Below are positions 1 through 64,000 of a stretch of 64,000 nucleotides of DNA, in pieces. Below the pieces are notes generated by a model, which was not told the origin of the DNA, did not search any database, and was given only the letters and a program-made list of their open reading frames with translations. Origin of the DNA: Opitutia bacterium (GTDB taxonomy: Bacteria > Verrucomicrobiota > Verrucomicrobiia > Opitutales > Opitutaceae); assembly GCA_016217595.1 (NCBI GenBank), contig JACRHS010000020.1, positions 1 through 64,000 of the forward strand, in the 5' to 3' direction. Every line of letters begins with the position of its first letter. The stretch's first letter is position 1. The position numbers were made by a program, and so were the translations under genes.

Positions 1-193
1 CCTGCGGACCGGCGACCACCGCAGCAGCAATCTGCGCTTGCTGGTCGGCAGTTAGTTTACGCTTCGGGCCAGCCGCGCCACGGCGCTGCCAGTCGTGAGC
101 GGACTGCCGCCGGACCTTGCGCAACCGCGCCACCTCACTCGCCCCCTTTCCCTGCGCGAACAGTTTCGCCGCCTTCAGCCGTCGTTGCTCCAT
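1..193 (-). CDS. IS630-type transposase, N-terminal part (runs off the window)
   Basis: Read on the minus strand from an ATG at 193, the frame stays open to the window edge and gives a basic helix-turn-helix segment: EQRRLKAAKLFAQGKG, then SEVARLRKV, RRQSAHDWQRRG and PKRKLTADQQ. This is the usual N-terminal layout of IS630/Tc1-like transposases, where an HTH is followed by a Gly/Lys-rich linker. A stop lies in frame about 45 bases upstream of the ATG, so translation starts at or shortly before 193. The DDE catalytic part lies to the left and is not visible, so I cannot say whether the element is intact. No terminal inverted repeat is seen in 194-475. Confidence 0.6.
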   Translation of the reverse strand, partial: MEQRRLKAAKLFAQGKGASEVARLRKVRRQSAHDWQRRGAAGPKRKLTADQQAQIAAAVVAGPQ

Positions 194-359
194 TGCCCCG
201 TGATCGCGTTGTTTCGCCAGGCCCCAGCGAAACCTCTGTCAGGCTATTATGCGTGACTTAATAGTGGTTCCAGCCCGACGCCAGCGGGCGCAGCGCATTC
301 CGGTTCCGCGCGCGAAATCATTCCGCGCGAAGCGCCGCGCAGCGACGGCGGCGCTTCAC

Positions 360-378
360 TGGTACCAGAGAAGAACCA
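360..378. promoter_or_regulatory. candidate sialic-acid regulon operator (degenerate)
   Basis: TGGTACCAGAGAAGAACCA keeps the TGGT-N11-ACCA geometry of the strong palindromes at 29109, 30399 and 46359, but the inner bases are poorly symmetric. It lies about 97 bases upstream of the TonB receptor start at 476. Nothing else readable is present in 194-475. Confidence 0.35.
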
Positions 379-475
379 GCGTTCCGGGATTCCCTGCGAC
401 CGGGCTCCGGTTACTTTAATTAAACGTACTCCCTTCCTGCGCGTTCCCCCTCCCCTCCCTCGTCTTTCACCCACT

Positions 476-3400
476 ATGAACTCTATGCCATATCTGTTTC
501 TCCGCCGCTTCTCCCTGCGGCTCTTTCTCGCCGCGTTCGTCACGCTGGTCGCGCTGACTCGAACGTCAGCGCAAACCGCGGCTAGCGGTGTCATCGAGGG
601 CCGCGTCTTCAACGCCGCCACCGGTGCCTCCCTGCGTAACGCCAGAGTTATCGTCGAGGAAACTCGCGCGGAGACCATCACCGACGATTTCGGTGGCTAC
701 CGCCTCACCGGCCTGAATGCCGGTCCCGTACGCGTGAGTGTGTCTTACGTCGGTTTCGACCGTCAGACCGCCACCGTGTCGGTCGTGGCGGGTGCAGCCG
801 TCCAACGTGACTTCGAACTGAAAGCCGGCGGCGGCACCGCCGGTGAGGGCGAGACCATCGTGTTGCAAACTTTCAACGTCGTGGCCGACCGGGAAATGAG
901 CGTGCAAGCCGTCGCGCTCAACGAACGCCGCAACGCCGCCAGCATCAAAAACGTCGTGTCGTTCGACGAGTATGGCGACATCGGCGACGAGAACGTCGGC
1001 GAATTCATGCGCTTCCTGCCCGGCGTGGCCGTGAATGATTCAGGTCTGACCGCGAGCAGCATCACCCTGCGCGGTTTCCCCTCCAACAACACCGGCATGC
1101 AGATGGACGGCGTCGAGATCGCCTCGCGCAACAACAGCCGCTCGCAATCCATTCTCGACGTTTCCACCGCCAACATCTCCCGCGTGGAAGTCACCAAAGT
1201 CCCCACTCCCGACATGCCCGCCAGCGGTCTGGGCGGCTCGATCAACGTCATCAGCAAAAGCGGTTTCGACTCCAAGAAACCCGTCTTCGCGTACCAACTT
1301 TATATGATGGGTTTCAGCACGCCGCCGCTGACCCTCAAGGGCGGCCCCAAAGGCCCCGTGTCCGAGCTGAGCCCGGCCTTCCAGCAACCGTCGTTCAACC
1401 TCAGCTATCTCTATCCTGTTAACCGGAAACTCGCGCTGAGCTTCGGCGTCGCGCGGTCCTGGCGTCTGAAGCAGATGGAGCGCGGCGACATCAGCGACAC
1501 CCAGTCCGACTGGAACCTGGTCGATCTCTTCCAGCGCTCGAGCACCTTCTACAGCCTGCGCAGCCTGCTCAGCACCTGGTCGGGCCAGGTGGGCGCCGAC
1601 TGGAAAGTCTCCCCGCGCGACACCATCAGCGTCAGCTTTCAGGAACGCCTCGTCTCGAATTTCATCATGCGAAACGATTTCGTGGCCAACTACGGCACGG
1701 GCGCCAAGGGCGACCGGACCTACACGCAAGGCGCCACCACCGGCGTGGGCACCGTGTCGCAACAATCCGGCACCAATCGCGAAACCGCCACCGACACCTC
1801 GCACCTCACCCTGCGTTACAAACACCGCGGCGACAAATGGCGCTTCGATGCCTACGGCGCTTATTCCCGCAACCGCTCGATCTTGGACGACATCGACGAC
1901 GGTCACTTCGATTCCTCCACCATCAGCATCAAGAACCTCATCCTCCGCGGCGAGGGCGCCGGCGAAAACGACGCTCTGATTCCTGTGCGCTACTCCGCCA
2001 CGACCCGCACCGGCGCCCCGGTCGATGTCTACAATGGCGCCAACTACATCATCGGCAGCGTCGATTCCTCCCAATTCAACGTCGTGACCAAGCGCTACAA
2101 CGGCCGCCTCGATCTCGCCCGCGACTTCGATGGCATCGTGCCGATCACGATCAAGGTCGGCACCTATTGCGACCAGCAGACCAAGGATCAAAAGACCTAC
2201 ACCCGCAACTGGGCCTTCAATCCCAAGGGTTCCGCCACCACCGACGCCGATCGTCTCGCAGGTTACTACGATGTGTTCGACAAGGATTACAACGCCACCG
2301 GGCCGGACATCTTCGGCAAATCGATGGGCTGGGTCAGCCTCAAGAAACTCTACGATCTGTACCTGCAACAGCCCACTTGGTTCACCCTCAACGAAGCCGG
2401 CGCGTACACCAACATCGTCAATAATTCGCGCAAATTCATCGAGACGATCAGCTCTGGCTACGTGCGCGCCGACACCAAGCTCCTCCAGGGTCGCGTCTGG
2501 CTCGTCGGCGGCGTCCGCTACGAGCGCACCGCCGATGAAGGCTGGGGTCCATTGAACGATCCTTTCGCCAAGTACCAGAAGGACGCACAGGGGAACCTGA
2601 TCCTCTCCGGCGGCAAGCCCGTGGCCATCCCCGGCCTCGATGCGCTGGGCGTGGCCCGGCTCCAATACCGCGAGCGCGGCGCCCACGCCAAGCGCACTTA
2701 CGGCGACTATTACCCGAGCATCAACGGCACGGTTAACATTACCGAAAACATCCTGATCCGCGCCGGCTACGCGCGCACCATCGGACGCCCCGACCTCGGC
2801 AACATCACCCCCGGCGCCACCATCGCCGATCCGGCCAACACCGTGGCGCCCGGCGCGCGGCCCATCATCACCGTCAATAACACCGGCCTGAAACCTTGGA
2901 CCGCGGACGGCTACGACATCGCACTGGAAACGTACAACCTCAAGGGCGGCGCCGGCTCGATCGGCATGTTCCAGAAGAACATTTCCAACTTCTTCGGCGT
3001 GGTCACACAGACCGTGACCCCGGAGCTGCTGGCGCTGTACGGCCTGTCAGACAATCCGGCCTACCTGAACTACGATTTCTCCACGCGCAGCAACGTCGGC
3101 GACGCCAAGATCACCGGCTATGAGTTCAACTACAGCCAGTCGCTGAAGTTCCTCCCCCACTGGGCCCGCGGCTTCCAGGTGTTCTTCAACTACACCAAGC
3201 TCAAAGTGCAAGGCGACCGCTCCGCCGACTTCACGGGCTTCGCGCCCAAGACTATCGCGGGCGGCATCAACTTCGTGCGTTCGCGTCTCGCCCTCAAGCT
3301 CACCTACACGCATCAGGGCGACACCCTCGGCACAGCCGTCGCAGTCAGCGCCGCCAACGGCATTCCGGCCAACACCTACAACTACTCGTCCGCCCGCACC

Positions 3401-3589
3401 CGCTGGGGCATCAACGCGCAGTACAGCTTCTCGAAGCGGCTCGGCGTGTACTTCACCATGACCGACCTCTTCGACGGCATGACGACACTGACCCAGCGCT
3501 ACGCGCCCAACACTCCGGACTACGCCCGCAATGTGCGCCGTCAGGAGCTCGGCTCCGCGATCACCGTCGGTATCAAGGGCCAGTTCTAA
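476..3589 (+). CDS. TonB-dependent receptor with N-terminal carboxypeptidase-regulatory-like domain
   Basis: 1037 residues. A signal peptide covers roughly residues 1-33 (FLAAFVTLVALTRTSAQ), and a CarboxypepD_reg-like beta-sandwich follows at about 36-115 (GVIEGRVFNAATGASLRNA, ending in RDFEL). The plug domain runs from about 130 to 280, with FLPGVAVNDSG, SITLRGFPSNNTGMQMDGV, a VEVTKVPTPDMPASGLGGSI TonB-box-type strand and INVISKSG. A 22-strand beta-barrel ends in the aromatic terminus GIKGQF. It would import an oligosaccharide or related ligand across the outer membrane using TonB-ExbBD energy. No SusD-like lipoprotein gene accompanies it, which is common in Verrucomicrobiota. A strong hairpin follows the stop, and the next gene is a sialidase, so sialoglycan uptake is the likely role, though the ligand is inferred from context only. 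Confidence 0.9.
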   Translation: MNSMPYLFLRRFSLRLFLAAFVTLVALTRTSAQTAASGVIEGRVFNAATGASLRNARVIVEETRAETITDDFGGYRLTGLNAGPVRVSVSYVGFDRQTATVSVVAGAAVQRDFELKAGGGTAGEGETIVLQTFNVVADREMSVQAVALNERRNAASIKNVVSFDEYGDIGDENVGEFMRFLPGVAVNDSGLTASSITLRGFPSNNTGMQMDGVEIASRNNSRSQSILDVSTANISRVEVTKVPTPDMPASGLGGSINVISKSGFDSKKPVFAYQLYMMGFSTPPLTLKGGPKGPVSELSPAFQQPSFNLSYLYPVNRKLALSFGVARSWRLKQMERGDISDTQSDWNLVDLFQRSSTFYSLRSLLSTWSGQVGADWKVSPRDTISVSFQERLVSNFIMRNDFVANYGTGAKGDRTYTQGATTGVGTVSQQSGTNRETATDTSHLTLRYKHRGDKWRFDAYGAYSRNRSILDDIDDGHFDSSTISIKNLILRGEGAGENDALIPVRYSATTRTGAPVDVYNGANYIIGSVDSSQFNVVTKRYNGRLDLARDFDGIVPITIKVGTYCDQQTKDQKTYTRNWAFNPKGSATTDADRLAGYYDVFDKDYNATGPDIFGKSMGWVSLKKLYDLYLQQPTWFTLNEAGAYTNIVNNSRKFIETISSGYVRADTKLLQGRVWLVGGVRYERTADEGWGPLNDPFAKYQKDAQGNLILSGGKPVAIPGLDALGVARLQYRERGAHAKRTYGDYYPSINGTVNITENILIRAGYARTIGRPDLGNITPGATIADPANTVAPGARPIITVNNTGLKPWTADGYDIALETYNLKGGAGSIGMFQKNISNFFGVVTQTVTPELLALYGLSDNPAYLNYDFSTRSNVGDAKITGYEFNYSQSLKFLPHWARGFQVFFNYTKLKVQGDRSADFTGFAPKTIAGGINFVRSRLALKLTYTHQGDTLGTAVAVSAANGIPANTYNYSSARTRWGINAQYSFSKRLGVYFTMTDLFDGMTTLTQRYAPNTPDYARNVRRQELGSAITVGIKGQF

Positions 3590-3610
3590 TCGTCACTTCC
3601 TGCTTCTTTC

Positions 3611-3650
3611 CGCGCGCCCGGTCTTTTCCCAAAGCCCGGGCGCGCGTTTC
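3611..3650 (+). terminator. rho-independent terminator after the TonB receptor
   Basis: An 11-bp perfect stem CGCGCGCCCGG (3611-3621) / CCGGGCGCGCG (3636-3646) with a 14-base loop is followed by a short T run. It sits 21 bases after the receptor stop. Confidence 0.6.
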
Positions 3651-3693
3651 CCTGCATCGTTAACTCGGGCCTCACGCCCATCCCAAAGTATCC

Positions 3694-4914
3694 ATGCTCC
3701 CCTGCCTGCTTCAGTTCCTCCGCACGTCCCGCCTCTCCCGCACTTTGCTTGGTGCGGCCGGAGCCGCGACGCTCCTCCTCGCGCCGCTCCCCGCCGCGCA
3801 GCTCCATAACCACACGACCGTCTTCGCCGGCGGCACCGGATCCCACTACTACCGCATCCCCGCGCTCATCGCCACGAGCAACGGCACCCTCATCGCCGTC
3901 GCCGAAGACCGCGTCGAAAGCGCGAGCGACTGGGGCAACATCAACCTCGTGTGCAAACGCTCCACCAACGACGGCGCGACCTGGTCCGCCGCCACCGAGA
4001 TCGTCGGCGCCGGTCTGGGCAGCTGGACCAACCCCACCCTGGTCTACGATCCGCCGGGCCCTGACCTCCTCTCGATCGCCTCCCGCGCCAACGGCCGCGT
4101 CTGGTTGTTCTTTAACTGGAACAACGAGACCGCCCGCAGCATGGACGACATTGGCGTCGGCGACCGGCCCACCTATGTTTGCTACAGCGACGATCACGGC
4201 GCCAACTGGTCCGCCCGGGTCAACATCAGCGCCTCGGTCACGCCCCCCACTTACGCGTGGGACGCCATCGGGCCCGGCACGGGCATCCGCATGACGCAGG
4301 CCCATGTCGGCCGCCTCGTCGTGCCCGCCACCCGGCGCAACATCTACAGCGACAATCACGGCCAGTCCTGGACCTACCAGACCATCCCCGGCGGCACCGG
4401 CGAAAGCTCCGTCGTCGAATGCCTCGGCGGCGATCTGCTCCGCAACGACCGGCCCACCGCCTCCGTCTGGGAAGCCGGCGCCAAGCGCCGCCAGGTCTCC
4501 CGCGGCACGATCGAGGGCGGCTTCCCCGCCTTCACCTCCGACAACGCGCTCCTCGATCCCAAATGCCAGGCCTCCATCCTCCGTTACAATTGGGCCGAGC
4601 CGGATCGCGTCATCTTCCTCAATTCCGCCAGCACGGTTGACGATCCCATGCAGGAAGGTCGCTCGAAGATGACCGTGCGCATGAGTTACGACGACGGCGC
4701 GACCTGGAAATTCAGCCGCTGGCTCTACGACTGGCTGACCGTCTCGCAAGCGATCGCCCAGGGCAAGGGAGGCTACAGCTCGATGACCAAGACGACCCAT
4801 GCCTCCTACCCCCTCGGCGTCGGCATCCTCGTCGAGACCAACAATGGCACCGTGCGCTCGATTGACTTCCACAAGGTCAACCTCGAGTGGATCCGCAACG
4901 GCGCCGCCGATTAG
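3694..4914 (+). CDS. exo-alpha-sialidase (BNR/Asp-box, GH33-like)
   Basis: 406 residues with a signal peptide (about residues 1-36, LLAPLPAAQ). The sialidase RIP motif is present as YYRIPAL (residues 52-58, Arg54 of the arginine triad), followed by VAEDR and the Asp79-containing SDWGN, which fits the acid/base Asp of GH33. Four Asp boxes are visible: STNDGATW (90-97), SDDHGANW, SDNHGQSW and SYDDGATW, giving a six-bladed propeller. The role would be release of terminal sialic acid from exported or periplasmic glycans. It is only about 30-35 residues longer than the paralogues at 6506 and 19119 and is more divergent from them (no GNPC segment). It is flanked by hairpins on both sides (3611, 4941), so it is probably its own transcription unit. 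Confidence 0.85.
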   Translation: MLPCLLQFLRTSRLSRTLLGAAGAATLLLAPLPAAQLHNHTTVFAGGTGSHYYRIPALIATSNGTLIAVAEDRVESASDWGNINLVCKRSTNDGATWSAATEIVGAGLGSWTNPTLVYDPPGPDLLSIASRANGRVWLFFNWNNETARSMDDIGVGDRPTYVCYSDDHGANWSARVNISASVTPPTYAWDAIGPGTGIRMTQAHVGRLVVPATRRNIYSDNHGQSWTYQTIPGGTGESSVVECLGGDLLRNDRPTASVWEAGAKRRQVSRGTIEGGFPAFTSDNALLDPKCQASILRYNWAEPDRVIFLNSASTVDDPMQEGRSKMTVRMSYDDGATWKFSRWLYDWLTVSQAIAQGKGGYSSMTKTTHASYPLGVGILVETNNGTVRSIDFHKVNLEWIRNGAAD

Positions 4915-4940
4915 CCAACGCCCACCCTCCCGATCTGCAA

Positions 4941-4971
4941 CCGGCGGCACTTTGCGAGCCGCCGGTTTTTT
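4941..4971 (+). terminator. rho-independent terminator after the sialidase
   Basis: Perfect 8-bp stem CCGGCGGC (4941-4948) / GCCGCCGG (4958-4965) with a 9-base loop and a run of T from 4966. It separates the sialidase from the sulfatase operon. Confidence 0.85.
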
Positions 4972-5042
4972 CTCCCCTCGCGCCCCGTTTTTCGCCATCG
5001 CGCCCGCCAGAGAGTCCTGAGCATAATCGCACCCTCTTCGCC

Positions 5043-6509
5043 ATGCGCTCCCGCTTTACTACCCGCCCGCGGACGGCCCTGCTGGCCGCATTGCTCCTGG
5101 TCGTCAGCGCTGTGGGAGCGCCACCGCCCAACGTCCTGTTCATCGCCATCGACGACCTGCGCATGAACCTCGGGTGCTTCGGCGATCCCGTCGCCCTCAC
5201 GCCCAACATCGACCGGCTCGCCGCGCGCGGTATCCGTTTCTCCCGCACCTACTGCCAGCAGGCTGTCTGCAACCCCTCGCGCCAGTCGCTGCTCACCGGC
5301 CGCCGGCCCGACACCCTCCGCGTCTGGAATCTGACCACGCACTTTCGCTCCACTCTGCCGGAAGCCGTCACGCTGCCGGCGTATTTCAAGCAACAGGGAT
5401 ATTTCGCGCAGTCCTTCGGCAAAATCTTTCACGGCGAACCGCCCATGGCCGATCCGCCCTCGTGGAGCGTGCCGGAGCAGTTCGAGTACGTCGCCAAGCG
5501 CGACGACTACCAGCTGGAGGAAAACCGCCGCCCCGGTGCCACCCAGAAGGCGGCCGCCACCGAGTTTGTCGACGCGCCCGACGACAACTATCCCGATGGC
5601 CGCGTGGCCGCCGGCGCCGTGGCCGCCCTCGGGCGACTCGCCGCCGCCGAGCGTCCGCAGCCTTTCTTTCTCGCGGTGGGTTTCATGAAACCCCACCTGC
5701 CCTTCACCGCGCCCAAGCGCTACTGGGATCTCTACGAGCATGCCCCGCTACCCCCGCCCGAGCCGGCTGCCGCTCCGACCGATGCGCCGCCGGCCGCGCT
5801 GCACAAATCGACCGAGTTGCGCGGCTACTCCGACATGCCCCGGCAGGGCGCGTTCACCGCCGAGCAGATCGCCCGCCTGCGGCGCGGTTATTACGCCGCC
5901 ACCAGTTTCACCGACGCCCAAATCGGCCGCGTGCTCGCCGAACTCGAACGCACCGGACTCGCCCGCAACACCATCGTCGTGCTCTGGTCGGACAACGGTT
6001 TTCACCTCGGCGAATTCGGCCTCTGGGCCAAAACGACCAACTACGAAAACGACACCCGCGTGCCCTTGATCATCGCACGCCCCGCCGAACCCCACGCGGG
6101 CGCCACCACCACTGCGTTGACGGAGCTGCTCGATCTTTACCCCACGCTGACGGATTTGTGCGGACTGCCCACGCCCGCCGTTCTGGAAGGCCGCAGCCTC
6201 CGTCCGTGGCTCGACGCGCCGACCGCGCCGAGCCGGCCCGCCGCGTTCAGCCAGTTTCCCCGCCCGTGGGTGTACCGCGGCAAACCCGATCTCATGGGCT
6301 ACACCGTGCGCACCGCCACGCATCGCTACGTGGAATGGCGCCGCTTCGGCGCCGCCGAAGTGGTCGCGCGCGAACTCTACGCCTACGATGGCGACCGGCT
6401 ATACGAGACGACCAACCTCGCCGCCCGCCCCGAGCACGCCTCGCTCATGGGGCAACTCGCCGCGCTGCTGCCCCCGGTCCCCCTTGCCCAACCCTCTTCC
6501 AAACCATGA
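5043..6509 (+). CDS. type I sulfatase, iduronate-2-sulfatase-like
   Basis: 488 residues counted from the ATG at 5043. Upstream in-frame starts would run back through the terminator into the sialidase gene, while 5043 opens a clean signal peptide (TALLAALLLVVSAVGA). The metal-binding Asp pair is at 37-38 in NVLFIAIDDLR. The formylglycine signature CNPSRQSLLTGRRP starts at Cys76 (C-x-P-S-R), where Cys would be converted to formylglycine. Later conserved parts are SFGKIFHG, GFMKPHLPFTAP and the metal/substrate motif SDNGFHLGEFGLWAK. The overall pattern resembles iduronate-2-sulfatase-type S1 enzymes. It would remove sulfate esters from host or marine glycans before glycosidases act. Its stop overlaps the next sialidase start (ATGA), so the two are translationally coupled. 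The true substrate is unknown. Confidence 0.88.
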   Translation: MRSRFTTRPRTALLAALLLVVSAVGAPPPNVLFIAIDDLRMNLGCFGDPVALTPNIDRLAARGIRFSRTYCQQAVCNPSRQSLLTGRRPDTLRVWNLTTHFRSTLPEAVTLPAYFKQQGYFAQSFGKIFHGEPPMADPPSWSVPEQFEYVAKRDDYQLEENRRPGATQKAAATEFVDAPDDNYPDGRVAAGAVAALGRLAAAERPQPFFLAVGFMKPHLPFTAPKRYWDLYEHAPLPPPEPAAAPTDAPPAALHKSTELRGYSDMPRQGAFTAEQIARLRRGYYAATSFTDAQIGRVLAELERTGLARNTIVVLWSDNGFHLGEFGLWAKTTNYENDTRVPLIIARPAEPHAGATTTALTELLDLYPTLTDLCGLPTPAVLEGRSLRPWLDAPTAPSRPAAFSQFPRPWVYRGKPDLMGYTVRTATHRYVEWRRFGAAEVVARELYAYDGDRLYETTNLAARPEHASLMGQLAALLPPVPLAQPSSKP

Positions 6510-7645
6510 AAACATCCGCCTCTATCCTTCGTCGCGTGCTCGGCCTGACTCTCCTCGGCCTGGCGTGCCTGCCCGGCTTGCTCCGCGCCGCCCCCGTCGA
6601 GCAGACCGATGTCTTTGTCTCCGGCCAGGACGGTTATCACACCTACCGCATTCCCGCCGTCATCCGCGCCAAGAACGGCGACCTGCTTGCCTTCTGCGAG
6701 GGCCGCAAGTCCGCCGGCGGCGACAGCGGCAACATCGACCTCCTCCTCAAGCGCTCCGCCGATGGCGGCAAAACCTGGAGCGCGCAGCAGACCATCTGGG
6801 ATGACGCCGAGAACACCTGCGGCAACCCCTGCCCCGTGCTCGACGAATCCACCGGCACGCTCTGGCTGTTGCTCACGCACAATCTCGGCATCGACCACGA
6901 AAAACAAATCGCCGCGCGCACCAGCAAGGGCACGCGCACCGTGTGGGTCGCCAGCTCCGCCGACCACGGCGTCACCTGGACCAAGCCCGTCGAAATCACC
7001 TCCGCCACCAAAGATCCGTCATGGACGTGGTACGCCACCGGCCCGGGCGTCGGCATCCAAATCCAAAAAGGTCCGCACGCCGGCCGCCTCGTCATTCCCT
7101 GCGATCACAATTACGACAATCCCGACGACCCCAACAAACGCATCTCCGGCTCGCACGCCATTTACTCCGATGATCACGGCGCCACCTGGAAACTCGGCGG
7201 CATCATCCATCCGCGCGTCAACGAATGCCAGGTGGTCGAGCTCTTCGACGATCGCGGCACGCTGCTGATGGACATGCGTTGCAACTCCGGCCGCAACCGC
7301 CGCGCCGAGTCCACCAGCACCGACGGCGGCGCCACCTGGACCGCGCCGACCGATTCCGCCACCCGCATCGAACCGGTCTGCCAGGCGAGCATCCTGCGCC
7401 ACGAAGCCGCGAAACTGCTGCTCTTCTCCAACCCCGCCTCCGTCAAGCGCGTCAACCTCACCGTCCGCGCCAGCGCCGACGATAACCGCACGTGGCGCGA
7501 TGTCGCTGTGCTGCACCCGGGGCCGTCCGCCTATTCGTGTCTGGTCGCGCTCTCGCCGACCGAGGCCGGCTGCCTCTACGAACGCGGCGAGAAAAAGCCC
7601 TACGAGAAAATCACCTTCGCCCGCTTCAGTATCGTCGCGCCGTAA
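6506..7645 (+). CDS. exo-alpha-sialidase (GH33-like)
   Basis: 379 residues, starting inside the sulfatase stop. A signal peptide (about 1-28, LGLACLPGLLRA) precedes the catalytic propeller. YRIPAVI at 47-53 supplies the first triad Arg, FCEGR follows, and Asp73 in GGDSGNIDL fits the acid/base position. Asp boxes include SADGGKTW (84-91), SADHGVTW, SDDHGATW and STDGGATW. The stretch WYATGPGVGIQ and the NECQVVEL / DMR block match bacterial sialidases. It is closely related to the sialidase at 19119, down to the GNPC and THNLG segments, so the two are paralogues. The role is cleavage of terminal sialic acids after desulfation by its operon partner. Confidence 0.9.
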   Translation: MKTSASILRRVLGLTLLGLACLPGLLRAAPVEQTDVFVSGQDGYHTYRIPAVIRAKNGDLLAFCEGRKSAGGDSGNIDLLLKRSADGGKTWSAQQTIWDDAENTCGNPCPVLDESTGTLWLLLTHNLGIDHEKQIAARTSKGTRTVWVASSADHGVTWTKPVEITSATKDPSWTWYATGPGVGIQIQKGPHAGRLVIPCDHNYDNPDDPNKRISGSHAIYSDDHGATWKLGGIIHPRVNECQVVELFDDRGTLLMDMRCNSGRNRRAESTSTDGGATWTAPTDSATRIEPVCQASILRHEAAKLLLFSNPASVKRVNLTVRASADDNRTWRDVAVLHPGPSAYSCLVALSPTEAGCLYERGEKKPYEKITFARFSIVAP

Positions 7646-7710
7646 AAGGCCGGCTGCGCGGCGGACGGAACGCCATTGCCTCGCTCCGTCCGCCGGCAAG
7701 GATGCGCCGC

Positions 7711-8358
7711 ATGCGCACCCGGCTCCTCTTCGTCGTCGCCCTGCTTCTTGCCCCGCTCGCATTCGCCGCGCCGGAAAAATGGCTGCCCGCGATCGAGAAG
7801 CTCACCGCCAATGATGCCACCCAGCCGCCGCCGCGCCACGGCGTGGTGTTCGTGGGCAGCTCGTCCATCGTAAAATGGACCACGCTCACGCGCGACTTTC
7901 CCGACGAGCGGGTGATCCAGCGCGGCTTTGGTGGCTCAGAGCTGGCCGACAGCGTGGCGTATGCGGACCGCATCGTAATCCCCTACGCGCCGCGCCTCGT
8001 CGTCCTCTACGCTGGCGACAACGACCTCAAGACCGGCAAAACACCCGAGGCCGTGCACGCCAATTTCCGGGAGTTTGTCGCCAAGATCCAGGCGGCGCTG
8101 CCGCACACGCGCATTCTTTACATCGCCATCAAGCCCAGCCCGGCGCGCTGGACCCTGCGCGAAAAAATCGTTCGCGCCAACGAGCTCATCGCCGCCGAGT
8201 GCGCGAAGAATCCGCTGCTCGCGTTTGCCGATGTTTACAAGCCGATGCTCAACGAAAAGGGCGAGCCGCGGCCGGAGCTCTTCATGAAAGACATGCTGCA
8301 CCTGAACGAAGCCGGCTACGCCCTGTGGCGCCAGATCGTGGCGCCGAAGCTGCGCTGA
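7711..8358 (+). CDS. SGNH/GDSL-type esterase (candidate sialate O-acetylesterase)
   Basis: 215 residues. I chose ATG 7711 because CAAGGA (7697-7702) sits 8 bases upstream. ATG 7702 is in frame and also possible. A signal peptide (LLFVVALLLAPLAFA) is followed by the SGNH blocks: FVGSSSIVKW (block I, nucleophilic Ser), GFGGSELAD (block II Gly), YAGDNDLK (block III, GxND) and DMLHLNEAGY (block V, Asp-x-x-His). The family removes acyl groups from sugars. Next to two sialidases and a sulfatase, removal of O-acetyl groups from sialic acid is a reasonable but unproven job. It ends 7 bases from the convergent DapA-like gene. Confidence 0.78.
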   Translation: MRTRLLFVVALLLAPLAFAAPEKWLPAIEKLTANDATQPPPRHGVVFVGSSSIVKWTTLTRDFPDERVIQRGFGGSELADSVAYADRIVIPYAPRLVVLYAGDNDLKTGKTPEAVHANFREFVAKIQAALPHTRILYIAIKPSPARWTLREKIVRANELIAAECAKNPLLAFADVYKPMLNEKGEPRPELFMKDMLHLNEAGYALWRQIVAPKLR

Positions 8359-8365
8359 CGCGACG

Positions 8366-9304
8366 TCAGGTCGTCGCGAACCACTCCGGCAGGGCCGCCC
8401 GCGCGGCGGCGGCGAGCTGCGCCACCATCGCATCGGATGCGCCGCGGTACGGCCAGCGCAGTCGCTGGTTCATGCCGGGCAACCAACCGCCGGCGACGGC
8501 CGCGGCTTTGTCGGCGGCCATGTTGGCCAGACCGTGCACGGTGATGAGCGGCGCCACGTTGGCCTGCCAGAACGGCAGAATCCGACGCTCCCATTCCATG
8601 CCGACTTCGGGCTGGCGCACACAGAGTTCATACCACTGTTGCGCGCGCGCCGGATGGAGACAGGCGACATTCGAGTAAGCGCCGTGCGCCCCGCGAGCGA
8701 TCCCGCTCGCCAGCATGTGCCCCGGAATGAAAACCGACCACCGGGCGAACACCGGCTGCATCGCCGCGTACCACGCGTCGTCGCCGCCGGGCACTTTCAC
8801 GCCCGCGATTCCCGGCACCGCATCGGCCAGCCGCAGCCACTCCTCGGGATTCAACCGGCGTTTGGCGTGCGGCGGATTGTAGACGATCAGCGGAATCGGC
8901 GCGGCCTCGGCCGCCATCGTTTCGAGAAAAGCGATGATCTCCGGCCAGGAGGGCACGAACCAGTCGGGCAACACGACCTGAAACGCCGACGGCCGCAGCG
9001 CCTTGGCGCGGCGGAGCCGCTCGCGCGAAAGCTGCGGACTCATGTGCGCGGCGCCGACCTGAAACGGCATGCCGGCCCGCTCGCATTTTTCCGCGAGCAG
9101 CTGGTTCACGCGGTCAAACTCGTCCTCGGTCTGCGTGTAGAACTCGCCCGCCGAGCCGTTGGAATAGACGCCGTTGACCCGTGCGGCGATGAAGTGGTCG
9201 AGCTCAGCGCCGAGCAAACCGTAGTCGATGGAATCGTCGGCGTTGAGCGGCAGAAGCAGCGTGGCCCAGTTGCCGCGGATTTCGGAAGAGGATAATGGAC
9301 GCAT
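8366..9304 (-). CDS. DapA/NanA-family aldolase (dihydrodipicolinate synthase-like)
   Basis: 312 residues, class I aldolase TIM barrel. The Schiff-base Lys is K170 in AGVKVPGG and the catalytic Tyr is Y142 in VYNPP. The canonical GTTGE loop is changed to GSAGE (50-54), and the sequence departs from the two NanA copies at 11660 and 20303 (no GRDE segment, no SMTG after the Tyr motif). It is therefore a different subfamily and may act on another 2-keto acid aldol rather than N-acetylneuraminate. It is the last gene of the minus-strand operon 12574-8366, 13 bases after the MFS gene. Confidence 0.8.
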   Translation of the reverse strand: MRPLSSSEIRGNWATLLLPLNADDSIDYGLLGAELDHFIAARVNGVYSNGSAGEFYTQTEDEFDRVNQLLAEKCERAGMPFQVGAAHMSPQLSRERLRRAKALRPSAFQVVLPDWFVPSWPEIIAFLETMAAEAAPIPLIVYNPPHAKRRLNPEEWLRLADAVPGIAGVKVPGGDDAWYAAMQPVFARWSVFIPGHMLASGIARGAHGAYSNVACLHPARAQQWYELCVRQPEVGMEWERRILPFWQANVAPLITVHGLANMAADKAAAVAGGWLPGMNQRLRWPYRGASDAMVAQLAAAARAALPEWFATT

Positions 9305-9317
9305 GATGCAGTCAGGT

Positions 9318-10571
9318 TTAACGCGCCGCCGGCGGTTGGCCGGCCGAGCGAGCCTTTAACGCGAAGAGCAACAGACCCACGAGCAGCAGGCCGCCCGCCG
9401 AAAATTGGAAGACGCGGGCGAGATCGACTTGCGCGTCCTTCAGCCAGCCGCCGACGTAGATCAGCAGGCCGCCCATCGAGACGCCGACAAAATTCAGCAG
9501 ACCGTAGCCGGTGGCGCTGTACCGCTCGTCGCAGACCGAGCGCAACATCGGCATCAGGTTGGCGTCGAAAAATCCGCGGCCCAATCCGTACACCACCAGC
9601 CCGGCGATCGCCAGCGGCAGGAGTTCGGCGTTGATGCCGAGGAAGAGACACGGCGCCACCACGCAATAGCCCAGCGCCGGCACCAGCGCCCGCGCCCGCG
9701 GCTGCGTGCGGCTCCACCGGTCGGCCCAGATGCCGCCGATCAGCACGCCGGCAAACGAGGCGATCTGGATGTAACCCGTCGCAGTCATACCCGCCGCGCC
9801 CAAACCGAGTTTGTAGTGATCGCGCAGGTAAGTCGGCAGCCAGCCGTAAATGCCCCAGTTGGCGATGCCGACCAACGCGCTGACCAGCAGGAGCACGAGA
9901 AATGCCGGCTGACGGAACAGCGCCTGCAGCGCCGCCATCGCGCTGATTTTCTCGGTCTCGCTTTTGACGGAGGTCGCTGGCACCGCCGCCGCCGGCGCAT
10001 CGCGCAGTACAAAAATCGTGATGATCGCGTAAACCACGCCGAACAGGCCGAACCACTGGAAGCCAGCGCGCCAGCCATAGTGTTCGGCGATGAAGCCGCC
10101 CACGCCGCCCAACGCCGCCCCCGCATAGATGCCGCTCATGTGCAGCCCCGTGGCCAGCGACCGCGTCGGCCCCCGATGATAATCGGCGATCAACGCGAGC
10201 GCCGCCGGGATGTAGCAGGCTTCGCTCAGCCCCATCACCGCCCGGGCGATCAACAGCCCTTCAAAGCTGTGCATATAACCGGTGGCCCACGTCACCGCCG
10301 ACCAGATGAAGAGACTCGCGATGATCACTCCGCGCCGGCTGAACCGGTCGGCGAGATAGCCGCCAAACGGACTGAAGATGCCGTAGATCCAGAGGAAAAC
10401 CGCGGTGAGCAGACCGAATTGCGCATCGGTCATCGTGATGTCCGCTTTGAGCGGATCACGCATGGTGGTGATCATCAGCCGGTCGAGGTAATTGAGCAAC
10501 GCCACCACCCAGAGCAGCGCCACCGTCATCCAAGCGCGGGAGAACAAAGGCAATTTGGTCGGACTAGTCAT
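9318..10571 (-). CDS. MFS transporter (sugar acid/sialic acid type)
   Basis: 417 residues and about 12 predicted membrane segments. The first helix carries NYLDRLMITTM, typical of anion:cation-symporter-type MFS proteins. The loop between helices 2 and 3 has GGYLADRFSRRGV, the conserved MFS GxxxDRxxRR-type motif. In NanT and related carriers this family brings free sialic acid or sugar acids across the inner membrane. Its place between a Kelch mutarotase and an aldolase, downstream of nanA, supports sialic acid import. A spacing of 13 bases on each side indicates co-transcription. Confidence 0.85.
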   Translation of the reverse strand: MTSPTKLPLFSRAWMTVALLWVVALLNYLDRLMITTMRDPLKADITMTDAQFGLLTAVFLWIYGIFSPFGGYLADRFSRRGVIIASLFIWSAVTWATGYMHSFEGLLIARAVMGLSEACYIPAALALIADYHRGPTRSLATGLHMSGIYAGAALGGVGGFIAEHYGWRAGFQWFGLFGVVYAIITIFVLRDAPAAAVPATSVKSETEKISAMAALQALFRQPAFLVLLLVSALVGIANWGIYGWLPTYLRDHYKLGLGAAGMTATGYIQIASFAGVLIGGIWADRWSRTQPRARALVPALGYCVVAPCLFLGINAELLPLAIAGLVVYGLGRGFFDANLMPMLRSVCDERYSATGYGLLNFVGVSMGGLLIYVGGWLKDAQVDLARVFQFSAGGLLLVGLLLFALKARSAGQPPAAR

Positions 10572-10584
10572 GAAAAAGGGGAGT

Positions 10585-11631
10585 TTATTTTAGGGAAGCA
10601 GCCCACACCGCCGGCGAACGCACGCCCGGCCGGGCCTCGCCACCAGGGACAACGAGACGATCCTGCCACGTGGTGGCCGTGGTGGTCACGAGAGAAAACG
10701 GCACTTCGCCAGCCGGGCTCCACGTATTCGAAGCCGGATCATAGGCCAGCACTTCGCGCGGAAATCCACGGTGCGCCGTCGGCGCCACGCTGACTTGCGC
10801 GCCATCGTCGCCACCCAGCACCAGCACGCGTCCCGCCACCGCTGTCGCGGGCGTCGGCGCCGCCACGACCGGATGCGGCAAATCCGCGAGCCGTTTCCAA
10901 CCCGAGCAGGGTTGATAACGCCACGCGTCGCGCAGCCATTCGCGCTGCGTCTTGCCGGCGGCATCCGCCACCAGGCGTGCGCCGCCACAGAGATAAAATG
11001 CGCCGTCGAGCGCCGCCGCCGTGGCGAGAAACCGCTCCGGTCCCGGGCAGGTCGGCAGCGTCTGCCAGCCGGCGTCCAGCTTGTCCAAGTCGAGCGCGTA
11101 GCAGACGTTTTGCGCCTGCGTGGCGTCGGGCCGCTCCAGGCCGCCCGCGATATAAATCGTGCGGCCGACCAGCGCGCCGGCGCATTGCGCCAACGGCTTG
11201 GGCAGCGCCGGCCACGCGGCGAACTCAACCGCCTTGCCGTTCCACTTGGCCAGCCACACCTCGGCAAAATTTCGCTTCGCATCGCCGCCGCCGATCAGCA
11301 CCCAGCCCTCGGCCACGTTGAGCGACACGCCGTAGCCGTTGGGGCACGGGAGCCGACCCGCGTCGCCCCACGCCGTCGCGCCGGGCGCGAGCGCAAACAC
11401 GCGGTCGTACCAGACCTTGGTGCCGCCTTCCCACGGACGCTTGTCGGGGAAGTTGGCGCCGCCGGCGACGAGCAACACATCGCAGCTCACGCCGGCAAAA
11501 CTACCCGCGAAACCTTCGCGGTCCGGCAACGCCGGGAGAGACTGCCAGGCGAGATTCTGCCCGGCGATCAGAGAGGTGGTCATGAGACAAAGGGCCGCAC
11601 AGGCCGCGAGGGTGGAAGAGATGGGTTTCAT
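10585..11631 (-). CDS. nanM: Kelch-repeat mutarotase, NanM-like (N-acetylneuraminate epimerase family)
   Basis: 348 residues from the ATG at 11631, which begins a signal peptide (TLAACAALCLMTTSLIAG). Kelch blades are visible as DVLLVAGGANFP, WVLIGGGD, TIYIAGGLERPD, AFYLCGGARLV, RVLVLGGDDGA and RLVVPGGEARPG, which is a six-bladed propeller of the cyclically permuted mutarotase type. NanM interconverts alpha and beta anomers of sialic acid in the periplasm, so the transporter receives the preferred form. Its position in the operon nanA-Kelch-MFS-DapA supports that role. A second, more divergent copy lies at 25335. Assignment to NanM rests on fold and context. Confidence 0.75.
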   Translation of the reverse strand: MKPISSTLAACAALCLMTTSLIAGQNLAWQSLPALPDREGFAGSFAGVSCDVLLVAGGANFPDKRPWEGGTKVWYDRVFALAPGATAWGDAGRLPCPNGYGVSLNVAEGWVLIGGGDAKRNFAEVWLAKWNGKAVEFAAWPALPKPLAQCAGALVGRTIYIAGGLERPDATQAQNVCYALDLDKLDAGWQTLPTCPGPERFLATAAALDGAFYLCGGARLVADAAGKTQREWLRDAWRYQPCSGWKRLADLPHPVVAAPTPATAVAGRVLVLGGDDGAQVSVAPTAHRGFPREVLAYDPASNTWSPAGEVPFSLVTTTATTWQDRLVVPGGEARPGVRSPAVWAASLK

Positions 11632-11659
11632 GGCTGCGGGAGCGCCGCATCCGCGTCGG

Positions 11660-12574
11660 TTAAGGTTTGCTCGCAAAATCGAAGAAGCCCACGGACGTCA
11701 GTGCCGCGCGCAACTCCTGTTCCATGGCCTCCGGCGGCTGACGCAAGGGCAGCCGCACCGGCCCGCAATCGACGCCGATGAGTTTCATGATCATCTTGCC
11801 GATCGGCAGACCGCCGCGGGCGTTCATCACATCGATGAAGGCGCGCGCCTTGGCCTGCTCCTTCGCCGCCGTCGCCAGATCGCCCGCCGCGAAGGCCTGC
11901 ATGACCTTCTGGTAAACCGGCGCCGCATAGTTGTAAGTGCTGCCCACCGCGCCGGGCGCACCCAGCTTCAACCCATCGAGCAGGATTTCATCGCGCCCGA
12001 AAAGGATCGCGTAACGCCCGTCGGCAAACGCCCGCGCCGACTGGTAATCGGCCAGATCCTCGTAGGTGAATTTCACGCCCACCAACGTCGGGATCTTGCC
12101 GTCCGCTTCGCGCAGGAAGTCGGTGGCCGTGATGTTCAGCCCGGTCATCGACGGCATGTGGTAATAAAAGAACGGCAGCGTGGGCGCAGCGGCCGCGACT
12201 TCGCGACACCACGCGACCAGCTCGACCACCCCCGGCGGCTTGAAGAAACTCGGCGCAATCGTGGCGATGGCGTCCGCGCCAATCTCCTGCGCATGCCGGG
12301 CGAAGCTGCGGCTCTCCTGAATGCTCGAATGGCCGACATGGACGATGAGCTTGAGCCCGGCCGGGGCGGCCTGCCGCCACGCCGAGGCCAGCTGCAAACG
12401 CTCGGTGGTGGTCAGACTCGCACCCTCGCCGGTGGTGCCGCAGATGAAAGCGCCCTTGACGTCGTTGCGCGCCAGCAACGTTGCCAGTCGCGGCACGACA
12501 TCGAGCGCCACCGCGCCGTCAGATTTAAAGGGAGTGAAAGGTGCGGCGACCAGGCCGTGGAGGGGAGACTTCAT
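11660..12574 (-). CDS. nanA: N-acetylneuraminate lyase
   Basis: 304 residues. Class I aldolase barrel with FICGTTGEGASLT (GTTGE at 46-50), catalytic Tyr138 in FFYYHMPSMTG, Schiff-base Lys168 in LVGVKFTYEDL, and the sialic-acid-lyase signature FGRDE (192-196) followed by GAVGSTYN. It cleaves N-acetylneuraminate to pyruvate and N-acetylmannosamine in the cytoplasm. It is the first gene of a four-gene minus-strand operon (NanA, Kelch mutarotase, MFS, DapA-like). It is a close paralogue of the lyase at 20303, with catalytic residues at identical positions. A degenerate operator lies 75 bases upstream. Confidence 0.92.
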   Translation of the reverse strand: MKSPLHGLVAAPFTPFKSDGAVALDVVPRLATLLARNDVKGAFICGTTGEGASLTTTERLQLASAWRQAAPAGLKLIVHVGHSSIQESRSFARHAQEIGADAIATIAPSFFKPPGVVELVAWCREVAAAAPTLPFFYYHMPSMTGLNITATDFLREADGKIPTLVGVKFTYEDLADYQSARAFADGRYAILFGRDEILLDGLKLGAPGAVGSTYNYAAPVYQKVMQAFAAGDLATAAKEQAKARAFIDVMNARGGLPIGKMIMKLIGVDCGPVRLPLRQPPEAMEQELRAALTSVGFFDFASKP

Positions 12575-12648
12575 GGAGAATGAAAGGGTTGTGACCGAAG
12601 CGTGAAGTCAGCATGCCGGACCACAGGCTCGAAACGAGCGCGCAGAGG

Positions 12649-12667
12649 TGGTTCTTAAAGAGTACCT
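12649..12667. promoter_or_regulatory. candidate operator upstream of nanA operon (degenerate)
   Basis: TGGTTCTTAAAGAGTACCT keeps GGT and ACC at the same spacing as the strong 19-bp palindromes elsewhere, with A/T-rich inner arms. It lies 75 bases before the nanA start. The rest of 12575-12814 shows no gene. Confidence 0.3.
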
Positions 12668-12814
12668 GTGAGGCCACCGACCGATCTATCATCACCTGAA
12701 CAAAAAGGTCGCTTTCGTCGGAAAAATTGGGGAAACGATGCGGCCTTGGTCCGGTCGTCCACACCGCCACACTGCGCCTCCATCGGCGCGATGCCGCGTT
12801 GTCCACCGGTTCAC

Positions 12815-12890
12815 GGGCCTATAGCTCAACGGTCAGAGCAGAGGACTCATAATCCTTTGGTTCTGGGTTCGAATCCCAGTGGGCCCACCA
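12815..12890 (+). tRNA. tRNA with CAT anticodon (Ile2 or elongator Met)
   Basis: 76 bases forming a full cloverleaf: acceptor GGGCCTA / TGGGCCC, D stem GCTC/GAGC, anticodon stem GAGGA/TCCTT with loop CTCATAA (anticodon CAT), and T stem CTGGG/CCCAG with TTCGAAT. The discriminator base is A and CCA is encoded. The loop context GACTCATAATC resembles tRNA-Ile(CAU), whose C34 is modified to lysidine, but elongator Met tRNAs share much of it, so the amino acid is left open. It marks the left border of the low-GC island, as expected for a tRNA integration site. Confidence 0.95.
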
Positions 12891-13188
12891 CGAAAAGTCA
12901 CTGTCCCCTTTCTGTACCCCTTTAGCAGTCCCGACGCTTTCGGCAGGTAACAACAGACGTCAGCAGTGGGACCGAGATTTTTTGGACATGGGTCACTAAG
13001 ATTTGCCCATGCAAATTGAATCACAATTGAGCTTCCCTGAAACGGGGCTCAGCGGCGAGAGGGCCACGGTGAAGCCCCAGCACCACTGAGTCCGGAAACC
13101 CATCTGCCCGGCACAACCACTGGTCTAGGCCAGCGCACCCCAGCGGCGTCCGACCGCATCGCCTTGAGGTGCGCTTCGGTTCGTGCCA
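12891..13188. other. tRNA-proximal island leader, no gene seen
   Basis: 298 bases between the tRNA and the first island gene, visibly poorer in GC than the nan operon. AT-rich patches at 12975-13030 could hold the promoter of the three-gene cassette. I found no convincing coding frame and no repeat of the tRNA 3' end. Confidence 0.5.
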
Positions 13189-13692
13189 ATGAATTCTACC
13201 CCTGCGACAATGATCAACCCTCCGCTGCGTTACCAAATTCTGCCGCTCGGTTCGCGTTATGAAATTACGTCGCCTACGGGGAAGAACCATTTTGAAGCAC
13301 CTGCTTCGACCGACAAGCTGAGCAAAATCTACGCGTTGGTGGACGGCCAAACCGTGCTCTATGTCGGCATGACTGGCCAACCGATGGCGAATCGACTACG
13401 GGGCGCATTCCAAGCCGCAGGAGAAACCGGGTATTACGGCTACAAGTGGAAGGCCCTCGGACACGCCATCGTTCTTCTCATCTGGATTTTGCCGGACTTA
13501 TTCCCACGCCACGAAGACAGAGAGGCAGTCGAGGCCGAAGTCATTTTTGAAATCAGAAACCAGTTGGGCTACTGGCCTCGCTGGCAAAACGAGATGCACT
13601 TCTGGAACGCTCAATCGACGACGCGAGCTATCGCGCAAAAGATCTTTGGTGACATCAAAACTGAAGTCGGAGGTGGCACTGCGTCCCCATGA
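13189..13692 (+). CDS. GIY-YIG-like nuclease protein, first gene of island cassette
   Basis: 167 residues from ATG 13189 (GTG 13183 and ATG 13210 are alternatives in frame). The core KIYALVDGQTVLYVGMTGQ fits the GIY-(x)10-YVG strands of the GIY-YIG fold. It is followed by the Arg-bearing ANRLRGAF helix, and then by a Glu/Asn-containing region EAEVIFEIRNQLGYWPRWQNEMHF, where the metal-binding Glu and the terminal Asn of the family are expected. Proteins of this fold cut DNA as homing, repair, restriction or phage-defence nucleases. The stop overlaps the next gene's start by 4 bases (ATGA), implying translational coupling with the PLD nuclease. Its GC content is lower than the flanking nan genes. 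The specific role is unknown. Confidence 0.65.
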   Translation: MNSTPATMINPPLRYQILPLGSRYEITSPTGKNHFEAPASTDKLSKIYALVDGQTVLYVGMTGQPMANRLRGAFQAAGETGYYGYKWKALGHAIVLLIWILPDLFPRHEDREAVEAEVIFEIRNQLGYWPRWQNEMHFWNAQSTTRAIAQKIFGDIKTEVGGGTASP

Positions 13693-16226
13693 GCACCGCG
13701 CCCGTTCAACCGCGCACAGCACTGGATCTGATCACGCAAGCGAAGTGGGAGAGCGCTTTGTTCGGCACATATGCTCTTAGTCTCTCATTCTTCGAAAGCA
13801 GCCTGTTGAAGGAGGGTTTGATTCGCCACGGATGCCGCTCAATTGATGTTGTTGCTGATGTTGAGGGCTACAGCGCTAGTTTGAGTGAACGGAAGTCGTC
13901 ACGGGTTGGGATTGAATACCGCCTAATTCCCGCCGCCCAAGAAGGCGGGATTTTCCATCCCAAGATCACGCTACTCTCGGGACCCTCGGGGAACTTCCTG
14001 CTGATTGGCAGTGGGAATCTGACGCACGGCGGTTTCGGGAGAAATCTAGAGGTGCTGGAAATCGTAAGCCTTGAAATCCAACCCAGCCTCTATCCCCAGC
14101 TCCGGCTCCTTTTTGAATCACTTGGCCAACGACCGAAGATCCGATTCGGCGAGAACGATTGGCTGAGTCGTTGGGTAGCGTGGTGTGAACAAAAGGGCGG
14201 TAGCGTCCAAGATGACGGCGCGTTTCCACGCTTAGTTCATTCCACCATCCAGCCAGCGGCTGATCAACTGGTGGCGGAGGCCAAGCGACACGGAGTGGTT
14301 GCTGAACTCCGCGTGCTCTCGCCTTTCTTCGATCCCGACGGGGACGGCATCCTTACTTTCGCGGAGCGTCTTGGCGCGCAAAGGCTGGTGGTCGGATTAC
14401 CAGAAGGCCGAGAGGAGTTATCCTCGTTTCCGTTTTCCAAACATCGGCAAACCAAAGTGACCATCCTCGCAGCAACCGTCATCGCTCCCGCGCCCGACCG
14501 TCGCCTCCACGCAAAATGGTTCGAACTCGTCTTTGAAGACGGCCATCGGCTCGTGCTGACAGGCAGCGTCAATGCGACCCGGAAATCACTCATCTCTGCC
14601 GACAACATTGAGATTGGCTTGCTGCGGCGCGAAGCAGGCGATGCCGCTTCACCGCTAGCGTGGACCAGGTGCGCAACTCCGAAGAAGCATGTGCCGTGCG
14701 CCTTCTTTGCCAACGCGGGAAAAGGCGTCGCCATCATCCACAGCACACTCCAAATGCCCAAAGAGATTCGCGGGACGATTCTCATGAAGGGCACCGTCGA
14801 GGGTAGATGGGAAGGAACTCTGGAATGGCCTGATGGAACTCAATTAACCGTCAAAGTTGACGCAGACGTCGACGGAAATTTTCACACCGTCGTCCCTTTT
14901 TCCGGCCAGGAAGCTTCGTTCACCAGCCTGCAACTGCAGCTACTGCAGGTCTCGACGGGACTCTTCGCACGCGGTTGGGTGCAAAATGAAACTCTCTTGG
15001 AAGTGGGTCGAAAAGGATTCATTTCGGCGTCTTCGCTTTCGCGCATCGTCGCAGGCACTAGCGGGATGGAAGACGACATCGAGCTCTTCACGAATCTTAC
15101 GAGCAAGATCCACGACTTGCTGGCTGTTTTCTCGGAGTCTCCGAGCTCGGTGTTGCCGTCGAAATCATCGACCGATGGAGCGCCCGAGGGTGGAAACGAA
15201 GACCCGAACCAAAACAGAATCGTCGATCTTGCCGAACTGACCCCTGGGTCGCGCCGTTTGGTCCAACCGCACTACAGCGTGCCGGGATCATCTGAAGATG
15301 GCGAAATTCTGGTCAAGCTCATGCGCCTGCTTCGTCGAAGTCTCCTTCGAAATGAATCCGCTCCCGCAGCAGCGGGTGGATCGTCGAGCGACGAAAGTGC
15401 TGAACTCGAAAATCCGAACAACAACGAAGAAGCCTCCAATACCGCGCAGAAAAGAAAGCAACAGCGGATGTTGGACGCCCTGAGCGTGTTCGAAAGACGA
15501 CTAATCGAAATCATTGATGCAGCTTCGCCAGGGAACGAGCGGGGATCCGCTTTCGTGATGTGGCTCGAAATCGCACTGCCACCTCGGGTCAAGCGGCTCC
15601 CAGAACGAGTAGAGGCGATCAACTTCTTACGGCAGTGGTTCTTTGCCGTCACGGAGACGCAACATGCTTCGCACGGCCCAACGGGGTTGGCGGAGTATGT
15701 GGCCGCCGTCGGTCTCTACCTGACGCTAACTTTGATTGCGCGAACTTCAGTCGAGAGTGCCGAACGTCGGCGTGGAATCGCGATGATCCACGAACGCCTG
15801 TGTGCGTATTTTCAAGCCGAGCTGACCGAGGATTTACTTCGCTCGGTAAATGTCAGCGAGCAGCACTGGCCGCCGATCCTGACGATTCTTCTCGGAGAAT
15901 TGCCGCCCAAACACGGCGTCAGTTTCGGACTCTCGAACTTACTCGCTAGCCCGACGATTGAGCAGCAGCTCAAACTGGTGGAATCTGCAGTGCGCGGACG
16001 GACGCCGTTGCCACCTGGGCTCTCGCTTGCTTCATGCCGATTCGGCAAAGAATTTCTCAAAGAGGCAGAGCGCGGGCGGCGGCCTAGCGCACAGCGTGCG
16101 CTAGCCAATTCGACCACTTGCCCAGCTTGTCACTTGCGCATGAGCGCAGAATCCATTGCAGAATTGAGCAGCGTCCGGTTCTCGCAGTGCAGCAACTGCG
16201 GCAAATATCTCTACGCCACAACCTGA
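13689..16226 (+). CDS. phospholipase D-like (double HKD) nuclease with C-terminal zinc ribbon
   Basis: 845 residues. Two HKD-type half-sites can be read. The first is His90/Lys92 in IFHPKITLL with GSGNLTHGGF (GSGN 107-110). The second is His274/Lys276 in RLHAKWFEL with TGSVNATRKS (GSVN 292-295) and a trailing NIEIG. This arrangement forms one PLD-superfamily active site, as in nucleases such as BfiI, Nuc and the PLD proteins of defence systems. The middle (about 320-560) is unassigned. A low-complexity Ser/Glu/Asn-rich linker lies at about 480-600, and the last 40 residues hold CPAC...CSNC, a zinc ribbon. The gene starts inside the GIY-YIG stop and ends 4 bases before the third gene. Broad defence or DNA-processing function is inferred; no named system was matched. 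Confidence 0.75.
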   Translation: MSTAPVQPRTALDLITQAKWESALFGTYALSLSFFESSLLKEGLIRHGCRSIDVVADVEGYSASLSERKSSRVGIEYRLIPAAQEGGIFHPKITLLSGPSGNFLLIGSGNLTHGGFGRNLEVLEIVSLEIQPSLYPQLRLLFESLGQRPKIRFGENDWLSRWVAWCEQKGGSVQDDGAFPRLVHSTIQPAADQLVAEAKRHGVVAELRVLSPFFDPDGDGILTFAERLGAQRLVVGLPEGREELSSFPFSKHRQTKVTILAATVIAPAPDRRLHAKWFELVFEDGHRLVLTGSVNATRKSLISADNIEIGLLRREAGDAASPLAWTRCATPKKHVPCAFFANAGKGVAIIHSTLQMPKEIRGTILMKGTVEGRWEGTLEWPDGTQLTVKVDADVDGNFHTVVPFSGQEASFTSLQLQLLQVSTGLFARGWVQNETLLEVGRKGFISASSLSRIVAGTSGMEDDIELFTNLTSKIHDLLAVFSESPSSVLPSKSSTDGAPEGGNEDPNQNRIVDLAELTPGSRRLVQPHYSVPGSSEDGEILVKLMRLLRRSLLRNESAPAAAGGSSSDESAELENPNNNEEASNTAQKRKQQRMLDALSVFERRLIEIIDAASPGNERGSAFVMWLEIALPPRVKRLPERVEAINFLRQWFFAVTETQHASHGPTGLAEYVAAVGLYLTLTLIARTSVESAERRRGIAMIHERLCAYFQAELTEDLLRSVNVSEQHWPPILTILLGELPPKHGVSFGLSNLLASPTIEQQLKLVESAVRGRTPLPPGLSLASCRFGKEFLKEAERGRRPSAQRALANSTTCPACHLRMSAESIAELSSVRFSQCSNCGKYLYATT

Positions 16227-16230
16227 AGCG

Positions 16231-17820
16231 ATGAACCTCGATACCTCTCTACTACCAGTTGGTCCACGCCTCATAGATACTCTCACAGAGGAACGCGGTG
16301 GCGTCGATTATCTCAACCTCAGACAGGTCAACCTCGACCTCATGGTCGCATGCATACCGGGCCAAAACAACGTTACTTCAAACGTTCGGTCTTACAGCGT
16401 GATGTGCTGGATCTATTGGAAGATCTTCGAAGAAACCGAACGCCGAAAGAAAAGGAACACCTCAACCGAGGAGATTCGTGTTTTCCGCGAGAAGGTTGAA
16501 TCGTATTTTCTTTGGGGCCACCTGCAAAACCAAGTCGGTGGTGTCGCCGGGACAAGATCAAGGCCGCCAAACAATGGACGGGGGAAAGTAAGCTTGCAAT
16601 TTGCCGACTGGAAGCGGTCGGCGGATAACACAAGCATCCAAGCTGCCGTTCGATACGGCCCTTCGCTGACGGAGCTGGGACTCTTGGAGAAGAGCGCTCC
16701 AGGCGTCTATCACGTCACAGAGACCGGGGAAGCGCTGGCGGCTGCACTCGACCAACAACTGAGGAAAAGTACAGCCTACGATAAACTGTCAGACTTATCG
16801 ACTGACACGGGAACGTTGGCCGAAGCCGAAGCACTTTTCCCTTTCTGGCGATCCGACAGAACCAGCCGACCGGAGCAAATAGCGATGCAAGCTGTGCTGT
16901 TTGATTTTCAGCAGATCGACGACATCCGCTCGCCGATGGGTCGTCGCAGCGCCTTCATCTACGCGATCACGCAAGTGCTGCAGTCCAATCGCAGCCCACT
17001 TAGTCTTGAGGAAATTCGGGACGGACTGGCTTATCGCCGGACCCGGAAGGGCGGGTCGATTGATCTACCGCCTGGACCAAGAGAGGTAACAGACTATTGG
17101 TTCATACTTCAGTCGCGCCAATTACAGCGCATCGCTCTGGAAGTCGCGATGGGGTGGATGGAGGAAAAAATGCAGGGCGATGATTGCGCGAGTATCGAGG
17201 ATGTCGTGCGGGCTGCCACTAAACTGCTCACTAAGCCGCCTAAGATCCAAGATTCTTCGCCGCTGTTAGCTTTGGTTCGGAGCAGCGCTCGCCTCATATC
17301 GACAGAGCAGGAGTTCTTCGTCGCCATCGACGACGATCCCGAGCGTCATGACTTACAATCTGTTGCCTCCTGCATCGTTGATCTGCTCGGAGAAAGTTTC
17401 GACGAGGCGTTTCGCGAGTCGATGCGAGCGCTGTTCCTGCTGAGCAACTGCGACGCTTGGTTGAGATCCGACTCTCGTTACAAGGATTTGATTCTACGGG
17501 GCGGAGCGATGCGAATTTCGCTGCGCTATTGGTCTGAAACGGTCGCCAAGTTTCAACACGCGCCCATCAGTGATTTTCTCCGCTACTTTTTCGAAAGCCT
17601 GATTTTTAGCCAGCATCTCGCGGTGGCGACCAATCGCTTCGATGGAGAAAGCTCCCGGCTAAGGTTCACCTTCGGCGAAGAGGGATTGGAATCGTTGGTC
17701 GATGAGCCCTGGCGTCCCGGCATCACCTTTGACCACCTTTACGCGCTCCTCCAGTTGCTGGTCAGTTCCGGCGTGCTAATGATCGACGACAAGGAGCGCT
17801 ACGAGTGTGTCTCAGGTTAG
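16231..17820 (+). CDS. unrecognised protein, third gene of island cassette
   Basis: 529 residues with no signal peptide or membrane segment. I do not recognise a family. A possible winged-helix stretch occurs around residues 140-175 (RYGPSLTELGLLEKSAPGVYHVTETGEAL), the sort of module seen in DNA-binding accessory proteins. The N-terminus includes SYSVMCWIYWKIFEE and an early basic helix (TERRKKRN). The remainder is predicted helical, with several short acidic patches. It starts 4 bases after the PLD gene, so all three genes form one operon. It could be a target-recognition or structural partner of the two nuclease-like proteins, but this is inference from position. Confidence 0.6.
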   Translation: MNLDTSLLPVGPRLIDTLTEERGGVDYLNLRQVNLDLMVACIPGQNNVTSNVRSYSVMCWIYWKIFEETERRKKRNTSTEEIRVFREKVESYFLWGHLQNQVGGVAGTRSRPPNNGRGKVSLQFADWKRSADNTSIQAAVRYGPSLTELGLLEKSAPGVYHVTETGEALAAALDQQLRKSTAYDKLSDLSTDTGTLAEAEALFPFWRSDRTSRPEQIAMQAVLFDFQQIDDIRSPMGRRSAFIYAITQVLQSNRSPLSLEEIRDGLAYRRTRKGGSIDLPPGPREVTDYWFILQSRQLQRIALEVAMGWMEEKMQGDDCASIEDVVRAATKLLTKPPKIQDSSPLLALVRSSARLISTEQEFFVAIDDDPERHDLQSVASCIVDLLGESFDEAFRESMRALFLLSNCDAWLRSDSRYKDLILRGGAMRISLRYWSETVAKFQHAPISDFLRYFFESLIFSQHLAVATNRFDGESSRLRFTFGEEGLESLVDEPWRPGITFDHLYALLQLLVSSGVLMIDDKERYECVSG

Positions 17821-17821
17821 A

Positions 17822-18100
17822 CTACGCCGCCACCGTTCGCCCTTGCGGCGAGAGTTGCGGTACATCCAGCGGCTCTTGGTTCAAAGCTTTCCGGCCCAGT
17901 AGCGATGGCACGATGCGCCTCGTTTTGTCGGCATAAAATGCCGCCGCTATAGCCACGGACCCGTGCCGAAACACCTTCGACGCGGCATAAAACCCGTAAC
18001 CCTCCGTCAACAGCCGCCCGTATTCCTTCCTGAGGGTGTGGGTCGGTGTGTGAGTTTCACTGACATGGCAGCGTTTCGTTTCGAGCGCTGGTGATCGCAG
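17822..18100 (-). pseudogene. tyrosine recombinase (integrase) C-terminal remnant
   Basis: Reading the minus strand from just after an in-frame stop at 18101-18103 to the stop at 17822-17824 gives about 92 residues. They include THTLRKEYGRLL (box II, H-x-L-R), YAASKVFRHGSVAIA (box III RH) and AAFYADKTRR, with the nucleophilic Tyr in the expected place. These are the last catalytic blocks of a phage-type integrase. The N-terminal DNA-binding half and the first catalytic Arg are absent. It lies 2 bases beyond the third cassette gene, on the opposite strand, and marks the right edge of the low-GC island. No start codon with context is evident, so it is treated as a broken gene. Confidence 0.7.
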
Positions 18101-18169
18101 TTATTATTCACGGCCTCCTCGCCCACGTTTCAGATTGGCCGGGCGTCAAATCGCGGTGAGTGTGCCGCG

Positions 18170-18979
18170 GTGCAACCCATCGACATGCTCGCAACCGCCT
18201 CCACCCTCGCCCGTGGCGCGGGGGAGATCATCCTGCGCCACTTTGCCGCGCCCATCCCGATCGCCGCGCGCAAATCCACGCGTTCCGACGTCGTGACGGC
18301 CGCCGATACCGAGGCGGAGGCGTTCATCGTGCGCGCGCTGCTCGCGCAATTCCCCGAACACCACATCGTCGGCGAGGAAGGCGGCGGACAGGGCGCACCG
18401 GCGGCCTCGGCGCCATTTCACTGGTTCGTCGATCCCATCGACGGCACCGTGAATTTCGCCGGCAAACTGCCGCATTTTTGCACGAGCATCGCGCTGGCCA
18501 CGCCCGACCGTCAGCCGCTCCTGGCCGTGATTTATGACCCGACGCGCCGCGAACTGTTTTCCGCCGTGCGCGGTGGTGGCGCCCATCTCAACGGCCAGCC
18601 GTTGCGCGTGTCTGCGACCGCGGAGTTGAACGACGCGATCGTCTGCACAGGATTTCCCTACGACAAGCACACGAATCCCGACAACAATCTCCGCGAGTGG
18701 GCGGCTTTCTTAAAACACATCCGCGGCGAGCGGCGTCTCGGATCCGCCGCGCTCGATCTCGCCTACGTGGCCGCCGCGCGTCTCGACGGCTATTGGGAGA
18801 AAGACCTGAAGCCCTACGACACCATGGCGGGCATTCTTCTCGTGCGCGAAGCCGGTGGCACCGTCACCGATTACGAGGGCGGATCAAATCCGCAACAGCT
18901 GGACCGCGGTCGCTACGTGGCCAGCAACCGCCTCCTCCACGAAGCGATGCTGCGGGTATTGCAATCCGTGCGTGTCTAG
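18170..18979 (+). CDS. inositol-monophosphatase family phosphatase
   Basis: 269 residues starting at GTG 18170 (ATG 18185 is an in-frame alternative). The family's metal-binding motifs are present: VGEEGG, WFVDPIDGTVNF (motif A, two Asp ligands) and the C-terminal LKPYDTMAGILLVREAGG (motif B), preceded by RLGSAALDLAYVAAARLDGYWE. Members are Mg-dependent, Li-sensitive phosphatases acting on inositol phosphate, sugar phosphates or 3'-phosphoadenosine nucleotides, and SuhB-like members also bind RNA polymerase. The gene lies between the island remnant and the second sialidase module and has no obvious link to either. Confidence 0.85.
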   Translation: MQPIDMLATASTLARGAGEIILRHFAAPIPIAARKSTRSDVVTAADTEAEAFIVRALLAQFPEHHIVGEEGGGQGAPAASAPFHWFVDPIDGTVNFAGKLPHFCTSIALATPDRQPLLAVIYDPTRRELFSAVRGGGAHLNGQPLRVSATAELNDAIVCTGFPYDKHTNPDNNLREWAAFLKHIRGERRLGSAALDLAYVAAARLDGYWEKDLKPYDTMAGILLVREAGGTVTDYEGGSNPQQLDRGRYVASNRLLHEAMLRVLQSVRV

Positions 18980-19004
18980 GCGCTACCCGCTCTGATCCTT
19001 ATCC

Positions 19005-19078
19005 TTAAACTGGTTCGGGCATTTTAGCGCGCGATGCGAAGCGCGCCATAACTGGCCTGCTCATGGAACCAGTTAAAC
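19005..19078. promoter_or_regulatory. nested inverted repeats upstream of sialidase, with half-operators
   Basis: Outer arms AACTGGTTC (19008-19016) and GAACCAGTT (19066-19074) flank a GC-rich inner palindrome, GCGCGC...GCGCGC, near 19027-19047. Within it, TGGC at 19053 and ACCA at 19068 keep the N11 spacing of the regulon operator. It lies 40 bases before the sialidase start at 19119. It may be an operator region or the terminator of the upstream phosphatase. Confidence 0.35.
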
Positions 19079-19118
19079 GAATTTGTCGCCCGCCGGGCGA
19101 AGGCCATACGGTGCGGGC

Positions 19119-20294
19119 ATGTCCCCCGGTTTTCCGTTAATCCGTCGCTCCGGCGCCCTCCGCCGGCTGCTGATGTTAGCGCTGCTGCTGGCGGGCACGG
19201 CGGTGGCCCGGGCCGAGTTGACGGAAGTCGTGGTGTTTCGTTCCGAGACAGAGGGCTACCACACCTTTCGCATTCCCGCGATCGTGCGAGCGCCCAATGG
19301 CGACCTGCTGGCCTTCGCCGAAGGGCGCAAAAACAGCCGCTCCGACACCGGCGACATCGATCTTGTGATGAAGCGTTCGCGAGACGCGGGAAAAACCTGG
19401 GGCGCGCTCCAAATACTGTGGGACGACGGCGCCAACACCTGCGGCAATCCCTGCGTGGTCGTCGATGGCAAAACCGGCGCGGTCTGGCTGCTCAGTACGC
19501 ACAATCTCGGCACCGACAAGGAAGACGCGATCATTCACGGTTCCAGCAATGGCGGGCGGACCGTCTGGGTGCTGCACTCCGAGGACAACGGCGCGACCTG
19601 GAGCAAGCCGGCGAACATCACGGCCACCACCAAGAAACCCGAATGGTCCTGGTACGCCACCGGCCCGGGCATCGGCATTCAGATCCAAAGCGGACCGCAT
19701 GCCGGCCGCCTGGTGATCCCCTCGGACCACAACTATCCCGACTCCACCACGGGCAAATCGGAACGGGCCTCGCACGCCATCTATTCCGACGACCACGGCG
19801 CCACGTGGCAGCTGGGCGGCGCGATCAAGCCCGGCATGAACGAATGCCAGGTCGTCGAGCTCTTCGACGGTCGGGGCACGCTGTTGATGGACATGCGTTC
19901 CTACCGCGGCCTGGGCCAGCGCGCACAGAGCCGCAGCACCGATGGCGGCGCGACGTGGTCGGAAGCCGTCAACGTCCCCGCGCTGGTCGAACCGATTTGC
20001 CAGGCGAGCATCTTGCGCTGGGCGAAAACCGACGCGAACCAGCCCGGGTGGCTTCTGTTCTCCAATCCCGCCGACGCGAAAAAACGCCGCAACCTCACTG
20101 TGCGGGCCAGCGTCGATAACGGCACGACGTGGTCGCGTTCGCTGGTGCTGCACACCGGAGCCGCCGCTTATTCGAGCCTCGTCGCACTGAGCGAGAGCAC
20201 GGCGGCGTGCCTCTACGAACGCAGCGAAAAACGTCCGTCCGAGCAAATCGTCTTCACCCGTTTTGATGCCCAGGATCTCAAACCCATAAATTAA
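19119..20294 (+). CDS. exo-alpha-sialidase (GH33-like)
   Basis: 391 residues. ATG 19119 gives a basic n-region and hydrophobic signal segment (LLMLALLLAGTAVARA). The motif FRIPAIV (50-56) carries the triad Arg, with FAEGR next and SRSDTGDIDL bearing the acid/base Asp. Asp boxes: SRDAGKTW, SEDNGATW, SDDHGATW and STDGGATW. It shares the GNPC, THNLG, WYATGPGIGIQ and NECQVVEL segments with the sialidase at 6506, so the two arose by duplication. Only 8 bases separate it from nanA at 20303, making a sialidase-lyase operon that ends at the strong terminator at 21246. Confidence 0.9.
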   Translation: MSPGFPLIRRSGALRRLLMLALLLAGTAVARAELTEVVVFRSETEGYHTFRIPAIVRAPNGDLLAFAEGRKNSRSDTGDIDLVMKRSRDAGKTWGALQILWDDGANTCGNPCVVVDGKTGAVWLLSTHNLGTDKEDAIIHGSSNGGRTVWVLHSEDNGATWSKPANITATTKKPEWSWYATGPGIGIQIQSGPHAGRLVIPSDHNYPDSTTGKSERASHAIYSDDHGATWQLGGAIKPGMNECQVVELFDGRGTLLMDMRSYRGLGQRAQSRSTDGGATWSEAVNVPALVEPICQASILRWAKTDANQPGWLLFSNPADAKKRRNLTVRASVDNGTTWSRSLVLHTGAAAYSSLVALSESTAACLYERSEKRPSEQIVFTRFDAQDLKPIN

Positions 20295-20302
20295 TTTTCC
20301 CT

Positions 20303-21229
20303 ATGAAATCTCGATTCCGCGGTCTCGTGGCCGCACCTTTCACGCCCTTCAAATCTGACAAGTCGATCAACCTCGACGTCATTCCGGCCTATGCCCGGCT
20401 GTTGCGCGACAACGGCGTGACCGCCGCCTTCGTCTGCGGGACGACCGGCGAAGGCCTCTCGCTGACCATGCAGGAGCGCAAAGATGTCGCCGAAGCGTGG
20501 ATGAAGGTCGCGGACGACAAACTGAGCGTGATCGTGCACGTCGGTAACAATTGCATCAGCGAGGCGCAGGAGCTCACCCGCCACGCCGCCAAGATCGGCG
20601 CGGCGGCCGTCGGCGCCTTTGCCCCGTGCTTCTTCAAGCCGCGCGACAACGACGAGCTGGTCAACTGGTGCGCCGCCATCGCCGGCGCCGCGCCCGAGAT
20701 TCCTTTCTATTACTACAACATCCCCTCGATGACCGGGGTGAATTTCAAAGTGGCGCCGTTCCTTGCCAAGGCCGCGGGCCGCATCCCGTCGCTCGCGGGC
20801 GTGAAGTACACCTACGAGGATTTGGAAGACTTTGAGGAGTGCGTGAAATTCGAAGGCGGCCGCTACGATCTGCTCTTCGGTCGCGACGAACTGTTGATGG
20901 AAGGCTGCGGACGCGGCGCGCTCGGCGCGGTGGGCAGCACCTACAATTATGCGGCGCCGCTCTACGTGAAAATCATGGAGCACTTGAAGGCCGGCAAGAC
21001 CCAGGAAGCCCGCACGCTGCAGGACAAGGCGATCAAGATGATCTCGATCTGCGCGAGCGTCGGCGTCACCCACCAGTCGGCGACCAAGTCGATGATGGCC
21101 TGGCACGGTGTGGATTGCGGTCCGATGCGTTTGCCGGTGAGCACGATCACGCCCACCCAGTCGGCCGAACTCCGCCGCAAGCTGATGGAGATCGATTATT
21201 TCGGCACCGCCTGCCGGCCCGGCGCCTGA
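20303..21229 (+). CDS. nanA: N-acetylneuraminate lyase
   Basis: 308 residues. FVCGTTGEGLSL (GTTGE 46-50), Tyr138 in FYYYNIPSMTG, Lys168 in LAGVKYTYEDL and LFGRDE identify a sialic acid lyase that yields pyruvate plus N-acetylmannosamine. All catalytic positions match the copy at 11660 exactly, so the two lyases are close paralogues. It is the second gene of a sialidase-nanA operon, 8 bases behind the sialidase. Why two lyases are kept is unclear; they may be induced by different regulators or act on different sialic acid forms (Neu5Ac, Neu5Gc or Kdn). Confidence 0.92.
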   Translation: MKSRFRGLVAAPFTPFKSDKSINLDVIPAYARLLRDNGVTAAFVCGTTGEGLSLTMQERKDVAEAWMKVADDKLSVIVHVGNNCISEAQELTRHAAKIGAAAVGAFAPCFFKPRDNDELVNWCAAIAGAAPEIPFYYYNIPSMTGVNFKVAPFLAKAAGRIPSLAGVKYTYEDLEDFEECVKFEGGRYDLLFGRDELLMEGCGRGALGAVGSTYNYAAPLYVKIMEHLKAGKTQEARTLQDKAIKMISICASVGVTHQSATKSMMAWHGVDCGPMRLPVSTITPTQSAELRRKLMEIDYFGTACRPGA

Positions 21230-21245
21230 GTCGTTGCAAATATCT

Positions 21246-21280
21246 GGCCGTGCACCGCTGAGCGTGGCACGGCCTTTTTT
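21246..21280 (+). terminator. rho-independent terminator after nanA
   Basis: Perfect 8-bp stem GGCCGTGC (21246-21253) / GCACGGCC (21267-21274), followed directly by six T. It closes the sialidase-nanA operon. Confidence 0.9.
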
Positions 21281-21494
21281 GCGCACAGAATTATGAAAAC
21301 AGAACAGGCGCTGCGCCAGCCGAGGTGGCAACCGGCACCGGCACCGGCGCGCGGGCGCGCTGGACGACGGGAAACTCGGGTTGCAAGCGCCCCCTGAAGC
21401 CTAGGCCACGACGGGGAGCGAAACCGCATTTTCCATGGCAAAAGCGACACCTCCAGTGCCGGGAAATGATTTACTCCCGCAGGAGTTTCCTACA

Positions 21495-22592
21495 GTGAAG
21501 CTCATGCTCAAAATTCCCCAGCGTCAGTCGCTGGAAAAGCAGGCGGCGGCGGTTTTGCAGGAGGAAATCGCCAAGGGCACCTGGGCGGATTTGCTCCCCG
21601 GAGAGCGCAGTTTGTGCGACATGCTGCAAATCAGCCGGCACACGCTGCGGGCGGCGTTGCAACAGTTGCGCCAAACCGGGGTCATCCGCTCCGAGCAGGG
21701 CGTGGGCAACCGGATCGTCGCTCGAAGCAGTGCACGCGAAGAGGCGGCGCTGGCTTCGCAGGACGTCGGTCTGTTGATCCCGGGCATGCTGGACGAGCTG
21801 GTGCCAAATCACATTCTGTGGATCGATTTGTTGCGGGCGATGCTCGCGGAGCGCGGTTGCCGGCTCCACCTGTTTCACGGGCGGAAGTTCGCCCAACGCG
21901 ATCCGGGGCCGGCGCTGACGCGGCTGATGGCGCAACATGCGCACCGGTGTTGGATTCTGCTGCTGTCAGCCGAACCCGTGCAGCGGTGGTTCGCGCAGCA
22001 GCGGATACCCTGCGTGGTGGCGGGCACGATCTACGCCGGCATCGACCTGCCGTTTTGCGATCTCGATCACCGGGCCAGCTGCCGGCATGCCGCGGGCGTG
22101 CTGCTGACACGCGGACACCGCCGGGTGGCGTTGTTGATCCAAAAATCCCGCCGCGCCGGCGATCTGGAGAGCGAGGCCGGTTTCACCGAGGGTATCCGTC
22201 GCTCGTCACACGAGGACAATGAAGTGTTGATCGCCTATCACGATGCCACGGTGCCGGGCATCATGGCGGCGGTGAAGCGTCTGATGCAGCGCAAACCCGC
22301 GCCGACGGCGCTGCTCGTGACCGGCGTCTTCCATTATCTCACCGTGGTCAGCGGACTCTCGCAAATGGGTTACCGCGTGCCGGAGGACGTGTCGGTGATC
22401 TCACGCGACGGCGAGCCCTACTACTCCTATCTCCTCCCCCTGCCGACGCACTACCGGATCCACCCGCGGCATTTTGCCAAAGCCCTCCTCACACCCGTGC
22501 TGCAACTGCTGGCCGGTGGCGCCATCACCAAGCGCGTGGTGCACATCATGCCCGAATTCAAAGCCGGCCAGTCCGTCGCCGCTCGGGCATAG
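21495..22592 (+). CDS. GntR/LacI hybrid transcriptional regulator
   Basis: 365 residues from GTG 21495, chosen because AGGAG (21481-21485) lies 9 bases upstream. An N-terminal GntR-type winged helix runs from about 10 to 75 (EEIAKGTWADLLPGERSL, then MLQISRHTLRAALQQL and GVIRSEQGVG). A LacI/periplasmic-binding-like sensor domain follows from about 90 (VGLLIPGML) to the end, with GHRRVALLI, VLLTRGH and DVSVISRDGEPYYSY. This GntR-HTH plus LacI-sensor layout is that of AraR-like sugar regulators. It is homologous along its whole length to the regulator at 29189. Both probably bind sialic-acid-derived ligands and control the TGGT-N11-ACCA sites, but which one recognises them is not known. Confidence 0.85.
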   Translation: MKLMLKIPQRQSLEKQAAAVLQEEIAKGTWADLLPGERSLCDMLQISRHTLRAALQQLRQTGVIRSEQGVGNRIVARSSAREEAALASQDVGLLIPGMLDELVPNHILWIDLLRAMLAERGCRLHLFHGRKFAQRDPGPALTRLMAQHAHRCWILLLSAEPVQRWFAQQRIPCVVAGTIYAGIDLPFCDLDHRASCRHAAGVLLTRGHRRVALLIQKSRRAGDLESEAGFTEGIRRSSHEDNEVLIAYHDATVPGIMAAVKRLMQRKPAPTALLVTGVFHYLTVVSGLSQMGYRVPEDVSVISRDGEPYYSYLLPLPTHYRIHPRHFAKALLTPVLQLLAGGAITKRVVHIMPEFKAGQSVAARA

Positions 22593-22613
22593 GCCGCACG
22601 CCCGTGCCGGACA

Positions 22614-22632
22614 GGTTCGGCGAACAAACCAG
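22614..22632. promoter_or_regulatory. candidate operator upstream of URO-D gene (degenerate)
   Basis: AGGTTCGGCGAACAAACCA keeps GGT-N11-ACCA spacing, and lies 63 bases before the ATG at 22696. Inner symmetry is weak, so it is only a candidate. Confidence 0.3.
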
Positions 22633-22695
22633 TAATCCCGCCTCGTGCCCCGCGTCGCCCCTCGGGATAGTTTGGGCAACGTCATCCTTTCTGCC

Positions 22696-23865
22696 ATGAC
22701 CTCGAAACAACGCATGCTCACCGCGCTGCAACGCGGCATCCCCGACCGGCTGCCTGTGACCACACATCACGTGATGCCGTATTTCCTCAACCAGACGCTG
22801 GGAGGAATCTCGACCCAGGAGTTTTTCGATCGCTTCGGTTTTGACGGCATCGTCTGGACCGCCGCGCACCGGCCCGACACGACCAAGGGTGAGTACGCCG
22901 ACCCGGAGCAACGCGCCATCGGTTTTCTGGAAAGCGTACGCGTGTCGACCGACCAGTGGCGCATCTATCCCGAGGACATCCCGGGCCAGCCGCACCCCAC
23001 GACGCGATACCATTTTGTCACGCCCAAGGGCCGGCTGAGCATGGTGGTGCAGTCCAACGACCAGACCGGCTGGGTCTCCGAGTATCTGATCAAGGACAAA
23101 CGCGATCTCGACATCATCGCCGAGTACATGACCGCACCGAAGTGCGACGTGGCGGCGGTGAACAAAGTGGCCGATGAATTCGGCGACCGCGGCCTGACGC
23201 GCGGTCACATTTGCTGTTTCGACGTCTATGGTCAGCCGGGGTGCTGGCAGGATCTTTCCTGCCTGATGAACATCGAGGAGCTGGTCCTCATGACCTACGA
23301 CGATCCGCAATGGGTGCACGAGTTCCTCGGCGTGCTCCAGCGACGCAAGAAGGTCTACATCGATTCGCTCAAAGGCGCTCGGTACGACGTGCTGGAGCTG
23401 GGCGGCGGTGCCGCATCCTCGACGGTGATTTCACCGAAAATCTTTGAGGAGTTCGTCGCGCCCTACGACAGCGTGCTGATCGAGGCCGCGCACGCGGCGG
23501 GCCAACGCATCGCCTACCACACCTGCGGCGGCATGATGCCGATTCTGGAAATGATCGCGGCGATGAAGCCCGACGCGATGGAAACGTTCACCCCCGTGGG
23601 CATGGGCGCCGATGTGAATCTGGCGGAGGCCAAGCGCCGGATCGGCGACCAGGTCTGCATGATCGGCGGCTTCGACCAGTTCCACTTTTTCGTCGGTTGC
23701 ACGCCGGAGCAGACGCGCGCCGAAGTCCGGCGTTGCTTCGCCGAGGCCGGCAAAAACGGCGGCTACATCCTCAGCCCCTCCGATCACTTCTTCGAGGCGT
23801 CGCCTGAGTTGCTCCACGCGTTCGTCGACGAGGCCCGCCAGTGCAGCTACGCGGCCGCGAACTGA
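22696..23865 (+). CDS. uroporphyrinogen decarboxylase (URO-D) family protein, methyltransferase-like
   Basis: 389 residues from ATG 22696 (MTSKQRMLTALQRGIPDRLPV, the usual opening of catabolic URO-D proteins). The C-terminal half holds AYHTCGGMMPILEMI, a His-x-Cys zinc site typical of MtaA/CmuA-like corrinoid methyltransferases rather than of heme-pathway HemE, and GGYILSPSDHFFEAS near the end, also with a metal-type residue set. Such proteins move methyl groups between corrinoids and acceptors, often in demethylation of methoxylated compounds. No corrinoid protein is visible in the window. Its presence in the sialic acid cluster may point to O-methylated sugar substrates, which is speculative. 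Confidence 0.75.
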   Translation: MTSKQRMLTALQRGIPDRLPVTTHHVMPYFLNQTLGGISTQEFFDRFGFDGIVWTAAHRPDTTKGEYADPEQRAIGFLESVRVSTDQWRIYPEDIPGQPHPTTRYHFVTPKGRLSMVVQSNDQTGWVSEYLIKDKRDLDIIAEYMTAPKCDVAAVNKVADEFGDRGLTRGHICCFDVYGQPGCWQDLSCLMNIEELVLMTYDDPQWVHEFLGVLQRRKKVYIDSLKGARYDVLELGGGAASSTVISPKIFEEFVAPYDSVLIEAAHAAGQRIAYHTCGGMMPILEMIAAMKPDAMETFTPVGMGADVNLAEAKRRIGDQVCMIGGFDQFHFFVGCTPEQTRAEVRRCFAEAGKNGGYILSPSDHFFEASPELLHAFVDEARQCSYAAAN

Positions 23866-23878
23866 ACGCCGCACCCGC

Positions 23879-25159
23879 CTAGCCCGACACGGCCGCCCGT
23901 CGCGTCTGGAATCTTTGCCCGAGCAACAGGCACCCGAAGGCGAGCAAGTGCACGCCGCTCATGGCGGTGAACACGGGCACGTAGCCATACGCCGCCACGG
24001 CCCGCCCGGTCGCCAGCGTGGACAACATGCCGCCCAGGCTGCCGCCGAGCGCCGACAGCGCCAGCAAAGTGCCCACACTCGCGCGCGGCACGCTCTCGGA
24101 AATGAGGGTCAACTGATTCGCCATCCAGCAGCTTTGCGCCGCGAGCAGCAGGGCGATCAACGCCACGGCCAACCACGCCGCCTCGACGCGCACCGCTACG
24201 TTGGCCAGCGGCATCAGGCAAGCGGCCGTCAATAGCATCGTCCGCCGCGCCCGCAGCGGCGCCCAACCGCGGCGCACCAGCCAGTCCGACAACGCGCCGC
24301 CGCCCGGTCCTCCGATATCCGACGCCAGAAACGGCAGCCAGCCGACCAACCCGATCATCGCCAGCGAAAATCCGCGGGCGTGTGTCAGATAATCCGGCAG
24401 CCAGAACGAGAAGAAATAGACCATCGGGTCCGTCAGGAATCGCGCCGCGAAGAAACCGAGACACACCGGTTGTCCCAAGAGAAACCACATGGAGGGCTTG
24501 GCCACCGCGGCCCCGGTCGGAGCGCTATGCTGGTCGATATAGGCGCGCTCTTCCGAGGTGAGGTGCGGATCGTTTTCCGGCGACCGATAACGCCGCCACC
24601 ACACCGCCAGCAGCACGAACCCCACGAGGCCGGTGACGATGAAACCCCAGCGCCACCCGAAACGCAGCGCGAGAAACGACACCAGCGGCGGCGCGATGAT
24701 CGCTCCGAAAATGTTGCCGTTGGAAAACACTGCCATGCTCAGCCCGCGTTCGCGCGGCGGAATCCATTCGGCGATAGCCTTCACCCCGGCCGGACTGTTG
24801 AAGCTCTCGCCGAGGCCCAGCAAAAAACGGCACACCGCCAACGCCACCCATCCCGCCGCCAGCGCGTGCGCCATGCCGGCCAGTGACCAGAATGCGAGCG
24901 CCACCGCCAGCCCGATGCGCACCCCCACCCGATCCAGTATCGAACCGCAAAACGCGTAGCCCAGCGTGTACGCCGCGAGAAACGCCGTCACGATGTAGGA
25001 ATACTCCACCGCGCCGAAGCCCAGCTTCTCGCGCAACGTCGGCGCCAGCACCGACAGCGCCTGCCGGTCGAGATTGTTGACCACCGCCACGAAAAACAGC
25101 AGCGCCACCACCGACCAGCGCCGGTGCGTGCGAAGAAAATGGCGGGTGCCTTGCCAGGT
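23879..25159 (-). CDS. MFS transporter (ACS-type)
   Basis: 426 residues from ATG 25159 (an in-frame ATG at 25195 would add 12 residues; the shorter form starts just before the first helix and has a GGAACGGA stretch upstream). About 12 membrane segments. Helix 1 includes FVAVVNNLDRQALSVLAP, the D-R pair typical of hexuronate and sialic-acid anion:cation symporters, and AIAEWIPPRERGLSM is the conserved cytoplasmic loop of that family. The likely substrate is a sugar acid such as sialic acid or a derivative. It ends 14 bases from the convergent URO-D gene and follows the Kelch gene on the same strand after a 25-bp inverted repeat. Confidence 0.85.
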   Translation of the reverse strand, partial: TWQGTRHFLRTHRRWSVVALLFFVAVVNNLDRQALSVLAPTLREKLGFGAVEYSYIVTAFLAAYTLGYAFCGSILDRVGVRIGLAVALAFWSLAGMAHALAAGWVALAVCRFLLGLGESFNSPAGVKAIAEWIPPRERGLSMAVFSNGNIFGAIIAPPLVSFLALRFGWRWGFIVTGLVGFVLLAVWWRRYRSPENDPHLTSEERAYIDQHSAPTGAAVAKPSMWFLLGQPVCLGFFAARFLTDPMVYFFSFWLPDYLTHARGFSLAMIGLVGWLPFLASDIGGPGGGALSDWLVRRGWAPLRARRTMLLTAACLMPLANVAVRVEAAWLAVALIALLLAAQSCWMANQLTLISESVPRASVGTLLALSALGGSLGGMLSTLATGRAVAAYGYVPVFTAMSGVHLLAFGCLLLGQRFQTRRAAVSG

Positions 25160-25221
25160 CATGGTGCAGTCCGTTCCGCTGAAGCTCTGCGGCATGAGAT
25201 GCGGAAAGCGGTGGGGTAGGC

Positions 25222-25285
25222 GGTGGGGCGGGCTTTATGCCCGCCAAAAGCTTCCCCGGATGGCGGGCATAAAGCCCGCCCCACC
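25222..25285. repeat. 25-bp perfect inverted repeat (REP-like hairpin)
   Basis: Arm 25222-25246 (starting GGTGGGGCGGGCTTTATG) and arm 25261-25285 are exact reverse complements, with a 14-base loop. The long, perfect GC-rich stem between MFS and the Kelch gene looks like a dispersed repetitive extragenic palindrome or a miniature element rather than a simple terminator, as no T run follows. Confidence 0.85.
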
Positions 25286-25334
25286 CCAGGAACCAAGCCC
25301 AACGCGGGAAACCTTTGGGTGAAGCGAAATTCCC

Positions 25335-26468
25335 TCATGGCGATGATTCCGCTTTTGCGGCCACCAGCCGCGCTGCCTGCACCTGCGCCGTGCGCAATCC
25401 GGGCGTGGGCTCGCCGCCGATCACCAACCAGCGGTCGGCAAGCGTCACCGTCGCCGCGCCTGCGACACCGAGCGGCATCTGGCCGGCGTGTTCCCAACGA
25501 TCGGTGTCGGCGTGGTAGATCATGATTCCGTCGGGCAACCGATAACGTTCGCCGAGCTCCGCCATGCGCGCGAGGTCGTGTCCATCGGACCCGCCGCAAA
25601 CCGCCAGAGTCGATGCAGTGAGTGGCAACACGGCCGCGAGCAGAGCCTGCCGCGGCATCGCCGCCACTGTGCTCCACTGCGCCGTCTCTGGGTCGAAGAC
25701 ATGGCCATCAGCCAGATAATTAGCCTGACCGGCGGGCGACGACGATCCAATTTTCCCTCCAAACAAAAAGAGCCGCTCCCGTCCCACCGGTCCCAGCGCC
25801 GCTAGCGCCGCGCCGAAGCGCGCCGGTCCGGACCAAGTCGTCAGATCGCGCCATGCGCCCGCCGCTCCACCCGCCAATGCCGCGGCCAGATTCAGAGCGA
25901 AAAAATCCTTTGTGCCGCCCGCGCCATTGTCGCCACCCGCCACATAGAGCAGGCCCCGGCAATACGCCGCCGCCACGCTCGTGAGCGCGCGCGGGAGCGC
26001 GGGGAGCGGCAGCCGTTGCACATTGCCGGCCGACTCGTCCCAGCGCAGCAACGCCACCGTGTTCACCGGACCGCGCGCATCGCAACCGCCGACGATCACC
26101 ACGCCATGCTCCGTCGTCACAGACGCGCCTTCGGCCAGCCCCTCGGGCAGCCCGGGCGCAACGCGCTTCCACGGCGCATCCGCCGGCGCCTCGGCACGCC
26201 GCACGAGAATTTCGCGCGCGTAAGTTTTGACGCCGCCCTGCTGGCGCGGCACCGGAAAATTCGAGCCGCCGGCGAGAATCACCCACCCCTGGCTGACGCC
26301 GGCGTACATGCCTTTCAACCCCACCGGGTCGGGCAGATCGGCCTGGCGCTCCCAGGTGAGTGCGCCATGCGCAGCGGCAAAAACAGGAGACGAGTTTATC
26401 ACAAAGAATGCGAACAGGCCGGCCCATGACCGCCGGACCAGCGGGTGTTTAACGCGATGGGCGGGCAT
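25335..26468 (-). CDS. Kelch-repeat protein, NanM-like mutarotase family
   Basis: 377 residues with a signal peptide (GLFAFFVINSSPVFAA). Kelch blades are visible: GWVILAGGSNFP, GVVIVGGCDARG, LLYVAGGDNGAG, RLFLFGGKIG, TLAVCGGSDGHD and RWLVIGGEPTPG, giving a six-bladed beta-propeller. The opening ERQADLPDPVGLKGMYAGVS and the SNFP blade echo the NanM-like protein at 10585, so periplasmic sugar mutarotation or epimerisation is a fair guess. It overlaps the FAD oxidoreductase gene by 20 bases on the same strand, showing they are co-transcribed after the aldolase gene. Confidence 0.7.
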   Translation of the reverse strand: MPAHRVKHPLVRRSWAGLFAFFVINSSPVFAAAHGALTWERQADLPDPVGLKGMYAGVSQGWVILAGGSNFPVPRQQGGVKTYAREILVRRAEAPADAPWKRVAPGLPEGLAEGASVTTEHGVVIVGGCDARGPVNTVALLRWDESAGNVQRLPLPALPRALTSVAAAYCRGLLYVAGGDNGAGGTKDFFALNLAAALAGGAAGAWRDLTTWSGPARFGAALAALGPVGRERLFLFGGKIGSSSPAGQANYLADGHVFDPETAQWSTVAAMPRQALLAAVLPLTASTLAVCGGSDGHDLARMAELGERYRLPDGIMIYHADTDRWEHAGQMPLGVAGAATVTLADRWLVIGGEPTPGLRTAQVQAARLVAAKAESSP

Positions 26469-28083
26469 GCGCGTGGGGATCGCCGTCGTCGAGCACGAGG
26501 TTTTCCGGCCACGCCATCTCCACTCCGCGCGCGGTCAAACGCGTCTGCACCGCTTGCACGCGGTCCGGTTGCGCGGCGACAGTTTGCGGCGTGACGCTCT
26601 CGCCCAGACAGTACGCGGCCAGCGTGGCGGCGGCTTCGCCGATGTTCCACTCGACCGGATGCAACCGGTAGCAGCCGTTGGTGAGATGCGTCGTGCCGAT
26701 ATTTTTCGCGGCCGGCAGGAGGTTCTCCACCGCCACCGGCACGAGCGCGCCGAGCGGGATGCGGAACGGCAGCGACGGCACATCGATGTAGTTGTCGCCA
26801 CCCGTCGTGGGATGCAGATCAATCCGGTAATAGCCGATGCCAACAGAATCTTCGTAGCGCTCCGCCAGACAGTCGCCGGGACGATATTTCGCCGACACGT
26901 CCTGCTCGCGAATCGTCTTCACCGCGCGAATGCGGCGCGACTCGCGGATGTACGGCGCCATCGCGAGGCCGTCAGTCGTGCCGGTGATATCGCCGCGGAG
27001 CCGCAAGCCGGGCCAGCCGGTGCCGCCATCCGGACGCGGTGCCGCGGTTTGCAACCAGTACACCATCGACCGGCTCAGATCCCGCGCCGCGGCGAGATGC
27101 CGCTGCTTCTCCTCGCGACCACAGGTGAGGATATTGCCTTCCATGTAGTCGATCATGGGCCAGTTCACGAGGCACAGATCGCTCGGGAAAAAACCGTCCT
27201 GAAATTGCGCGCGGTCGACGATCCGTCGAAACGCCCACAAGCCGGAAAACAGTCCCGGCTTCTCGCGGTGCGGCTCGAAACGGTAGCGCATGCGCTCCAT
27301 CGTGCGCGGGTTCAGCCCGTCCCAACCGAGCAGCGGGCCCGGCCACGGCGGCGTGAGCTTCGGCACGTAGCGACACCAGAAATCGTAGTTGGCCGGCGGC
27401 GCCGCGGGCGCTTCGCGACCGGGGGTTTCATCGAGTACGAAGCACACCGACAACGCCTGCACGTTGTCCGGACGCGCCACCTCGGACGCACTCGGCTCAC
27501 CGGTATCGGCGCGCGATTCGCTGCCGGTCACATGGGCTATTTCGCCCAATGGCAGCAGGTCGCCGTTCTCCGTCGCATCGAGGAAAAAGCGGCCGCACAG
27601 ACGCCGTTGCGCACCCGTGCCCAGATCTTCCACCACGACCGCCGACAGCCGGGCCACGCCCTCGCGTTCGACGGCGCGAGGCTCATGACGCAGCAGCAGC
27701 CGCAGGCGTCCGGATGACAAATGAGGCGCGAGCAAACTCTCGAAAACCGCCAACGCCACGCGCGGCTCGTGACACAGCGGCGACACCCAGCCATTGCCGG
27801 GATTGAGCCGCGGATCGTCGCGCATCTCGGGGCGCAGCGGATAATGCCGCCGGTAGTACGCGCGCACCGCCTCGCGATAACGCCGGTAACTCGCCGTGCA
27901 GCCAAAGCGCTCGATCCAGCCATGCTCGTCCGGCGGCACGGCCTGCGACGTGAACTGGCCGCCAATCCAGGCGAACTCCTCGGTCATCACCACCGAGTGG
28001 CCATTTTCGAGCAACGTCAGTGCCGCGGCGCAACCGCCGACTCCGCCACCGACCACGACCACATCTGCACGCAGCGTTTCCAT
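26449..28083 (-). CDS. FAD-dependent oxidoreductase
   Basis: 544 residues. The N-terminal Rossmann motif VVVVGGGVGGCAAALTL (GGGVGG at 12-17) binds the FAD ADP part, followed by GGQFTSQ and, mid-protein, RFFLDATENGDLLPL, a pattern seen in the FAD_oxidored (PF12831) group. C-terminal parts LLPAAKNIGTTHLTNGCYRLHPVEWNIGE complete the flavin site. Such enzymes oxidise or reduce sugar-like or organic acids in catabolic clusters. The substrate is unknown. It lies between an HpcH/HpaI aldolase (12 bases away) and the Kelch protein it overlaps, in one minus-strand operon starting at 28950. Confidence 0.8.
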   Translation of the reverse strand: METLRADVVVVGGGVGGCAAALTLLENGHSVVMTEEFAWIGGQFTSQAVPPDEHGWIERFGCTASYRRYREAVRAYYRRHYPLRPEMRDDPRLNPGNGWVSPLCHEPRVALAVFESLLAPHLSSGRLRLLLRHEPRAVEREGVARLSAVVVEDLGTGAQRRLCGRFFLDATENGDLLPLGEIAHVTGSESRADTGEPSASEVARPDNVQALSVCFVLDETPGREAPAAPPANYDFWCRYVPKLTPPWPGPLLGWDGLNPRTMERMRYRFEPHREKPGLFSGLWAFRRIVDRAQFQDGFFPSDLCLVNWPMIDYMEGNILTCGREEKQRHLAAARDLSRSMVYWLQTAAPRPDGGTGWPGLRLRGDITGTTDGLAMAPYIRESRRIRAVKTIREQDVSAKYRPGDCLAERYEDSVGIGYYRIDLHPTTGGDNYIDVPSLPFRIPLGALVPVAVENLLPAAKNIGTTHLTNGCYRLHPVEWNIGEAAATLAAYCLGESVTPQTVAAQPDRVQAVQTRLTARGVEMAWPENLVLDDGDPHAHARPSR

Positions 28084-28095
28084 GATATGGCTTGC

Positions 28096-28950
28096 TCAGG
28101 AATAATTCGACACCGGTACAGGCGCGACAGCGGGCACCGCCGCAGGCACCACCATCGTCTTCGCCAGCTCGCGCAGACCCAGGGTCATCACCTTGACATC
28201 GCCGCCCGGGCAGAGGAACTGCGCTCCGAGCTGCACCGCCCGGCCGAATTGCGCCGGCCCGACTGCCACCGTGCCCCAGAACTTGCCGGCCGCGCGCGCG
28301 GCATCGGCCACCTTGCGCATCGCCTCCACCACCGCGGGGTGCTCGAACTGGCCCGGCAAACCGATGCTGACCGAGTAATCGCCCGGTCCGAAAAATAGTC
28401 CGTCCACACCCGGCACGGCGGCGATGGCCGCGGCTTCAGCGACCGCGCTCGCGTGCTCGATCTGACACAGGATCATCGTCTGCGTGTTCTGGTGGCGCAT
28501 GTACTCGATGGCGGGGTACGCCCCGTAACCGCTGTCAATGTTGCCCCCGTTCCAACCGCGCTGGCCGACCGCCTCGCCCGCGACCGGCTGGGGATTTTTG
28601 AACTTGGTCCACTCGACAATCTGGCGCGCCTCAGCGGCATCGGCCACCATGGAACACATCAGGCCGCCCACGCCGGTTTCCAGCGTGCGCATCGCGACCT
28701 GATAGTCGGACACCTTCAGCCGCGCGATCGTCGTGATCGGATGGGCCTGGGCCACGAGCTGCATCGCCGCGAGGTCGCGCGTCGCGATGTCGTAGTGTTC
28801 CAGATCAAACCAGATCGCATCGAAGAGCCCGGAGCGGCCGACGAAGTCCACATGGCGCGGGCTGGAGAAGTTGCCCGTGACGTAGACACGGACGATTTCG
28901 CCCGCACGGATTTTGGCCAGGGCCCGGTTGGGAAGCAGCGGCGCACTCAT
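28096..28950 (-). CDS. HpcH/HpaI-family aldolase
   Basis: 284 residues from ATG 28950, chosen because AAGGAGGT ends 3 bases before it. The class II pyruvate-aldolase signatures are visible: FDAIWFDLEHYDI near residue 43, a metal-binding Glu in ILCQIEHASAV, and GVDGLFFGPGDYSVSIGLPG with the metal-binding Asp. Related enzymes cleave 2-keto-3-deoxy sugar acids or 4-hydroxy-2-oxo acids to pyruvate and an aldehyde. It heads the operon with the FAD oxidoreductase and Kelch protein, and is divergent from the GntR/LacI regulator at 29189 with a perfect operator between them. Its substrate may be a sialic acid breakdown or oxidation product. Confidence 0.82.
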   Translation of the reverse strand: MSAPLLPNRALAKIRAGEIVRVYVTGNFSSPRHVDFVGRSGLFDAIWFDLEHYDIATRDLAAMQLVAQAHPITTIARLKVSDYQVAMRTLETGVGGLMCSMVADAAEARQIVEWTKFKNPQPVAGEAVGQRGWNGGNIDSGYGAYPAIEYMRHQNTQTMILCQIEHASAVAEAAAIAAVPGVDGLFFGPGDYSVSIGLPGQFEHPAVVEAMRKVADAARAAGKFWGTVAVGPAQFGRAVQLGAQFLCPGGDVKVMTLGLRELAKTMVVPAAVPAVAPVPVSNYS

Positions 28951-29108
28951 GCGACCTCCTTCCGACAAAGGACGGACCGGCGACCGCGCCAGACAATTGC
29001 ACCGGTGGCAACCGCCGGCTCGCTATGGGAAAACGAAGGTAAGTGCATGGGTTGTGTTGATGGCGACAAGCGAATGCCCGGCGCTTGCGTCAGACAATGT
29101 CGTTGGCA

Positions 29109-29127
29109 TGGTCTCCCCAGGAGACCA
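29109..29127. promoter_or_regulatory. perfect operator palindrome in regulator/aldolase gap
   Basis: TGGTCTCCCCAGGAGACCA: 8-bp perfect arms around a 3-base centre. It lies in the 238-base divergent gap between the aldolase (start 28950) and the regulator at 29189, as expected for an autoregulated operator. Confidence 0.75.
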
Positions 29128-29188
29128 CTGACCCGCGCTTTCCGTCTGCGCGTGTTAATTGCAATTTCCACCCAGTTCCCTTTCCCCG

Positions 29189-30295
29189 ATGCCCACGACC
29201 TACCGATCGATCAGCGCACAAGTGGCCGCCGCATTGCGCGAGGGCATGACCACCGGAGTGTGGCCCAGCGTCCTTCCCGGCGAACGCACCCTGGCCGAGC
29301 GCCTCAACGTCAGCCGCAAAACCGTGCGGCGCGCGCTCGCCATCCTGCGCCATGAAGGCCTGATCCGGACCGAGCGCAGCCGCGCCAGTGTTCGCACGCG
29401 CGCCACCCCGCGGCCGGAGCCGCCCCGGAAAGTCGCGCTGCTGCTCCCCACGCCGCTCGAAGGCGCCCGTCCGTTCACCGTACTGTGGGTCAACCGCCTG
29501 ATGTCGCTCCTGCACGAATCCGGCCTGCAACTGGAGGTGGTGTCAGGGGAAAAATATTTTGGCGCCCGGGCCGGTTTGTCGCTCCGCCGGCTGGTGGCGG
29601 AACACGAGGCACGCTGCTGGATTCTGGCCCGCTCGCACCGCGCGCTCCAACAATGGTTCGCAGTGAACAACATCCCCGCCGTGGTGGCGGGCTCGACCCA
29701 CACCGGCATCGATCTGCCCAGCGTCGACATCGATCACCGCGCGCTGTGCCGCCACGCCGCCACGGCGTTCCTGCGGCACGGGCATTGCCGCCTGGCGCTC
29801 TTCCTCGAAAAAGCCGGCCACGGCGGCGATGACGACAGCGAACGCGGCTTCAAGGAAGGACTCGCCGGTGACGCCCGGGCCGCGAGCCCGCTGATCTGCC
29901 GCCCCGACAAGAGCGCCGCGGCGGTGATTCATGAATTGCGACGCCTGCAGGCGCTCGCCGCGCCCCCGACCGGCTATCTGCTCTCGAACTCGTTTTCCTA
30001 CCTGACGGTGCTCAGCTACCTCGCGTTCGAGGGCCTGCGGGTGCCGCGCGATGTGTCGCTGATCTCGCGCGACGAAGAGCCGTTCCTCTCGCATCTGCAC
30101 CCCATGCCCACGCGCTACGCCATCGCACCGGCGAAGTTTGCCGCAGCCCTGCATCAGACGATCCAACGCGTGCTGGAACGCGACGTCGCACCCGGCCACG
30201 CCGTGCGCATCATGCCGGATTTCGTCAAAGGCGACTCGCTCGCCCGACCCAGCGCCGCTGAGTCCGGCCGCGTGACCAGCACACCGCCTTTGTAA
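29189..30295 (+). CDS. GntR/LacI hybrid transcriptional regulator
   Basis: 368 residues. The N-terminal winged helix (about 5-70) includes ALREGMTTGVWPSVLPGERT, LAERLNVSRKTVRRALAIL and EGLIRTERSR. A LacI-type sensor domain follows (KVALLLPTPLEG, GHCRLALFLE, TGYLLSNSFSYLTV, DVSLISRDEEPFLSHL). It is a full-length homologue of the regulator at 21495. A perfect 19-bp palindrome lies 61 bases before its start, and related palindromes stand before several sialidase and TonB genes, so this is the best candidate for the regulon's DNA-binding protein. It is probably a repressor released by a sugar ligand. Confidence 0.85.
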   Translation: MPTTYRSISAQVAAALREGMTTGVWPSVLPGERTLAERLNVSRKTVRRALAILRHEGLIRTERSRASVRTRATPRPEPPRKVALLLPTPLEGARPFTVLWVNRLMSLLHESGLQLEVVSGEKYFGARAGLSLRRLVAEHEARCWILARSHRALQQWFAVNNIPAVVAGSTHTGIDLPSVDIDHRALCRHAATAFLRHGHCRLALFLEKAGHGGDDDSERGFKEGLAGDARAASPLICRPDKSAAAVIHELRRLQALAAPPTGYLLSNSFSYLTVLSYLAFEGLRVPRDVSLISRDEEPFLSHLHPMPTRYAIAPAKFAAALHQTIQRVLERDVAPGHAVRIMPDFVKGDSLARPSAAESGRVTSTPPL

Positions 30296-30398
30296 CCGCG
30301 ATACGGTCAGACACGCTGCCTGAGATCGCAGGTTCGGACCTACCCACGACGACGCACCATTCCGGCCGCGGCTTAAAGCCACGCAGGCGAAAACGCGT

Positions 30399-30417
30399 TG
30401 GTTCCCCCCGGGGACCA
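30399..30417. promoter_or_regulatory. operator palindrome upstream of TonB receptor
   Basis: TGGTTCCCCCCGGGGACCA: 8-bp arms with a single mismatch around a CCC centre, extended by a flanking T/A pair. It sits 76 bases before the receptor start at 30494. Confidence 0.7.
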
Positions 30418-30493
30418 ATGCGATGCCATTGGCATGCACCCGGCCGGACGAATCCTAAAGACTGATACCCAGCAACCCTAACCTCCATTCACC

Positions 30494-32902
30494 ATGCCTA
30501 TAATGTCGGTCCCATCTTTTCGCACAGTCGGCCGCGGTCGATTGCTTGCCTTTTATCTCTGCGTCGCCGCCGCCGCGGCCCAGACAGCCAAGCCCGGCTC
30601 TGACCAAACCACCCCGGCGCAACCAGCGTCCGCAAGCGAGGAAACTGTGGTTTTGTCGCCCTTCCAGATCAGCGGCAAACGCGATCGCGGGTACGGCGTC
30701 ACCACGTCGCTTGGCGCTTCGCGCATCGCCCTTCCGGTCACCGATATTCCGGTGTCGGTCGTCAGTATCAACGAGCAGTTCTTCCTGGATCGCGGCGCGG
30801 TCGATGCGATGGAGGTGCTGCCCTTCGTGTCGGGCGTACAACAGGGCGCCGACGGTTCACCGGGACAGGAAGGCTTTTCGCTGCGCGGATTCAGCATGTC
30901 CGGCATCCGCGTGCGCGACGGTTTGCCCGAGAGCGTCGAGGGCGCGGATTATCCGTTCGACGATGCCTCGGCCTACGAGCGCCTGGAGATCATCAAGGGG
31001 CCGGCGGGCACCTTGTACGGCACGACCAGCATGGGCGGCGTGGTGAACAAAATCAGCAAATGGCCGAAGTTCGCACCGCAGACCAAAGTGGAATTGCAGG
31101 CTCAGTCCTACGACGAATTCGTGCGCGCCATGGTCGATTCGACCGGACCGATCGGCAAAAACACTGCGTACCGGCTCGTGTTGTCGTCGCGCACGGGCAA
31201 GCGCTACTTTGACGAAAAGGACGCCCCCAACGACTTCACCAACCTGCTGCTCGCCCTCACGCATCGCATCGGCGCCGACCGGGGGGGCCGGATCTGGGCG
31301 CGGGCGCAATACCTCCACTTTGAGTTGGACCGGGAAAGCGGCCCGCAATACCCGACCGGGTTTCTAAATCCCGCGAACCCGACGGCGGCGCCTGTGCTCC
31401 GCAACCCGAAATTCCCCATCGCGATCAACGCGAATCTGGAGCCGGAGGACGATGTCTCCATTGGCAACATCTACAGTTACGAGGGCGGCTATGAACAAAC
31501 CTGGGCCGGTCCATTCGGCGGCAATTGGACGCTCCGCCTCGTCGGCCGCTACAGCCTGGGCAAAGGCGACAAATCACCCTCCTATGCGCTCACCCGGCCG
31601 GTTCCAACCGATGCCAGCGGAACGATCGTGAAATACACCAGCGCCACCGGCACGCTCGTCAACGGCGACTCGCGATTCATCGCCGCTGACGATCCCCGCG
31701 TGGCCGACTGGCGCGCCACGATGACGGCGCGCGAATTTTCCGGTTATAAAAAGAACAGCGGCAGCTTCCTCGATCTCGTCGGCGATTTCCAAACCGGACC
31801 AATGAAGCACAAAATGGTGATCAACGCGCAGCTGGACAAAGCCGTGGCCGAGCGCGCCTTTTTCTTCTGGGCGGTGCCGAATCCGGCCAACACCACGGCC
31901 GTCGCCAATTCCTTCTCCATGGTGCGCCCGGACTTTTCGCGCTTCAGCCTGACGAACGTGAAGGCCACCGTGCCCACGCAATTCAACGCCTTCAACGGGC
32001 ACTCGGAATCGAACGGCTTCGCCTCCGGCTTTCAGGACAACATCAGCGTGTTCGGCGAGCGCGTGATCGGCGTGGTCGGCGCCCGCTACGACAACGTCCA
32101 GACCACCAGTTTCAGTTTCGACAGCGCGCAAAGCATCGCACAGCGGAAGTTCATCAAGAGCCCGACCACCACCAGCACAGTCGATAATCAGGAATGGACT
32201 TTCCGCTACGGTCTCGTGGGCAAACCCTGGCCGGGCGTGAGCGTGTTCAGCCAGATCGGACAAACCTACATCCCCGTAAACACCCTCAACGCCCGCGGCA
32301 CGAAATACCCCAACCGCCAGGGCGAGATCAAGGAGGCAGGCGTGAAACTCGAGCTCTTCGGTGCGCGGCTCGTCACGACCGCCTCGGTTTTCGACATGCA
32401 GCTGACGAACGTGCTCATCTCCGTGCCCAACCCGCCGGAGCTCGGCGGCGGTCTCGTCCAAGTCCCCGCCGGCACGCAAAAGACCAAAGGCTTCGAGATG
32501 GACGTCGCCTACGAACCGGTGGAAGGGCTGAATCTCTCGCTCGCCTACAGCAAGCTCACCTCGACGAATGAGCTCGGCCAAAGCTTCCGCGGCGTGCCAA
32601 TCGACGCCGCCTGGTCGATGCTGGCGAAATATCGTTTTCGCCAGGACGCATTGCGGGGCTGTTTCGTCGGCGCCAGCTGGCGGCACACCGGCAAGCAGGC
32701 GGGCGATGCCACCGACACGTTCTACCTGGACAACGCCGACGTCTTCGACGGGTTCATCGGCTACGGACGGCAGCGCTGGAATGTGCAGCTAAACTTCCTG
32801 AATCTGCTCAACACCGACGATCCCATCACAACGGTGGGCGACACCGCCGTGTTTCGCGCATTGCCCCGCTCTTACCGCGTGACGTTCCGCTACACGTTCT
32901 GA
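30494..32902 (+). CDS. TonB-dependent receptor (siderophore-receptor-like subgroup)
   Basis: 802 residues; ATG 30494 and ATG 30503 are both usable. A short signal segment (LLAFYLCVAAAAAQ) is followed by a TonB-box-like ETVVLSPFQISGK, a plug domain (about 65-200) with FVSGVQQGADGS, GFSLRGFSMSGIRVRDG and RLEIIKGPAGTLYGTTSMGGVVNKIS, and a beta-barrel ending in YRVTFRYTF. It is shorter than the other receptors here and lacks the carboxypeptidase-like domain, resembling FhuE/FecA-type proteins. An operator 76 bases upstream suggests it is part of the sialic acid regulon, so the ligand may be a glycan rather than iron. It is followed by a hairpin at 32949. Confidence 0.88.
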   Translation: MPIMSVPSFRTVGRGRLLAFYLCVAAAAAQTAKPGSDQTTPAQPASASEETVVLSPFQISGKRDRGYGVTTSLGASRIALPVTDIPVSVVSINEQFFLDRGAVDAMEVLPFVSGVQQGADGSPGQEGFSLRGFSMSGIRVRDGLPESVEGADYPFDDASAYERLEIIKGPAGTLYGTTSMGGVVNKISKWPKFAPQTKVELQAQSYDEFVRAMVDSTGPIGKNTAYRLVLSSRTGKRYFDEKDAPNDFTNLLLALTHRIGADRGGRIWARAQYLHFELDRESGPQYPTGFLNPANPTAAPVLRNPKFPIAINANLEPEDDVSIGNIYSYEGGYEQTWAGPFGGNWTLRLVGRYSLGKGDKSPSYALTRPVPTDASGTIVKYTSATGTLVNGDSRFIAADDPRVADWRATMTAREFSGYKKNSGSFLDLVGDFQTGPMKHKMVINAQLDKAVAERAFFFWAVPNPANTTAVANSFSMVRPDFSRFSLTNVKATVPTQFNAFNGHSESNGFASGFQDNISVFGERVIGVVGARYDNVQTTSFSFDSAQSIAQRKFIKSPTTTSTVDNQEWTFRYGLVGKPWPGVSVFSQIGQTYIPVNTLNARGTKYPNRQGEIKEAGVKLELFGARLVTTASVFDMQLTNVLISVPNPPELGGGLVQVPAGTQKTKGFEMDVAYEPVEGLNLSLAYSKLTSTNELGQSFRGVPIDAAWSMLAKYRFRQDALRGCFVGASWRHTGKQAGDATDTFYLDNADVFDGFIGYGRQRWNVQLNFLNLLNTDDPITTVGDTAVFRALPRSYRVTFRYTF

Positions 32903-32948
32903 GCCGAGCACAAGGCATTCTCTCTCCCGCTGCATCCTCGGAAATCCA

Positions 32949-32976
32949 GCTGCGACGCCCTCGTCGGCGTCGCAGC
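32949..32976. terminator. terminator-like hairpin between convergent genes
   Basis: 11-bp perfect stem GCTGCGACGCC (32949-32959) / GGCGTCGCAGC (32966-32976) with a 6-base loop, between the TonB stop (32902) and the convergent hydrolase end (33057). No T run follows, so termination is inferred. Confidence 0.45.
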
Positions 32977-33056
32977 ATGCGTGATCAAGTGCGGCGGGAG
33001 AGCAAGAGCCGGGCGCAGGCACCATCAACGCTGCGCCCGATGCAAAGCTGAATGCG

Positions 33057-33935
33057 TCACTCCAGCTTCCAACCCGCGAGCCAGGTGCGCAACAGATCGC
33101 GCCAGCGCGGGCTCACCTCGGCCGCGTAGGCAAACAGCCGGCCGTGACCGCCCCGCGGAAAGACATGCAGCTCCGCGGGGACTTTGATCGCCCAGCAGGC
33201 GCGGGCAAAAAGCAGGCTGTTCTCGACGCTCACTTCGGAATCATCGGCCGCGTGGAAAAGAAATGTCGGCGGCATGTCCGCCGTGACGTGCAACTCAGGT
33301 GATATTTCCTGCCGGGCTTCGCGCGAGGCCTCGGGTCCGAGCAAGCGGTTGAACGAACGCCCGTGCGCATACGGCGGCAGCGCCGAAATGACCGGATAGG
33401 CCAGGATCAACCGGTCCGGTCGCGCCGAGACCGTGGCGGCGAGATCGTCCGCCGGATCGCGATAGAAATCGGGACGCGTCGCCACGAGCGCCGCGAGATG
33501 GCCGCCCGCGCTGCCACCCATGAGCGCCAGATTGCGCGCGGGAATCTTCAACTCCGCCGCGCGTTGTCGCAGCAACCGGATCGCCCGCACAGCATCGGCG
33601 TAGGGCGCGGGATGCCGATGCGGCGCCACGCGGTAGTTCACCACCGCCGCCGTGTAGCCCAGGCTGCGGAAGTATTCGGCGAAAAGCCGCTCGTAGGGGC
33701 TCAATCCGCCATAGCCGCCACCGGGGCAGATGACGATGACAGCCGGCAACGCGGCCGCAGGAACAAACGGACGGTAGAGTTCGACCACCGGCCGCGGTCC
33801 TGTAGCCGGATTATTGGGACTGCCGTCCGGCCACAGCGGGAGAATCAGGGGCTTGACCGCCGCCGGCGTCTCCAGCTCGGTCGGCGCCGCGGGCTCAGCA
33901 GCGCGCCCGCCGAGCGCGAGCCCGGCGAGCGCCAT
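33057..33935 (-). CDS. alpha/beta-hydrolase, acetyl-esterase-like
   Basis: 292 residues. Carboxylesterase features are all visible: oxyanion-hole segment ICPGGGYGGLSPYE, nucleophile elbow LMGGSAGGHLAAL (G-x-S-x-G-G), acid in FHAADDSEVSVENS and catalytic His in PRGGHGRLF. This pattern is that of the BD-FAE/acetyl-xylan-esterase-like group. The frame stays open upstream of ATG 33935 through an Arg-rich, hydrophobic stretch, so a longer form with a signal peptide and a non-ATG start is possible. It follows the TonB receptor on the same strand after 41 bases. Removal of acetyl groups from glycan substrates is likely, possibly sialate O-acetyl groups. Confidence 0.8.
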   Translation of the reverse strand: MALAGLALGGRAAEPAAPTELETPAAVKPLILPLWPDGSPNNPATGPRPVVELYRPFVPAAALPAVIVICPGGGYGGLSPYERLFAEYFRSLGYTAAVVNYRVAPHRHPAPYADAVRAIRLLRQRAAELKIPARNLALMGGSAGGHLAALVATRPDFYRDPADDLAATVSARPDRLILAYPVISALPPYAHGRSFNRLLGPEASREARQEISPELHVTADMPPTFLFHAADDSEVSVENSLLFARACWAIKVPAELHVFPRGGHGRLFAYAAEVSPRWRDLLRTWLAGWKLE

Positions 33936-33976
33936 GGCGACACGGAGCGCGCGAACGAATCGCGCGCCCAGCCGCC

Positions 33977-36946
33977 TCAGAACTTGATGGTGTTGGTCCA
34001 GGTGATTTCGCGCGGCTGGTTGGTGAACAGCGCGTCGCTGATGCCGGCGTAGCCGCTGATGTTGTTCGGCCGAATGAGCACGCTGTAGTGGTTGAGGATA
34101 TTATCGATGTTGAGCTGCGTCGACCAGGTGACGCGCTTGAGTCTCCGCTCGTAGCCGAGGATCGCGTTGAACAGCGCTTGTGTCGGCCGGTAGAACATTT
34201 CGCGACTCGCCGTCGGGCTGTAGCCGGTCGGGTAGTAGTAATAATCCGCGCGCCGCCAGGCGAGATTGACCGTGCCGCCCACTTTCAAGCCGCGCAGGAG
34301 TCCCGTGGATACCGTGTAGACGTTGGTGAAACTGAAGCTCATTTCCGGATAGCCGGTCGTCTTGTCACCCGCCCGTGAGGTCACGATGTTGTCGGCCGGA
34401 CGCACGCCGGTGACTTGGATTTGCGAGATCGGCAGGCCGGTGACGCCGGTGCGGATCGGGCCATTGGGGCTCGCCGTGTAATTGAGCACCGAGCGCCCCG
34501 TCGAGGAGCCGAGGAGGCCGGTCGTCGGATCAGGGTTGGCGTAGTACGGATCGCCCGGCGTGCTCAGCTTCGCAACCGTGAGCGGGATATAGCCGGCGCT
34601 GGCCGCGGTGCCCGGAGTGGTCAGCGCGGTGGGGCGCACATACACGACCGTGCCGTTGGCGTAGGTCACCTGACCGGCCGCATTGGTGTAGAACTGATCG
34701 TTGTACAGCGCACCGTAGCTGGTGTTGTTGCCGATGGTGCCCTGCACGAAAGCTGCCGACAGGCGCATGCGCCAGTTGGGCGTGGGCAATGCCGTGATGG
34801 CGGCTTGCAAGCCCTGCGATTTGCGATCGACGGCGATGACCGAACCGGTCGCACCCAAATGACGTCCGTTGAGACCCGCGGGGTTGATGCTGTCGCGCAA
34901 CTGCGAGGGAATCGCGTACGGCTCGCCGGTCGACTGCACGGCGTACAGCGCGATCGAGCCGGAGATTTTGCCATTATCGCGCCCGAGCTTGATGCCGATT
35001 TCCTCACCGAGCGAATGCGAGATGGGCGCAGCGTTGCCATAGGGATCAGCCGGGACCGTGAGCAGAACGCCGGGCAGATTGTAGGTGTCGGACACCGCGA
35101 AGTACGGCCGCAGCCAGGATTTGAGTCCATAGTTGGCACCCACGGAGAAGCTCAGATTTTCGCCCGTGGCGGTGATCGCCGGAATCGCGGTGGAGGCGAA
35201 CTGGCGGTTGTCGGCCGACACCCAGCGCACGCCCGCGAGCGTGGCCAGCTTGCCGTCCATCCATTGCGTGTTGTTGACGGCAAACGCGCCCTTGCTGATC
35301 GCGCGGCTGTGAATGTAGAGGTCGCCGGCGGTGACGCCCTGCGGATTTTGCGGCGAGACCAGCGCGGGGTCGGTCAGGTTCATGATCTGGCCGACATAGT
35401 TTTTGCCGGCGTAGGTGATCCGCTCCGTGCCCACGCGCGAGACGGCATATTTCACCGGACCATTATGCACGGACCAGTAGGGGTTCGGCGTCTGCATGCG
35501 GATGCGCTGGCCGGAAGAATTGAGCACCAAGTTGTAATTACCGTCCGCCTCGTAGTAGGCGTAGTTCTCGTTGGCGTAATCGCCGCGGGTTTGTTCCGCG
35601 CCGAAGATCGTCTGGCTGCGCGCGCGTCCGCCGAACAGATCGTTGGTAAGCAATATGGAGAACCGGATCGATTTCGAGCTGGAGGGCTGGTTGGACCAGG
35701 CCGACCCGCTCGAGCCGCCCGCGCCCATCGACCACTGCCCGGGCAACGGATTGGAGGACGCGTTGGGCGAGTAAAAGGTGGCGCCGCTGCCATAGCCGAC
35801 GATGCTGTCCTTGTCCTGATAACCGAGGGAAAGCTGGGTCGAGAGCCACGGCCGCCAGTTGGTCTCGAAGACCACATGCGCGAGCCGCGCCGTGGTGATT
35901 TCTTCCCGCAAATTGCCGCCCCAGGAATCGACATTGTCCCAATTCATGTGGCCGTTGCCGATCGAACCCGCGCCGCTCGCCCCGATCGCACTCACGTCAA
36001 GTTGGTTGGTCGCGATCAGATAGCGAATGCGTTGGTTGTGCCGGGCGTCGGTCGTCGTGCTGCCGGCATTCAACGTCAGCGTCTGCGGGATGAAGCGGCT
36101 GAAGTGCGTGTACCGGCCGGTGAACCGCACGATGGTGTTGCGCCAGGGGCGCACCGCGATCTGGCCATATAGCCCGGTCAGCGGGCCGCCCATGAAATCG
36201 CGGTTGTCGCCGAGTTCCTGCCGCAACAGCGAGAGTGCGACTGCGATTTTTTCGGTGCCCATGCTGTAATCGATCTGCCCCAGCGTGTGCCCGTATTGGT
36301 CGACCTGAAGCTTCAAAAAGCCGGCCGGCCGGCGACCCAGCCGCGCCTGCTTCGAGATCATGTTCACCACACCGCCGCCGCCGCCATTGCCGTAAAGCAA
36401 CGCCTGCGGGCCGTTGATGACTTCGATGCGGTCGATGCCGAAATTGCTGTTCAAACCGGTGCCCGCGGGCGAAGGCAGCATGAAGCTGTCCTGCTTCACC
36501 ACCGCGGCGCCCAGGCCGCGCAACTGCACGCCGGCCGACACGCTGTCGCCGCCGCCGCGGTCGAGCGGCTGGTTCACCGGAATGCCGCCGACATCGCCCG
36601 CCGCCGAGCCCGTGCCGGCGCCGGCAGAATAATTGCGCAGCATATTTTCCAACGTCGTGCTGTTCGTGTCTTCCATGAACGCGCTGGTGAAAATGTCCGC
36701 AGAGATAGGGAGCTTCTCCAGCTCGGTATTGAAACTCGTTATCGAAGTGGAATTAAGCGCGCCGTAGCTCTTGTCCGACGTCGCGCGCACGATGAAGGGG
36801 GTTAGCTCGATCGATTCCTCGATGACGGGGGCGGGACTGGATGCCGGGGCTTTCGGGGCCGTCTGGCTTTGCGCCGAAGCGAAGAGCAGGCCGCTGGCCG
36901 CAGCAAACAGGCCAAAGCGATGTGCAAGTATTCTCGATGTTTTCAT
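33977..36946 (-). CDS. TonB-dependent receptor
   Basis: 989 residues. A signal peptide (GLFAAASGLLFASAQSQ) is followed by ESIELTPFIVRAT, a TonB-box-type strand. The plug domain (about 60-215) shows NMLRNYSAGAGTG, SAGVQLRGLGAAVVKQDSF, RIEVINGPQALLYGNGGGGGVVNMISKQ, then the barrel ending in ITWTNTIKF. No SusD partner is seen. It shares a transcript with the downstream acetyl-esterase-like gene. An operator-like palindrome (37073-37091) lies about 127 bases upstream. The ligand is unknown; a glycan is likely from context. Confidence 0.9.
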   Translation of the reverse strand: MKTSRILAHRFGLFAAASGLLFASAQSQTAPKAPASSPAPVIEESIELTPFIVRATSDKSYGALNSTSITSFNTELEKLPISADIFTSAFMEDTNSTTLENMLRNYSAGAGTGSAAGDVGGIPVNQPLDRGGGDSVSAGVQLRGLGAAVVKQDSFMLPSPAGTGLNSNFGIDRIEVINGPQALLYGNGGGGGVVNMISKQARLGRRPAGFLKLQVDQYGHTLGQIDYSMGTEKIAVALSLLRQELGDNRDFMGGPLTGLYGQIAVRPWRNTIVRFTGRYTHFSRFIPQTLTLNAGSTTTDARHNQRIRYLIATNQLDVSAIGASGAGSIGNGHMNWDNVDSWGGNLREEITTARLAHVVFETNWRPWLSTQLSLGYQDKDSIVGYGSGATFYSPNASSNPLPGQWSMGAGGSSGSAWSNQPSSSKSIRFSILLTNDLFGGRARSQTIFGAEQTRGDYANENYAYYEADGNYNLVLNSSGQRIRMQTPNPYWSVHNGPVKYAVSRVGTERITYAGKNYVGQIMNLTDPALVSPQNPQGVTAGDLYIHSRAISKGAFAVNNTQWMDGKLATLAGVRWVSADNRQFASTAIPAITATGENLSFSVGANYGLKSWLRPYFAVSDTYNLPGVLLTVPADPYGNAAPISHSLGEEIGIKLGRDNGKISGSIALYAVQSTGEPYAIPSQLRDSINPAGLNGRHLGATGSVIAVDRKSQGLQAAITALPTPNWRMRLSAAFVQGTIGNNTSYGALYNDQFYTNAAGQVTYANGTVVYVRPTALTTPGTAASAGYIPLTVAKLSTPGDPYYANPDPTTGLLGSSTGRSVLNYTASPNGPIRTGVTGLPISQIQVTGVRPADNIVTSRAGDKTTGYPEMSFSFTNVYTVSTGLLRGLKVGGTVNLAWRRADYYYYPTGYSPTASREMFYRPTQALFNAILGYERRLKRVTWSTQLNIDNILNHYSVLIRPNNISGYAGISDALFTNQPREITWTNTIKF

Positions 36947-37072
36947 AGTTCAGGTAAGTTTTGGGTGTTCTCTCTCCCACCGGGTCATCCGCATGACGCC
37001 GCGCCAACAGGACCGGAAGGGGCAACGTGCCCAACCTCGGCACATCCCGCGGCGCGCTCAAGTCACACGCAC

Positions 37073-37091
37073 CGGTCTCCCAAGGATACCA
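37073..37091. promoter_or_regulatory. operator palindrome upstream of TonB receptor
   Basis: CGGTCTCCCAAGGATACCA, with two mismatches from perfect 8-bp arms. It stands between the TonB receptor (start 36946) and the sialidase remnant at 37139. A weaker half-copy (GGTCTCC...GACC) follows at 37119-37134. Confidence 0.5.
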
Positions 37092-37138
37092 AAGATCGAG
37101 TTTCACACACAGCGTCCGGTCTCCGGGAGCGACCAGCA

Positions 37139-37774
37139 CGGCTGAACATGGCGCTCATGGCCAGCAGCGACGGCGGCATCACCTGGGGCGCGACCAAGAC
37201 GATCTACACCGGCCCCGCCACCTACTCCGACCTGGCCCGCGATTCGCTGGGCAACATCTACTGCATTTTCGGCCGCGACGGGAACAACATCGACCTCGAT
37301 CCCGCCAATCCCGCGGCGCGTGTGACCGTGGCCAAATTCAACCTCGAATGGGTGGTCGGTGGCGGCCCCCAGCCCACAGTCGTCGTCGACAACGGCGCGA
37401 CCGGTTTCACCACCACCGGCACATGGAGCACCGCCACCGGCGACACCGGATATTACGGCGCCAATTATCTCACTTCCACCGCCGGCTCGGCCACCGCCAC
37501 GTGGACGCCCACGATCACTGTCGCGGGCAATTTCGATGCTTACATCCGCTGGACTGCGCACTCCAACCGGTCCGATGCGGCGCCGATCATGATCAAATAC
37601 AACGGCGACAGCTCCACCGCGACCGCCACGCTCAACCAGCAAATCGAAGGCGGCACCTGGGACCATCTCGGCACGTTCGCGCTCACCGCGGGCACTGGCA
37701 ATTCAGTGAAGGTGACGGCCAGCGATGCCGGCCACACCGTGGCCGACGCCGTTATGTTCCAGAAAGAGAACTGA
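37139..37774 (+). pseudogene. 5'-truncated sialidase with golvesin-like C-terminal domain
   Basis: The reading frame encodes RLNMALMASSDGGITW, an Asp box, then TYSDLARDSLGNIYCIFGRDG and VAKFNLEWVVGG. This matches the last 70 residues of the sialidase at 39534 (DMTIKASLDGGKTW, TYSDLARDSAGNVYCIYGRDG, ARFNVEWVTG). Everything before that Asp box, including the RIP motif and all other blades, is missing, so no active sialidase can be made. A Thr/Gly-rich domain of about 130 residues follows (VVVDNGATGFTTTG, ending in GHTVADAVMFQKEN), resembling golvesin/xanthan-lyase-type C-terminal modules that bind glycans. Homology starts just after the operator, suggesting an internal deletion. ATG 37148 could still give a short protein. 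Confidence 0.75.
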
Positions 37775-37821
37775 AGCGCCGCCGGGCGTTATTGCTTTCA
37801 ACACGAAAGCCTCGCCGCATC

Positions 37822-37849
37822 AGCCCCGCAGCTCCGTGCGGGGCTTTTT
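37822..37849. terminator. bidirectional terminator
   Basis: Perfect 9-bp stem AGCCCCGCA (37822-37830) / TGCGGGGCT (37837-37845) with T run on the plus side and A run on the other. It lies between the sialidase remnant and the convergent MFS gene and can serve both. Confidence 0.85.
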
Positions 37850-37908
37850 GTTTCCACGTCGGACTTGCTCCAGCGCCACAGACGCGAACCGCCGGGTGCG
37901 CCCGCGAC

Positions 37909-39315
37909 TCACTCCTTCCGTTCGTCGAGCGCGTAATTGAGGAACGGGATGGTCGCCAGCGCGGGCAGCGATACTCCGATGCTGAGCATGAACAGCCCCG
38001 GATAGCCGAGCCACTCCTGACAAATTCCGCTGATCATGCCGAAGAGCAGATAGCTGAGATAAATGACGGAAGCGCTCAACGCCACGTGCGACGCCGGATA
38101 ACTCGATCCCGCCGCCATGCGGAACATGTAGAAATTCATCACCGTAAACCCGAGCCCGAATCCGAAGCTCTCCAGGCCGAGCAACGCCAGCAGCACGAAA
38201 TCCAATTGCCAGACGCCCGCGCCAAACCAGCTCAGATCGCAGGCCCAATGCGCGCGCGGCGAATTACTGGTCAGCGCCAGGAAGACATACACGGCCGCCG
38301 GCAGCACCGCCGCGAGCGAGAAGGGCCAGATGACCCGCCGCAGGCCAAACTTGCGCAGCAGCACGCCCGCGAGCGCTCCGCCGGCGATGCCGCAAACGGT
38401 CATGATGCCGGTGAAAATGCTGACCTCCGCGATGCTCAGCCCGTAGCCGCCAGCCGTGCGCGCATCCATGAGGAAGGCCACGCCCATCTTGTCCAACATC
38501 GTCTGTCCCGAGCGCATGAAGAACAGATAGGCCGCGCCCGGCAGTAGCGCCGGTAGCGCGAAATAGCTGCGCAACACCGCCCCGAATGGCAGGCTGGCTG
38601 CGCGCGTGGCCGGAGTTGACACCCGGTCGGCCGCCGGCCGGGGAAACATCCGGCGCGTGTAGAAATATAGCGGCGTGAACACCAACAGCAGCGCGGCAAA
38701 ATACAGTCCCCACGTCAGCCGCGGCGCGCCATAACGCGCGGCCACGCCGCCCGCCACGGCCAGCAGCACCGATCCGCTCAGAATCGTCGCCGCCCGCCCC
38801 CACACCGGGTCGAGCCCGGAGAAGAGCGCCTGCTCCTGCTTGGTCAACGCGAGCGTGAAGAAGCCGTTGAGCGCGACCTGATGAATCGACTTCACGATCG
38901 CGAGCAGGAAGAGCGCCGTCAGATAGAGACCGAGCGAAAATTGCGGCAACATCAGCGAGCCCGCGAGGATCACCAGACAGCCCATCAGCCAGCCGCCCCC
39001 GTTCACGCACCACCAACGCCGCGTATGGTGCGCATCCACCATCGGTCCCAGCAGGAATTTGAACGCCATGGGCAGCGTGGCCAGCGTGGCGAAGCCAACC
39101 AACGCGTTCGAATAGCCGAGCGATTTCAGCAGTATGGTCGGTACCGTAACCAGCACCGGATTGATCAACCCCTGCCAGGTGCCGAAGCACGGAGCGAAAT
39201 GCCAGGCGCTCTTGCGGTTGCCACGCCCCAGGGCATCGGCCGAGCCGGCCGCTGCCTCGGACTTGACCGGCGGAGGCGTGCCGTTGGCGGGATTTTCGGG
39301 TGAGGTGTTCGACAT
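37909..39315 (-). CDS. MFS transporter, AmpG/PAT-like
   Basis: 468 residues from ATG 39315. About 12 membrane helices. INPVLVTVPTILLKSLGYSNALVGFATL and LGPMVDAHHTRRWW form the AmpG-like signature region, with GFFTLALTKQEQALFSG in the central part. AmpG-type carriers import muropeptides or GlcNAc-containing disaccharides, and the nearest sialidase neighbours suggest an aminosugar or sialylated oligosaccharide as cargo. It is divergent from the sialidase at 39534, and a strong operator at 39401 sits between them, so the two are probably co-regulated. Confidence 0.82.
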   Translation of the reverse strand: MSNTSPENPANGTPPPVKSEAAAGSADALGRGNRKSAWHFAPCFGTWQGLINPVLVTVPTILLKSLGYSNALVGFATLATLPMAFKFLLGPMVDAHHTRRWWCVNGGGWLMGCLVILAGSLMLPQFSLGLYLTALFLLAIVKSIHQVALNGFFTLALTKQEQALFSGLDPVWGRAATILSGSVLLAVAGGVAARYGAPRLTWGLYFAALLLVFTPLYFYTRRMFPRPAADRVSTPATRAASLPFGAVLRSYFALPALLPGAAYLFFMRSGQTMLDKMGVAFLMDARTAGGYGLSIAEVSIFTGIMTVCGIAGGALAGVLLRKFGLRRVIWPFSLAAVLPAAVYVFLALTSNSPRAHWACDLSWFGAGVWQLDFVLLALLGLESFGFGLGFTVMNFYMFRMAAGSSYPASHVALSASVIYLSYLLFGMISGICQEWLGYPGLFMLSIGVSLPALATIPFLNYALDERKE

Positions 39316-39400
39316 ACGCACAGGAGCGCGGAGACGGTTGATTCCATACCCGCGCCTGCCACTGAGCACGCGCCCCGCGGAGGAGGAAAGCCTTCCCTGC

Positions 39401-39419
39401 CGGTTCCCCGGGGGAACCA
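39401..39419. promoter_or_regulatory. operator palindrome between divergent MFS and sialidase genes
   Basis: CGGTTCCCCGGGGGAACCA: 8-bp arms with one terminal mismatch. It lies 85 bases upstream of the MFS start and 114 bases upstream of the sialidase start, so it can control both promoters. Confidence 0.7.
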
Positions 39420-39533
39420 ATGACGCGCCATTTCCACGCGCAAACCGGTCTCTTGAGGGAGCCGGCACGTAACGCTTTCGGGCGCCGTTTCTCTCGCGAC
39501 AATGCAATCGCAAATTTTAATACTTCTCCGTCG

Positions 39534-40688
39534 ATGAAATCATCCCCCGCCCTTTTCTGTCTCCTCATTGCGTGGAGCGCGCTCTGGAGCACGCCCGCCG
39601 CCGCCGCGCCGGAATTTTCCGAAACGCAAGTGTGGGACAAACGCGAAAACAATTACGTCTCGCACTTCGTTTTCGGGATCGGCGTCACTGCCAACGACAC
39701 GATTCTCATCGCCTGCGAAGGGCGCGTGGGCGGCGCGGATGCCGGCGAAAAAGATCTGCTCGTCAAACGCAGCACCGATCACGGCGCCACTTGGAGCGCC
39801 GACGCCATCGTCGAGGGCCGGTCCGACGACAACAGTTGGAGCAACCCGACCTTCGTGACCGACGGCGCCACCACCTATCTTTTCTACTCGTGGAGCGTCA
39901 GCAGCGATATCGGTCGCGTCTTCTATCGCACCAGCACCGATCACGGCGCCACGTGGAGCGAGCGCACCGAAATCACGCATCTCTGGAACGACAACCCGCA
40001 TGGCTGGACGCAACACGCCACCATCGGTCACGGCATCGTCAAGCAACACGAGCCGGGCAAGGGCCGCGTGCTGGTCGCGTTTCACCATCGCGGCAAGGTG
40101 GCGCAGCCCGCCGCCAAACGCGGCTACGGCAACGACGTCATTGTTCTGGGGCCGAATGGCTGGCAGATCTCAGGCGGTCCGTCACCCGAAGCCACGCGCG
40201 GCACCAACGAAGCGCGGCTCGCCGAGCGCGCCGATGGCACGCTCTACCTGCTCGCCCGGCAAGCCACCGGCGACAACCAGCTCCGCGCGCGCTCGGAGAG
40301 CACCGATGGCGGCAAGACCTGGAGCGCGTGGATCACGCAGGCCGATATCCGCGGCACCGTGTGCGACAGCGGTCTGCTGCGTTTCAACGACGACTGCCAC
40401 CTCTACTCGTTTCCCAGCGGCACCGAAAAATCCGCCCAACGCCGCCGCGACATGACCATCAAGGCGAGCCTCGACGGCGGCAAAACCTGGCCGCACGAAC
40501 GGATGCTGTATCGCGGTCAGGCCACCTACTCCGACCTCGCGCGCGATTCCGCCGGCAACGTCTACTGCATCTACGGACGCGACGGCTCCGACTTCATGGG
40601 CGAACGCGTGTTTGTCGCCCGCTTCAACGTGGAGTGGGTCACAGGCGCAACCGCGCTCAAACCCACTGAATCTAGTCGTAAGGAGTGA
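39534..40688 (+). CDS. sialidase-like BNR/Asp-box protein lacking the RIP motif
   Basis: 384 residues with a signal peptide (LIAWSALWSTPAAAA). Asp boxes STDHGATW (80-87), another STDHGATW, STDGGKTW and SLDGGKTW mark a propeller, and ACEGR follows the first strand. Where the other sialidases have YRIPA, this one has YVSHFVFGIG, so the first triad arginine and RIP motif are missing. It may be inactive on sialic acid, use another residue, or cleave a different sugar. The C-terminal part (TYSDLARDSAGNVYCIYGRDG) is near-identical in pattern to the remnant at 37139. An operator at 39401 controls the promoter region. Confidence 0.75.
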   Translation: MKSSPALFCLLIAWSALWSTPAAAAPEFSETQVWDKRENNYVSHFVFGIGVTANDTILIACEGRVGGADAGEKDLLVKRSTDHGATWSADAIVEGRSDDNSWSNPTFVTDGATTYLFYSWSVSSDIGRVFYRTSTDHGATWSERTEITHLWNDNPHGWTQHATIGHGIVKQHEPGKGRVLVAFHHRGKVAQPAAKRGYGNDVIVLGPNGWQISGGPSPEATRGTNEARLAERADGTLYLLARQATGDNQLRARSESTDGGKTWSAWITQADIRGTVCDSGLLRFNDDCHLYSFPSGTEKSAQRRRDMTIKASLDGGKTWPHERMLYRGQATYSDLARDSAGNVYCIYGRDGSDFMGERVFVARFNVEWVTGATALKPTESSRKE

Positions 40689-40693
40689 CAAAG

Positions 40694-40743
40694 GTGGCGC
40701 GCGTTGTCCCCAACGCGCGTCGAGCGTCTTGGGGACAAGCCAC
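40694..40743. other. overlapping alternative hairpins between convergent genes
   Basis: A short hairpin CGCGCGTTG (40698-40706) / CAACGCGCG (40711-40719) overlaps a longer one, GTGGC...TTGTCCCCA (40704-40712) with TGGGGACAA (40730-40738)...GCCAC. Both cannot form at once. It lies between the sialidase end (40688) and the convergent GH63-like gene end (40810). Confidence 0.5.
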
Positions 40744-40809
40744 TCCACCAAAACGGACACTGGTTCCTGGAAAGCTCCGTAATTTGCCCGCACCCAGACC
40801 GGCGCGCGA

Positions 40810-42726
40810 CTACCCTGTCGCACGACCGAGCGGCATCGGCACCCGGCCGGCCTCGATCAACGCCATGAGCGCCGGCAAACCGCCCCACGTGAGCATCGGA
40901 TGCGTGTGCGCGCCGATACCGCCCGAGCCGTCCAGCGCGGAGAAATTCTCCGGCACGAGACCGTGCTCGCGCCAGTTTTTCAGCAGCATCGCGAGCGATT
41001 TTTCAACGACCAGCTTCTGCGCCGCGCTTTCGCCGTACCGGTTCAGACCGAGATAGGTCAGGAAGTTCAATGGCGGCCAGATGCGTCCGCGCATGTAGAG
41101 CTGCTCCGCAAACGCCGGGTCGTTGCGCGGCGCGCCGGGGATCATCCACTCGCCGGCATATTCCTGCGGATTCAACAAATGCTCGCGCACCAGCCGCGCG
41201 GCCTGCTCCGCCGTGGCGACACCCGCCAGCAACGGATAAAACGACGTCGGCGAATGGCGCTGACTCCACGCCCCGTTGTCGAGACGCCGGTTGAGATAAA
41301 TGCCCTGAGCATCGACCCAAAGCTCCCGGAGTTTGCCCGCGTAGTGCGCGGCGCGCTCCTGCAATTCCCGCGCTTCCTCCGTCCGCCCCAGCAACGCGGC
41401 CAGCTCCGCCAGCGCAGAGCAATCAGCCACGTAAAGCGAGTTCAGCCCCACGTCCTCGATCTGCATCAGATGCGTCTTCGGATCAAACGGGGCCTGGTCG
41501 TACATCGGCGAATTGTCCAATGCCTCCAACGCCGCGCCCGCCGCGGAATTCGGCTGCACGAACTCCGCCGGATCGCCCACGCGGGGCGCGAAGGGATTGG
41601 AGCCGAGCGAGAGCGAGCCGGCGGCGTTGCGCCGCGCACGATCCCACCAGCGATTCCATGCCAGCAAGGCGGGCCAGGCCGCCTCTACCGCCTCGCGGTC
41701 CGGCGCCAGCCGGTACATGCCCAGCACGCAAACGCCGGCCACCGGCGGCTGCGAACGGTCGCGCGCCGCCCGGCCGGTGCCCTGCACGACATTCGACACG
41801 AACTCCTCGTCGATCATCTCGCGGAACGTCTCCAGCAACACAGCGTATGCGAGCGTCGGCTCGTCCAACGAAAGCATCCACGCGGTAAAGAAACTGTCCC
41901 AGCAAAACACCGCATAGCCGCCGCGAATGCAGTTCCAATCGCGCGCCACCGGACAAAGCACCCGGTCGAATTTCGGCTCGTAGATTTGGTTCCACGCCAG
42001 CGAACCCTGCATCGCCGCATGCGCATCGGCGTGCTCGCCATACGCACCGTGAAATTGTGCGACCCGGTCGCGCGCCGCGGCGATCTGGCGTTGCACCTGC
42101 GCCAAGTCGACGCGCACGCCCGCACTCACCGCCACGGGGCCATCCAGCTTGATTGCCAGATAGGGCGAGGGCACCGGCAGGTTGGGATCAACCACCGGCA
42201 CACCTTCCGCGTAAATCGCGATCTCACGGCTGCCGACGTGGGCCGTGAGTTTATGTTCGTCGCAACGCTGAGCAAAGCCCGGTCGATTCCACAAAAATCC
42301 CGCCTGCACCGTCAGCACGCGCGTCCACGGGTCGTTTTGCAACGGCGTGACGAGTGCCACCCAGTTTTCACCTTCGGCCGCGGTTTCGATGCGAAACCGG
42401 GCGCCGCGCAAATTCACTTCGAGCTGCGTGTAGGCGCCATCGTACGAGCGCGGCCCGGGACGCACCTCGATGGTGTTTCCCAGCGGCAGCTTCTTGTCCA
42501 TGCTGGTCAGCTTCGTCCCCGGCGTGCGGCCCATTTCTTTGTGCCCGACAAAAGCATCGTTCAGCCAGACCAGTTTGTCGGGCGCCGCCAGACCCAGGCG
42601 GAGACAAAGCCCCTCCGGCAGCAACACGTGGTGCAAAACGCTGCGCGTGTCCCAGGTGTTCCAGCCGCGCGCAAGCACGCGGTGTTTGGCATCGGCGACT
42701 GTGAGGAGTTGATCGAGAAAGCTCAT
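40810..42726 (-). CDS. GH63-like glucosidase / amylo-alpha-1,6-glucosidase family protein
   Basis: 638 residues from ATG 42726. The N-terminal domain (ARGWNTWDTRSVLHHVLLPEGL) leads to an alpha/alpha-toroid with CWDSFFTAWMLSLDEPTLAYAVL near 330, MYRLAPDREAVEAAWPALLAWNRWWD, VGLNSLYVADCSALAELAALLG and RGRIWPPLNFLTYLGLNRYG, typical of GH63/trehalase/mannosylglycerate-hydrolase-type inverting enzymes. The LVPENFSALDGSGG segment near the end carries the conserved Glu seen in related enzymes. No signal peptide is evident, so cytoplasmic action on an imported glycoside is likely. It is divergent from the 2-hydroxyacid dehydrogenase, with an operator at 42814 between them. Confidence 0.72.
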   Translation of the reverse strand: MSFLDQLLTVADAKHRVLARGWNTWDTRSVLHHVLLPEGLCLRLGLAAPDKLVWLNDAFVGHKEMGRTPGTKLTSMDKKLPLGNTIEVRPGPRSYDGAYTQLEVNLRGARFRIETAAEGENWVALVTPLQNDPWTRVLTVQAGFLWNRPGFAQRCDEHKLTAHVGSREIAIYAEGVPVVDPNLPVPSPYLAIKLDGPVAVSAGVRVDLAQVQRQIAAARDRVAQFHGAYGEHADAHAAMQGSLAWNQIYEPKFDRVLCPVARDWNCIRGGYAVFCWDSFFTAWMLSLDEPTLAYAVLLETFREMIDEEFVSNVVQGTGRAARDRSQPPVAGVCVLGMYRLAPDREAVEAAWPALLAWNRWWDRARRNAAGSLSLGSNPFAPRVGDPAEFVQPNSAAGAALEALDNSPMYDQAPFDPKTHLMQIEDVGLNSLYVADCSALAELAALLGRTEEARELQERAAHYAGKLRELWVDAQGIYLNRRLDNGAWSQRHSPTSFYPLLAGVATAEQAARLVREHLLNPQEYAGEWMIPGAPRNDPAFAEQLYMRGRIWPPLNFLTYLGLNRYGESAAQKLVVEKSLAMLLKNWREHGLVPENFSALDGSGGIGAHTHPMLTWGGLPALMALIEAGRVPMPLGRATG

Positions 42727-42813
42727 AAATTTAGGAACGAAAGTGCATCGCGCCGCTCGGCGACAACGGCCCCAGCCTCTGGCTGGCACTCCGTGATTTC
42801 AACCCGCACCCGC

Positions 42814-42832
42814 CGGTCTCCCGAGGGAACCA
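42814..42832. promoter_or_regulatory. operator palindrome between divergent GH63-like and dehydrogenase genes
   Basis: CGGTCTCCCGAGGGAACCA keeps GGT-N11-ACC, with half-sites GGTCTCC and GGTTCCC (on the other strand). It lies in the 219-base gap between 42726 and 42946. Confidence 0.55.
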
Positions 42833-42945
42833 AGGTCCCTGTTCCCGAATGGCAATCCCGGGAATTTGGCTAGCCACGCCTCGCCGGTTGCATGATACCA
42901 ACCGCGCCGCCGCGCACTCAGCGTTCCGGTGGCGCCGCTCCACCG

Positions 42946-44004
42946 ATGTCCAACATTTCACCAGCAGAAGGTGTCATCCTGCTCGATCCGCATCCCCGCC
43001 GGATCGACCGCATTTTTGACGAGCCGACCAAGCGCCGGCTCGAACGTCTGGGGCGCGTGATCTGGCATGACGGTTCCGCCGCGCCGGCCGAAGCGATCGA
43101 CCGGTATCTGCCGCAAGCCGTCGCGCTCATCGGGCAATCGCCGTTGGACAAAGCGCGTCTCGACCGGGCACCGCATCTGCGGGCGGTGTTCAACGTCGAA
43201 AGCAATTTTCTCCCGAACATCGACTACGCCGAATGCCATCGGCGCGGGATTCCGGTGCTTTCCACCGCGCCGGTGTATGCGCGGCCCGTGGCGGAGATGG
43301 CGCTCGGCATGGCCATCTCGCTCGCCCGGCGCATGCACGAGGCGGACGCCGCCGTGCGCGTGGGCAAGGAATTCAAGGGCGACAACCACGACTCGTTTCT
43401 CCTGCACGGCAAGACGCTTGCCCTGGTCGGATTCGGCAATCTCGGGCGGGCGCTGCTGCCGCTCTTGCGGCCGTTCTCACGCGAAATCCTCGTGCACGAC
43501 CCGTGGATTCATCCCGCGGTCCTGCGCGATCTGGAGGTGGAACCGGCTTCCCTCGACGACTGTTTCAGCCGCGCCCGCGTGGTGTTCCTCCTCGCCGCCA
43601 ACACGAGCCAGAACACCGGCTTGATCGGACAGCCGCACTTCGCGCGCATGCAAAAAGGCAGCGTGGTCATACTCGCGAGCCGCGCCGCCATCGTGAATTT
43701 CCCGGAACTGCTCGCCGCCGCCCAGAGCGGCCATATTCGCGCCGGCATCGACGTCTGGCCGGTGGAGCCCATCCCGGCCGACGAGCCCGGCCGCAAAACG
43801 CCCAACACGCTGCTCCAAGCGCATCGCGCCGGCAGCGTGCCGGAGATTCAAACACTCATCGGGCAGCTCGTCGTCGACGATCTGGAGAGCATCCTCGCCG
43901 GTCTACCGCCGCAACGCTGTCAGCGCGCGGTATTGGAGACCGTGGGCAAACTCCGCAGCATCCCCGTGGGCGCCTGGTCGCTGAGCGACACGCGCCGGCC
44001 TTAA
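42946..44004 (+). CDS. D-2-hydroxyacid dehydrogenase family protein
   Basis: 352 residues from ATG 42946. The NAD-binding motif TLALVGFGNLGRALLPLL (G-x-G-x-x-G) sits near residue 155, followed by ILVHDPWI. The active site is readable: Arg in VILASRAAIVNFPEL, Glu in VWPVEPIPADEPG and His in LLQAHRAGSVPE. The family reduces 2-keto acids or oxidises D-2-hydroxy acids with NAD(P). In Opitutaceae such genes often belong to sugar-acid clusters. It is followed by an SDR epimerase after an 11-base gap (one operon), preceded by an operator, and may act on keto-sugar or uronate-derived acids. The substrate is not known. Confidence 0.82.
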   Translation: MSNISPAEGVILLDPHPRRIDRIFDEPTKRRLERLGRVIWHDGSAAPAEAIDRYLPQAVALIGQSPLDKARLDRAPHLRAVFNVESNFLPNIDYAECHRRGIPVLSTAPVYARPVAEMALGMAISLARRMHEADAAVRVGKEFKGDNHDSFLLHGKTLALVGFGNLGRALLPLLRPFSREILVHDPWIHPAVLRDLEVEPASLDDCFSRARVVFLLAANTSQNTGLIGQPHFARMQKGSVVILASRAAIVNFPELLAAAQSGHIRAGIDVWPVEPIPADEPGRKTPNTLLQAHRAGSVPEIQTLIGQLVVDDLESILAGLPPQRCQRAVLETVGKLRSIPVGAWSLSDTRRP

Positions 44005-44015
44005 ACCTTTTTCCC

Positions 44016-45059
44016 ATGAAAATCCTCTTTATCGGCGGCTCGGGCGTGATCAGTCGCGCCGCCACCCAGCAAACACTCGCCGCCGGCCACGAACTCTGGC
44101 TGCTGAACCGCGGCAAGCACCGCCCCATCGAGGGAGCCAAAACGCTCGTCGCCGACATGACCGACCTCGACGGCGTGCGCGCGGCGTTGCGCGGCCACAC
44201 CTGGGATGTGGTGGTGCAATGGATCGCGTTTACCCCGGCCGACATTCGCCGCGATCTCGACCTGTTCCGCGAAAGCACGCGCCAGTACATCTTCATCAGC
44301 TCGGCCAGCGTTTATCAAAAGCCGCTCGCGCACTACCTGATCACCGAATCCACGCCGCGCGCCAATCCGCACTGGGAATATTCGCGGCTGAAAATCGCCT
44401 GCGAGCAGGAGCTCGAAGCGGCGCATCAGGCAACGGGGTTTCCCGGCGTGATCGTGCGGCCGTCCCTCACCTATGGCGATGACCAGATACCGCTGGTGTT
44501 GAATGCCTGGAACCAGAGCTGGACCGCGATCGATCGCATGCGCCGCGGCGCGCCCGTGATCGTTCCCGGCGACGGCTCCTCGTTGTGGACCATCACGCAC
44601 AACACCGATTTCGCGCAGGGTTTGATCGGCCTGTTCGGCAATCCGACCACGCTCGGGCACGCGTTTCACATCACATCCGACGAAGTGCTCACGTGGAACC
44701 AGATTTTCCGACAGGCGGCGGAGGCCGCCGGGGTGAAGAACCCGAATCTCGTGCACATGCCCTCAGATTTCATCATCGACTGTGTGCCCACGGTAGAGGG
44801 CACGCTGTTGGGCGACAAGGCGGTCTCGGTGGTGTTCGACAACACGAAGATCAAGCGCTTCGTCCCGGGCTTCGCGGCGCGAACGCCCTTTGCCATCGGC
44901 ATTCGCCGCACGATTGCCTGGTATGAAGCCGATCCCGCGCGCCAGCAAATCGACGCGGCGACCAATCTTCGTTGGGATAAATTGATCTCCGCCTACGAAA
45001 GCGGGCTCGCCCAGGCGAAGGCCGCCTTCGCGCGCGAATCGGCTGACGCGCACCAGTGA
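44016..45059 (+). CDS. NAD-dependent epimerase/dehydratase (SDR superfamily)
   Basis: 347 residues. Starts with the extended SDR Rossmann motif MKILFIGGSGVISRAATQQ (G-x-x-G-x-x-x), then FISSASVYQKP and YSRLKIACEQELE, which supplies the YxxxK catalytic pair. The C-terminal half (HITSDEVLTWNQIFRQAAEAAG, ALRFVPGF-type end) resembles uronate or dTDP-sugar epimerase relatives. It lies 11 bases behind the 2-hydroxyacid dehydrogenase and 37 bases before the convergent sialidase. It likely modifies a sugar nucleotide or sugar acid; the precise substrate is unknown. Confidence 0.8.
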   Translation: MKILFIGGSGVISRAATQQTLAAGHELWLLNRGKHRPIEGAKTLVADMTDLDGVRAALRGHTWDVVVQWIAFTPADIRRDLDLFRESTRQYIFISSASVYQKPLAHYLITESTPRANPHWEYSRLKIACEQELEAAHQATGFPGVIVRPSLTYGDDQIPLVLNAWNQSWTAIDRMRRGAPVIVPGDGSSLWTITHNTDFAQGLIGLFGNPTTLGHAFHITSDEVLTWNQIFRQAAEAAGVKNPNLVHMPSDFIIDCVPTVEGTLLGDKAVSVVFDNTKIKRFVPGFAARTPFAIGIRRTIAWYEADPARQQIDAATNLRWDKLISAYESGLAQAKAAFARESADAHQ

Positions 45060-45096
45060 CGCGCCGGCCATTTGTCGGAGTGTTGCTGCCCGAAGG

Positions 45097-46263
45097 TCAG
45101 GGTTTCGCCTCAGCGGCGCGCGCCAACGCGTCGGTCTCCTTCGGATGGAAACGCACGCTCACGACGGAATTTTTCTCCGGGCCGGGGCGATATTTGATGT
45201 ACGTTGTGGCGACAATCGTGCCGTCAGGCAGCACCTCGACACCGGGATAGCCGCAATCGCCGCCCTTGTGGCTGTGCAGTAACTTGACGCGGTACTGGCC
45301 GGTTTTCCCGGCGACAATGTCCGCGTAGGTTCCGATCCAGGCGACAAAATGGTTGCGGGTCGGACTGCCGTTGCCGGTGTCACGGAAACAAATCACGAGC
45401 CGCCCATCGGGCAGGAACTTCGCCACATGCCGGTCGCCATGCAAACTCGCCGGCAACGGCGCGGGTTTTGTCCAGCTGCGCCCTTCGTCCTCGCTCGTCA
45501 TGTAGAAGGCGACGCGTTTTTCATTTTCGCGGATGAGGCAGAGCAGCTGTTTGCCATCGGGCGAGCGGACCAAGCCCGGCTCGCACGGTTTCAAACCAGG
45601 CAGATCGACCACGATCTCCCACGGCGACCACGTCAGGCCGCCATCGGTGGAGAGGCTCTGCACCACGACGTTGGAGCGCTTTTCGGTTTTCTCGCCGGGC
45701 CGCCGGATGTTGCTCATGCCCAGCAGCGCCTGACCGCCGCGCACCGGTGCGATGGTGCAAAACGGCATCACCCCGGGCAAACCGATGCTCGTCATCTCGG
45801 ACCAAGTCTTCCCGTCGTCGGTCGATTGCGCACGGTGGATGTTACCATCTGCTCCCTCGCCGGCATAAACCACCAAGCGCGTGACGCCGGCCGGATCGGT
45901 CAGCCGGTAAATGGCCGGGCAATTGCGCGTGGTGCGCCAGCTATCGGGCACGGGCAGCAATTCGCTCCACGTGCGGCCGCCGTCGTCGCTGCGCTTCAAC
46001 GGCCCGCATTGGCCGCCATGCCCGTAGGTCCACACGCAGTAGATCGTCTTCCCGTCGGGCAGCAGCACGGTGGTGGGATGCCCTTGGTAAATCTTGTCGG
46101 TGCCCTGCGCGATCACGACCTGCCGCCCCGTGTCGGTGGAAAGGTCGACGGTGGGCAACGCATACGCAGTGGCCGGCACTGAGCTTTCGGTGGCCGCCGC
46201 CAGTCGCACCTCCGGGGCAAGTCCGACGACCAGAAGGCACAGCCATAGAGAGGAGATTTTCAT
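45097..46263 (-). CDS. sialidase family (BNR/Asp-box) protein
   Basis: 388 residues from ATG 46263; ATG 46287 adds MRSAHRLL and is also plausible as a basic n-region. Signal peptide SSLWLCLLVVGLAPEV. Asp boxes SDDGGRTW (92-99), STDDGKTW, STDGGLTW and SEDEGRSW are clear. There is no RIP motif; the first strand reads IYQGHPTTVLLPDGKTIYCVW, so it belongs to a more distant sialidase-like branch that may act on another sugar. It lies downstream of the TonB gene at 46512 and has a perfect operator 95 bases upstream. Confidence 0.75.
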   Translation of the reverse strand: MKISSLWLCLLVVGLAPEVRLAAATESSVPATAYALPTVDLSTDTGRQVVIAQGTDKIYQGHPTTVLLPDGKTIYCVWTYGHGGQCGPLKRSDDGGRTWSELLPVPDSWRTTRNCPAIYRLTDPAGVTRLVVYAGEGADGNIHRAQSTDDGKTWSEMTSIGLPGVMPFCTIAPVRGGQALLGMSNIRRPGEKTEKRSNVVVQSLSTDGGLTWSPWEIVVDLPGLKPCEPGLVRSPDGKQLLCLIRENEKRVAFYMTSEDEGRSWTKPAPLPASLHGDRHVAKFLPDGRLVICFRDTGNGSPTRNHFVAWIGTYADIVAGKTGQYRVKLLHSHKGGDCGYPGVEVLPDGTIVATTYIKYRPGPEKNSVVSVRFHPKETDALARAAEAKP

Positions 46264-46358
46264 GAGGAGGCGATGGGCAGAGCGCATGTGAGTAAAACTT
46301 GGGAGACAGATCTGCAACATCGAGCCGTGTGCCCCCACCGCCTTCAAGCCGCCCCCAG

Positions 46359-46377
46359 TGGTCTCCCCGGGAGACCA
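46359..46377. promoter_or_regulatory. perfect operator palindrome upstream of sialidase
   Basis: TGGTCTCCCCGGGAGACCA with perfect 8-bp arms, the same as at 29109 except for one central base. It stands 95 bases upstream of the sialidase start at 46263. Confidence 0.75.
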
Positions 46378-46443
46378 ATTAACCGCCGATACCGGGCGCG
46401 CAGCGGCCACCACCCCCGACCATCCCCGCCCCGATAAACGGCA

Positions 46444-46472
46444 ACTGCGGTCCGGGAAACCCGAACCGCAGT
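46444..46472. terminator. terminator-like hairpin after TonB receptor
   Basis: 13-bp stem ACTGCGGTCCGGG (46444-46456) / CCCGAACCGCAGT (46460-46472) with one mismatch and a 3-base loop, 40 bases past the TonB stop (read on the minus strand). The T run is weak. Confidence 0.5.
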
Positions 46473-46511
46473 GCACTCAGATGATCAGCCAGCTAACCCA
46501 GACAAAGGCGC

Positions 46512-49496
46512 TTAGAACTGGCCGCTGACACCCACCGTCAAGGTGGTGCTGTTGATGGTATAGGTGCCCATGCGGGCGGCGGTGTAGCGGAAGTAGCGCT
46601 GCGGTTCGCCAAATATGTTGTCGATATTCAGATTCACCGAGAGCGTGGGCCGCACGCGGTATGTGAAGGACGTGTTCACGATCTGGCGCTTGTCGAAGTA
46701 GTAATTACGTCCGGGACCAGAGCCGGCGACATAGCTCGTCAGGTAGGTGCCGGTATAATTGTAGAGGAAGCGCGTGCTGAAATCGCGATAGCGCCAGGAC
46801 AGGCTCAAATTGCCGGTGCGCGGGACGAATCCAGGGACCGAGCCTGTGGAGCGGACTTCCGTGGTGCCAAAATCGCCGTGCGTGCGCAGCAGTGTATAGT
46901 TGGCGGAAAGGCTCAACGTTTTGAGCAGGCCAGGCAGACTGGTGAGCTGATGCTGGTAGTTGAATTCCCAGCCCTGCACGTAGGCAGTGCCGAGATTAAT
47001 GGACTTGTAGATGCTGTAGCCGGCGTACTGGCCATTGTAGCCGTTGTCCACGCCCGACCCCACCGTGCCCATTAAGACGGCCGGGCCGAAGTAATCGGTG
47101 ATGGTCTTGTGGAAGAAGCCGGTGGAGAGATTGCCGATCTTGCCGAAATAATAATCGAGCGAGGCATCCCATGTGGCGGCGATCTGCGGACGCAGGTTGG
47201 GATTGTTCACCGTCAGCCGTTGATTCGTGTTGTCGACCGATTCGGAGGGGAACGTATTGTTCGGCGCGGGCCGGGCGAAGCTTTCGGAGCGACTCAGGCG
47301 CGCTTTGAGGTTGGGCGTGATATCGTAGAACACGTGGGCGCTGGGGAAGGCGTTGGTGTATTTGCCGGTGACGTGGCGCGGGTTGTTCCAGTCCTTCATC
47401 GCGGCGGCATAGGGGTCGGCCGCCTGCTCGGCGGCGGTGCTGCGCTGCGCGGGGTTGGACTGCACGTTGCCGCGGCCATCCAGCTCCGTCCTTTCCCACC
47501 GCACGCCGGTGAGGTAACCGAGCTGGCCGAACTTGCCCTGCGCCATGAGATAGGTGGCGGAGATGGTCTGGGTGACCGATTTCAAGCCGCCGATCTTCTG
47601 TTGTTCGGTGTAATACCGGTCAGCGTTCCAAAGCTCGGGATTGACGGGCCGGCCGTTGGCAAAAAAGGAAGCGGTCTTCCACCGCGGAAACCGTATGCCG
47701 GTATCGTAACGGTCGGAATACAGGGCCATGGGATCGGCCGGCAGCGGCACGCCGCCAATGTAGCTCCAGCGGCGCCGGTTGGTGAAATTCTGCTTCATGA
47801 TATTGTCGCGCCACAGGACGCCCGTCTTGAGAAAGAGCGGGTAGACCACCGGCACTTTGTAGCGCACATAGGCGCGCAGTTCCTTCAGGACGTTGTCATC
47901 CTTTTCGCCCTGGCTGGTCGTGAGACCGTTGGAGGACGGGCGATAGTTCGCCGGGTTGGACATGTCCAAACCTTGCGTTTGCGTGAAGCGAGGGAACACG
48001 TCGGAACGGGAGCTATCGAGCGTCCAGCCGATGTTGTTGAGGCGCATGTTCAAATTAGCCTCGTTGCCGCCGTTGTGGTACTGGGTCGTGCCGTAGATCG
48101 CGTGGTAATCGATCTCGAAATTATTGAAATTGTGCTCGCCGCCGAAATCGAACTGCCGGTTGCGCAACAGGCGGTTCAGATTGGTGCCGGAGATGTCGAT
48201 GTTGGTCGATGTGGACGCGCGCACCTGCTCGAACGTGTCGGTGTATCCGGGAAGGACGCCGGCAGTGCCGGTGGTGCCCGTGGAATTGGCGGAGTAGGCG
48301 CGAATCGTGTTTTGCAGCCGCAGCGGCTCGGTGTGATCGTTGTAGATGGTGTTGAAGGAAAACTTGGTCTGGGGCGAAAGCCGGTACTCGACCTTGGCGT
48401 TCACGCTGGCCTGCTTGCGGTTGTTGTAATTGTCGCGCATGCGGAAGTCCCAGATGTAGGCGGGCCCGCCCGCGATGTACTGATGGTCGCGGACCGTCTG
48501 ATAATAGCCGAAGACGTTTTCGCTGTAGAAAAAGTTCATCGAGATGCCCAGGTTGCGATCACCGCCAAACACGCTGAACACTTCGCTGTAGTTCGCATCG
48601 AGCAACGGGTGGTTGCGGTGGTCTTCGCGCATGGGAATCTGCGGGAAGAACGGCGGGGCGATGCGCATGTTGAGATTATAGCCGATGCGCCGTTTGACTT
48701 TCATCGAAAGCGGCGAACGGCTCTTCAAGTTGACCGTGCCGCCCAATGAGGCCGCTTCCTTGTCGGGCGTGTGGCCCTTGATGAGCTCCAGCGAATCGAA
48801 CATCGAGCCGGTGAAAGTTTGCATCCGGGTCTGGCCGGACGACGCGCCGAAACTCGCCAGCAAGCCGCCGTCGACGGTGATGGTGTTGAAACCCGCGCCG
48901 GCGCCGCGGATGGTGAGCCCTTCAATCACTTCCTCGCCGGGGATGCCCGCGACACCGGGAAGCCGCAAGGCGAGTTCCGAGGCGTTCATGTTGGGCAGCG
49001 AGCCGTAGAAATCCATGGAGACGACGTTCTTCACGTTGTCGGCATTGCGCTGCGCCGTGATGGCCGCGGCCATGCCCTCACGTTCGCCGCGAACCACGAA
49101 TGTCTCCAAAGTATAAACCGTGGTCGACAGATCGAAATCCCGCCTGGCCCATTGCCCGGCGGTCACCGTCACGGAGCCCTTGGCCGTATCGAGTCCGATA
49201 TAGGAGGCGATCAGCTCATAGGTGCCCGCGGGCACGCCGGTGAAGACATAGCGACCGGTCTCATCGGTGAGCGCACTCATGCCCAGCTGCGGCAATTCGA
49301 CTTTCGCTCCGATCAATAGGTCACGCGTGGAGGTATTGCTCAGGGTACCATTAATCGAGCCATGCGCGGCGGGCGCACTGGCTGCCATGGCTGGAGCATT
49401 GCCACCGATCAGGGCAATGGCGGCCAGCGCCAAGAGGCCAAAGCGGCGCAGAGACGCTGGAGATAACAAAGTAGTCAAGGGATGCATAGAGATCAC
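46512..49496 (-). CDS. TonB-dependent receptor with carboxypeptidase-regulatory-like domain
   Basis: 994 residues. Signal peptide LALAAIALIGGNAPAMA, then a CarboxypepD_reg-like domain at about 45-120 (GSINGTLSNTSTRDLL, ending in RDFDLS). The plug (about 135-270) shows FVVRGEREGM, LRLPGVAGIPGEEVIEGLTIRG, MFDSLELIKGHTPDKEAASLGGTVNLKSRS. The barrel ends in TLTVGVSGQF. It shares layout with the receptor at 476, so they are the same subgroup. It is upstream of the sialidase at 45097, which has its own operator. An inverted repeat lies near 49533. The ligand is probably a glycan, not shown. Confidence 0.9.
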   Translation of the reverse strand: MISMHPLTTLLSPASLRRFGLLALAAIALIGGNAPAMAASAPAAHGSINGTLSNTSTRDLLIGAKVELPQLGMSALTDETGRYVFTGVPAGTYELIASYIGLDTAKGSVTVTAGQWARRDFDLSTTVYTLETFVVRGEREGMAAAITAQRNADNVKNVVSMDFYGSLPNMNASELALRLPGVAGIPGEEVIEGLTIRGAGAGFNTITVDGGLLASFGASSGQTRMQTFTGSMFDSLELIKGHTPDKEAASLGGTVNLKSRSPLSMKVKRRIGYNLNMRIAPPFFPQIPMREDHRNHPLLDANYSEVFSVFGGDRNLGISMNFFYSENVFGYYQTVRDHQYIAGGPAYIWDFRMRDNYNNRKQASVNAKVEYRLSPQTKFSFNTIYNDHTEPLRLQNTIRAYSANSTGTTGTAGVLPGYTDTFEQVRASTSTNIDISGTNLNRLLRNRQFDFGGEHNFNNFEIDYHAIYGTTQYHNGGNEANLNMRLNNIGWTLDSSRSDVFPRFTQTQGLDMSNPANYRPSSNGLTTSQGEKDDNVLKELRAYVRYKVPVVYPLFLKTGVLWRDNIMKQNFTNRRRWSYIGGVPLPADPMALYSDRYDTGIRFPRWKTASFFANGRPVNPELWNADRYYTEQQKIGGLKSVTQTISATYLMAQGKFGQLGYLTGVRWERTELDGRGNVQSNPAQRSTAAEQAADPYAAAMKDWNNPRHVTGKYTNAFPSAHVFYDITPNLKARLSRSESFARPAPNNTFPSESVDNTNQRLTVNNPNLRPQIAATWDASLDYYFGKIGNLSTGFFHKTITDYFGPAVLMGTVGSGVDNGYNGQYAGYSIYKSINLGTAYVQGWEFNYQHQLTSLPGLLKTLSLSANYTLLRTHGDFGTTEVRSTGSVPGFVPRTGNLSLSWRYRDFSTRFLYNYTGTYLTSYVAGSGPGRNYYFDKRQIVNTSFTYRVRPTLSVNLNIDNIFGEPQRYFRYTAARMGTYTINSTTLTVGVSGQF

Positions 49497-49530
49497 GATT
49501 GCAGGGTTTGTATGGTTGGGGGGTCTGTTG

Positions 49531-49552
49531 AATTTCTGGGTATACAGAAAAT
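49531..49552. promoter_or_regulatory. short inverted repeat upstream of TonB receptor
   Basis: TTTCTG (49533-49538) and CAGAAA (49545-49550) flank GGTATA, with extra A/T symmetry. It lies 37 bases before the TonB start at 49496 and after the GH38 gene end. Operator or promoter-hairpin function is only a possibility. Confidence 0.35.
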
Positions 49553-49598
49553 TTTTGGCGTGCTACCGCCCGGGAAAGGTCGGTAGGGCAACAAATCG

Positions 49599-52500
49599 TT
49601 AGGGTAGCTCGGCGCGCAAGGTCACCATGGCCCAGGCAGGCACCGTGATGGAGCCTTCAACCGCGCGTCCACGGGCCTCACTGGTGTCGCTCAGCCACAA
49701 CCGGCCGGTGCCGGAGGCGGACCAACGCACCTGTGTCTGCACGTCGCGCCCGGAGGCGCCGAACAAACGCACAATCACCGCGCGCCCATCGTCGCTCGGC
49801 TTCATGCCGGTGACGATCACATCGGGCGATTCCACGCTGATGCGCGGCGCAAAGACGACCGGCTGTTTGGTGGCGCGCGCCGGCAGCAAGGGCTGGCTCG
49901 CGCTAATTGCCAGACGGGAGGCGGCCGCCGGATCGTACTGCGTGTGCGGCTGCATCCAGAAACGGAACAGGCACGGCCCTTCCTGATAGGCACGATAATT
50001 GGTGCCCCAGTGATTGTTCATCGCCCAGGCGTAGAGCTTCTGCGTCGCGCCGATCTGCTTGAGCCAGATGGCGGGATTTGTCTGCGAATTGAGCAGGTTG
50101 GCGGTGAGCCCGCCCAATTGCACGAGCGGCGAATCGAGCGCGACCCATGTCACGCCGCACTCGGCGTTCGAGACGTCGGCCCAGCGGTTGAGCGTGAGCC
50201 AGTTTTTGCACGAACCCGGAATCTGCTCGGCATCGGGCCGGAAAACACCGAAGGGCACGTCGAGGCGGACCTGGCCATTCGGCACATTGAACGGGAAGCC
50301 GAAATTCAAACTCTCCTTGGAATCCGTCGCGCGGTAGTCCTTGCCGGGGATCCGCTGCTTGTCCACGAGGTTGAGTACTTCTACATGCTTCGCGCCCGCG
50401 ACGAGCTTGATTTCACGCACGAGGGTAAAGCAGCCCGGTGCCTCGGATTCGACCACAAGCGAGGCCACCAGCGGACCCTTCTCGCGCACACGCAAGGTCA
50501 CCGGCCCGTTGCGCCTGGCCTTGGTGGCATCGGCTCCGGTGAAATAGAGATATTCGTTCAACGCCTCGCCGGGGGCGGTCGGGGCAAAGTTTTGGGCGAT
50601 GCCCGCGGCGCGCAGTTCGATGATGTCGCCAGTTTTCGGATCCAGTGCCACGCGGATCAGCCCATTGTCGAGCACGGCGCCATTGATCGTGACTTTGTCT
50701 TCCACATGCGGCCTGCCCGAGGCGATGGTGAAGCGCCGCGAACCATATGCCGGCACGTCGCGGGCCAAAATGCCCAGCTCGCCATTTGCCAGCCGTTGCG
50801 AGGGCACCGGTTTGCCCTGCTCGTCGGTGACAAAGCTGCCCGGCGCCGCCATGTCCTTCGGAATTACAACAATATCGGTGCGCGGCCACGAGTTGACGTT
50901 GAAAACATCCACCGAGCCCGTGATCGCGTCGCCGATCTTCGTCAACGCCTGCGCGCGGGAAAGCAGCTCGCGCGAGCGGCGGTCGGCGCTCACGGCGTAG
51001 CTCTGCTTGATCGCCCACTGCTCGGGCGCGCCGGGACGGTTGGGCATCGTCACGCTGTACGACGCGCCCCAGGTGTGTTCGCTATAGAGCAGCACATCGC
51101 TCATCGCAGTGGCGAAATCCGCCGCGGGGTATGATTTCGGATCGAGCATCGCCCACAGCGCCTCGGCCTGCGCGAGCCGGTCGGAGCTGGCGCGGTTCGC
51201 CGCCGTCTCCACCGCGGACGAAGCCGCGCCATCTTCCCAATACGGACTCCAGTCGCCCCGGAACTCCGGCAGCTTGTCGCCATATTTCTTTTCCATGGCG
51301 CTGAAAGCATCGTGCGTGGAGCTGATGATGATGCGCGGCCAGGCGTTGGCGGCGTTCCAATCTTTCACGAATTCGCAGATCGCGGGATCGGGCGTGGCGT
51401 TGTCGCCGTGGCCGGCCCAGCGCACATAGGAAATATCGTAGGGATACTTGGTGCGCACCAGCTCCTCCATGTACCCGGAGAGCCAGTATTGCGAAAACTT
51501 GACGATGTTGTGCGACAGCGCGTAGCCGCGGGAAGGCACCCAGACCAGGACGCGCTCCTTGCCGGACGGGCCGACCCACCAGAACGGCTTGTTCTCCCAT
51601 TGCACAAGGATGTCGCCGATGCGGTCAAAGTAGTTGGGCGCGACGGAAAAATATTTGATGCCGGCCTGCGCCATCGCGCTGACCGTGCCCCACGTGTAGC
51701 CGGGGACGTCGCTGATCATCGCTGCATCGAGCGGCACGCCGGTCTGCGCGCGAAGCTGCGTGGCGTAGCTGAACATTCGTGTGAGCTCCTCGGGGCGGCA
51801 AAGCCCGGTGAGTATATTGGCGTACATGCCGTTCAACGCCACCTGTCCGCTGCGCACCGCGGCAAAGTAACGCTCGCGCTGCTCGGGATTGACCCGGCGC
51901 AGGAACAGCTCGCTCGGCCAGAGGACTTCTTCGTTCCAGACGAACCGCGCGCCCTCGGGATAATCCGCCGTGCGCCGCGCGGCTTCCATGCCGGCGAGCA
52001 GGTTGTTGATTTGTTTCTCTTCGATATCGGTCTGTAACTCGGTGTAACCGATATCCACGTGCGAGTGCGGCAGCACATAGAGCGTGATCTCGCGGAAAGC
52101 CGGCAGCGCGGCCGTCGGAGCCGGCATGGTCACTCCCGCGGGCACGAGTTCGATCTGACGTTCCTTGGCCGCGAGCGGGAGCAGCAAGTCCACCGTCTGA
52201 CCGCCTGCTTTCAATTGTACCGTTCGCAACGTCTCCCCACCCATCCGCACCGCCGCTTCGACGGGTTCGAGATAAGGGTGATCGATGTGCAACTTGACCG
52301 GCTGGCGCAGTCCGTCCGGCGTGCGTTGGGCCACCGCGGGAGCGTGCACGACAAACGCATCACCCACCGGCGCGGCCTCGCTTTTGCCCTCAGTATAGAA
52401 ACACATCTCGGCGCCGCCGACCTCGGGCTCCCGGGGATCGCGCGGTTTGATGACCTGCCAGCGCACACGACTGGCCACGATGGCGGGCGAGATTGTCGCG

Positions 52501-52943
52501 AACGCCACGCCGCGGCTCTCGCCGCTATGCGTCACCGCCTGGCGGCCGACTTCCTTCCCGGCGGCATCGAGAAAGACCAGTTCGGAGGCGAGCAGCGTGG
52601 CCAGCTCGGCGCGGTCCTGATGCCGGAATGCCGCCAGCCGTGTCGGCGCGGGAAACTCGAAATCGACAAACGTCTGCGCCCCCTTGCGGGCGGAAAGATA
52701 CTCCGTGCTCAAATTGCCATCGGTGAACCTGGCGATGTTCGACCGGGCCGCCGCCTCAGTCGCGGCGACCACCCGCGGGGCCGGCAACGGTTCCAAGCGG
52801 GTGAAGCCCGCGGCCAGCGCCGGCGTCAGGCCGAGCGTGGCGAAAAGACTGACCGATGCGAAAAGCGAAACGCTAGACCGGCACCTGACGTTGCCGGGGG
52901 AAAGCGGACGGGTGAAAAACTGCGAGGAAGGGGAAATACGCAT
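49599..52943 (-). CDS. GH38 family alpha-mannosidase-like glycosidase
   Basis: 1114 residues from ATG 52943. A signal segment (LFATLGLTPALAAG) and an N-terminal discoidin-like region (about 65-190) precede the catalytic domain. Its opening is LPHSHVDIGYT (H-x-H-x-D, near residues 293-301), the zinc-binding motif of GH38. MISDVPGYTWGTVSAM then carries the nucleophile Asp region, and LLYSEHTWGASY supplies a later His. C-terminal beta-domains follow. The family hydrolyses alpha-mannosides, so the protein would trim N-glycan mannose or another alpha-linked sugar. It is divergent from the GntR/UTRA regulator at 53008 with a palindrome in the 64-base gap, so it is probably that regulator's target. 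Confidence 0.82.
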   Translation of the reverse strand: MRISPSSQFFTRPLSPGNVRCRSSVSLFASVSLFATLGLTPALAAGFTRLEPLPAPRVVAATEAAARSNIARFTDGNLSTEYLSARKGAQTFVDFEFPAPTRLAAFRHQDRAELATLLASELVFLDAAGKEVGRQAVTHSGESRGVAFATISPAIVASRVRWQVIKPRDPREPEVGGAEMCFYTEGKSEAAPVGDAFVVHAPAVAQRTPDGLRQPVKLHIDHPYLEPVEAAVRMGGETLRTVQLKAGGQTVDLLLPLAAKERQIELVPAGVTMPAPTAALPAFREITLYVLPHSHVDIGYTELQTDIEEKQINNLLAGMEAARRTADYPEGARFVWNEEVLWPSELFLRRVNPEQRERYFAAVRSGQVALNGMYANILTGLCRPEELTRMFSYATQLRAQTGVPLDAAMISDVPGYTWGTVSAMAQAGIKYFSVAPNYFDRIGDILVQWENKPFWWVGPSGKERVLVWVPSRGYALSHNIVKFSQYWLSGYMEELVRTKYPYDISYVRWAGHGDNATPDPAICEFVKDWNAANAWPRIIISSTHDAFSAMEKKYGDKLPEFRGDWSPYWEDGAASSAVETAANRASSDRLAQAEALWAMLDPKSYPAADFATAMSDVLLYSEHTWGASYSVTMPNRPGAPEQWAIKQSYAVSADRRSRELLSRAQALTKIGDAITGSVDVFNVNSWPRTDIVVIPKDMAAPGSFVTDEQGKPVPSQRLANGELGILARDVPAYGSRRFTIASGRPHVEDKVTINGAVLDNGLIRVALDPKTGDIIELRAAGIAQNFAPTAPGEALNEYLYFTGADATKARRNGPVTLRVREKGPLVASLVVESEAPGCFTLVREIKLVAGAKHVEVLNLVDKQRIPGKDYRATDSKESLNFGFPFNVPNGQVRLDVPFGVFRPDAEQIPGSCKNWLTLNRWADVSNAECGVTWVALDSPLVQLGGLTANLLNSQTNPAIWLKQIGATQKLYAWAMNNHWGTNYRAYQEGPCLFRFWMQPHTQYDPAAASRLAISASQPLLPARATKQPVVFAPRISVESPDVIVTGMKPSDDGRAVIVRLFGASGRDVQTQVRWSASGTGRLWLSDTSEARGRAVEGSITVPAWAMVTLRAELP

Positions 52944-52987
52944 TTGCACATCGCGGAAATTCTTGAAAAAAACTTCGCGTTCAAGCT

Positions 52988-53003
52988 AAATGTTTAGACA
53001 TTT
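52988..53003. promoter_or_regulatory. operator palindrome for GntR/UTRA regulator
   Basis: AAATGTTTAGACATTT, 6-bp perfect arms around TTAG, in the divergent gap between the GH38 gene and the regulator, 4 bases before the start codon at 53008. It resembles the TGT...ACA operators known for HutC-type GntR proteins. Confidence 0.6.
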
Positions 53004-53007
53004 AAAT

Positions 53008-53778
53008 ATGCAGACCAAGACGCTCGACGAAATTCTTTCCACGCTTACGCAGAACGATCAGGGCGTGCCGCTCTATCGTCGGGTGGAGGAGCGCCTTAAA
53101 AGCGCGGCGTCGCTGGAACAGTTTCAAAACGGCGCCCTCTTTCCCGACGAGCTCACGCTGGCAAACCGGCTCGGCGTCAGTCGTGGCACCGCCCGCGCCG
53201 CCCTCTCCCGGCTGGTGCAGCAGGGCTTGCTGGAGCGCAAAGCCGGCGTGGGCACCCGGGTGGCCCGGCCCAAGCCGCGCTCGGGCATCAGCGCCTGGCG
53301 CAGCTTCTCGCGCGAAATGGCCGAGAAGGGCATTCCGGTGGAGACGTACAGCAGCGAGTGTCGCGCCCATCCGGCCACCGCTGTCGTCGCTCAGGCACTA
53401 CAGCTGGAGCCGCGCACCCCGGTGCTGCGGCTCGACCGCGTGCGCGGCTGGGGCGGCGTGCCAGTCTTGTTTTCCAGCTCCTGGCTGCATCCGCGCCTGC
53501 AATTGACCGGCGCGGAAGACTACTCGAAACCGCTCTACGATGTGATCGAGAGCGCCTCGGGCATCGTGGCGGAAAAAGCCCGCGAAGATTTCACCGCGGT
53601 CGCCGCCTCGGCTGTGCTGGCCAAGCGGCTGGGCGTCAAACCCGGCTCCCCCATCCTGCTGCGCTGCCACGCCGTCTGCGAAGCCAACGGTCGTCCGATC
53701 GAATACGCCGAGGTCAATTACGTGTCGTCGCGCTTCACGCTGACGCTCGACCTGCGCCGCGAGTCGCTCGGTGCCTGA
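53008..53778 (+). CDS. GntR family regulator with UTRA ligand-binding domain
   Basis: 256 residues from ATG 53008 (ATG 52990 would start inside the palindrome and is less likely). The N-terminal winged helix includes VEERLKSAASLEQFQNGALFPDE and LANRLGVSRGTARAALSRLVQQGLLERK. The UTRA domain follows from about 100 (FSREMAEKGIPVETYSSECRAHPATA), with TPVLRLDRVRGWGGVPVLFSSSWLHPRL and GRPIEYAEVNYVSSRFTLTLDL typical of HutC-like proteins. Such regulators bind sugar phosphates or small acids. It probably controls its own gene and the divergent GH38 glycosidase. It ends 23 bases from the convergent lyase. Confidence 0.85.
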   Translation: MQTKTLDEILSTLTQNDQGVPLYRRVEERLKSAASLEQFQNGALFPDELTLANRLGVSRGTARAALSRLVQQGLLERKAGVGTRVARPKPRSGISAWRSFSREMAEKGIPVETYSSECRAHPATAVVAQALQLEPRTPVLRLDRVRGWGGVPVLFSSSWLHPRLQLTGAEDYSKPLYDVIESASGIVAEKAREDFTAVAASAVLAKRLGVKPGSPILLRCHAVCEANGRPIEYAEVNYVSSRFTLTLDLRRESLGA

Positions 53779-53801
53779 GCGCCGCACCCGGCAGCGCGCC
53801 G

Positions 53802-56800
53802 TCACCGCGGCCCGCCGACGATCTGCGCGGGCGTGACGTGCAGCACTGCGCCCGGCGGGATGTCGGTCAGATAAAAAAGGCTGCGGCCATCGCCGTCGAG
53901 ATCGGCGAGTTTCTTCACCGCAGCATCGTTCGTCGGCGCGAGCGTGAAAGTCCGCGCCGCCCGGTCGCACTCCACGATGGTGCCGACGTACGAGAAATCT
54001 TCCGCCAGCACGCCCAGGCCGGCATAGCCTTTGCCGTTAAATTGATTGTATTCGCCGTCGACCCGCTCGTGCGCCACCAGCCGTTGCCGCGACGCATCCC
54101 ACGCCCCGCGATACCGCCCGGCGATCAAGCCGACCTCGCCGAACCCGAGCCAGCCGTCGCGCTCGCTGCGAATCGTGTACGCCTGAAGGTTGGGACCCGA
54201 TTGCGCACTCACGCACAGGCCGTTCGGACCGAGCGTCGGCACCGGCCCGTCCACCCGCACTTTGCCCGCGCGATAGTCGGCCTCGCGCACCGTGAGGCGA
54301 GCGGCCGCCTGCGCGATTTTGCCCGACGCCGGTGCGGCGCAAAAGCCCGCGCCAACCGCGTGCGTCGCCACCGGCTTGCCGCCATCGACACGCACGGCCG
54401 CGAAAGCCACGCTGGTTTCGCAGCCATCGGCAAACGTCACCGCTGCCTCTGCCTCATTGAGGTAAACGCGCCAGATGCGGCCCGACGCGAGTTCGATCTC
54501 GACGCCGCCCGCCGCTGGCGACGAAGCCTCCACCCGCCGCACGGCGCGCACCGTGGCTTTGTCCCGAAAAACTTCTGTCACCGCGACGAAGAGGCTCGTC
54601 AGATTCTCGCCGCGATGGCGCAGGAAGATGTACGGCAACGATGCAGGAAACCGCGGGCCGAGCGGCGGTACACCGTCCGCCACGATCACCTCGTCGATGG
54701 CGAAACGCGGGAACCAGGTCGTCTGATTCCAACCACCGTCGCCGGTCCAGCGCAGCGTCGAGACTTCCGCCGGCTCGTACCAGCGCGGCTGTTGCAGGAA
54801 CTGGTAGCCCGAAAATTTCCGCGGCGCACCGGGATCGGCCCCGTACGCAATCTCCGGACCGGCCAGCGTGCCGCGTCCCTGTTCGCGGAGCAGTTTTAAC
54901 CCACAATCCAGCCGGGCAAACGGCAGTCCGTGGAAACTGTAGTCGTGCACTGCGCCGCCGCGGACGAGAAACGCGTCGATGAGCAACGTACTGCGTTCGC
55001 CGGTGTCGAGCAGCGCCAGCGTGCGCCGGTAAGCGCTGACCGGCGGAGGCGGCGGGCGTTGCTCCGGCGCGCCTTCAGCAGCCGGGGGCAGAGCCGTCCA
55101 CGCCGCGCGCCCGTCGGCAGCGGCGAGTTTCAAGCCCGGCAGATCGGCAAAGTGCGTGAGGTATCCGGCCAGCCGTTGCGTCTGCGCCTGCTCGTCCACC
55201 AGCACGCCGTAATGGCTCGGCGTGTTCTTGACCCAATAGTCGGCCACGGGCCCCCAATGCGAAGGATAACCCAGCTCTGACAACACCTCGCGGTCGTCGA
55301 CAAAGTAGCCGAGATTCAACCGGTCGTAATGCTGATGCCAGCTCGACGGCCCGCCAAAGTACAACGTGGCGGCGTGCTGGTGCGCGCCGTCGTCGAGTTC
55401 GAGAATGGCCAGGCCGAAGCCGCCCAACGCGCGAGAGAACGGTGCGCGCGGAAACGTCGCCAGCGCCGCCAGCGGGCGCAGCGTTTCCAGCGCGGGCACA
55501 TCGCGGGCGCAGAGCCGGTCGTCGGTCGTCGGCATCACGCGCGTGACTTTGCTGGCGGCGGCCGGCGCGGGCGCGGGAATATCGAGCAGCCACCGCGCGC
55601 AGTCCGGATCGCGGAACTGGTTGACGCCAAATTTGAGCAGGCGCGGGTTGGGCGTCAGGCGGGAGCCGGCGATGCCGCCGCCGGTGTCGCCGATGCGCAG
55701 GCCCATGCCGCCGAGCACGCGCATTTCGCTCGGCCCCTTGGCCAGCTGGAGCCACTTGGATTCGCGCGCGACATCGCAACCGAGCCGGGCGAGATTTTCC
55801 GCGGCCTCGATGAACCGGTCGTTCCAAATCGCAGAATAGGCGGGCGAACTCTCGCCCCCCATGCCGTCGCGGTCGAAACCGTTGTAGAAAATGTACTCCA
55901 GCTCGCCGCCGCCGCGCAGCAGCCAGTCGACCATCTGCGCCGTGGTGGCGCCGCGCGCCGGATCGTCGTTTTGGAGCACGAGCGCCGCCGTGGAAAGCGC
56001 GCCGAGCTCGAATTTGTTGCCGCGAATCCGCTGCGCGAAAATGTCGGCCACCTGCACCTGCAAGATGTCGCGCTCGATGGCCACGGCGACGTCGGCCACG
56101 CCATGCGCGATGGTGAACTCCCTGAGCGCCCGGTCGTCGGCGAGCGTGCAGAAAATGGCGTCGTAAGTGCGGGCGAAGACGACCACGGCCTGGTTTTCCC
56201 AGATGCGATCATTGATCCGCCCCTGCCATTTCGCGGGGAATTTCCCATCCGACACGCCTTGCGCCGAGAAATCGAGCCGCGGGTAAATCTGCGAGAGGCG
56301 GGCGAGACAGACCGCGGCCTTGTGCGCGTAAAGCGGCTCGCCCGTGGCAAGGTAGATTTTGCCGCACGCGTCCACGCCTTCGATGATCGTGCGCCGCCAC
56401 ACCCACCAGAAATTATAGTAGGCGGCGAAAAAATAGCGGTGTCCCTCGGCATCGAGCCAGCCCTGGCCGTCGTCGACATACGGCTGCCGCGTATCGAGTC
56501 GTTCTTTGCGGCCCGCGCGCAGATAGGCGGCGAAATCGTTGGATGGATATCGCTCGTGCCCCACCGGACACTCCACCTGATAAGGCCGTTCGGCGGACAT
56601 GATCCAGGGATACTGGCCGCCGACCTTGAAAACTTCCTTGCCGTGAGCCGGGCAGTCGAAGCCGAAGCGAACGTTGAGCGCGCGGGGCAGATCGGGCGCG
56701 GGCACGAGCTCCCAGATCTCCTGGTCCGACCGCTCAGCGAGCAAGGCCGCCGCGGCCCGCAGCGCGCGCACTTCTGCCGCGAATTCCGGGAGCGCCGCGC

Positions 56801-56942
56801 GCGCCCGGATCGCCGCCACATCTTTTTCGGTGAAGTAGGTGCCGCGGGATTTTGCCGTCGCGGTGGCGGGCAGCCCCAACGCCAGCGCGACTACCGCGAG
56901 CCAACCTGCCGCGCGGCGCGCGTCGAGCCAGAGGTATCGCAT
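53802..56942 (-). CDS. heparinase II/III-like polysaccharide lyase
   Basis: 1046 residues from ATG 56942 (56951 in frame is possible). A signal segment (WLAVVALALGLPATATA) precedes an alpha-helical toroid domain, visible as AAYYNFWWVWRRTIIEGVDACG and NDRIWENQAVVVFARTYDAIF. The C-terminal heparinase II/III beta-domain begins near residue 540 with SSWHQHYDRLNLGYF, ELGYPSHWGPVADYW and NTPSHYGVLVDE. The His and Tyr residues of this block are the usual catalytic set for PL12/PL15/PL21-type lyases. It would cleave uronic-acid-containing chains such as heparan, chondroitin or alginate. It lies 46 bases downstream of the TonB receptor at 56989, on the same strand, suggesting co-transcription. Confidence 0.8.
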   Translation of the reverse strand: MRYLWLDARRAAGWLAVVALALGLPATATAKSRGTYFTEKDVAAIRARAALPEFAAEVRALRAAAALLAERSDQEIWELVPAPDLPRALNVRFGFDCPAHGKEVFKVGGQYPWIMSAERPYQVECPVGHERYPSNDFAAYLRAGRKERLDTRQPYVDDGQGWLDAEGHRYFFAAYYNFWWVWRRTIIEGVDACGKIYLATGEPLYAHKAAVCLARLSQIYPRLDFSAQGVSDGKFPAKWQGRINDRIWENQAVVVFARTYDAIFCTLADDRALREFTIAHGVADVAVAIERDILQVQVADIFAQRIRGNKFELGALSTAALVLQNDDPARGATTAQMVDWLLRGGGELEYIFYNGFDRDGMGGESSPAYSAIWNDRFIEAAENLARLGCDVARESKWLQLAKGPSEMRVLGGMGLRIGDTGGGIAGSRLTPNPRLLKFGVNQFRDPDCARWLLDIPAPAPAAASKVTRVMPTTDDRLCARDVPALETLRPLAALATFPRAPFSRALGGFGLAILELDDGAHQHAATLYFGGPSSWHQHYDRLNLGYFVDDREVLSELGYPSHWGPVADYWVKNTPSHYGVLVDEQAQTQRLAGYLTHFADLPGLKLAAADGRAAWTALPPAAEGAPEQRPPPPPVSAYRRTLALLDTGERSTLLIDAFLVRGGAVHDYSFHGLPFARLDCGLKLLREQGRGTLAGPEIAYGADPGAPRKFSGYQFLQQPRWYEPAEVSTLRWTGDGGWNQTTWFPRFAIDEVIVADGVPPLGPRFPASLPYIFLRHRGENLTSLFVAVTEVFRDKATVRAVRRVEASSPAAGGVEIELASGRIWRVYLNEAEAAVTFADGCETSVAFAAVRVDGGKPVATHAVGAGFCAAPASGKIAQAAARLTVREADYRAGKVRVDGPVPTLGPNGLCVSAQSGPNLQAYTIRSERDGWLGFGEVGLIAGRYRGAWDASRQRLVAHERVDGEYNQFNGKGYAGLGVLAEDFSYVGTIVECDRAARTFTLAPTNDAAVKKLADLDGDGRSLFYLTDIPPGAVLHVTPAQIVGGPR

Positions 56943-56988
56943 GAGTGTCATGGCGCGTCGGAGCGGTTGGCCCCGACGCGCCCGAGTC

Positions 56989-59900
56989 TTAGAAGGACAA
57001 CGTGGTCGACAAGGTGTAATTGGTCGGCAGCACGTAGCTGAAGTTGTTGCCGACCTGCACGCGCGCCGGGGTGTTGAGGTCGCCGTTGAGCGGCCGCAGC
57101 GCGGTGTTGTAGTAGAGCACCTGGCGGTAATTGAACAAATTCTCGATGCGCAGATTGCAGGAGAGCGTGCGTTTTTGCCGCAACTTGAAGGTATAGCCGA
57201 GCGTGGCGGTCGCCATCGTGTAGGGCTTCGCGTAAACGTAGCTGTACGCGTCCACGGAGGGATCGTCGATGGCGGCGTTGGGATTGGCGGGATTGACGAT
57301 CGTCTCGGCGGCGCGATTGCCGATCATGCGCCGGCCGCGGTGTTGCACGCCGAAGCCGAGGCGCAGTCCCTTCAGCTTTCCTTCGCGCAGGGTGTAATCC
57401 GAGAAGAGGTTGGCGGTGACTTCGGTGACGCCGCTGATCTTCTGCTTGCCCGTCACGAGGCCGGCCTTCTGCGTTTGCAGATCGTTCCAGGCGGTGGCGG
57501 CTTGCAGCGAATCCGCGGGGCGCAACGCCGGGTCGAGCGTCAGACCGGTCTTCGGATCCACGGTGCGCACGGTGGCGACGTTGTTCGCGTCGATGTTGAT
57601 CTGAGCATCTTCCATGATCTGCCGGAAAACAGCATCGTTGGCCGCGAGATACGCGCGGGTCTCGGGGAATGCATCGCTCTGGTAGGCGTGCGCGATCGAG
57701 GCGTTGGTCATCAGGCGCCAGGAACGGGTGAGATTGGCGACAGCCTCAAACTCGTAGCCGTCGCTCATGCGTTTACGCTTGTCCGTGTAGGTGGTGGAGA
57801 GGATCTGCACGCCGCGGATGTTGACGCCGTCGCCGCTGGTATCGCCAAACACGTTGGCCCCGATGATGCGGTTGAGCACAGAGACGGTGCTGATGGGATT
57901 CACCGTGCTGGAATTGTCCTCGCTGGTGAGATAACGGCCGATGTTGACGGTGAGGCGGCGGTTGAGGAGCTGCATGCGCAAACCGAAATCGTAGCCGTTG
58001 GAGACGGTGGCGGCGATCAGCGTGGAATCGATGCGCGGCACGCTCGTGGGCGGATTGTACGTCTGGGCGTAATTGCCGTAGACGCTGAGCCAGGGGAGCA
58101 CCTGGAAGACACCGCCGCTCGAGTAAGTCCACATCTTGCCCTTGATCGGCAACGGCGAGTAGTCGTCGCGAAAGCGGTCGTTGGCATACTGCGGCAGGGC
58201 CTTGCTGGTGCCGTCGCGCGGACGCACGTCGGCAATAATGGCCGGACCGGTGGCGACGCCTGCGGCGGTTTTCGGCACGTACTTCATGGTCATGTAGTCG
58301 GCAGGCGGGGCCGGCTTGTACATGGTGGTGAGCGAGTCCCAGCCGTCGGGATAATCCATCGCGAAACGCCCATACTGCACCTTGGTGTCGTAGGAATCGT
58401 AACGCGCCGCGCCCAGCAGGTTGAGACGGCCCTTAAAGAGCGCGAGGTTGACGGCGGCCTGGCCGAACGTCGGCCGGTTCTTGGTGATGGATTCCAGCTC
58501 CGGGCGCGTGTTGTCGAGCACCCAACCGGGCGCGACCGTCGAGACTCTGCCCGCAAACGGCTCCTGCAAGGTGACCGTGCCCAGCTCGTGATATTGGCGG
58601 TCGGGCTGGTTCCAATAGAAGCGGACCACCGGGAGGTTGGTGTTCCACCACGTGCGCGAATCCGCGGTGTTGCGCAGCGAGTAGATCCAACCGGCCGCCA
58701 CGACGTCCTCGGTGACCTGGCCGCCGAGGAGGTTGAACTTGATGTCGCCCGCGCCCCACGGAAGTTTGCCGACATAACCCAGTGCCGCGCGGATGGAGGT
58801 GGCCTCGGTGCTACGCAGCGATTTGTAGCGCGGTCCCTCGTTATACGGTTCGAGGAAATACGGATTGGGCGCGCCGGTCGGCAGCTTGGAATTGATGTCG
58901 ATCCACGTGGCGTTGATGCCGCGTTGGCCGGACAAATCGGCCGGACGCTCCTCGTAGTTGCGATCCGCCGCGAGTTCGAGGAACAGACTCTTTCCGATGC
59001 GGTGGTTGACGAAGGCCGTGAAGTCTTTGAACCGCTGCTTCAGGCTCGGGCCGCCGGGAGTGATCGAGAAGCGCTCCGAGGGCAGACGGAATTTGGAGTT
59101 GGCGATCGCCGTGGCGTAGAGCTGCTCGGGCGGCGGCAGATTCAACGCATGCAGCACCGAAACCGATGAGGTGGTGAGCGCGACCTTCGGAAGGATGCCA
59201 AGAATCGGTATGCTCGTGGACTGCCCTGCAGCCTGCGTCCTCATCGCGCCGGCATAGGAGATGATGTCGTTGGTCCCTGAGGCAGGACTGATGACGTAGG
59301 TGGTGCCATAGCGCGCGATACCGCGGGCGCCGGCGTCGGTGGGCGCGGCGGCGAAGAGCGTCGAGTACGTGGATTTGCCGTCCCAACCCGAGAAATTATC
59401 CGGGACAAAGTTGTAGGAATTGCGCCGCACCATCTCGCCGTACTCGGCCTCCAGCCGCACCTGCGTCGCCGGCGTGACCTTGGTGAGGGTCGAGAGGAAG
59501 ACGCCCTTTTTGCGACCCCAGTCGCCGTCGCGCCACGCCTCGCGGTCTTCCCACACTGCGTTGAGGCGCAGGGCGAACTTGGCGTTGACCGGGCGGTTCA
59601 CGTCGAGCACCGCGCGCTTGTTGTTCCAGGAACCGAGCGTGGTCGTGAGCTCCTGTTTCGGGCGGCTAAACGAGGGCTGCTTGGTCACGATGTTGACCGT
59701 GCCGCCGATCGAGCCGTTGCCGAAGAGGATCGCATTGGGCCCGCGAGCAAAGTCGAAGCGCTCCAGATTGTAGCTGTCGTAATTGACGTTGAACGGGAAA
59801 AAATTCCGGTTGGGCCGGTTGGCGCCCACGCCGCGGATGTTGTAGCTGTACGCAGTGCCGAAGGAATCGTTGGTGCCGTTGTCGGGATTATTGCCGGCGT

Positions 59901-60210
59901 TCACCGTCCACTCCATCGCCTGCACGACATCGGTGATGTTGAGCGCATCGATGAATTCGCGGGTGAGCACGGAGTACGGCACCGGGGTGGTGGCGAGATC
60001 GCCGGCGAGCTTGCCGCCGGCCAGCGAACTGGCAGCCACGAAGCCCAGGTCCTTTTCGACCACAAGCTCGAATGGCGACAGTACGATTTCGGGGTCCATC
60101 GCCGCCACGGCTGGCTTGGCGGTGGAGTTTTGAGCGGAGGCACTGAGCACCAGGGAGCAACTGCAAAGCGTACTCAGGAAACAAAGAACAGCAGCGCGAG
60201 AATTTTTCAT
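56989..60210 (-). CDS. TonB-dependent receptor
   Basis: 1073 residues. The signal peptide is LSTLCSCSLVLSASAQ. PEIVLSPFELVVEKDLG is the TonB-box-like strand. The plug (about 60-195) has FIDALNITDVVQAMEWTVNAG, SYNIRGVGANRPNRNFFPF, RFDFARGPNAILFGNGSIGGTVNIVTKQPS, and the barrel ends in YTLSTTLSF. One 27-bp AraC-type site starts 49 bases before its ATG, so it probably belongs to the AraC regulon with the glycosidase at 60414 and the symporter. The lyase gene follows on the same strand. A uronate-rich oligosaccharide is a plausible ligand. Confidence 0.9.
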   Translation of the reverse strand: MKNSRAAVLCFLSTLCSCSLVLSASAQNSTAKPAVAAMDPEIVLSPFELVVEKDLGFVAASSLAGGKLAGDLATTPVPYSVLTREFIDALNITDVVQAMEWTVNAGNNPDNGTNDSFGTAYSYNIRGVGANRPNRNFFPFNVNYDSYNLERFDFARGPNAILFGNGSIGGTVNIVTKQPSFSRPKQELTTTLGSWNNKRAVLDVNRPVNAKFALRLNAVWEDREAWRDGDWGRKKGVFLSTLTKVTPATQVRLEAEYGEMVRRNSYNFVPDNFSGWDGKSTYSTLFAAAPTDAGARGIARYGTTYVISPASGTNDIISYAGAMRTQAAGQSTSIPILGILPKVALTTSSVSVLHALNLPPPEQLYATAIANSKFRLPSERFSITPGGPSLKQRFKDFTAFVNHRIGKSLFLELAADRNYEERPADLSGQRGINATWIDINSKLPTGAPNPYFLEPYNEGPRYKSLRSTEATSIRAALGYVGKLPWGAGDIKFNLLGGQVTEDVVAAGWIYSLRNTADSRTWWNTNLPVVRFYWNQPDRQYHELGTVTLQEPFAGRVSTVAPGWVLDNTRPELESITKNRPTFGQAAVNLALFKGRLNLLGAARYDSYDTKVQYGRFAMDYPDGWDSLTTMYKPAPPADYMTMKYVPKTAAGVATGPAIIADVRPRDGTSKALPQYANDRFRDDYSPLPIKGKMWTYSSGGVFQVLPWLSVYGNYAQTYNPPTSVPRIDSTLIAATVSNGYDFGLRMQLLNRRLTVNIGRYLTSEDNSSTVNPISTVSVLNRIIGANVFGDTSGDGVNIRGVQILSTTYTDKRKRMSDGYEFEAVANLTRSWRLMTNASIAHAYQSDAFPETRAYLAANDAVFRQIMEDAQINIDANNVATVRTVDPKTGLTLDPALRPADSLQAATAWNDLQTQKAGLVTGKQKISGVTEVTANLFSDYTLREGKLKGLRLGFGVQHRGRRMIGNRAAETIVNPANPNAAIDDPSVDAYSYVYAKPYTMATATLGYTFKLRQKRTLSCNLRIENLFNYRQVLYYNTALRPLNGDLNTPARVQVGNNFSYVLPTNYTLSTTLSF

Positions 60211-60259
60211 AGGGATGGATCGGGGCGTGCGCTATTTTGCACATTTCGCGGTTTCGCCA

Positions 60260-60366
60260 TACCTCCACAATCGTCGAAAACATGTCTCTTTCCACCCTGC
60301 GTGCATGCCCGCCCGAAAACCGCCAACAACGCGTTTTCGGACATGATTTCGGCGTTTGTGGAGGTA
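60260..60366. promoter_or_regulatory. pair of inverted 27-bp AraC-type sites between divergent genes
   Basis: A site on the minus strand (60260-60286) and one on the plus strand (60340-60366) share ATG[A/T]TTTCG, then CG and TGTGGAGGTA. Over the 26-bp arms, 23 positions match. They are 53 bases apart, one 49 bases upstream of the TonB ATG (60210) and the other 47 bases upstream of the ATG at 60414. The spacing is nearly symmetrical, so one regulator can drive both promoters. A third copy is at 63450. Confidence 0.75.
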
Positions 60367-60413
60367 GGAAAACGCCGCCGGATCTGGACAATCTTCCCCT
60401 ACCTCCTCAACGC

Positions 60414-62501
60414 ATGGCCTCCCCCGCACCCACTTCTTCTGCTGCTTGGTATGCGCTCCGTCGCACCCTCCCGGTCTGGTCGTTCGCCGAAAATCTCCGC
60501 GAGCTCACCGCCTGCCTGCCGCGCTATGGCGTCGATGAACTGGTCGTGAAGGTCGACACCGAGGAATTTTCCCACGGGCAGGTGCCGCTCGACTGGGCGC
60601 GCGCCTACCAGCCCAAGCTGCTCGCGCTCCGCGACGCCCTCGCTGAGATCGGCGTCGCCTACTCGCTCAATCCGTGGATCACCGTCGGCCATTGCGATCG
60701 CGGTCGGGACGGGCGCGCGCACGTGCCGCACTTGCGCCCGATGGTCGGGCACGATGGCACGGAGTGCACCTGCTGCGCCTGCCCGCTCTCCACCGCCTGG
60801 CGGGAACACACCACGGAGCTCTGGACGCTGTACGCGCAAACCCAGCCCCGCGTGCTCTGGGTGGAGGACGACATCCGCACCTTTAATCACGAGCCCATCA
60901 AATTCGGCTGCTTCTGCTCCGAACACCTCGCGCGATTCGGCGTCCGCGTGGGCCGGCCCGTGACGCGCCCCGAGCTGGTCGCCGCGCTCCTCCAACCCGG
61001 CACGCCGCATCCGTGGCGCCAGCTTTTCCTCGATCTACAGTCCGAGATCATGAACGAGACGGTGGCTTTTCTCGCGCAGATCGTGCACCGCGTCTCGCCC
61101 ACCACGAGCCTCGGGCTGATGTCGAGCGGTCCGCGCCAGCACTGCCTCGAAGGCCGCCGCTGGGCGCCGTTTGCCCGCGCCCTCGCCGACGGCGCCACGC
61201 TCTACAGCCGCCCGCCGCTCGCCAACTACTGGGAGGAATCGCTGCGCGGTTTCTATTACTCGCACGACTCGATCAAAATCACCCGGCACTGCCTGCCGCC
61301 GGACACCGTGGAGCAGACCGAGGTGGAAAACATCCCGTTCACGCGCTACTCCAAAAGCACCGCCTTCACGTTTCTCCAGATGGCGATCTCTTTCGCGTAC
61401 GGCAGCCAGGGCGTGACGCTCAACTTGTTTGACCACGCCGGCACGCCGATGGAAAACGAGCCCGCCTTCGGCCGCCTGCTCGCGGAGAAAAAACCGTTGC
61501 TCAACGCGCTCGCGGCCCACGCGAGCCGTCCCGGCGCTTACCGCGGCGTGCAGCTGGTGTTCGACGAAAGCGCCAGTCATCACCGCCAGCTCCGCCCCGG
61601 CGCGGGCTACGGCGAACTCGCCGCCGACGGCGAGCCCGCGATGACCTTGCTCGAGACGCACGGCATACCCACCACCTACTCGCCCGAGCGCGTGGCGGTG
61701 GCGATGGGCCAGCAATTGCGCGGCTTCTCCGATGTGCAACTGCTCGCGTTACTCGGTCGCGATCGCGGCCTGCTGCTCGATGCCACCGCCGCGCGCACGC
61801 TCTGCGAGCGCGGATTCGGCGAACTCATCGGCGTGGAATCCATCGCCCCGGCGCAAATGGTCGACGATCTGCCCTCGCGCCCGCTCGTGGCCGAGGAGCT
61901 GCATCACCCGGATTTCGGCGGCGCCGACAAACGCCTGCTGACGCTCACCCTGCCCAACCTGATGAGCCGCCCGTCGCTCGGCGTGCTCGCGCCCGCTCCG
62001 TCCGCACGCGTCGTCAGCCACTTCGTCGACCCCGAGGGCCGCCGTATCCACCCCGGCGCCACCGCGTACGAAAATCGGCTCGGCGGGCGCGTCTATGTGC
62101 ACGCGCTCGACTGGGCGACCTCCTACGGCGTCGCCTTCAACCACCCCTTCCGCGCCGCCCAATTACAGACCGCGGTGCGCTGGCTCTCCCGCGACGCTGC
62201 GCCGCTGCTGGTCTCCGGGGACGGCGTGTATCCGCTGGCTTTCCGCAAAGATCTGCCGAGCGAAACGCTGCTCGGGCTTTTCAACCTGAGCCTCGACCCA
62301 TGGCAGGACACCCAGTTCACGCTGGCCGACACGCGCCAGCCGTTGACGCCGTTGCTCCTGAGCGCCGACGGCCACTGGCAGGAATCGCCTCTGCTGAGCC
62401 TCGCACCGGGAACCTCCGGCCACTGGCGGCTGAGTCACGGCGGCCGCATTCCCTTCGATGCGCCGCTCTTCGTGCGTATTCCTTGGGCCGCGTCGGCCTG
62501 A
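60414..62501 (+). CDS. TIM-barrel glycoside-hydrolase-like protein (GH42-like, family uncertain)
   Basis: 695 residues from ATG 60414. Upstream in-frame starts would place the AraC site inside the coding region, so this start is preferred. No signal peptide. The N-terminal 300 residues look like a clan-A TIM barrel: VLWVEDDIRTFNH holds a Glu/Asp pair on a strand end, and KFGCFCSEHLARFG resembles the cysteine-bearing segment of GH42-type beta-galactosidases. QTEVENIPFTRYSKST could supply the second acidic residue. The C-terminal half carries a class-I-glutamine-amidotransferase-like domain (LLLDATAARTL) and a beta-domain, as in GH42. Cytoplasmic hydrolysis of an imported disaccharide is likely. 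It is divergent from the TonB receptor, with shared AraC sites. Confidence 0.55.
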   Translation: MASPAPTSSAAWYALRRTLPVWSFAENLRELTACLPRYGVDELVVKVDTEEFSHGQVPLDWARAYQPKLLALRDALAEIGVAYSLNPWITVGHCDRGRDGRAHVPHLRPMVGHDGTECTCCACPLSTAWREHTTELWTLYAQTQPRVLWVEDDIRTFNHEPIKFGCFCSEHLARFGVRVGRPVTRPELVAALLQPGTPHPWRQLFLDLQSEIMNETVAFLAQIVHRVSPTTSLGLMSSGPRQHCLEGRRWAPFARALADGATLYSRPPLANYWEESLRGFYYSHDSIKITRHCLPPDTVEQTEVENIPFTRYSKSTAFTFLQMAISFAYGSQGVTLNLFDHAGTPMENEPAFGRLLAEKKPLLNALAAHASRPGAYRGVQLVFDESASHHRQLRPGAGYGELAADGEPAMTLLETHGIPTTYSPERVAVAMGQQLRGFSDVQLLALLGRDRGLLLDATAARTLCERGFGELIGVESIAPAQMVDDLPSRPLVAEELHHPDFGGADKRLLTLTLPNLMSRPSLGVLAPAPSARVVSHFVDPEGRRIHPGATAYENRLGGRVYVHALDWATSYGVAFNHPFRAAQLQTAVRWLSRDAAPLLVSGDGVYPLAFRKDLPSETLLGLFNLSLDPWQDTQFTLADTRQPLTPLLLSADGHWQESPLLSLAPGTSGHWRLSHGGRIPFDAPLFVRIPWAASA

Positions 62502-62537
62502 CCCTGCGCCAACGTTGCGATTGCTCTCTCTCGCGGA

Positions 62538-63407
62538 ATGATTGTCATGCCCTCGTCATCCTCCATGCGCCATCACGCCCCCGCGACCAACGACGCCGCC
62601 GCCCCGCGTTTCCTCTGCTCAAGCTGGACGCAACTGGCCTATTTCGGCGAGGCCATCCATCGCGGCGGTTCGCGCATCGGCCCGCGCATCCAGCGTTACT
62701 ATGAATTGATCCTGCTGGTCGAGGGCGACGCCCGCGTGGAGCTGGGCACCAAGAAATTTCACCTGGCCAGCGGCCAGATGTGTCTCTTCCGGCCGGCCAT
62801 GCGCCAGGCCATCCATTTCGAGGCGGCGCCCAAAACGCATCACGTGCGCTGCGCCACGCTCAACCCGCACCTGGTCTCCGCGCCGCTGGCCGACGCGTTG
62901 CGCGCCACGGCCGACCAGATCGCCATCACCCAGCGCTGCTCCAGCCTGGTCGATATCGGCCTGTCATTGCCCCGCCTCGCCGGCGAGCAGGCGCAGGGGC
63001 TGATCGAGTCGCTCGCGATGGCGACCATTCAGGAGTACCTCTTCGACGCCGAATGCAGCGGCGCGCCGCCGCCCGCCGAGCCCAACCCATTGCGACGCGC
63101 GCTGGAATGGATCGGGCGCACCGGCGCCAGTCCGGTCGATATCGCCTCGCTCTCGCGCGAAGCCGGCGTCTCGCCGACGCATCTGCTGCGTATGTTCAAG
63201 CAGCACATGGGCACGACGCCCATGCACTATGTCTGGGAAATGCGCGCGCGCCGCGGCGTCCAGCTGTTGCGCGAGACCGAGCTCTCCGTGGGCGAGGTCG
63301 CGTGGCGCTGCGGATTTCAGACGCCGTTTCATTTTTCCCGCTGGGTGAAAAAACTGCACGGCGTCTCCCCCGCCGGCATCCGCCAGCAAGCCCGGCCCCA
63401 GGCGTGA
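62538..63407 (+). CDS. AraC family transcriptional regulator
   Basis: 289 residues; ATG 62538 is used, although ATG 62550 and 62568 are in frame. An N-terminal cupin-like sensor (about 30-130: YELILLVEGDARVELGTKKFHLASGQMCLFRP) is followed by a C-terminal double HTH, DIASLSREAGVSPTHLLRMFKQHMG with TPMHYVWEMRARRGVQLL, and LSVGEVAWRCGFQTPFHFSRWVKKLHG with SPAGIRQQ, the AraC consensus end. The gene lies 36 bases after the glycosidase-like gene. Three 27-bp repeats around it (two at 60260-60366, one at 63450) are the probable binding sites, and the symporter downstream is a target. Confidence 0.88.
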   Translation: MIVMPSSSSMRHHAPATNDAAAPRFLCSSWTQLAYFGEAIHRGGSRIGPRIQRYYELILLVEGDARVELGTKKFHLASGQMCLFRPAMRQAIHFEAAPKTHHVRCATLNPHLVSAPLADALRATADQIAITQRCSSLVDIGLSLPRLAGEQAQGLIESLAMATIQEYLFDAECSGAPPPAEPNPLRRALEWIGRTGASPVDIASLSREAGVSPTHLLRMFKQHMGTTPMHYVWEMRARRGVQLLRETELSVGEVAWRCGFQTPFHFSRWVKKLHGVSPAGIRQQARPQA

Positions 63408-63449
63408 TATTTCGCTCGGCAGCCGGAGGGCTGCCGCAGGATGGTTAGG

Positions 63450-63476
63450 GATATGTTTTCGACGCTGCTGGAGGTA
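63450..63476 (+). promoter_or_regulatory. third AraC-type 27-bp site, upstream of SSS symporter
   Basis: Shares ATATGTTTTCGACG and TGGAGGTATG with the two sites at 60260-60366; identical in 22 of 27 bases to the minus-strand copy. It sits 106 bases before the symporter start. Confidence 0.7.
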
Positions 63477-63582
63477 TGAAGCAGCGGCGAAACCGCTAGA
63501 CTGCGGTCATGTTCTTCGGACCCTGCCGCTCACGGGCGTGTCGCCCCGGCGCCGCCCCTCAACCTTCTGCGAGGATCGTCTC

Positions 63583-64000
63583 ATGCACCGTCTGAACACG
63601 GTCAACGCCCTGGACTACGGCCTGATCGCGCTCTACTTCGGCGTCGTCATCTGGGTCGGCTTCTACTCCGCAAAAAAGAATCGTGGCACCCGCGACTTTT
63701 TCCGGGCCGGCGAGGATGTGCCCTGGTTCATGGCCGGAATCTCGGCGTGGGTTACCGGCTTCAGCGCCTTCATGTTCATCGCCGCCGCGGGCGAGATCTA
63801 CCGCTCGGGCGCATCCGCGGTGCTGTTGTTCACCTGCGCGTTCTGGGCGTACCTCGGCGGCTATTTCTATTTTGCCGCGGCATGGCGGCGCACGCGCATC
63901 GCCGCGCCGCTGGAGTTTCTCACCCGGCGGTTTTCCGGCTCCACCACCTATTTCTACTCGGTCATGTTCATCCCGCTGGGCATCGTGGGCATCGGCTCGG
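63583..64000 (+). CDS. sodium:solute symporter (SSS family), partial
   Basis: ATG 63583 with GAGGATC upstream; about 139 residues are visible before the window ends. ALDYGLIALYFGVVIWVGFYSAKKN is the typical first helix of SSS transporters, then RDFFRAGEDVPWFMAGISAWVTGFSAFMFIAAAGEIYR matches the conserved Na-binding helix 2, followed by FWAYLGGYFYFAAAWRRTRIAAPLEFLTRRF. The family uses sodium to import sugars, sialic acid or organic acids. An AraC-type site lies 106 bases upstream, so it probably imports the sugar released by the neighbouring glycosidase or lyase. Confidence 0.85.
   Translation, partial: MHRLNTVNALDYGLIALYFGVVIWVGFYSAKKNRGTRDFFRAGEDVPWFMAGISAWVTGFSAFMFIAAAGEIYRSGASAVLLFTCAFWAYLGGYFYFAAAWRRTRIAAPLEFLTRRFSGSTTYFYSVMFIPLGIVGIGS

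Follow-up and report, generated by a model that had tools for sequence, protein, structure and literature searches.

A conserved gene pair encoding a Tdp1-like PLD-superfamily protein and a predicted winged-helix partner recurs among bacterial defense genes

Restriction endonucleases of the BfiI and NgoAVII/CglI types carry one PLD core per chain (as dimers) and a B3-like DNA-binding domain; CglI and NgoAVII also use a methylase and a helicase. The HKN motif pattern is known from Tdp1. Among defense systems, Azaca encodes a PLD subunit (ZacB) between ZacA and a helicase (ZacC). The ARMADA system, with a YprA helicase, a BrxHII-like helicase, and a PglX-like methylase, is described in PMC12458937. 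Here we analyzed a 64,000-nucleotide stretch of an Opitutia bacterium genome (Opitutaceae; contig JACRHS010000020.1 of assembly GCA_016217595.1), hereafter called the window, in which a PLD-type gene lies in a cassette of three genes with the following features:

Gene A: 13189..13692, + strand; 167-residue GIY-YIG-like protein (ATG start at 13189, alternative GTG start at 13183).
Gene B: 13689..16226, + strand; 845-residue PLD-superfamily phosphodiesterase.
Gene C: 16231..17820, + strand; 529-residue partner of B.
tRNA-Met (cat): 12815..12890, + strand; left edge of the island (ARAGORN, Rfam RF00005).
C-terminal remnant of a tyrosine recombinase: about 17825..18061, − strand; right edge of the island, matching integrase C-termini.

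Genes A and B overlap by 4 bases (13689–13692), 4 bases separate B from C, and the cassette has a GC content of 0.557, compared with 0.647 for the remainder of the window. These values agreed with an earlier sequence-only reading of the window, which had described three ORFs so spaced in a low-GC island, flanked by a tRNA and an integrase remnant and set within a sialic acid locus. Both flanks were confirmed, the tRNA by ARAGORN and Rfam and the remnant by matches to the C-termini of 430–530-residue tyrosine recombinases in related genomes (best E 5e-8). The remnant is about 60–80 codons long and keeps the H..R, RHG, and Y residues, and it had no match in Pfam or among plasmids. An att-like duplication of the tRNA end was looked for and none was found, the contigs of same-genus genomes used for an empty-site comparison break at that place, and a promoter and terminator scan performed no better than shuffles. 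The annotated neighbors fit the sialic acid setting: three NanA/DapA-like genes, a sialate-type MFS gene, NanM-like and sialidase-like genes, and a GntR/LacI-type regulator. All three NanA/DapA-family paralogues fall in a 13-kb section of this locus (8366–9304, 11660–12574, and 20303–21229). Genes A, B, and C are foreign to this locus, as had been claimed, and homologues of B and C are concentrated among defense genes. Chance ORFs were excluded because of the ORF lengths and the homologues in many phyla. The source assembly comprises 3.59 Mb and is 68% complete. In a genome of the same genus (L148, G403:C162, about 5196–5494), a tRNA-Met is interrupted near the anticodon by about 221 bases, perhaps an intron or a small insert, which gave no Rfam match.

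A single-sequence search with the gene C protein found it in 3 of 388 genomes of the phylum, the window genome included, and on seven plasmids of Rhizobium and sphingomonads; a single-sequence scan of the genome contigs gave no match. A profile built from nine homologues (A1) recovered 58 loci in the genome contigs, mostly from Alphaproteobacteria and also from Verrucomicrobiota, Acidobacteriota, Myxococcota, Bdellovibrionota, and Pseudomonas protegens. After dereplication, B immediately preceded C on the same strand in 45 of 49 C loci, across five phyla. In the remaining four, B was split or truncated (L009 and L017), or the locus lay on a short contig, near its end, with no intact B in the stretch (L037 and L055). 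The B of R. leguminosarum RCAM2802 (L009, 8223–10509) consists of two overlapping ORFs, likely owing to a frameshift. The two genes overlap in 30 loci, by 4 bases in 19 and by 7 bases in 11, and they have diverged in step: their distance matrices were correlated at r = 0.96 (n = 46), and 0 of 2000 permutations gave a value as high. Gene A was absent beside B and C in all other C loci of the set, and an order-wide search of 293 genomes found A in four and C in two, with both only in the window genome. The conserved unit is therefore two genes, B and C, not three. The gene-neighborhood search proposed with the sequence-only reading thus upheld the recurrence of B with C and not the three-gene system that it had envisaged, since no other C locus has A and relatives of A occur elsewhere. 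Carriers of the pair include conjugative or mobilizable plasmids, and the C tree mixes phyla, a topology that, on the sequences compared, is as expected of mobile genes. The C of the window groups with one Opitutaceae and another Verrucomicrobia sequence (support 98–100). Viral contigs contained no relative of C or A, and phage records gave none for B and one weak match for A.

The gene B protein matched PLDc_2 in Pfam (9.5e-8), and its AF2 model (pLDDT 86.6) was divided into the following regions:

Residues 1–338: Tdp1-like tandem PLD core (H90-K92-N110, H274-K276-N295, E121, and E308).
Residues 345–433: beta-sandwich.
Residues about 434–795: helical, with a disordered linker at 487–574.
Residues 801–842: CxxC...CxxC zinc ribbon.

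Tdp1 was the top fold match, aligning over residues 3–338 of the model with Z 20.6 (rmsd 3.6, 306 aligned residues; Foldseek 8e-8), and other PLD proteins reached Z 17.3 and below. The NgoAVII R protein matched the model by Foldseek at 2.9e-4, and a 42-row profile of B searched against the PDB matched R.BfiI (7.7e-4); PDB sequence searches with the small profiles A1 and A2 gave nothing useful. The residues H90, K92, N110, H274, K276, N295, E121, and E308 were invariant in 59 homologues, the spacing from K to N was mostly 17 residues in both motifs, and the zinc-ribbon cysteines C811, C814, and C837 were conserved. B had been read as a double-HKD PLD protein with a zinc ribbon. The fold and the ribbon cysteines were as described, whereas the motifs are HxK...GSxN (HKN) and contain no D. 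With two HxK...N motifs and a tandem PLD fold, B shows the features by which Tdp1-like PLD nucleases are recognized.

Helices made up most of the AF2 model of C (pLDDT 90.7, pTM 0.89), in which two or more winged-helix-like units could be discerned:

Residues about 50–178: winged-helix-like unit.
Residues about 212–275, joined with 479–529: winged-helix-like unit.
Residues 281–475: helical bundle.

Searched by Foldseek, this model matched no PDB chain at E ≤ 0.001. The best PDB match by VIA-align was the recognition part of N.BspD6I (residues 1–263), at Z 8.3 with 208 aligned residues and an rmsd of 5.5, a suggestive match only, its Z being lower than helical models commonly reach by chance; further structural matches, for residues 50–178 and for 212–275 with the C-terminus, were to winged helices at Z 4–6. 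A sequence link to the RE_AlwI family was also looked for by hhalign and not found (probability 0.1%). C had no match in Pfam, NCBIfam, or PADLOC models. The profile and fold searches suggested earlier for this unrecognized protein thus provided no significant match and no named family, and the gain was a confident winged-helix model. A comparable tandem HTH/wHTH plan is found in BREX BrxA and DUF4007 proteins (PMC12839542). Judging from the model, C is probably a DNA-recognition or sensor subunit. Positions occupied by R, N, Q, E, and H are invariant in C; they could serve contact with B or with a ligand and suggest that C may do more than bind DNA.

To characterize the neighborhood of the pair, up to four proteins on each side were scanned with PADLOC at E ≤ 1e-15. 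The scan returned 608 model matches over 324 neighbor proteins (by batch, 299 over 120 proteins, 109 over 126, and 200 over 78), whereas stretches taken as controls in 14 of these genomes gave 9 over 110 proteins. These counts refer to models and not genes; one gene can match dozens, and the ratio overstates the enrichment. The control and neighbor hits differed plainly in kind. Systems beside the pair included Gabija, Septu, Mokosh, Zorya, BREX, Dpd, Druantia, DISARM-type, pAgo, AbiEii, DRT, and type I RM. In L025 the pair lies inside a type I RM operon, in the order HsdS-HsdM-B-C-HsdS-HEC-07-HsdR; in L015 B-C follows BrxL of a BREX operon; and a Myroides plasmid carries a homologous pair (hhalign 97.7%, full length) in reversed order inside a type I RM operon. 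Three loci that branch separately in the C tree (L012, L064, and L066) have an ARMADA operon next to the pair; it contains YprA- and BrxHII-like genes and, in L064 and L066, a PglX-like gene. The adjoining ARMADA operons lie at about 11.7–20.9 kb in L064 and L066 and at 1–7196 in L012. In L090, a DUF4917 protein is encoded directly downstream of the pair (6692–7696), and HsdM/HsdS and a PDC-S39 gene lie on the other side. The enrichment near known defense genes that the earlier reading had proposed to look for was therefore present, and its opposite, homologues always found as single genes in non-defense contexts, was contradicted by both the pairing and the neighbors. B and C are likely to have a defense role.

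The gene A protein contains the motif KIY-x9-YVG, followed by a conserved R and E. By hhalign it matched a GIY-YIG profile with a probability of 63% over 34 columns, a partial match; there was no match in Pfam, and a PDB sequence search gave nothing useful. The earlier label of GIY-YIG-like is thus plausible from the motif and the partial profile match, without a counterpart in Pfam. In three Opitutaceae genomes, relatives of A with 34–36% identity were located inside ARMADA-like operons:

L091: 7797–8312.
L092: 7899–8471.
L093: 7874–8380.

Each lies between genes for a DrmD/BrxHII-like helicase and for a PglX/DrmMI-like methylase, and upstream there is a YprA/DruE-type helicase gene. Downstream of them, two of the three genomes have an ATPase-type gene, which is LmuB-like in L092 according to a PADLOC scan of that locus. 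GIY-YIG is not mentioned in the main text of the ARMADA paper (PMC12458937), and small GIY-YIG-like proteins are now linked to ARMADA-like operons. By these sequence relationships gene A belongs to a defense-associated family and not to the B-C pair, and it is probably an extra nuclease acquired as a lineage-specific addition. A 744-residue patatin-like protein in L076 (1102–3333) has a pre-patatin part that weakly resembles gene A (E 5e-4) and is a possible nuclease-lipase fusion.

We consider it fairly likely that the B-C pair is a conserved and mobile module, previously undescribed, that acts against phages or other foreign DNA. Our literature search, which covered a minority of subscription papers and preprints, found no description of the pair, and a later one may exist. 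The chances are evenly balanced that the pair is a two-subunit, metal-independent restriction-like nuclease in which C recognizes and B cuts. C would bind the target, be it a DNA site, a modification, or a structure, through its winged-helix units and would position or license B. B would act as a metal-independent phosphodiesterase with a two-HKN active site of the Tdp1/BfiI type and would cut DNA via a phosphohistidine intermediate. Neither a methylase nor a helicase is encoded, so protection of the host DNA must have another source. This could be a host methylase belonging to an RM, BREX, or ARMADA system close by, a type IV-like preference for modified DNA, or activation only during infection. 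In the window genome, an overlapping start joins A to the operon, where A may serve as a second nuclease. More tentatively, the pairs may represent a widespread unnamed class of restriction-like immunity with two subunits and no need of metal, in which a Tdp1-like double-HKN nuclease is directed by a separate tandem winged-helix protein for recognition or sensing, has no methylase or helicase of its own, and also plugs into RM, BREX, and ARMADA operons.

Several other explanations were weighed against this two-gene module. The pair might be an accessory that works only with a modification-based system (type I RM, BREX, or ARMADA), for example as an extra nuclease reading its methylation. The embedded or adjacent pairs of L025, L010, L015, L012, L064, and L066, and that of L090 beside HsdMS, are what this explanation predicts, but most loci, the window included, show no such system in the stretch examined, and the association may reflect only the clustering of defense islands; we regard it as unlikely. 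It is quite improbable that the pair is a divergent branch of Azaca, with B as ZacB, C as a remote ZacA, and the ZacC helicase lost or supplied in trans. In its favor, B matched ZacB at 3e-11 in the window, with relatives reaching 2e-15; the C-like partners from Myroides and Streptomyces matched ZacA at 7e-4 and 1e-3; one C homologue matched a ZacA profile at 1.2e-3; and both arrangements put a PLD gene beside a mostly unclassified partner. However, the B match was confined to the PLD core (hhalign 97.7% for the core of B vs ZacB), C had no direct match to ZacA (PDLC03828) and, profile against profile, a probability of 19% over 67 N-terminal columns only, and C matched no PADLOC model. The gene order also differs, and ZacC was absent from the window cassette, its profile matching at C loci solely the BrxHII helicases of the ARMADA operons in L012, L064, and L066.

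A role of B in Tdp1-like repair or processing, in which it would remove proteins from DNA ends (e.g., 3'-phosphotyrosyl links) under the guidance of C, either for DNA maintenance or in attack on protein-bound phage or plasmid intermediates, agrees with the margin of Tdp1 over other folds and with the K-to-N spacing. We nevertheless think this very unlikely, because the enrichment in defense islands, the sporadic mobile distribution, and the embedding in RM operons misfit housekeeping repair, and the sequence profile points to R.BfiI. There is likewise only a slim chance that the genes are a toxin-antitoxin or abortive-infection pair, in which B would be a toxic nuclease held by C and released on infection: tight coupling, overlapping genes, and matched divergence fit such a pair, and the winged helices of C could bind its own promoter, but a toxin gene in first position and a 529-residue partner are unusual for a toxin-antitoxin pair. 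As for A, B, and C being an obligatory three-gene system, the 4-base overlap couples A to B and the A family is tied to defense operons; the lack of A at every other C locus and the occurrence of its relatives without B and C make this highly improbable. As for the two-gene module, no Pfam, NCBIfam, or PADLOC model matches C, so current defense finders would miss the pair, although five or more phyla have it and conjugative plasmids carry it. If confirmed, it would add a Tdp1-like metal-independent type of nuclease to bacterial immunity, offer a small system of two proteins that is amenable to biochemistry, and raise the question of how a restriction-like enzyme without a methylase spares its host.

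The earlier statement that no named system matches the set was borne out, in that no PADLOC model of a named system matches it (PADLOC dates from 2023). DISARM had been singled out for its PLD protein DrmC; B matched DrmC-type PLD only weakly (1e-3), and the DrmA/DrmB helicase parts and the methylase were absent from the window cassette, as stated, whereas the nearest named relative proved to be ZacB. Azaca shares with the pair a related PLD subunit, an adjoining partner of unclassified fold, and, probably, a defense role, but it has the order A-B-C, unlike B-C with the PLD gene first, and a helicase gene; beyond a weak N-terminal motif C is not detectably ZacA, and B adds a zinc ribbon and a long helical tail. 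The PADLOC candidate PDC-M27 resembles the pair in its PDC-M27B, which matched the PLD core of B at 5e-9 (up to 8e-12 in relatives), whereas its helicase PDC-M27C has no equivalent in the window cassette and C matched no PDC-M27 model. BfiI and the NgoAVII/CglI enzymes have a PLD-type core that matched B by profile (BfiI) and by Foldseek (NgoAVII R), but a single B chain holds two such cores, and its partner C is a separate protein. The closest solved fold is that of human Tdp1, with two HKN motifs in one chain at similar spacing; the identity is 13%, and B adds the beta-sandwich, helical tail, and zinc ribbon. In its model, C shares tandem winged helices with BrxA, DUF4007, and FokI-type recognition domains, but no sequence similarity to them was found, and C exceeds them in size and has a long helical bundle. 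Around the window cassette no gene of an ARMADA system was detected, whereas elsewhere A lies inside ARMADA-like operons and B and C lie beside ARMADA operons. Compared with these systems, the set is probably a new variant, a PLD-based defense module of two genes with a lineage-specific GIY-YIG-like addition.
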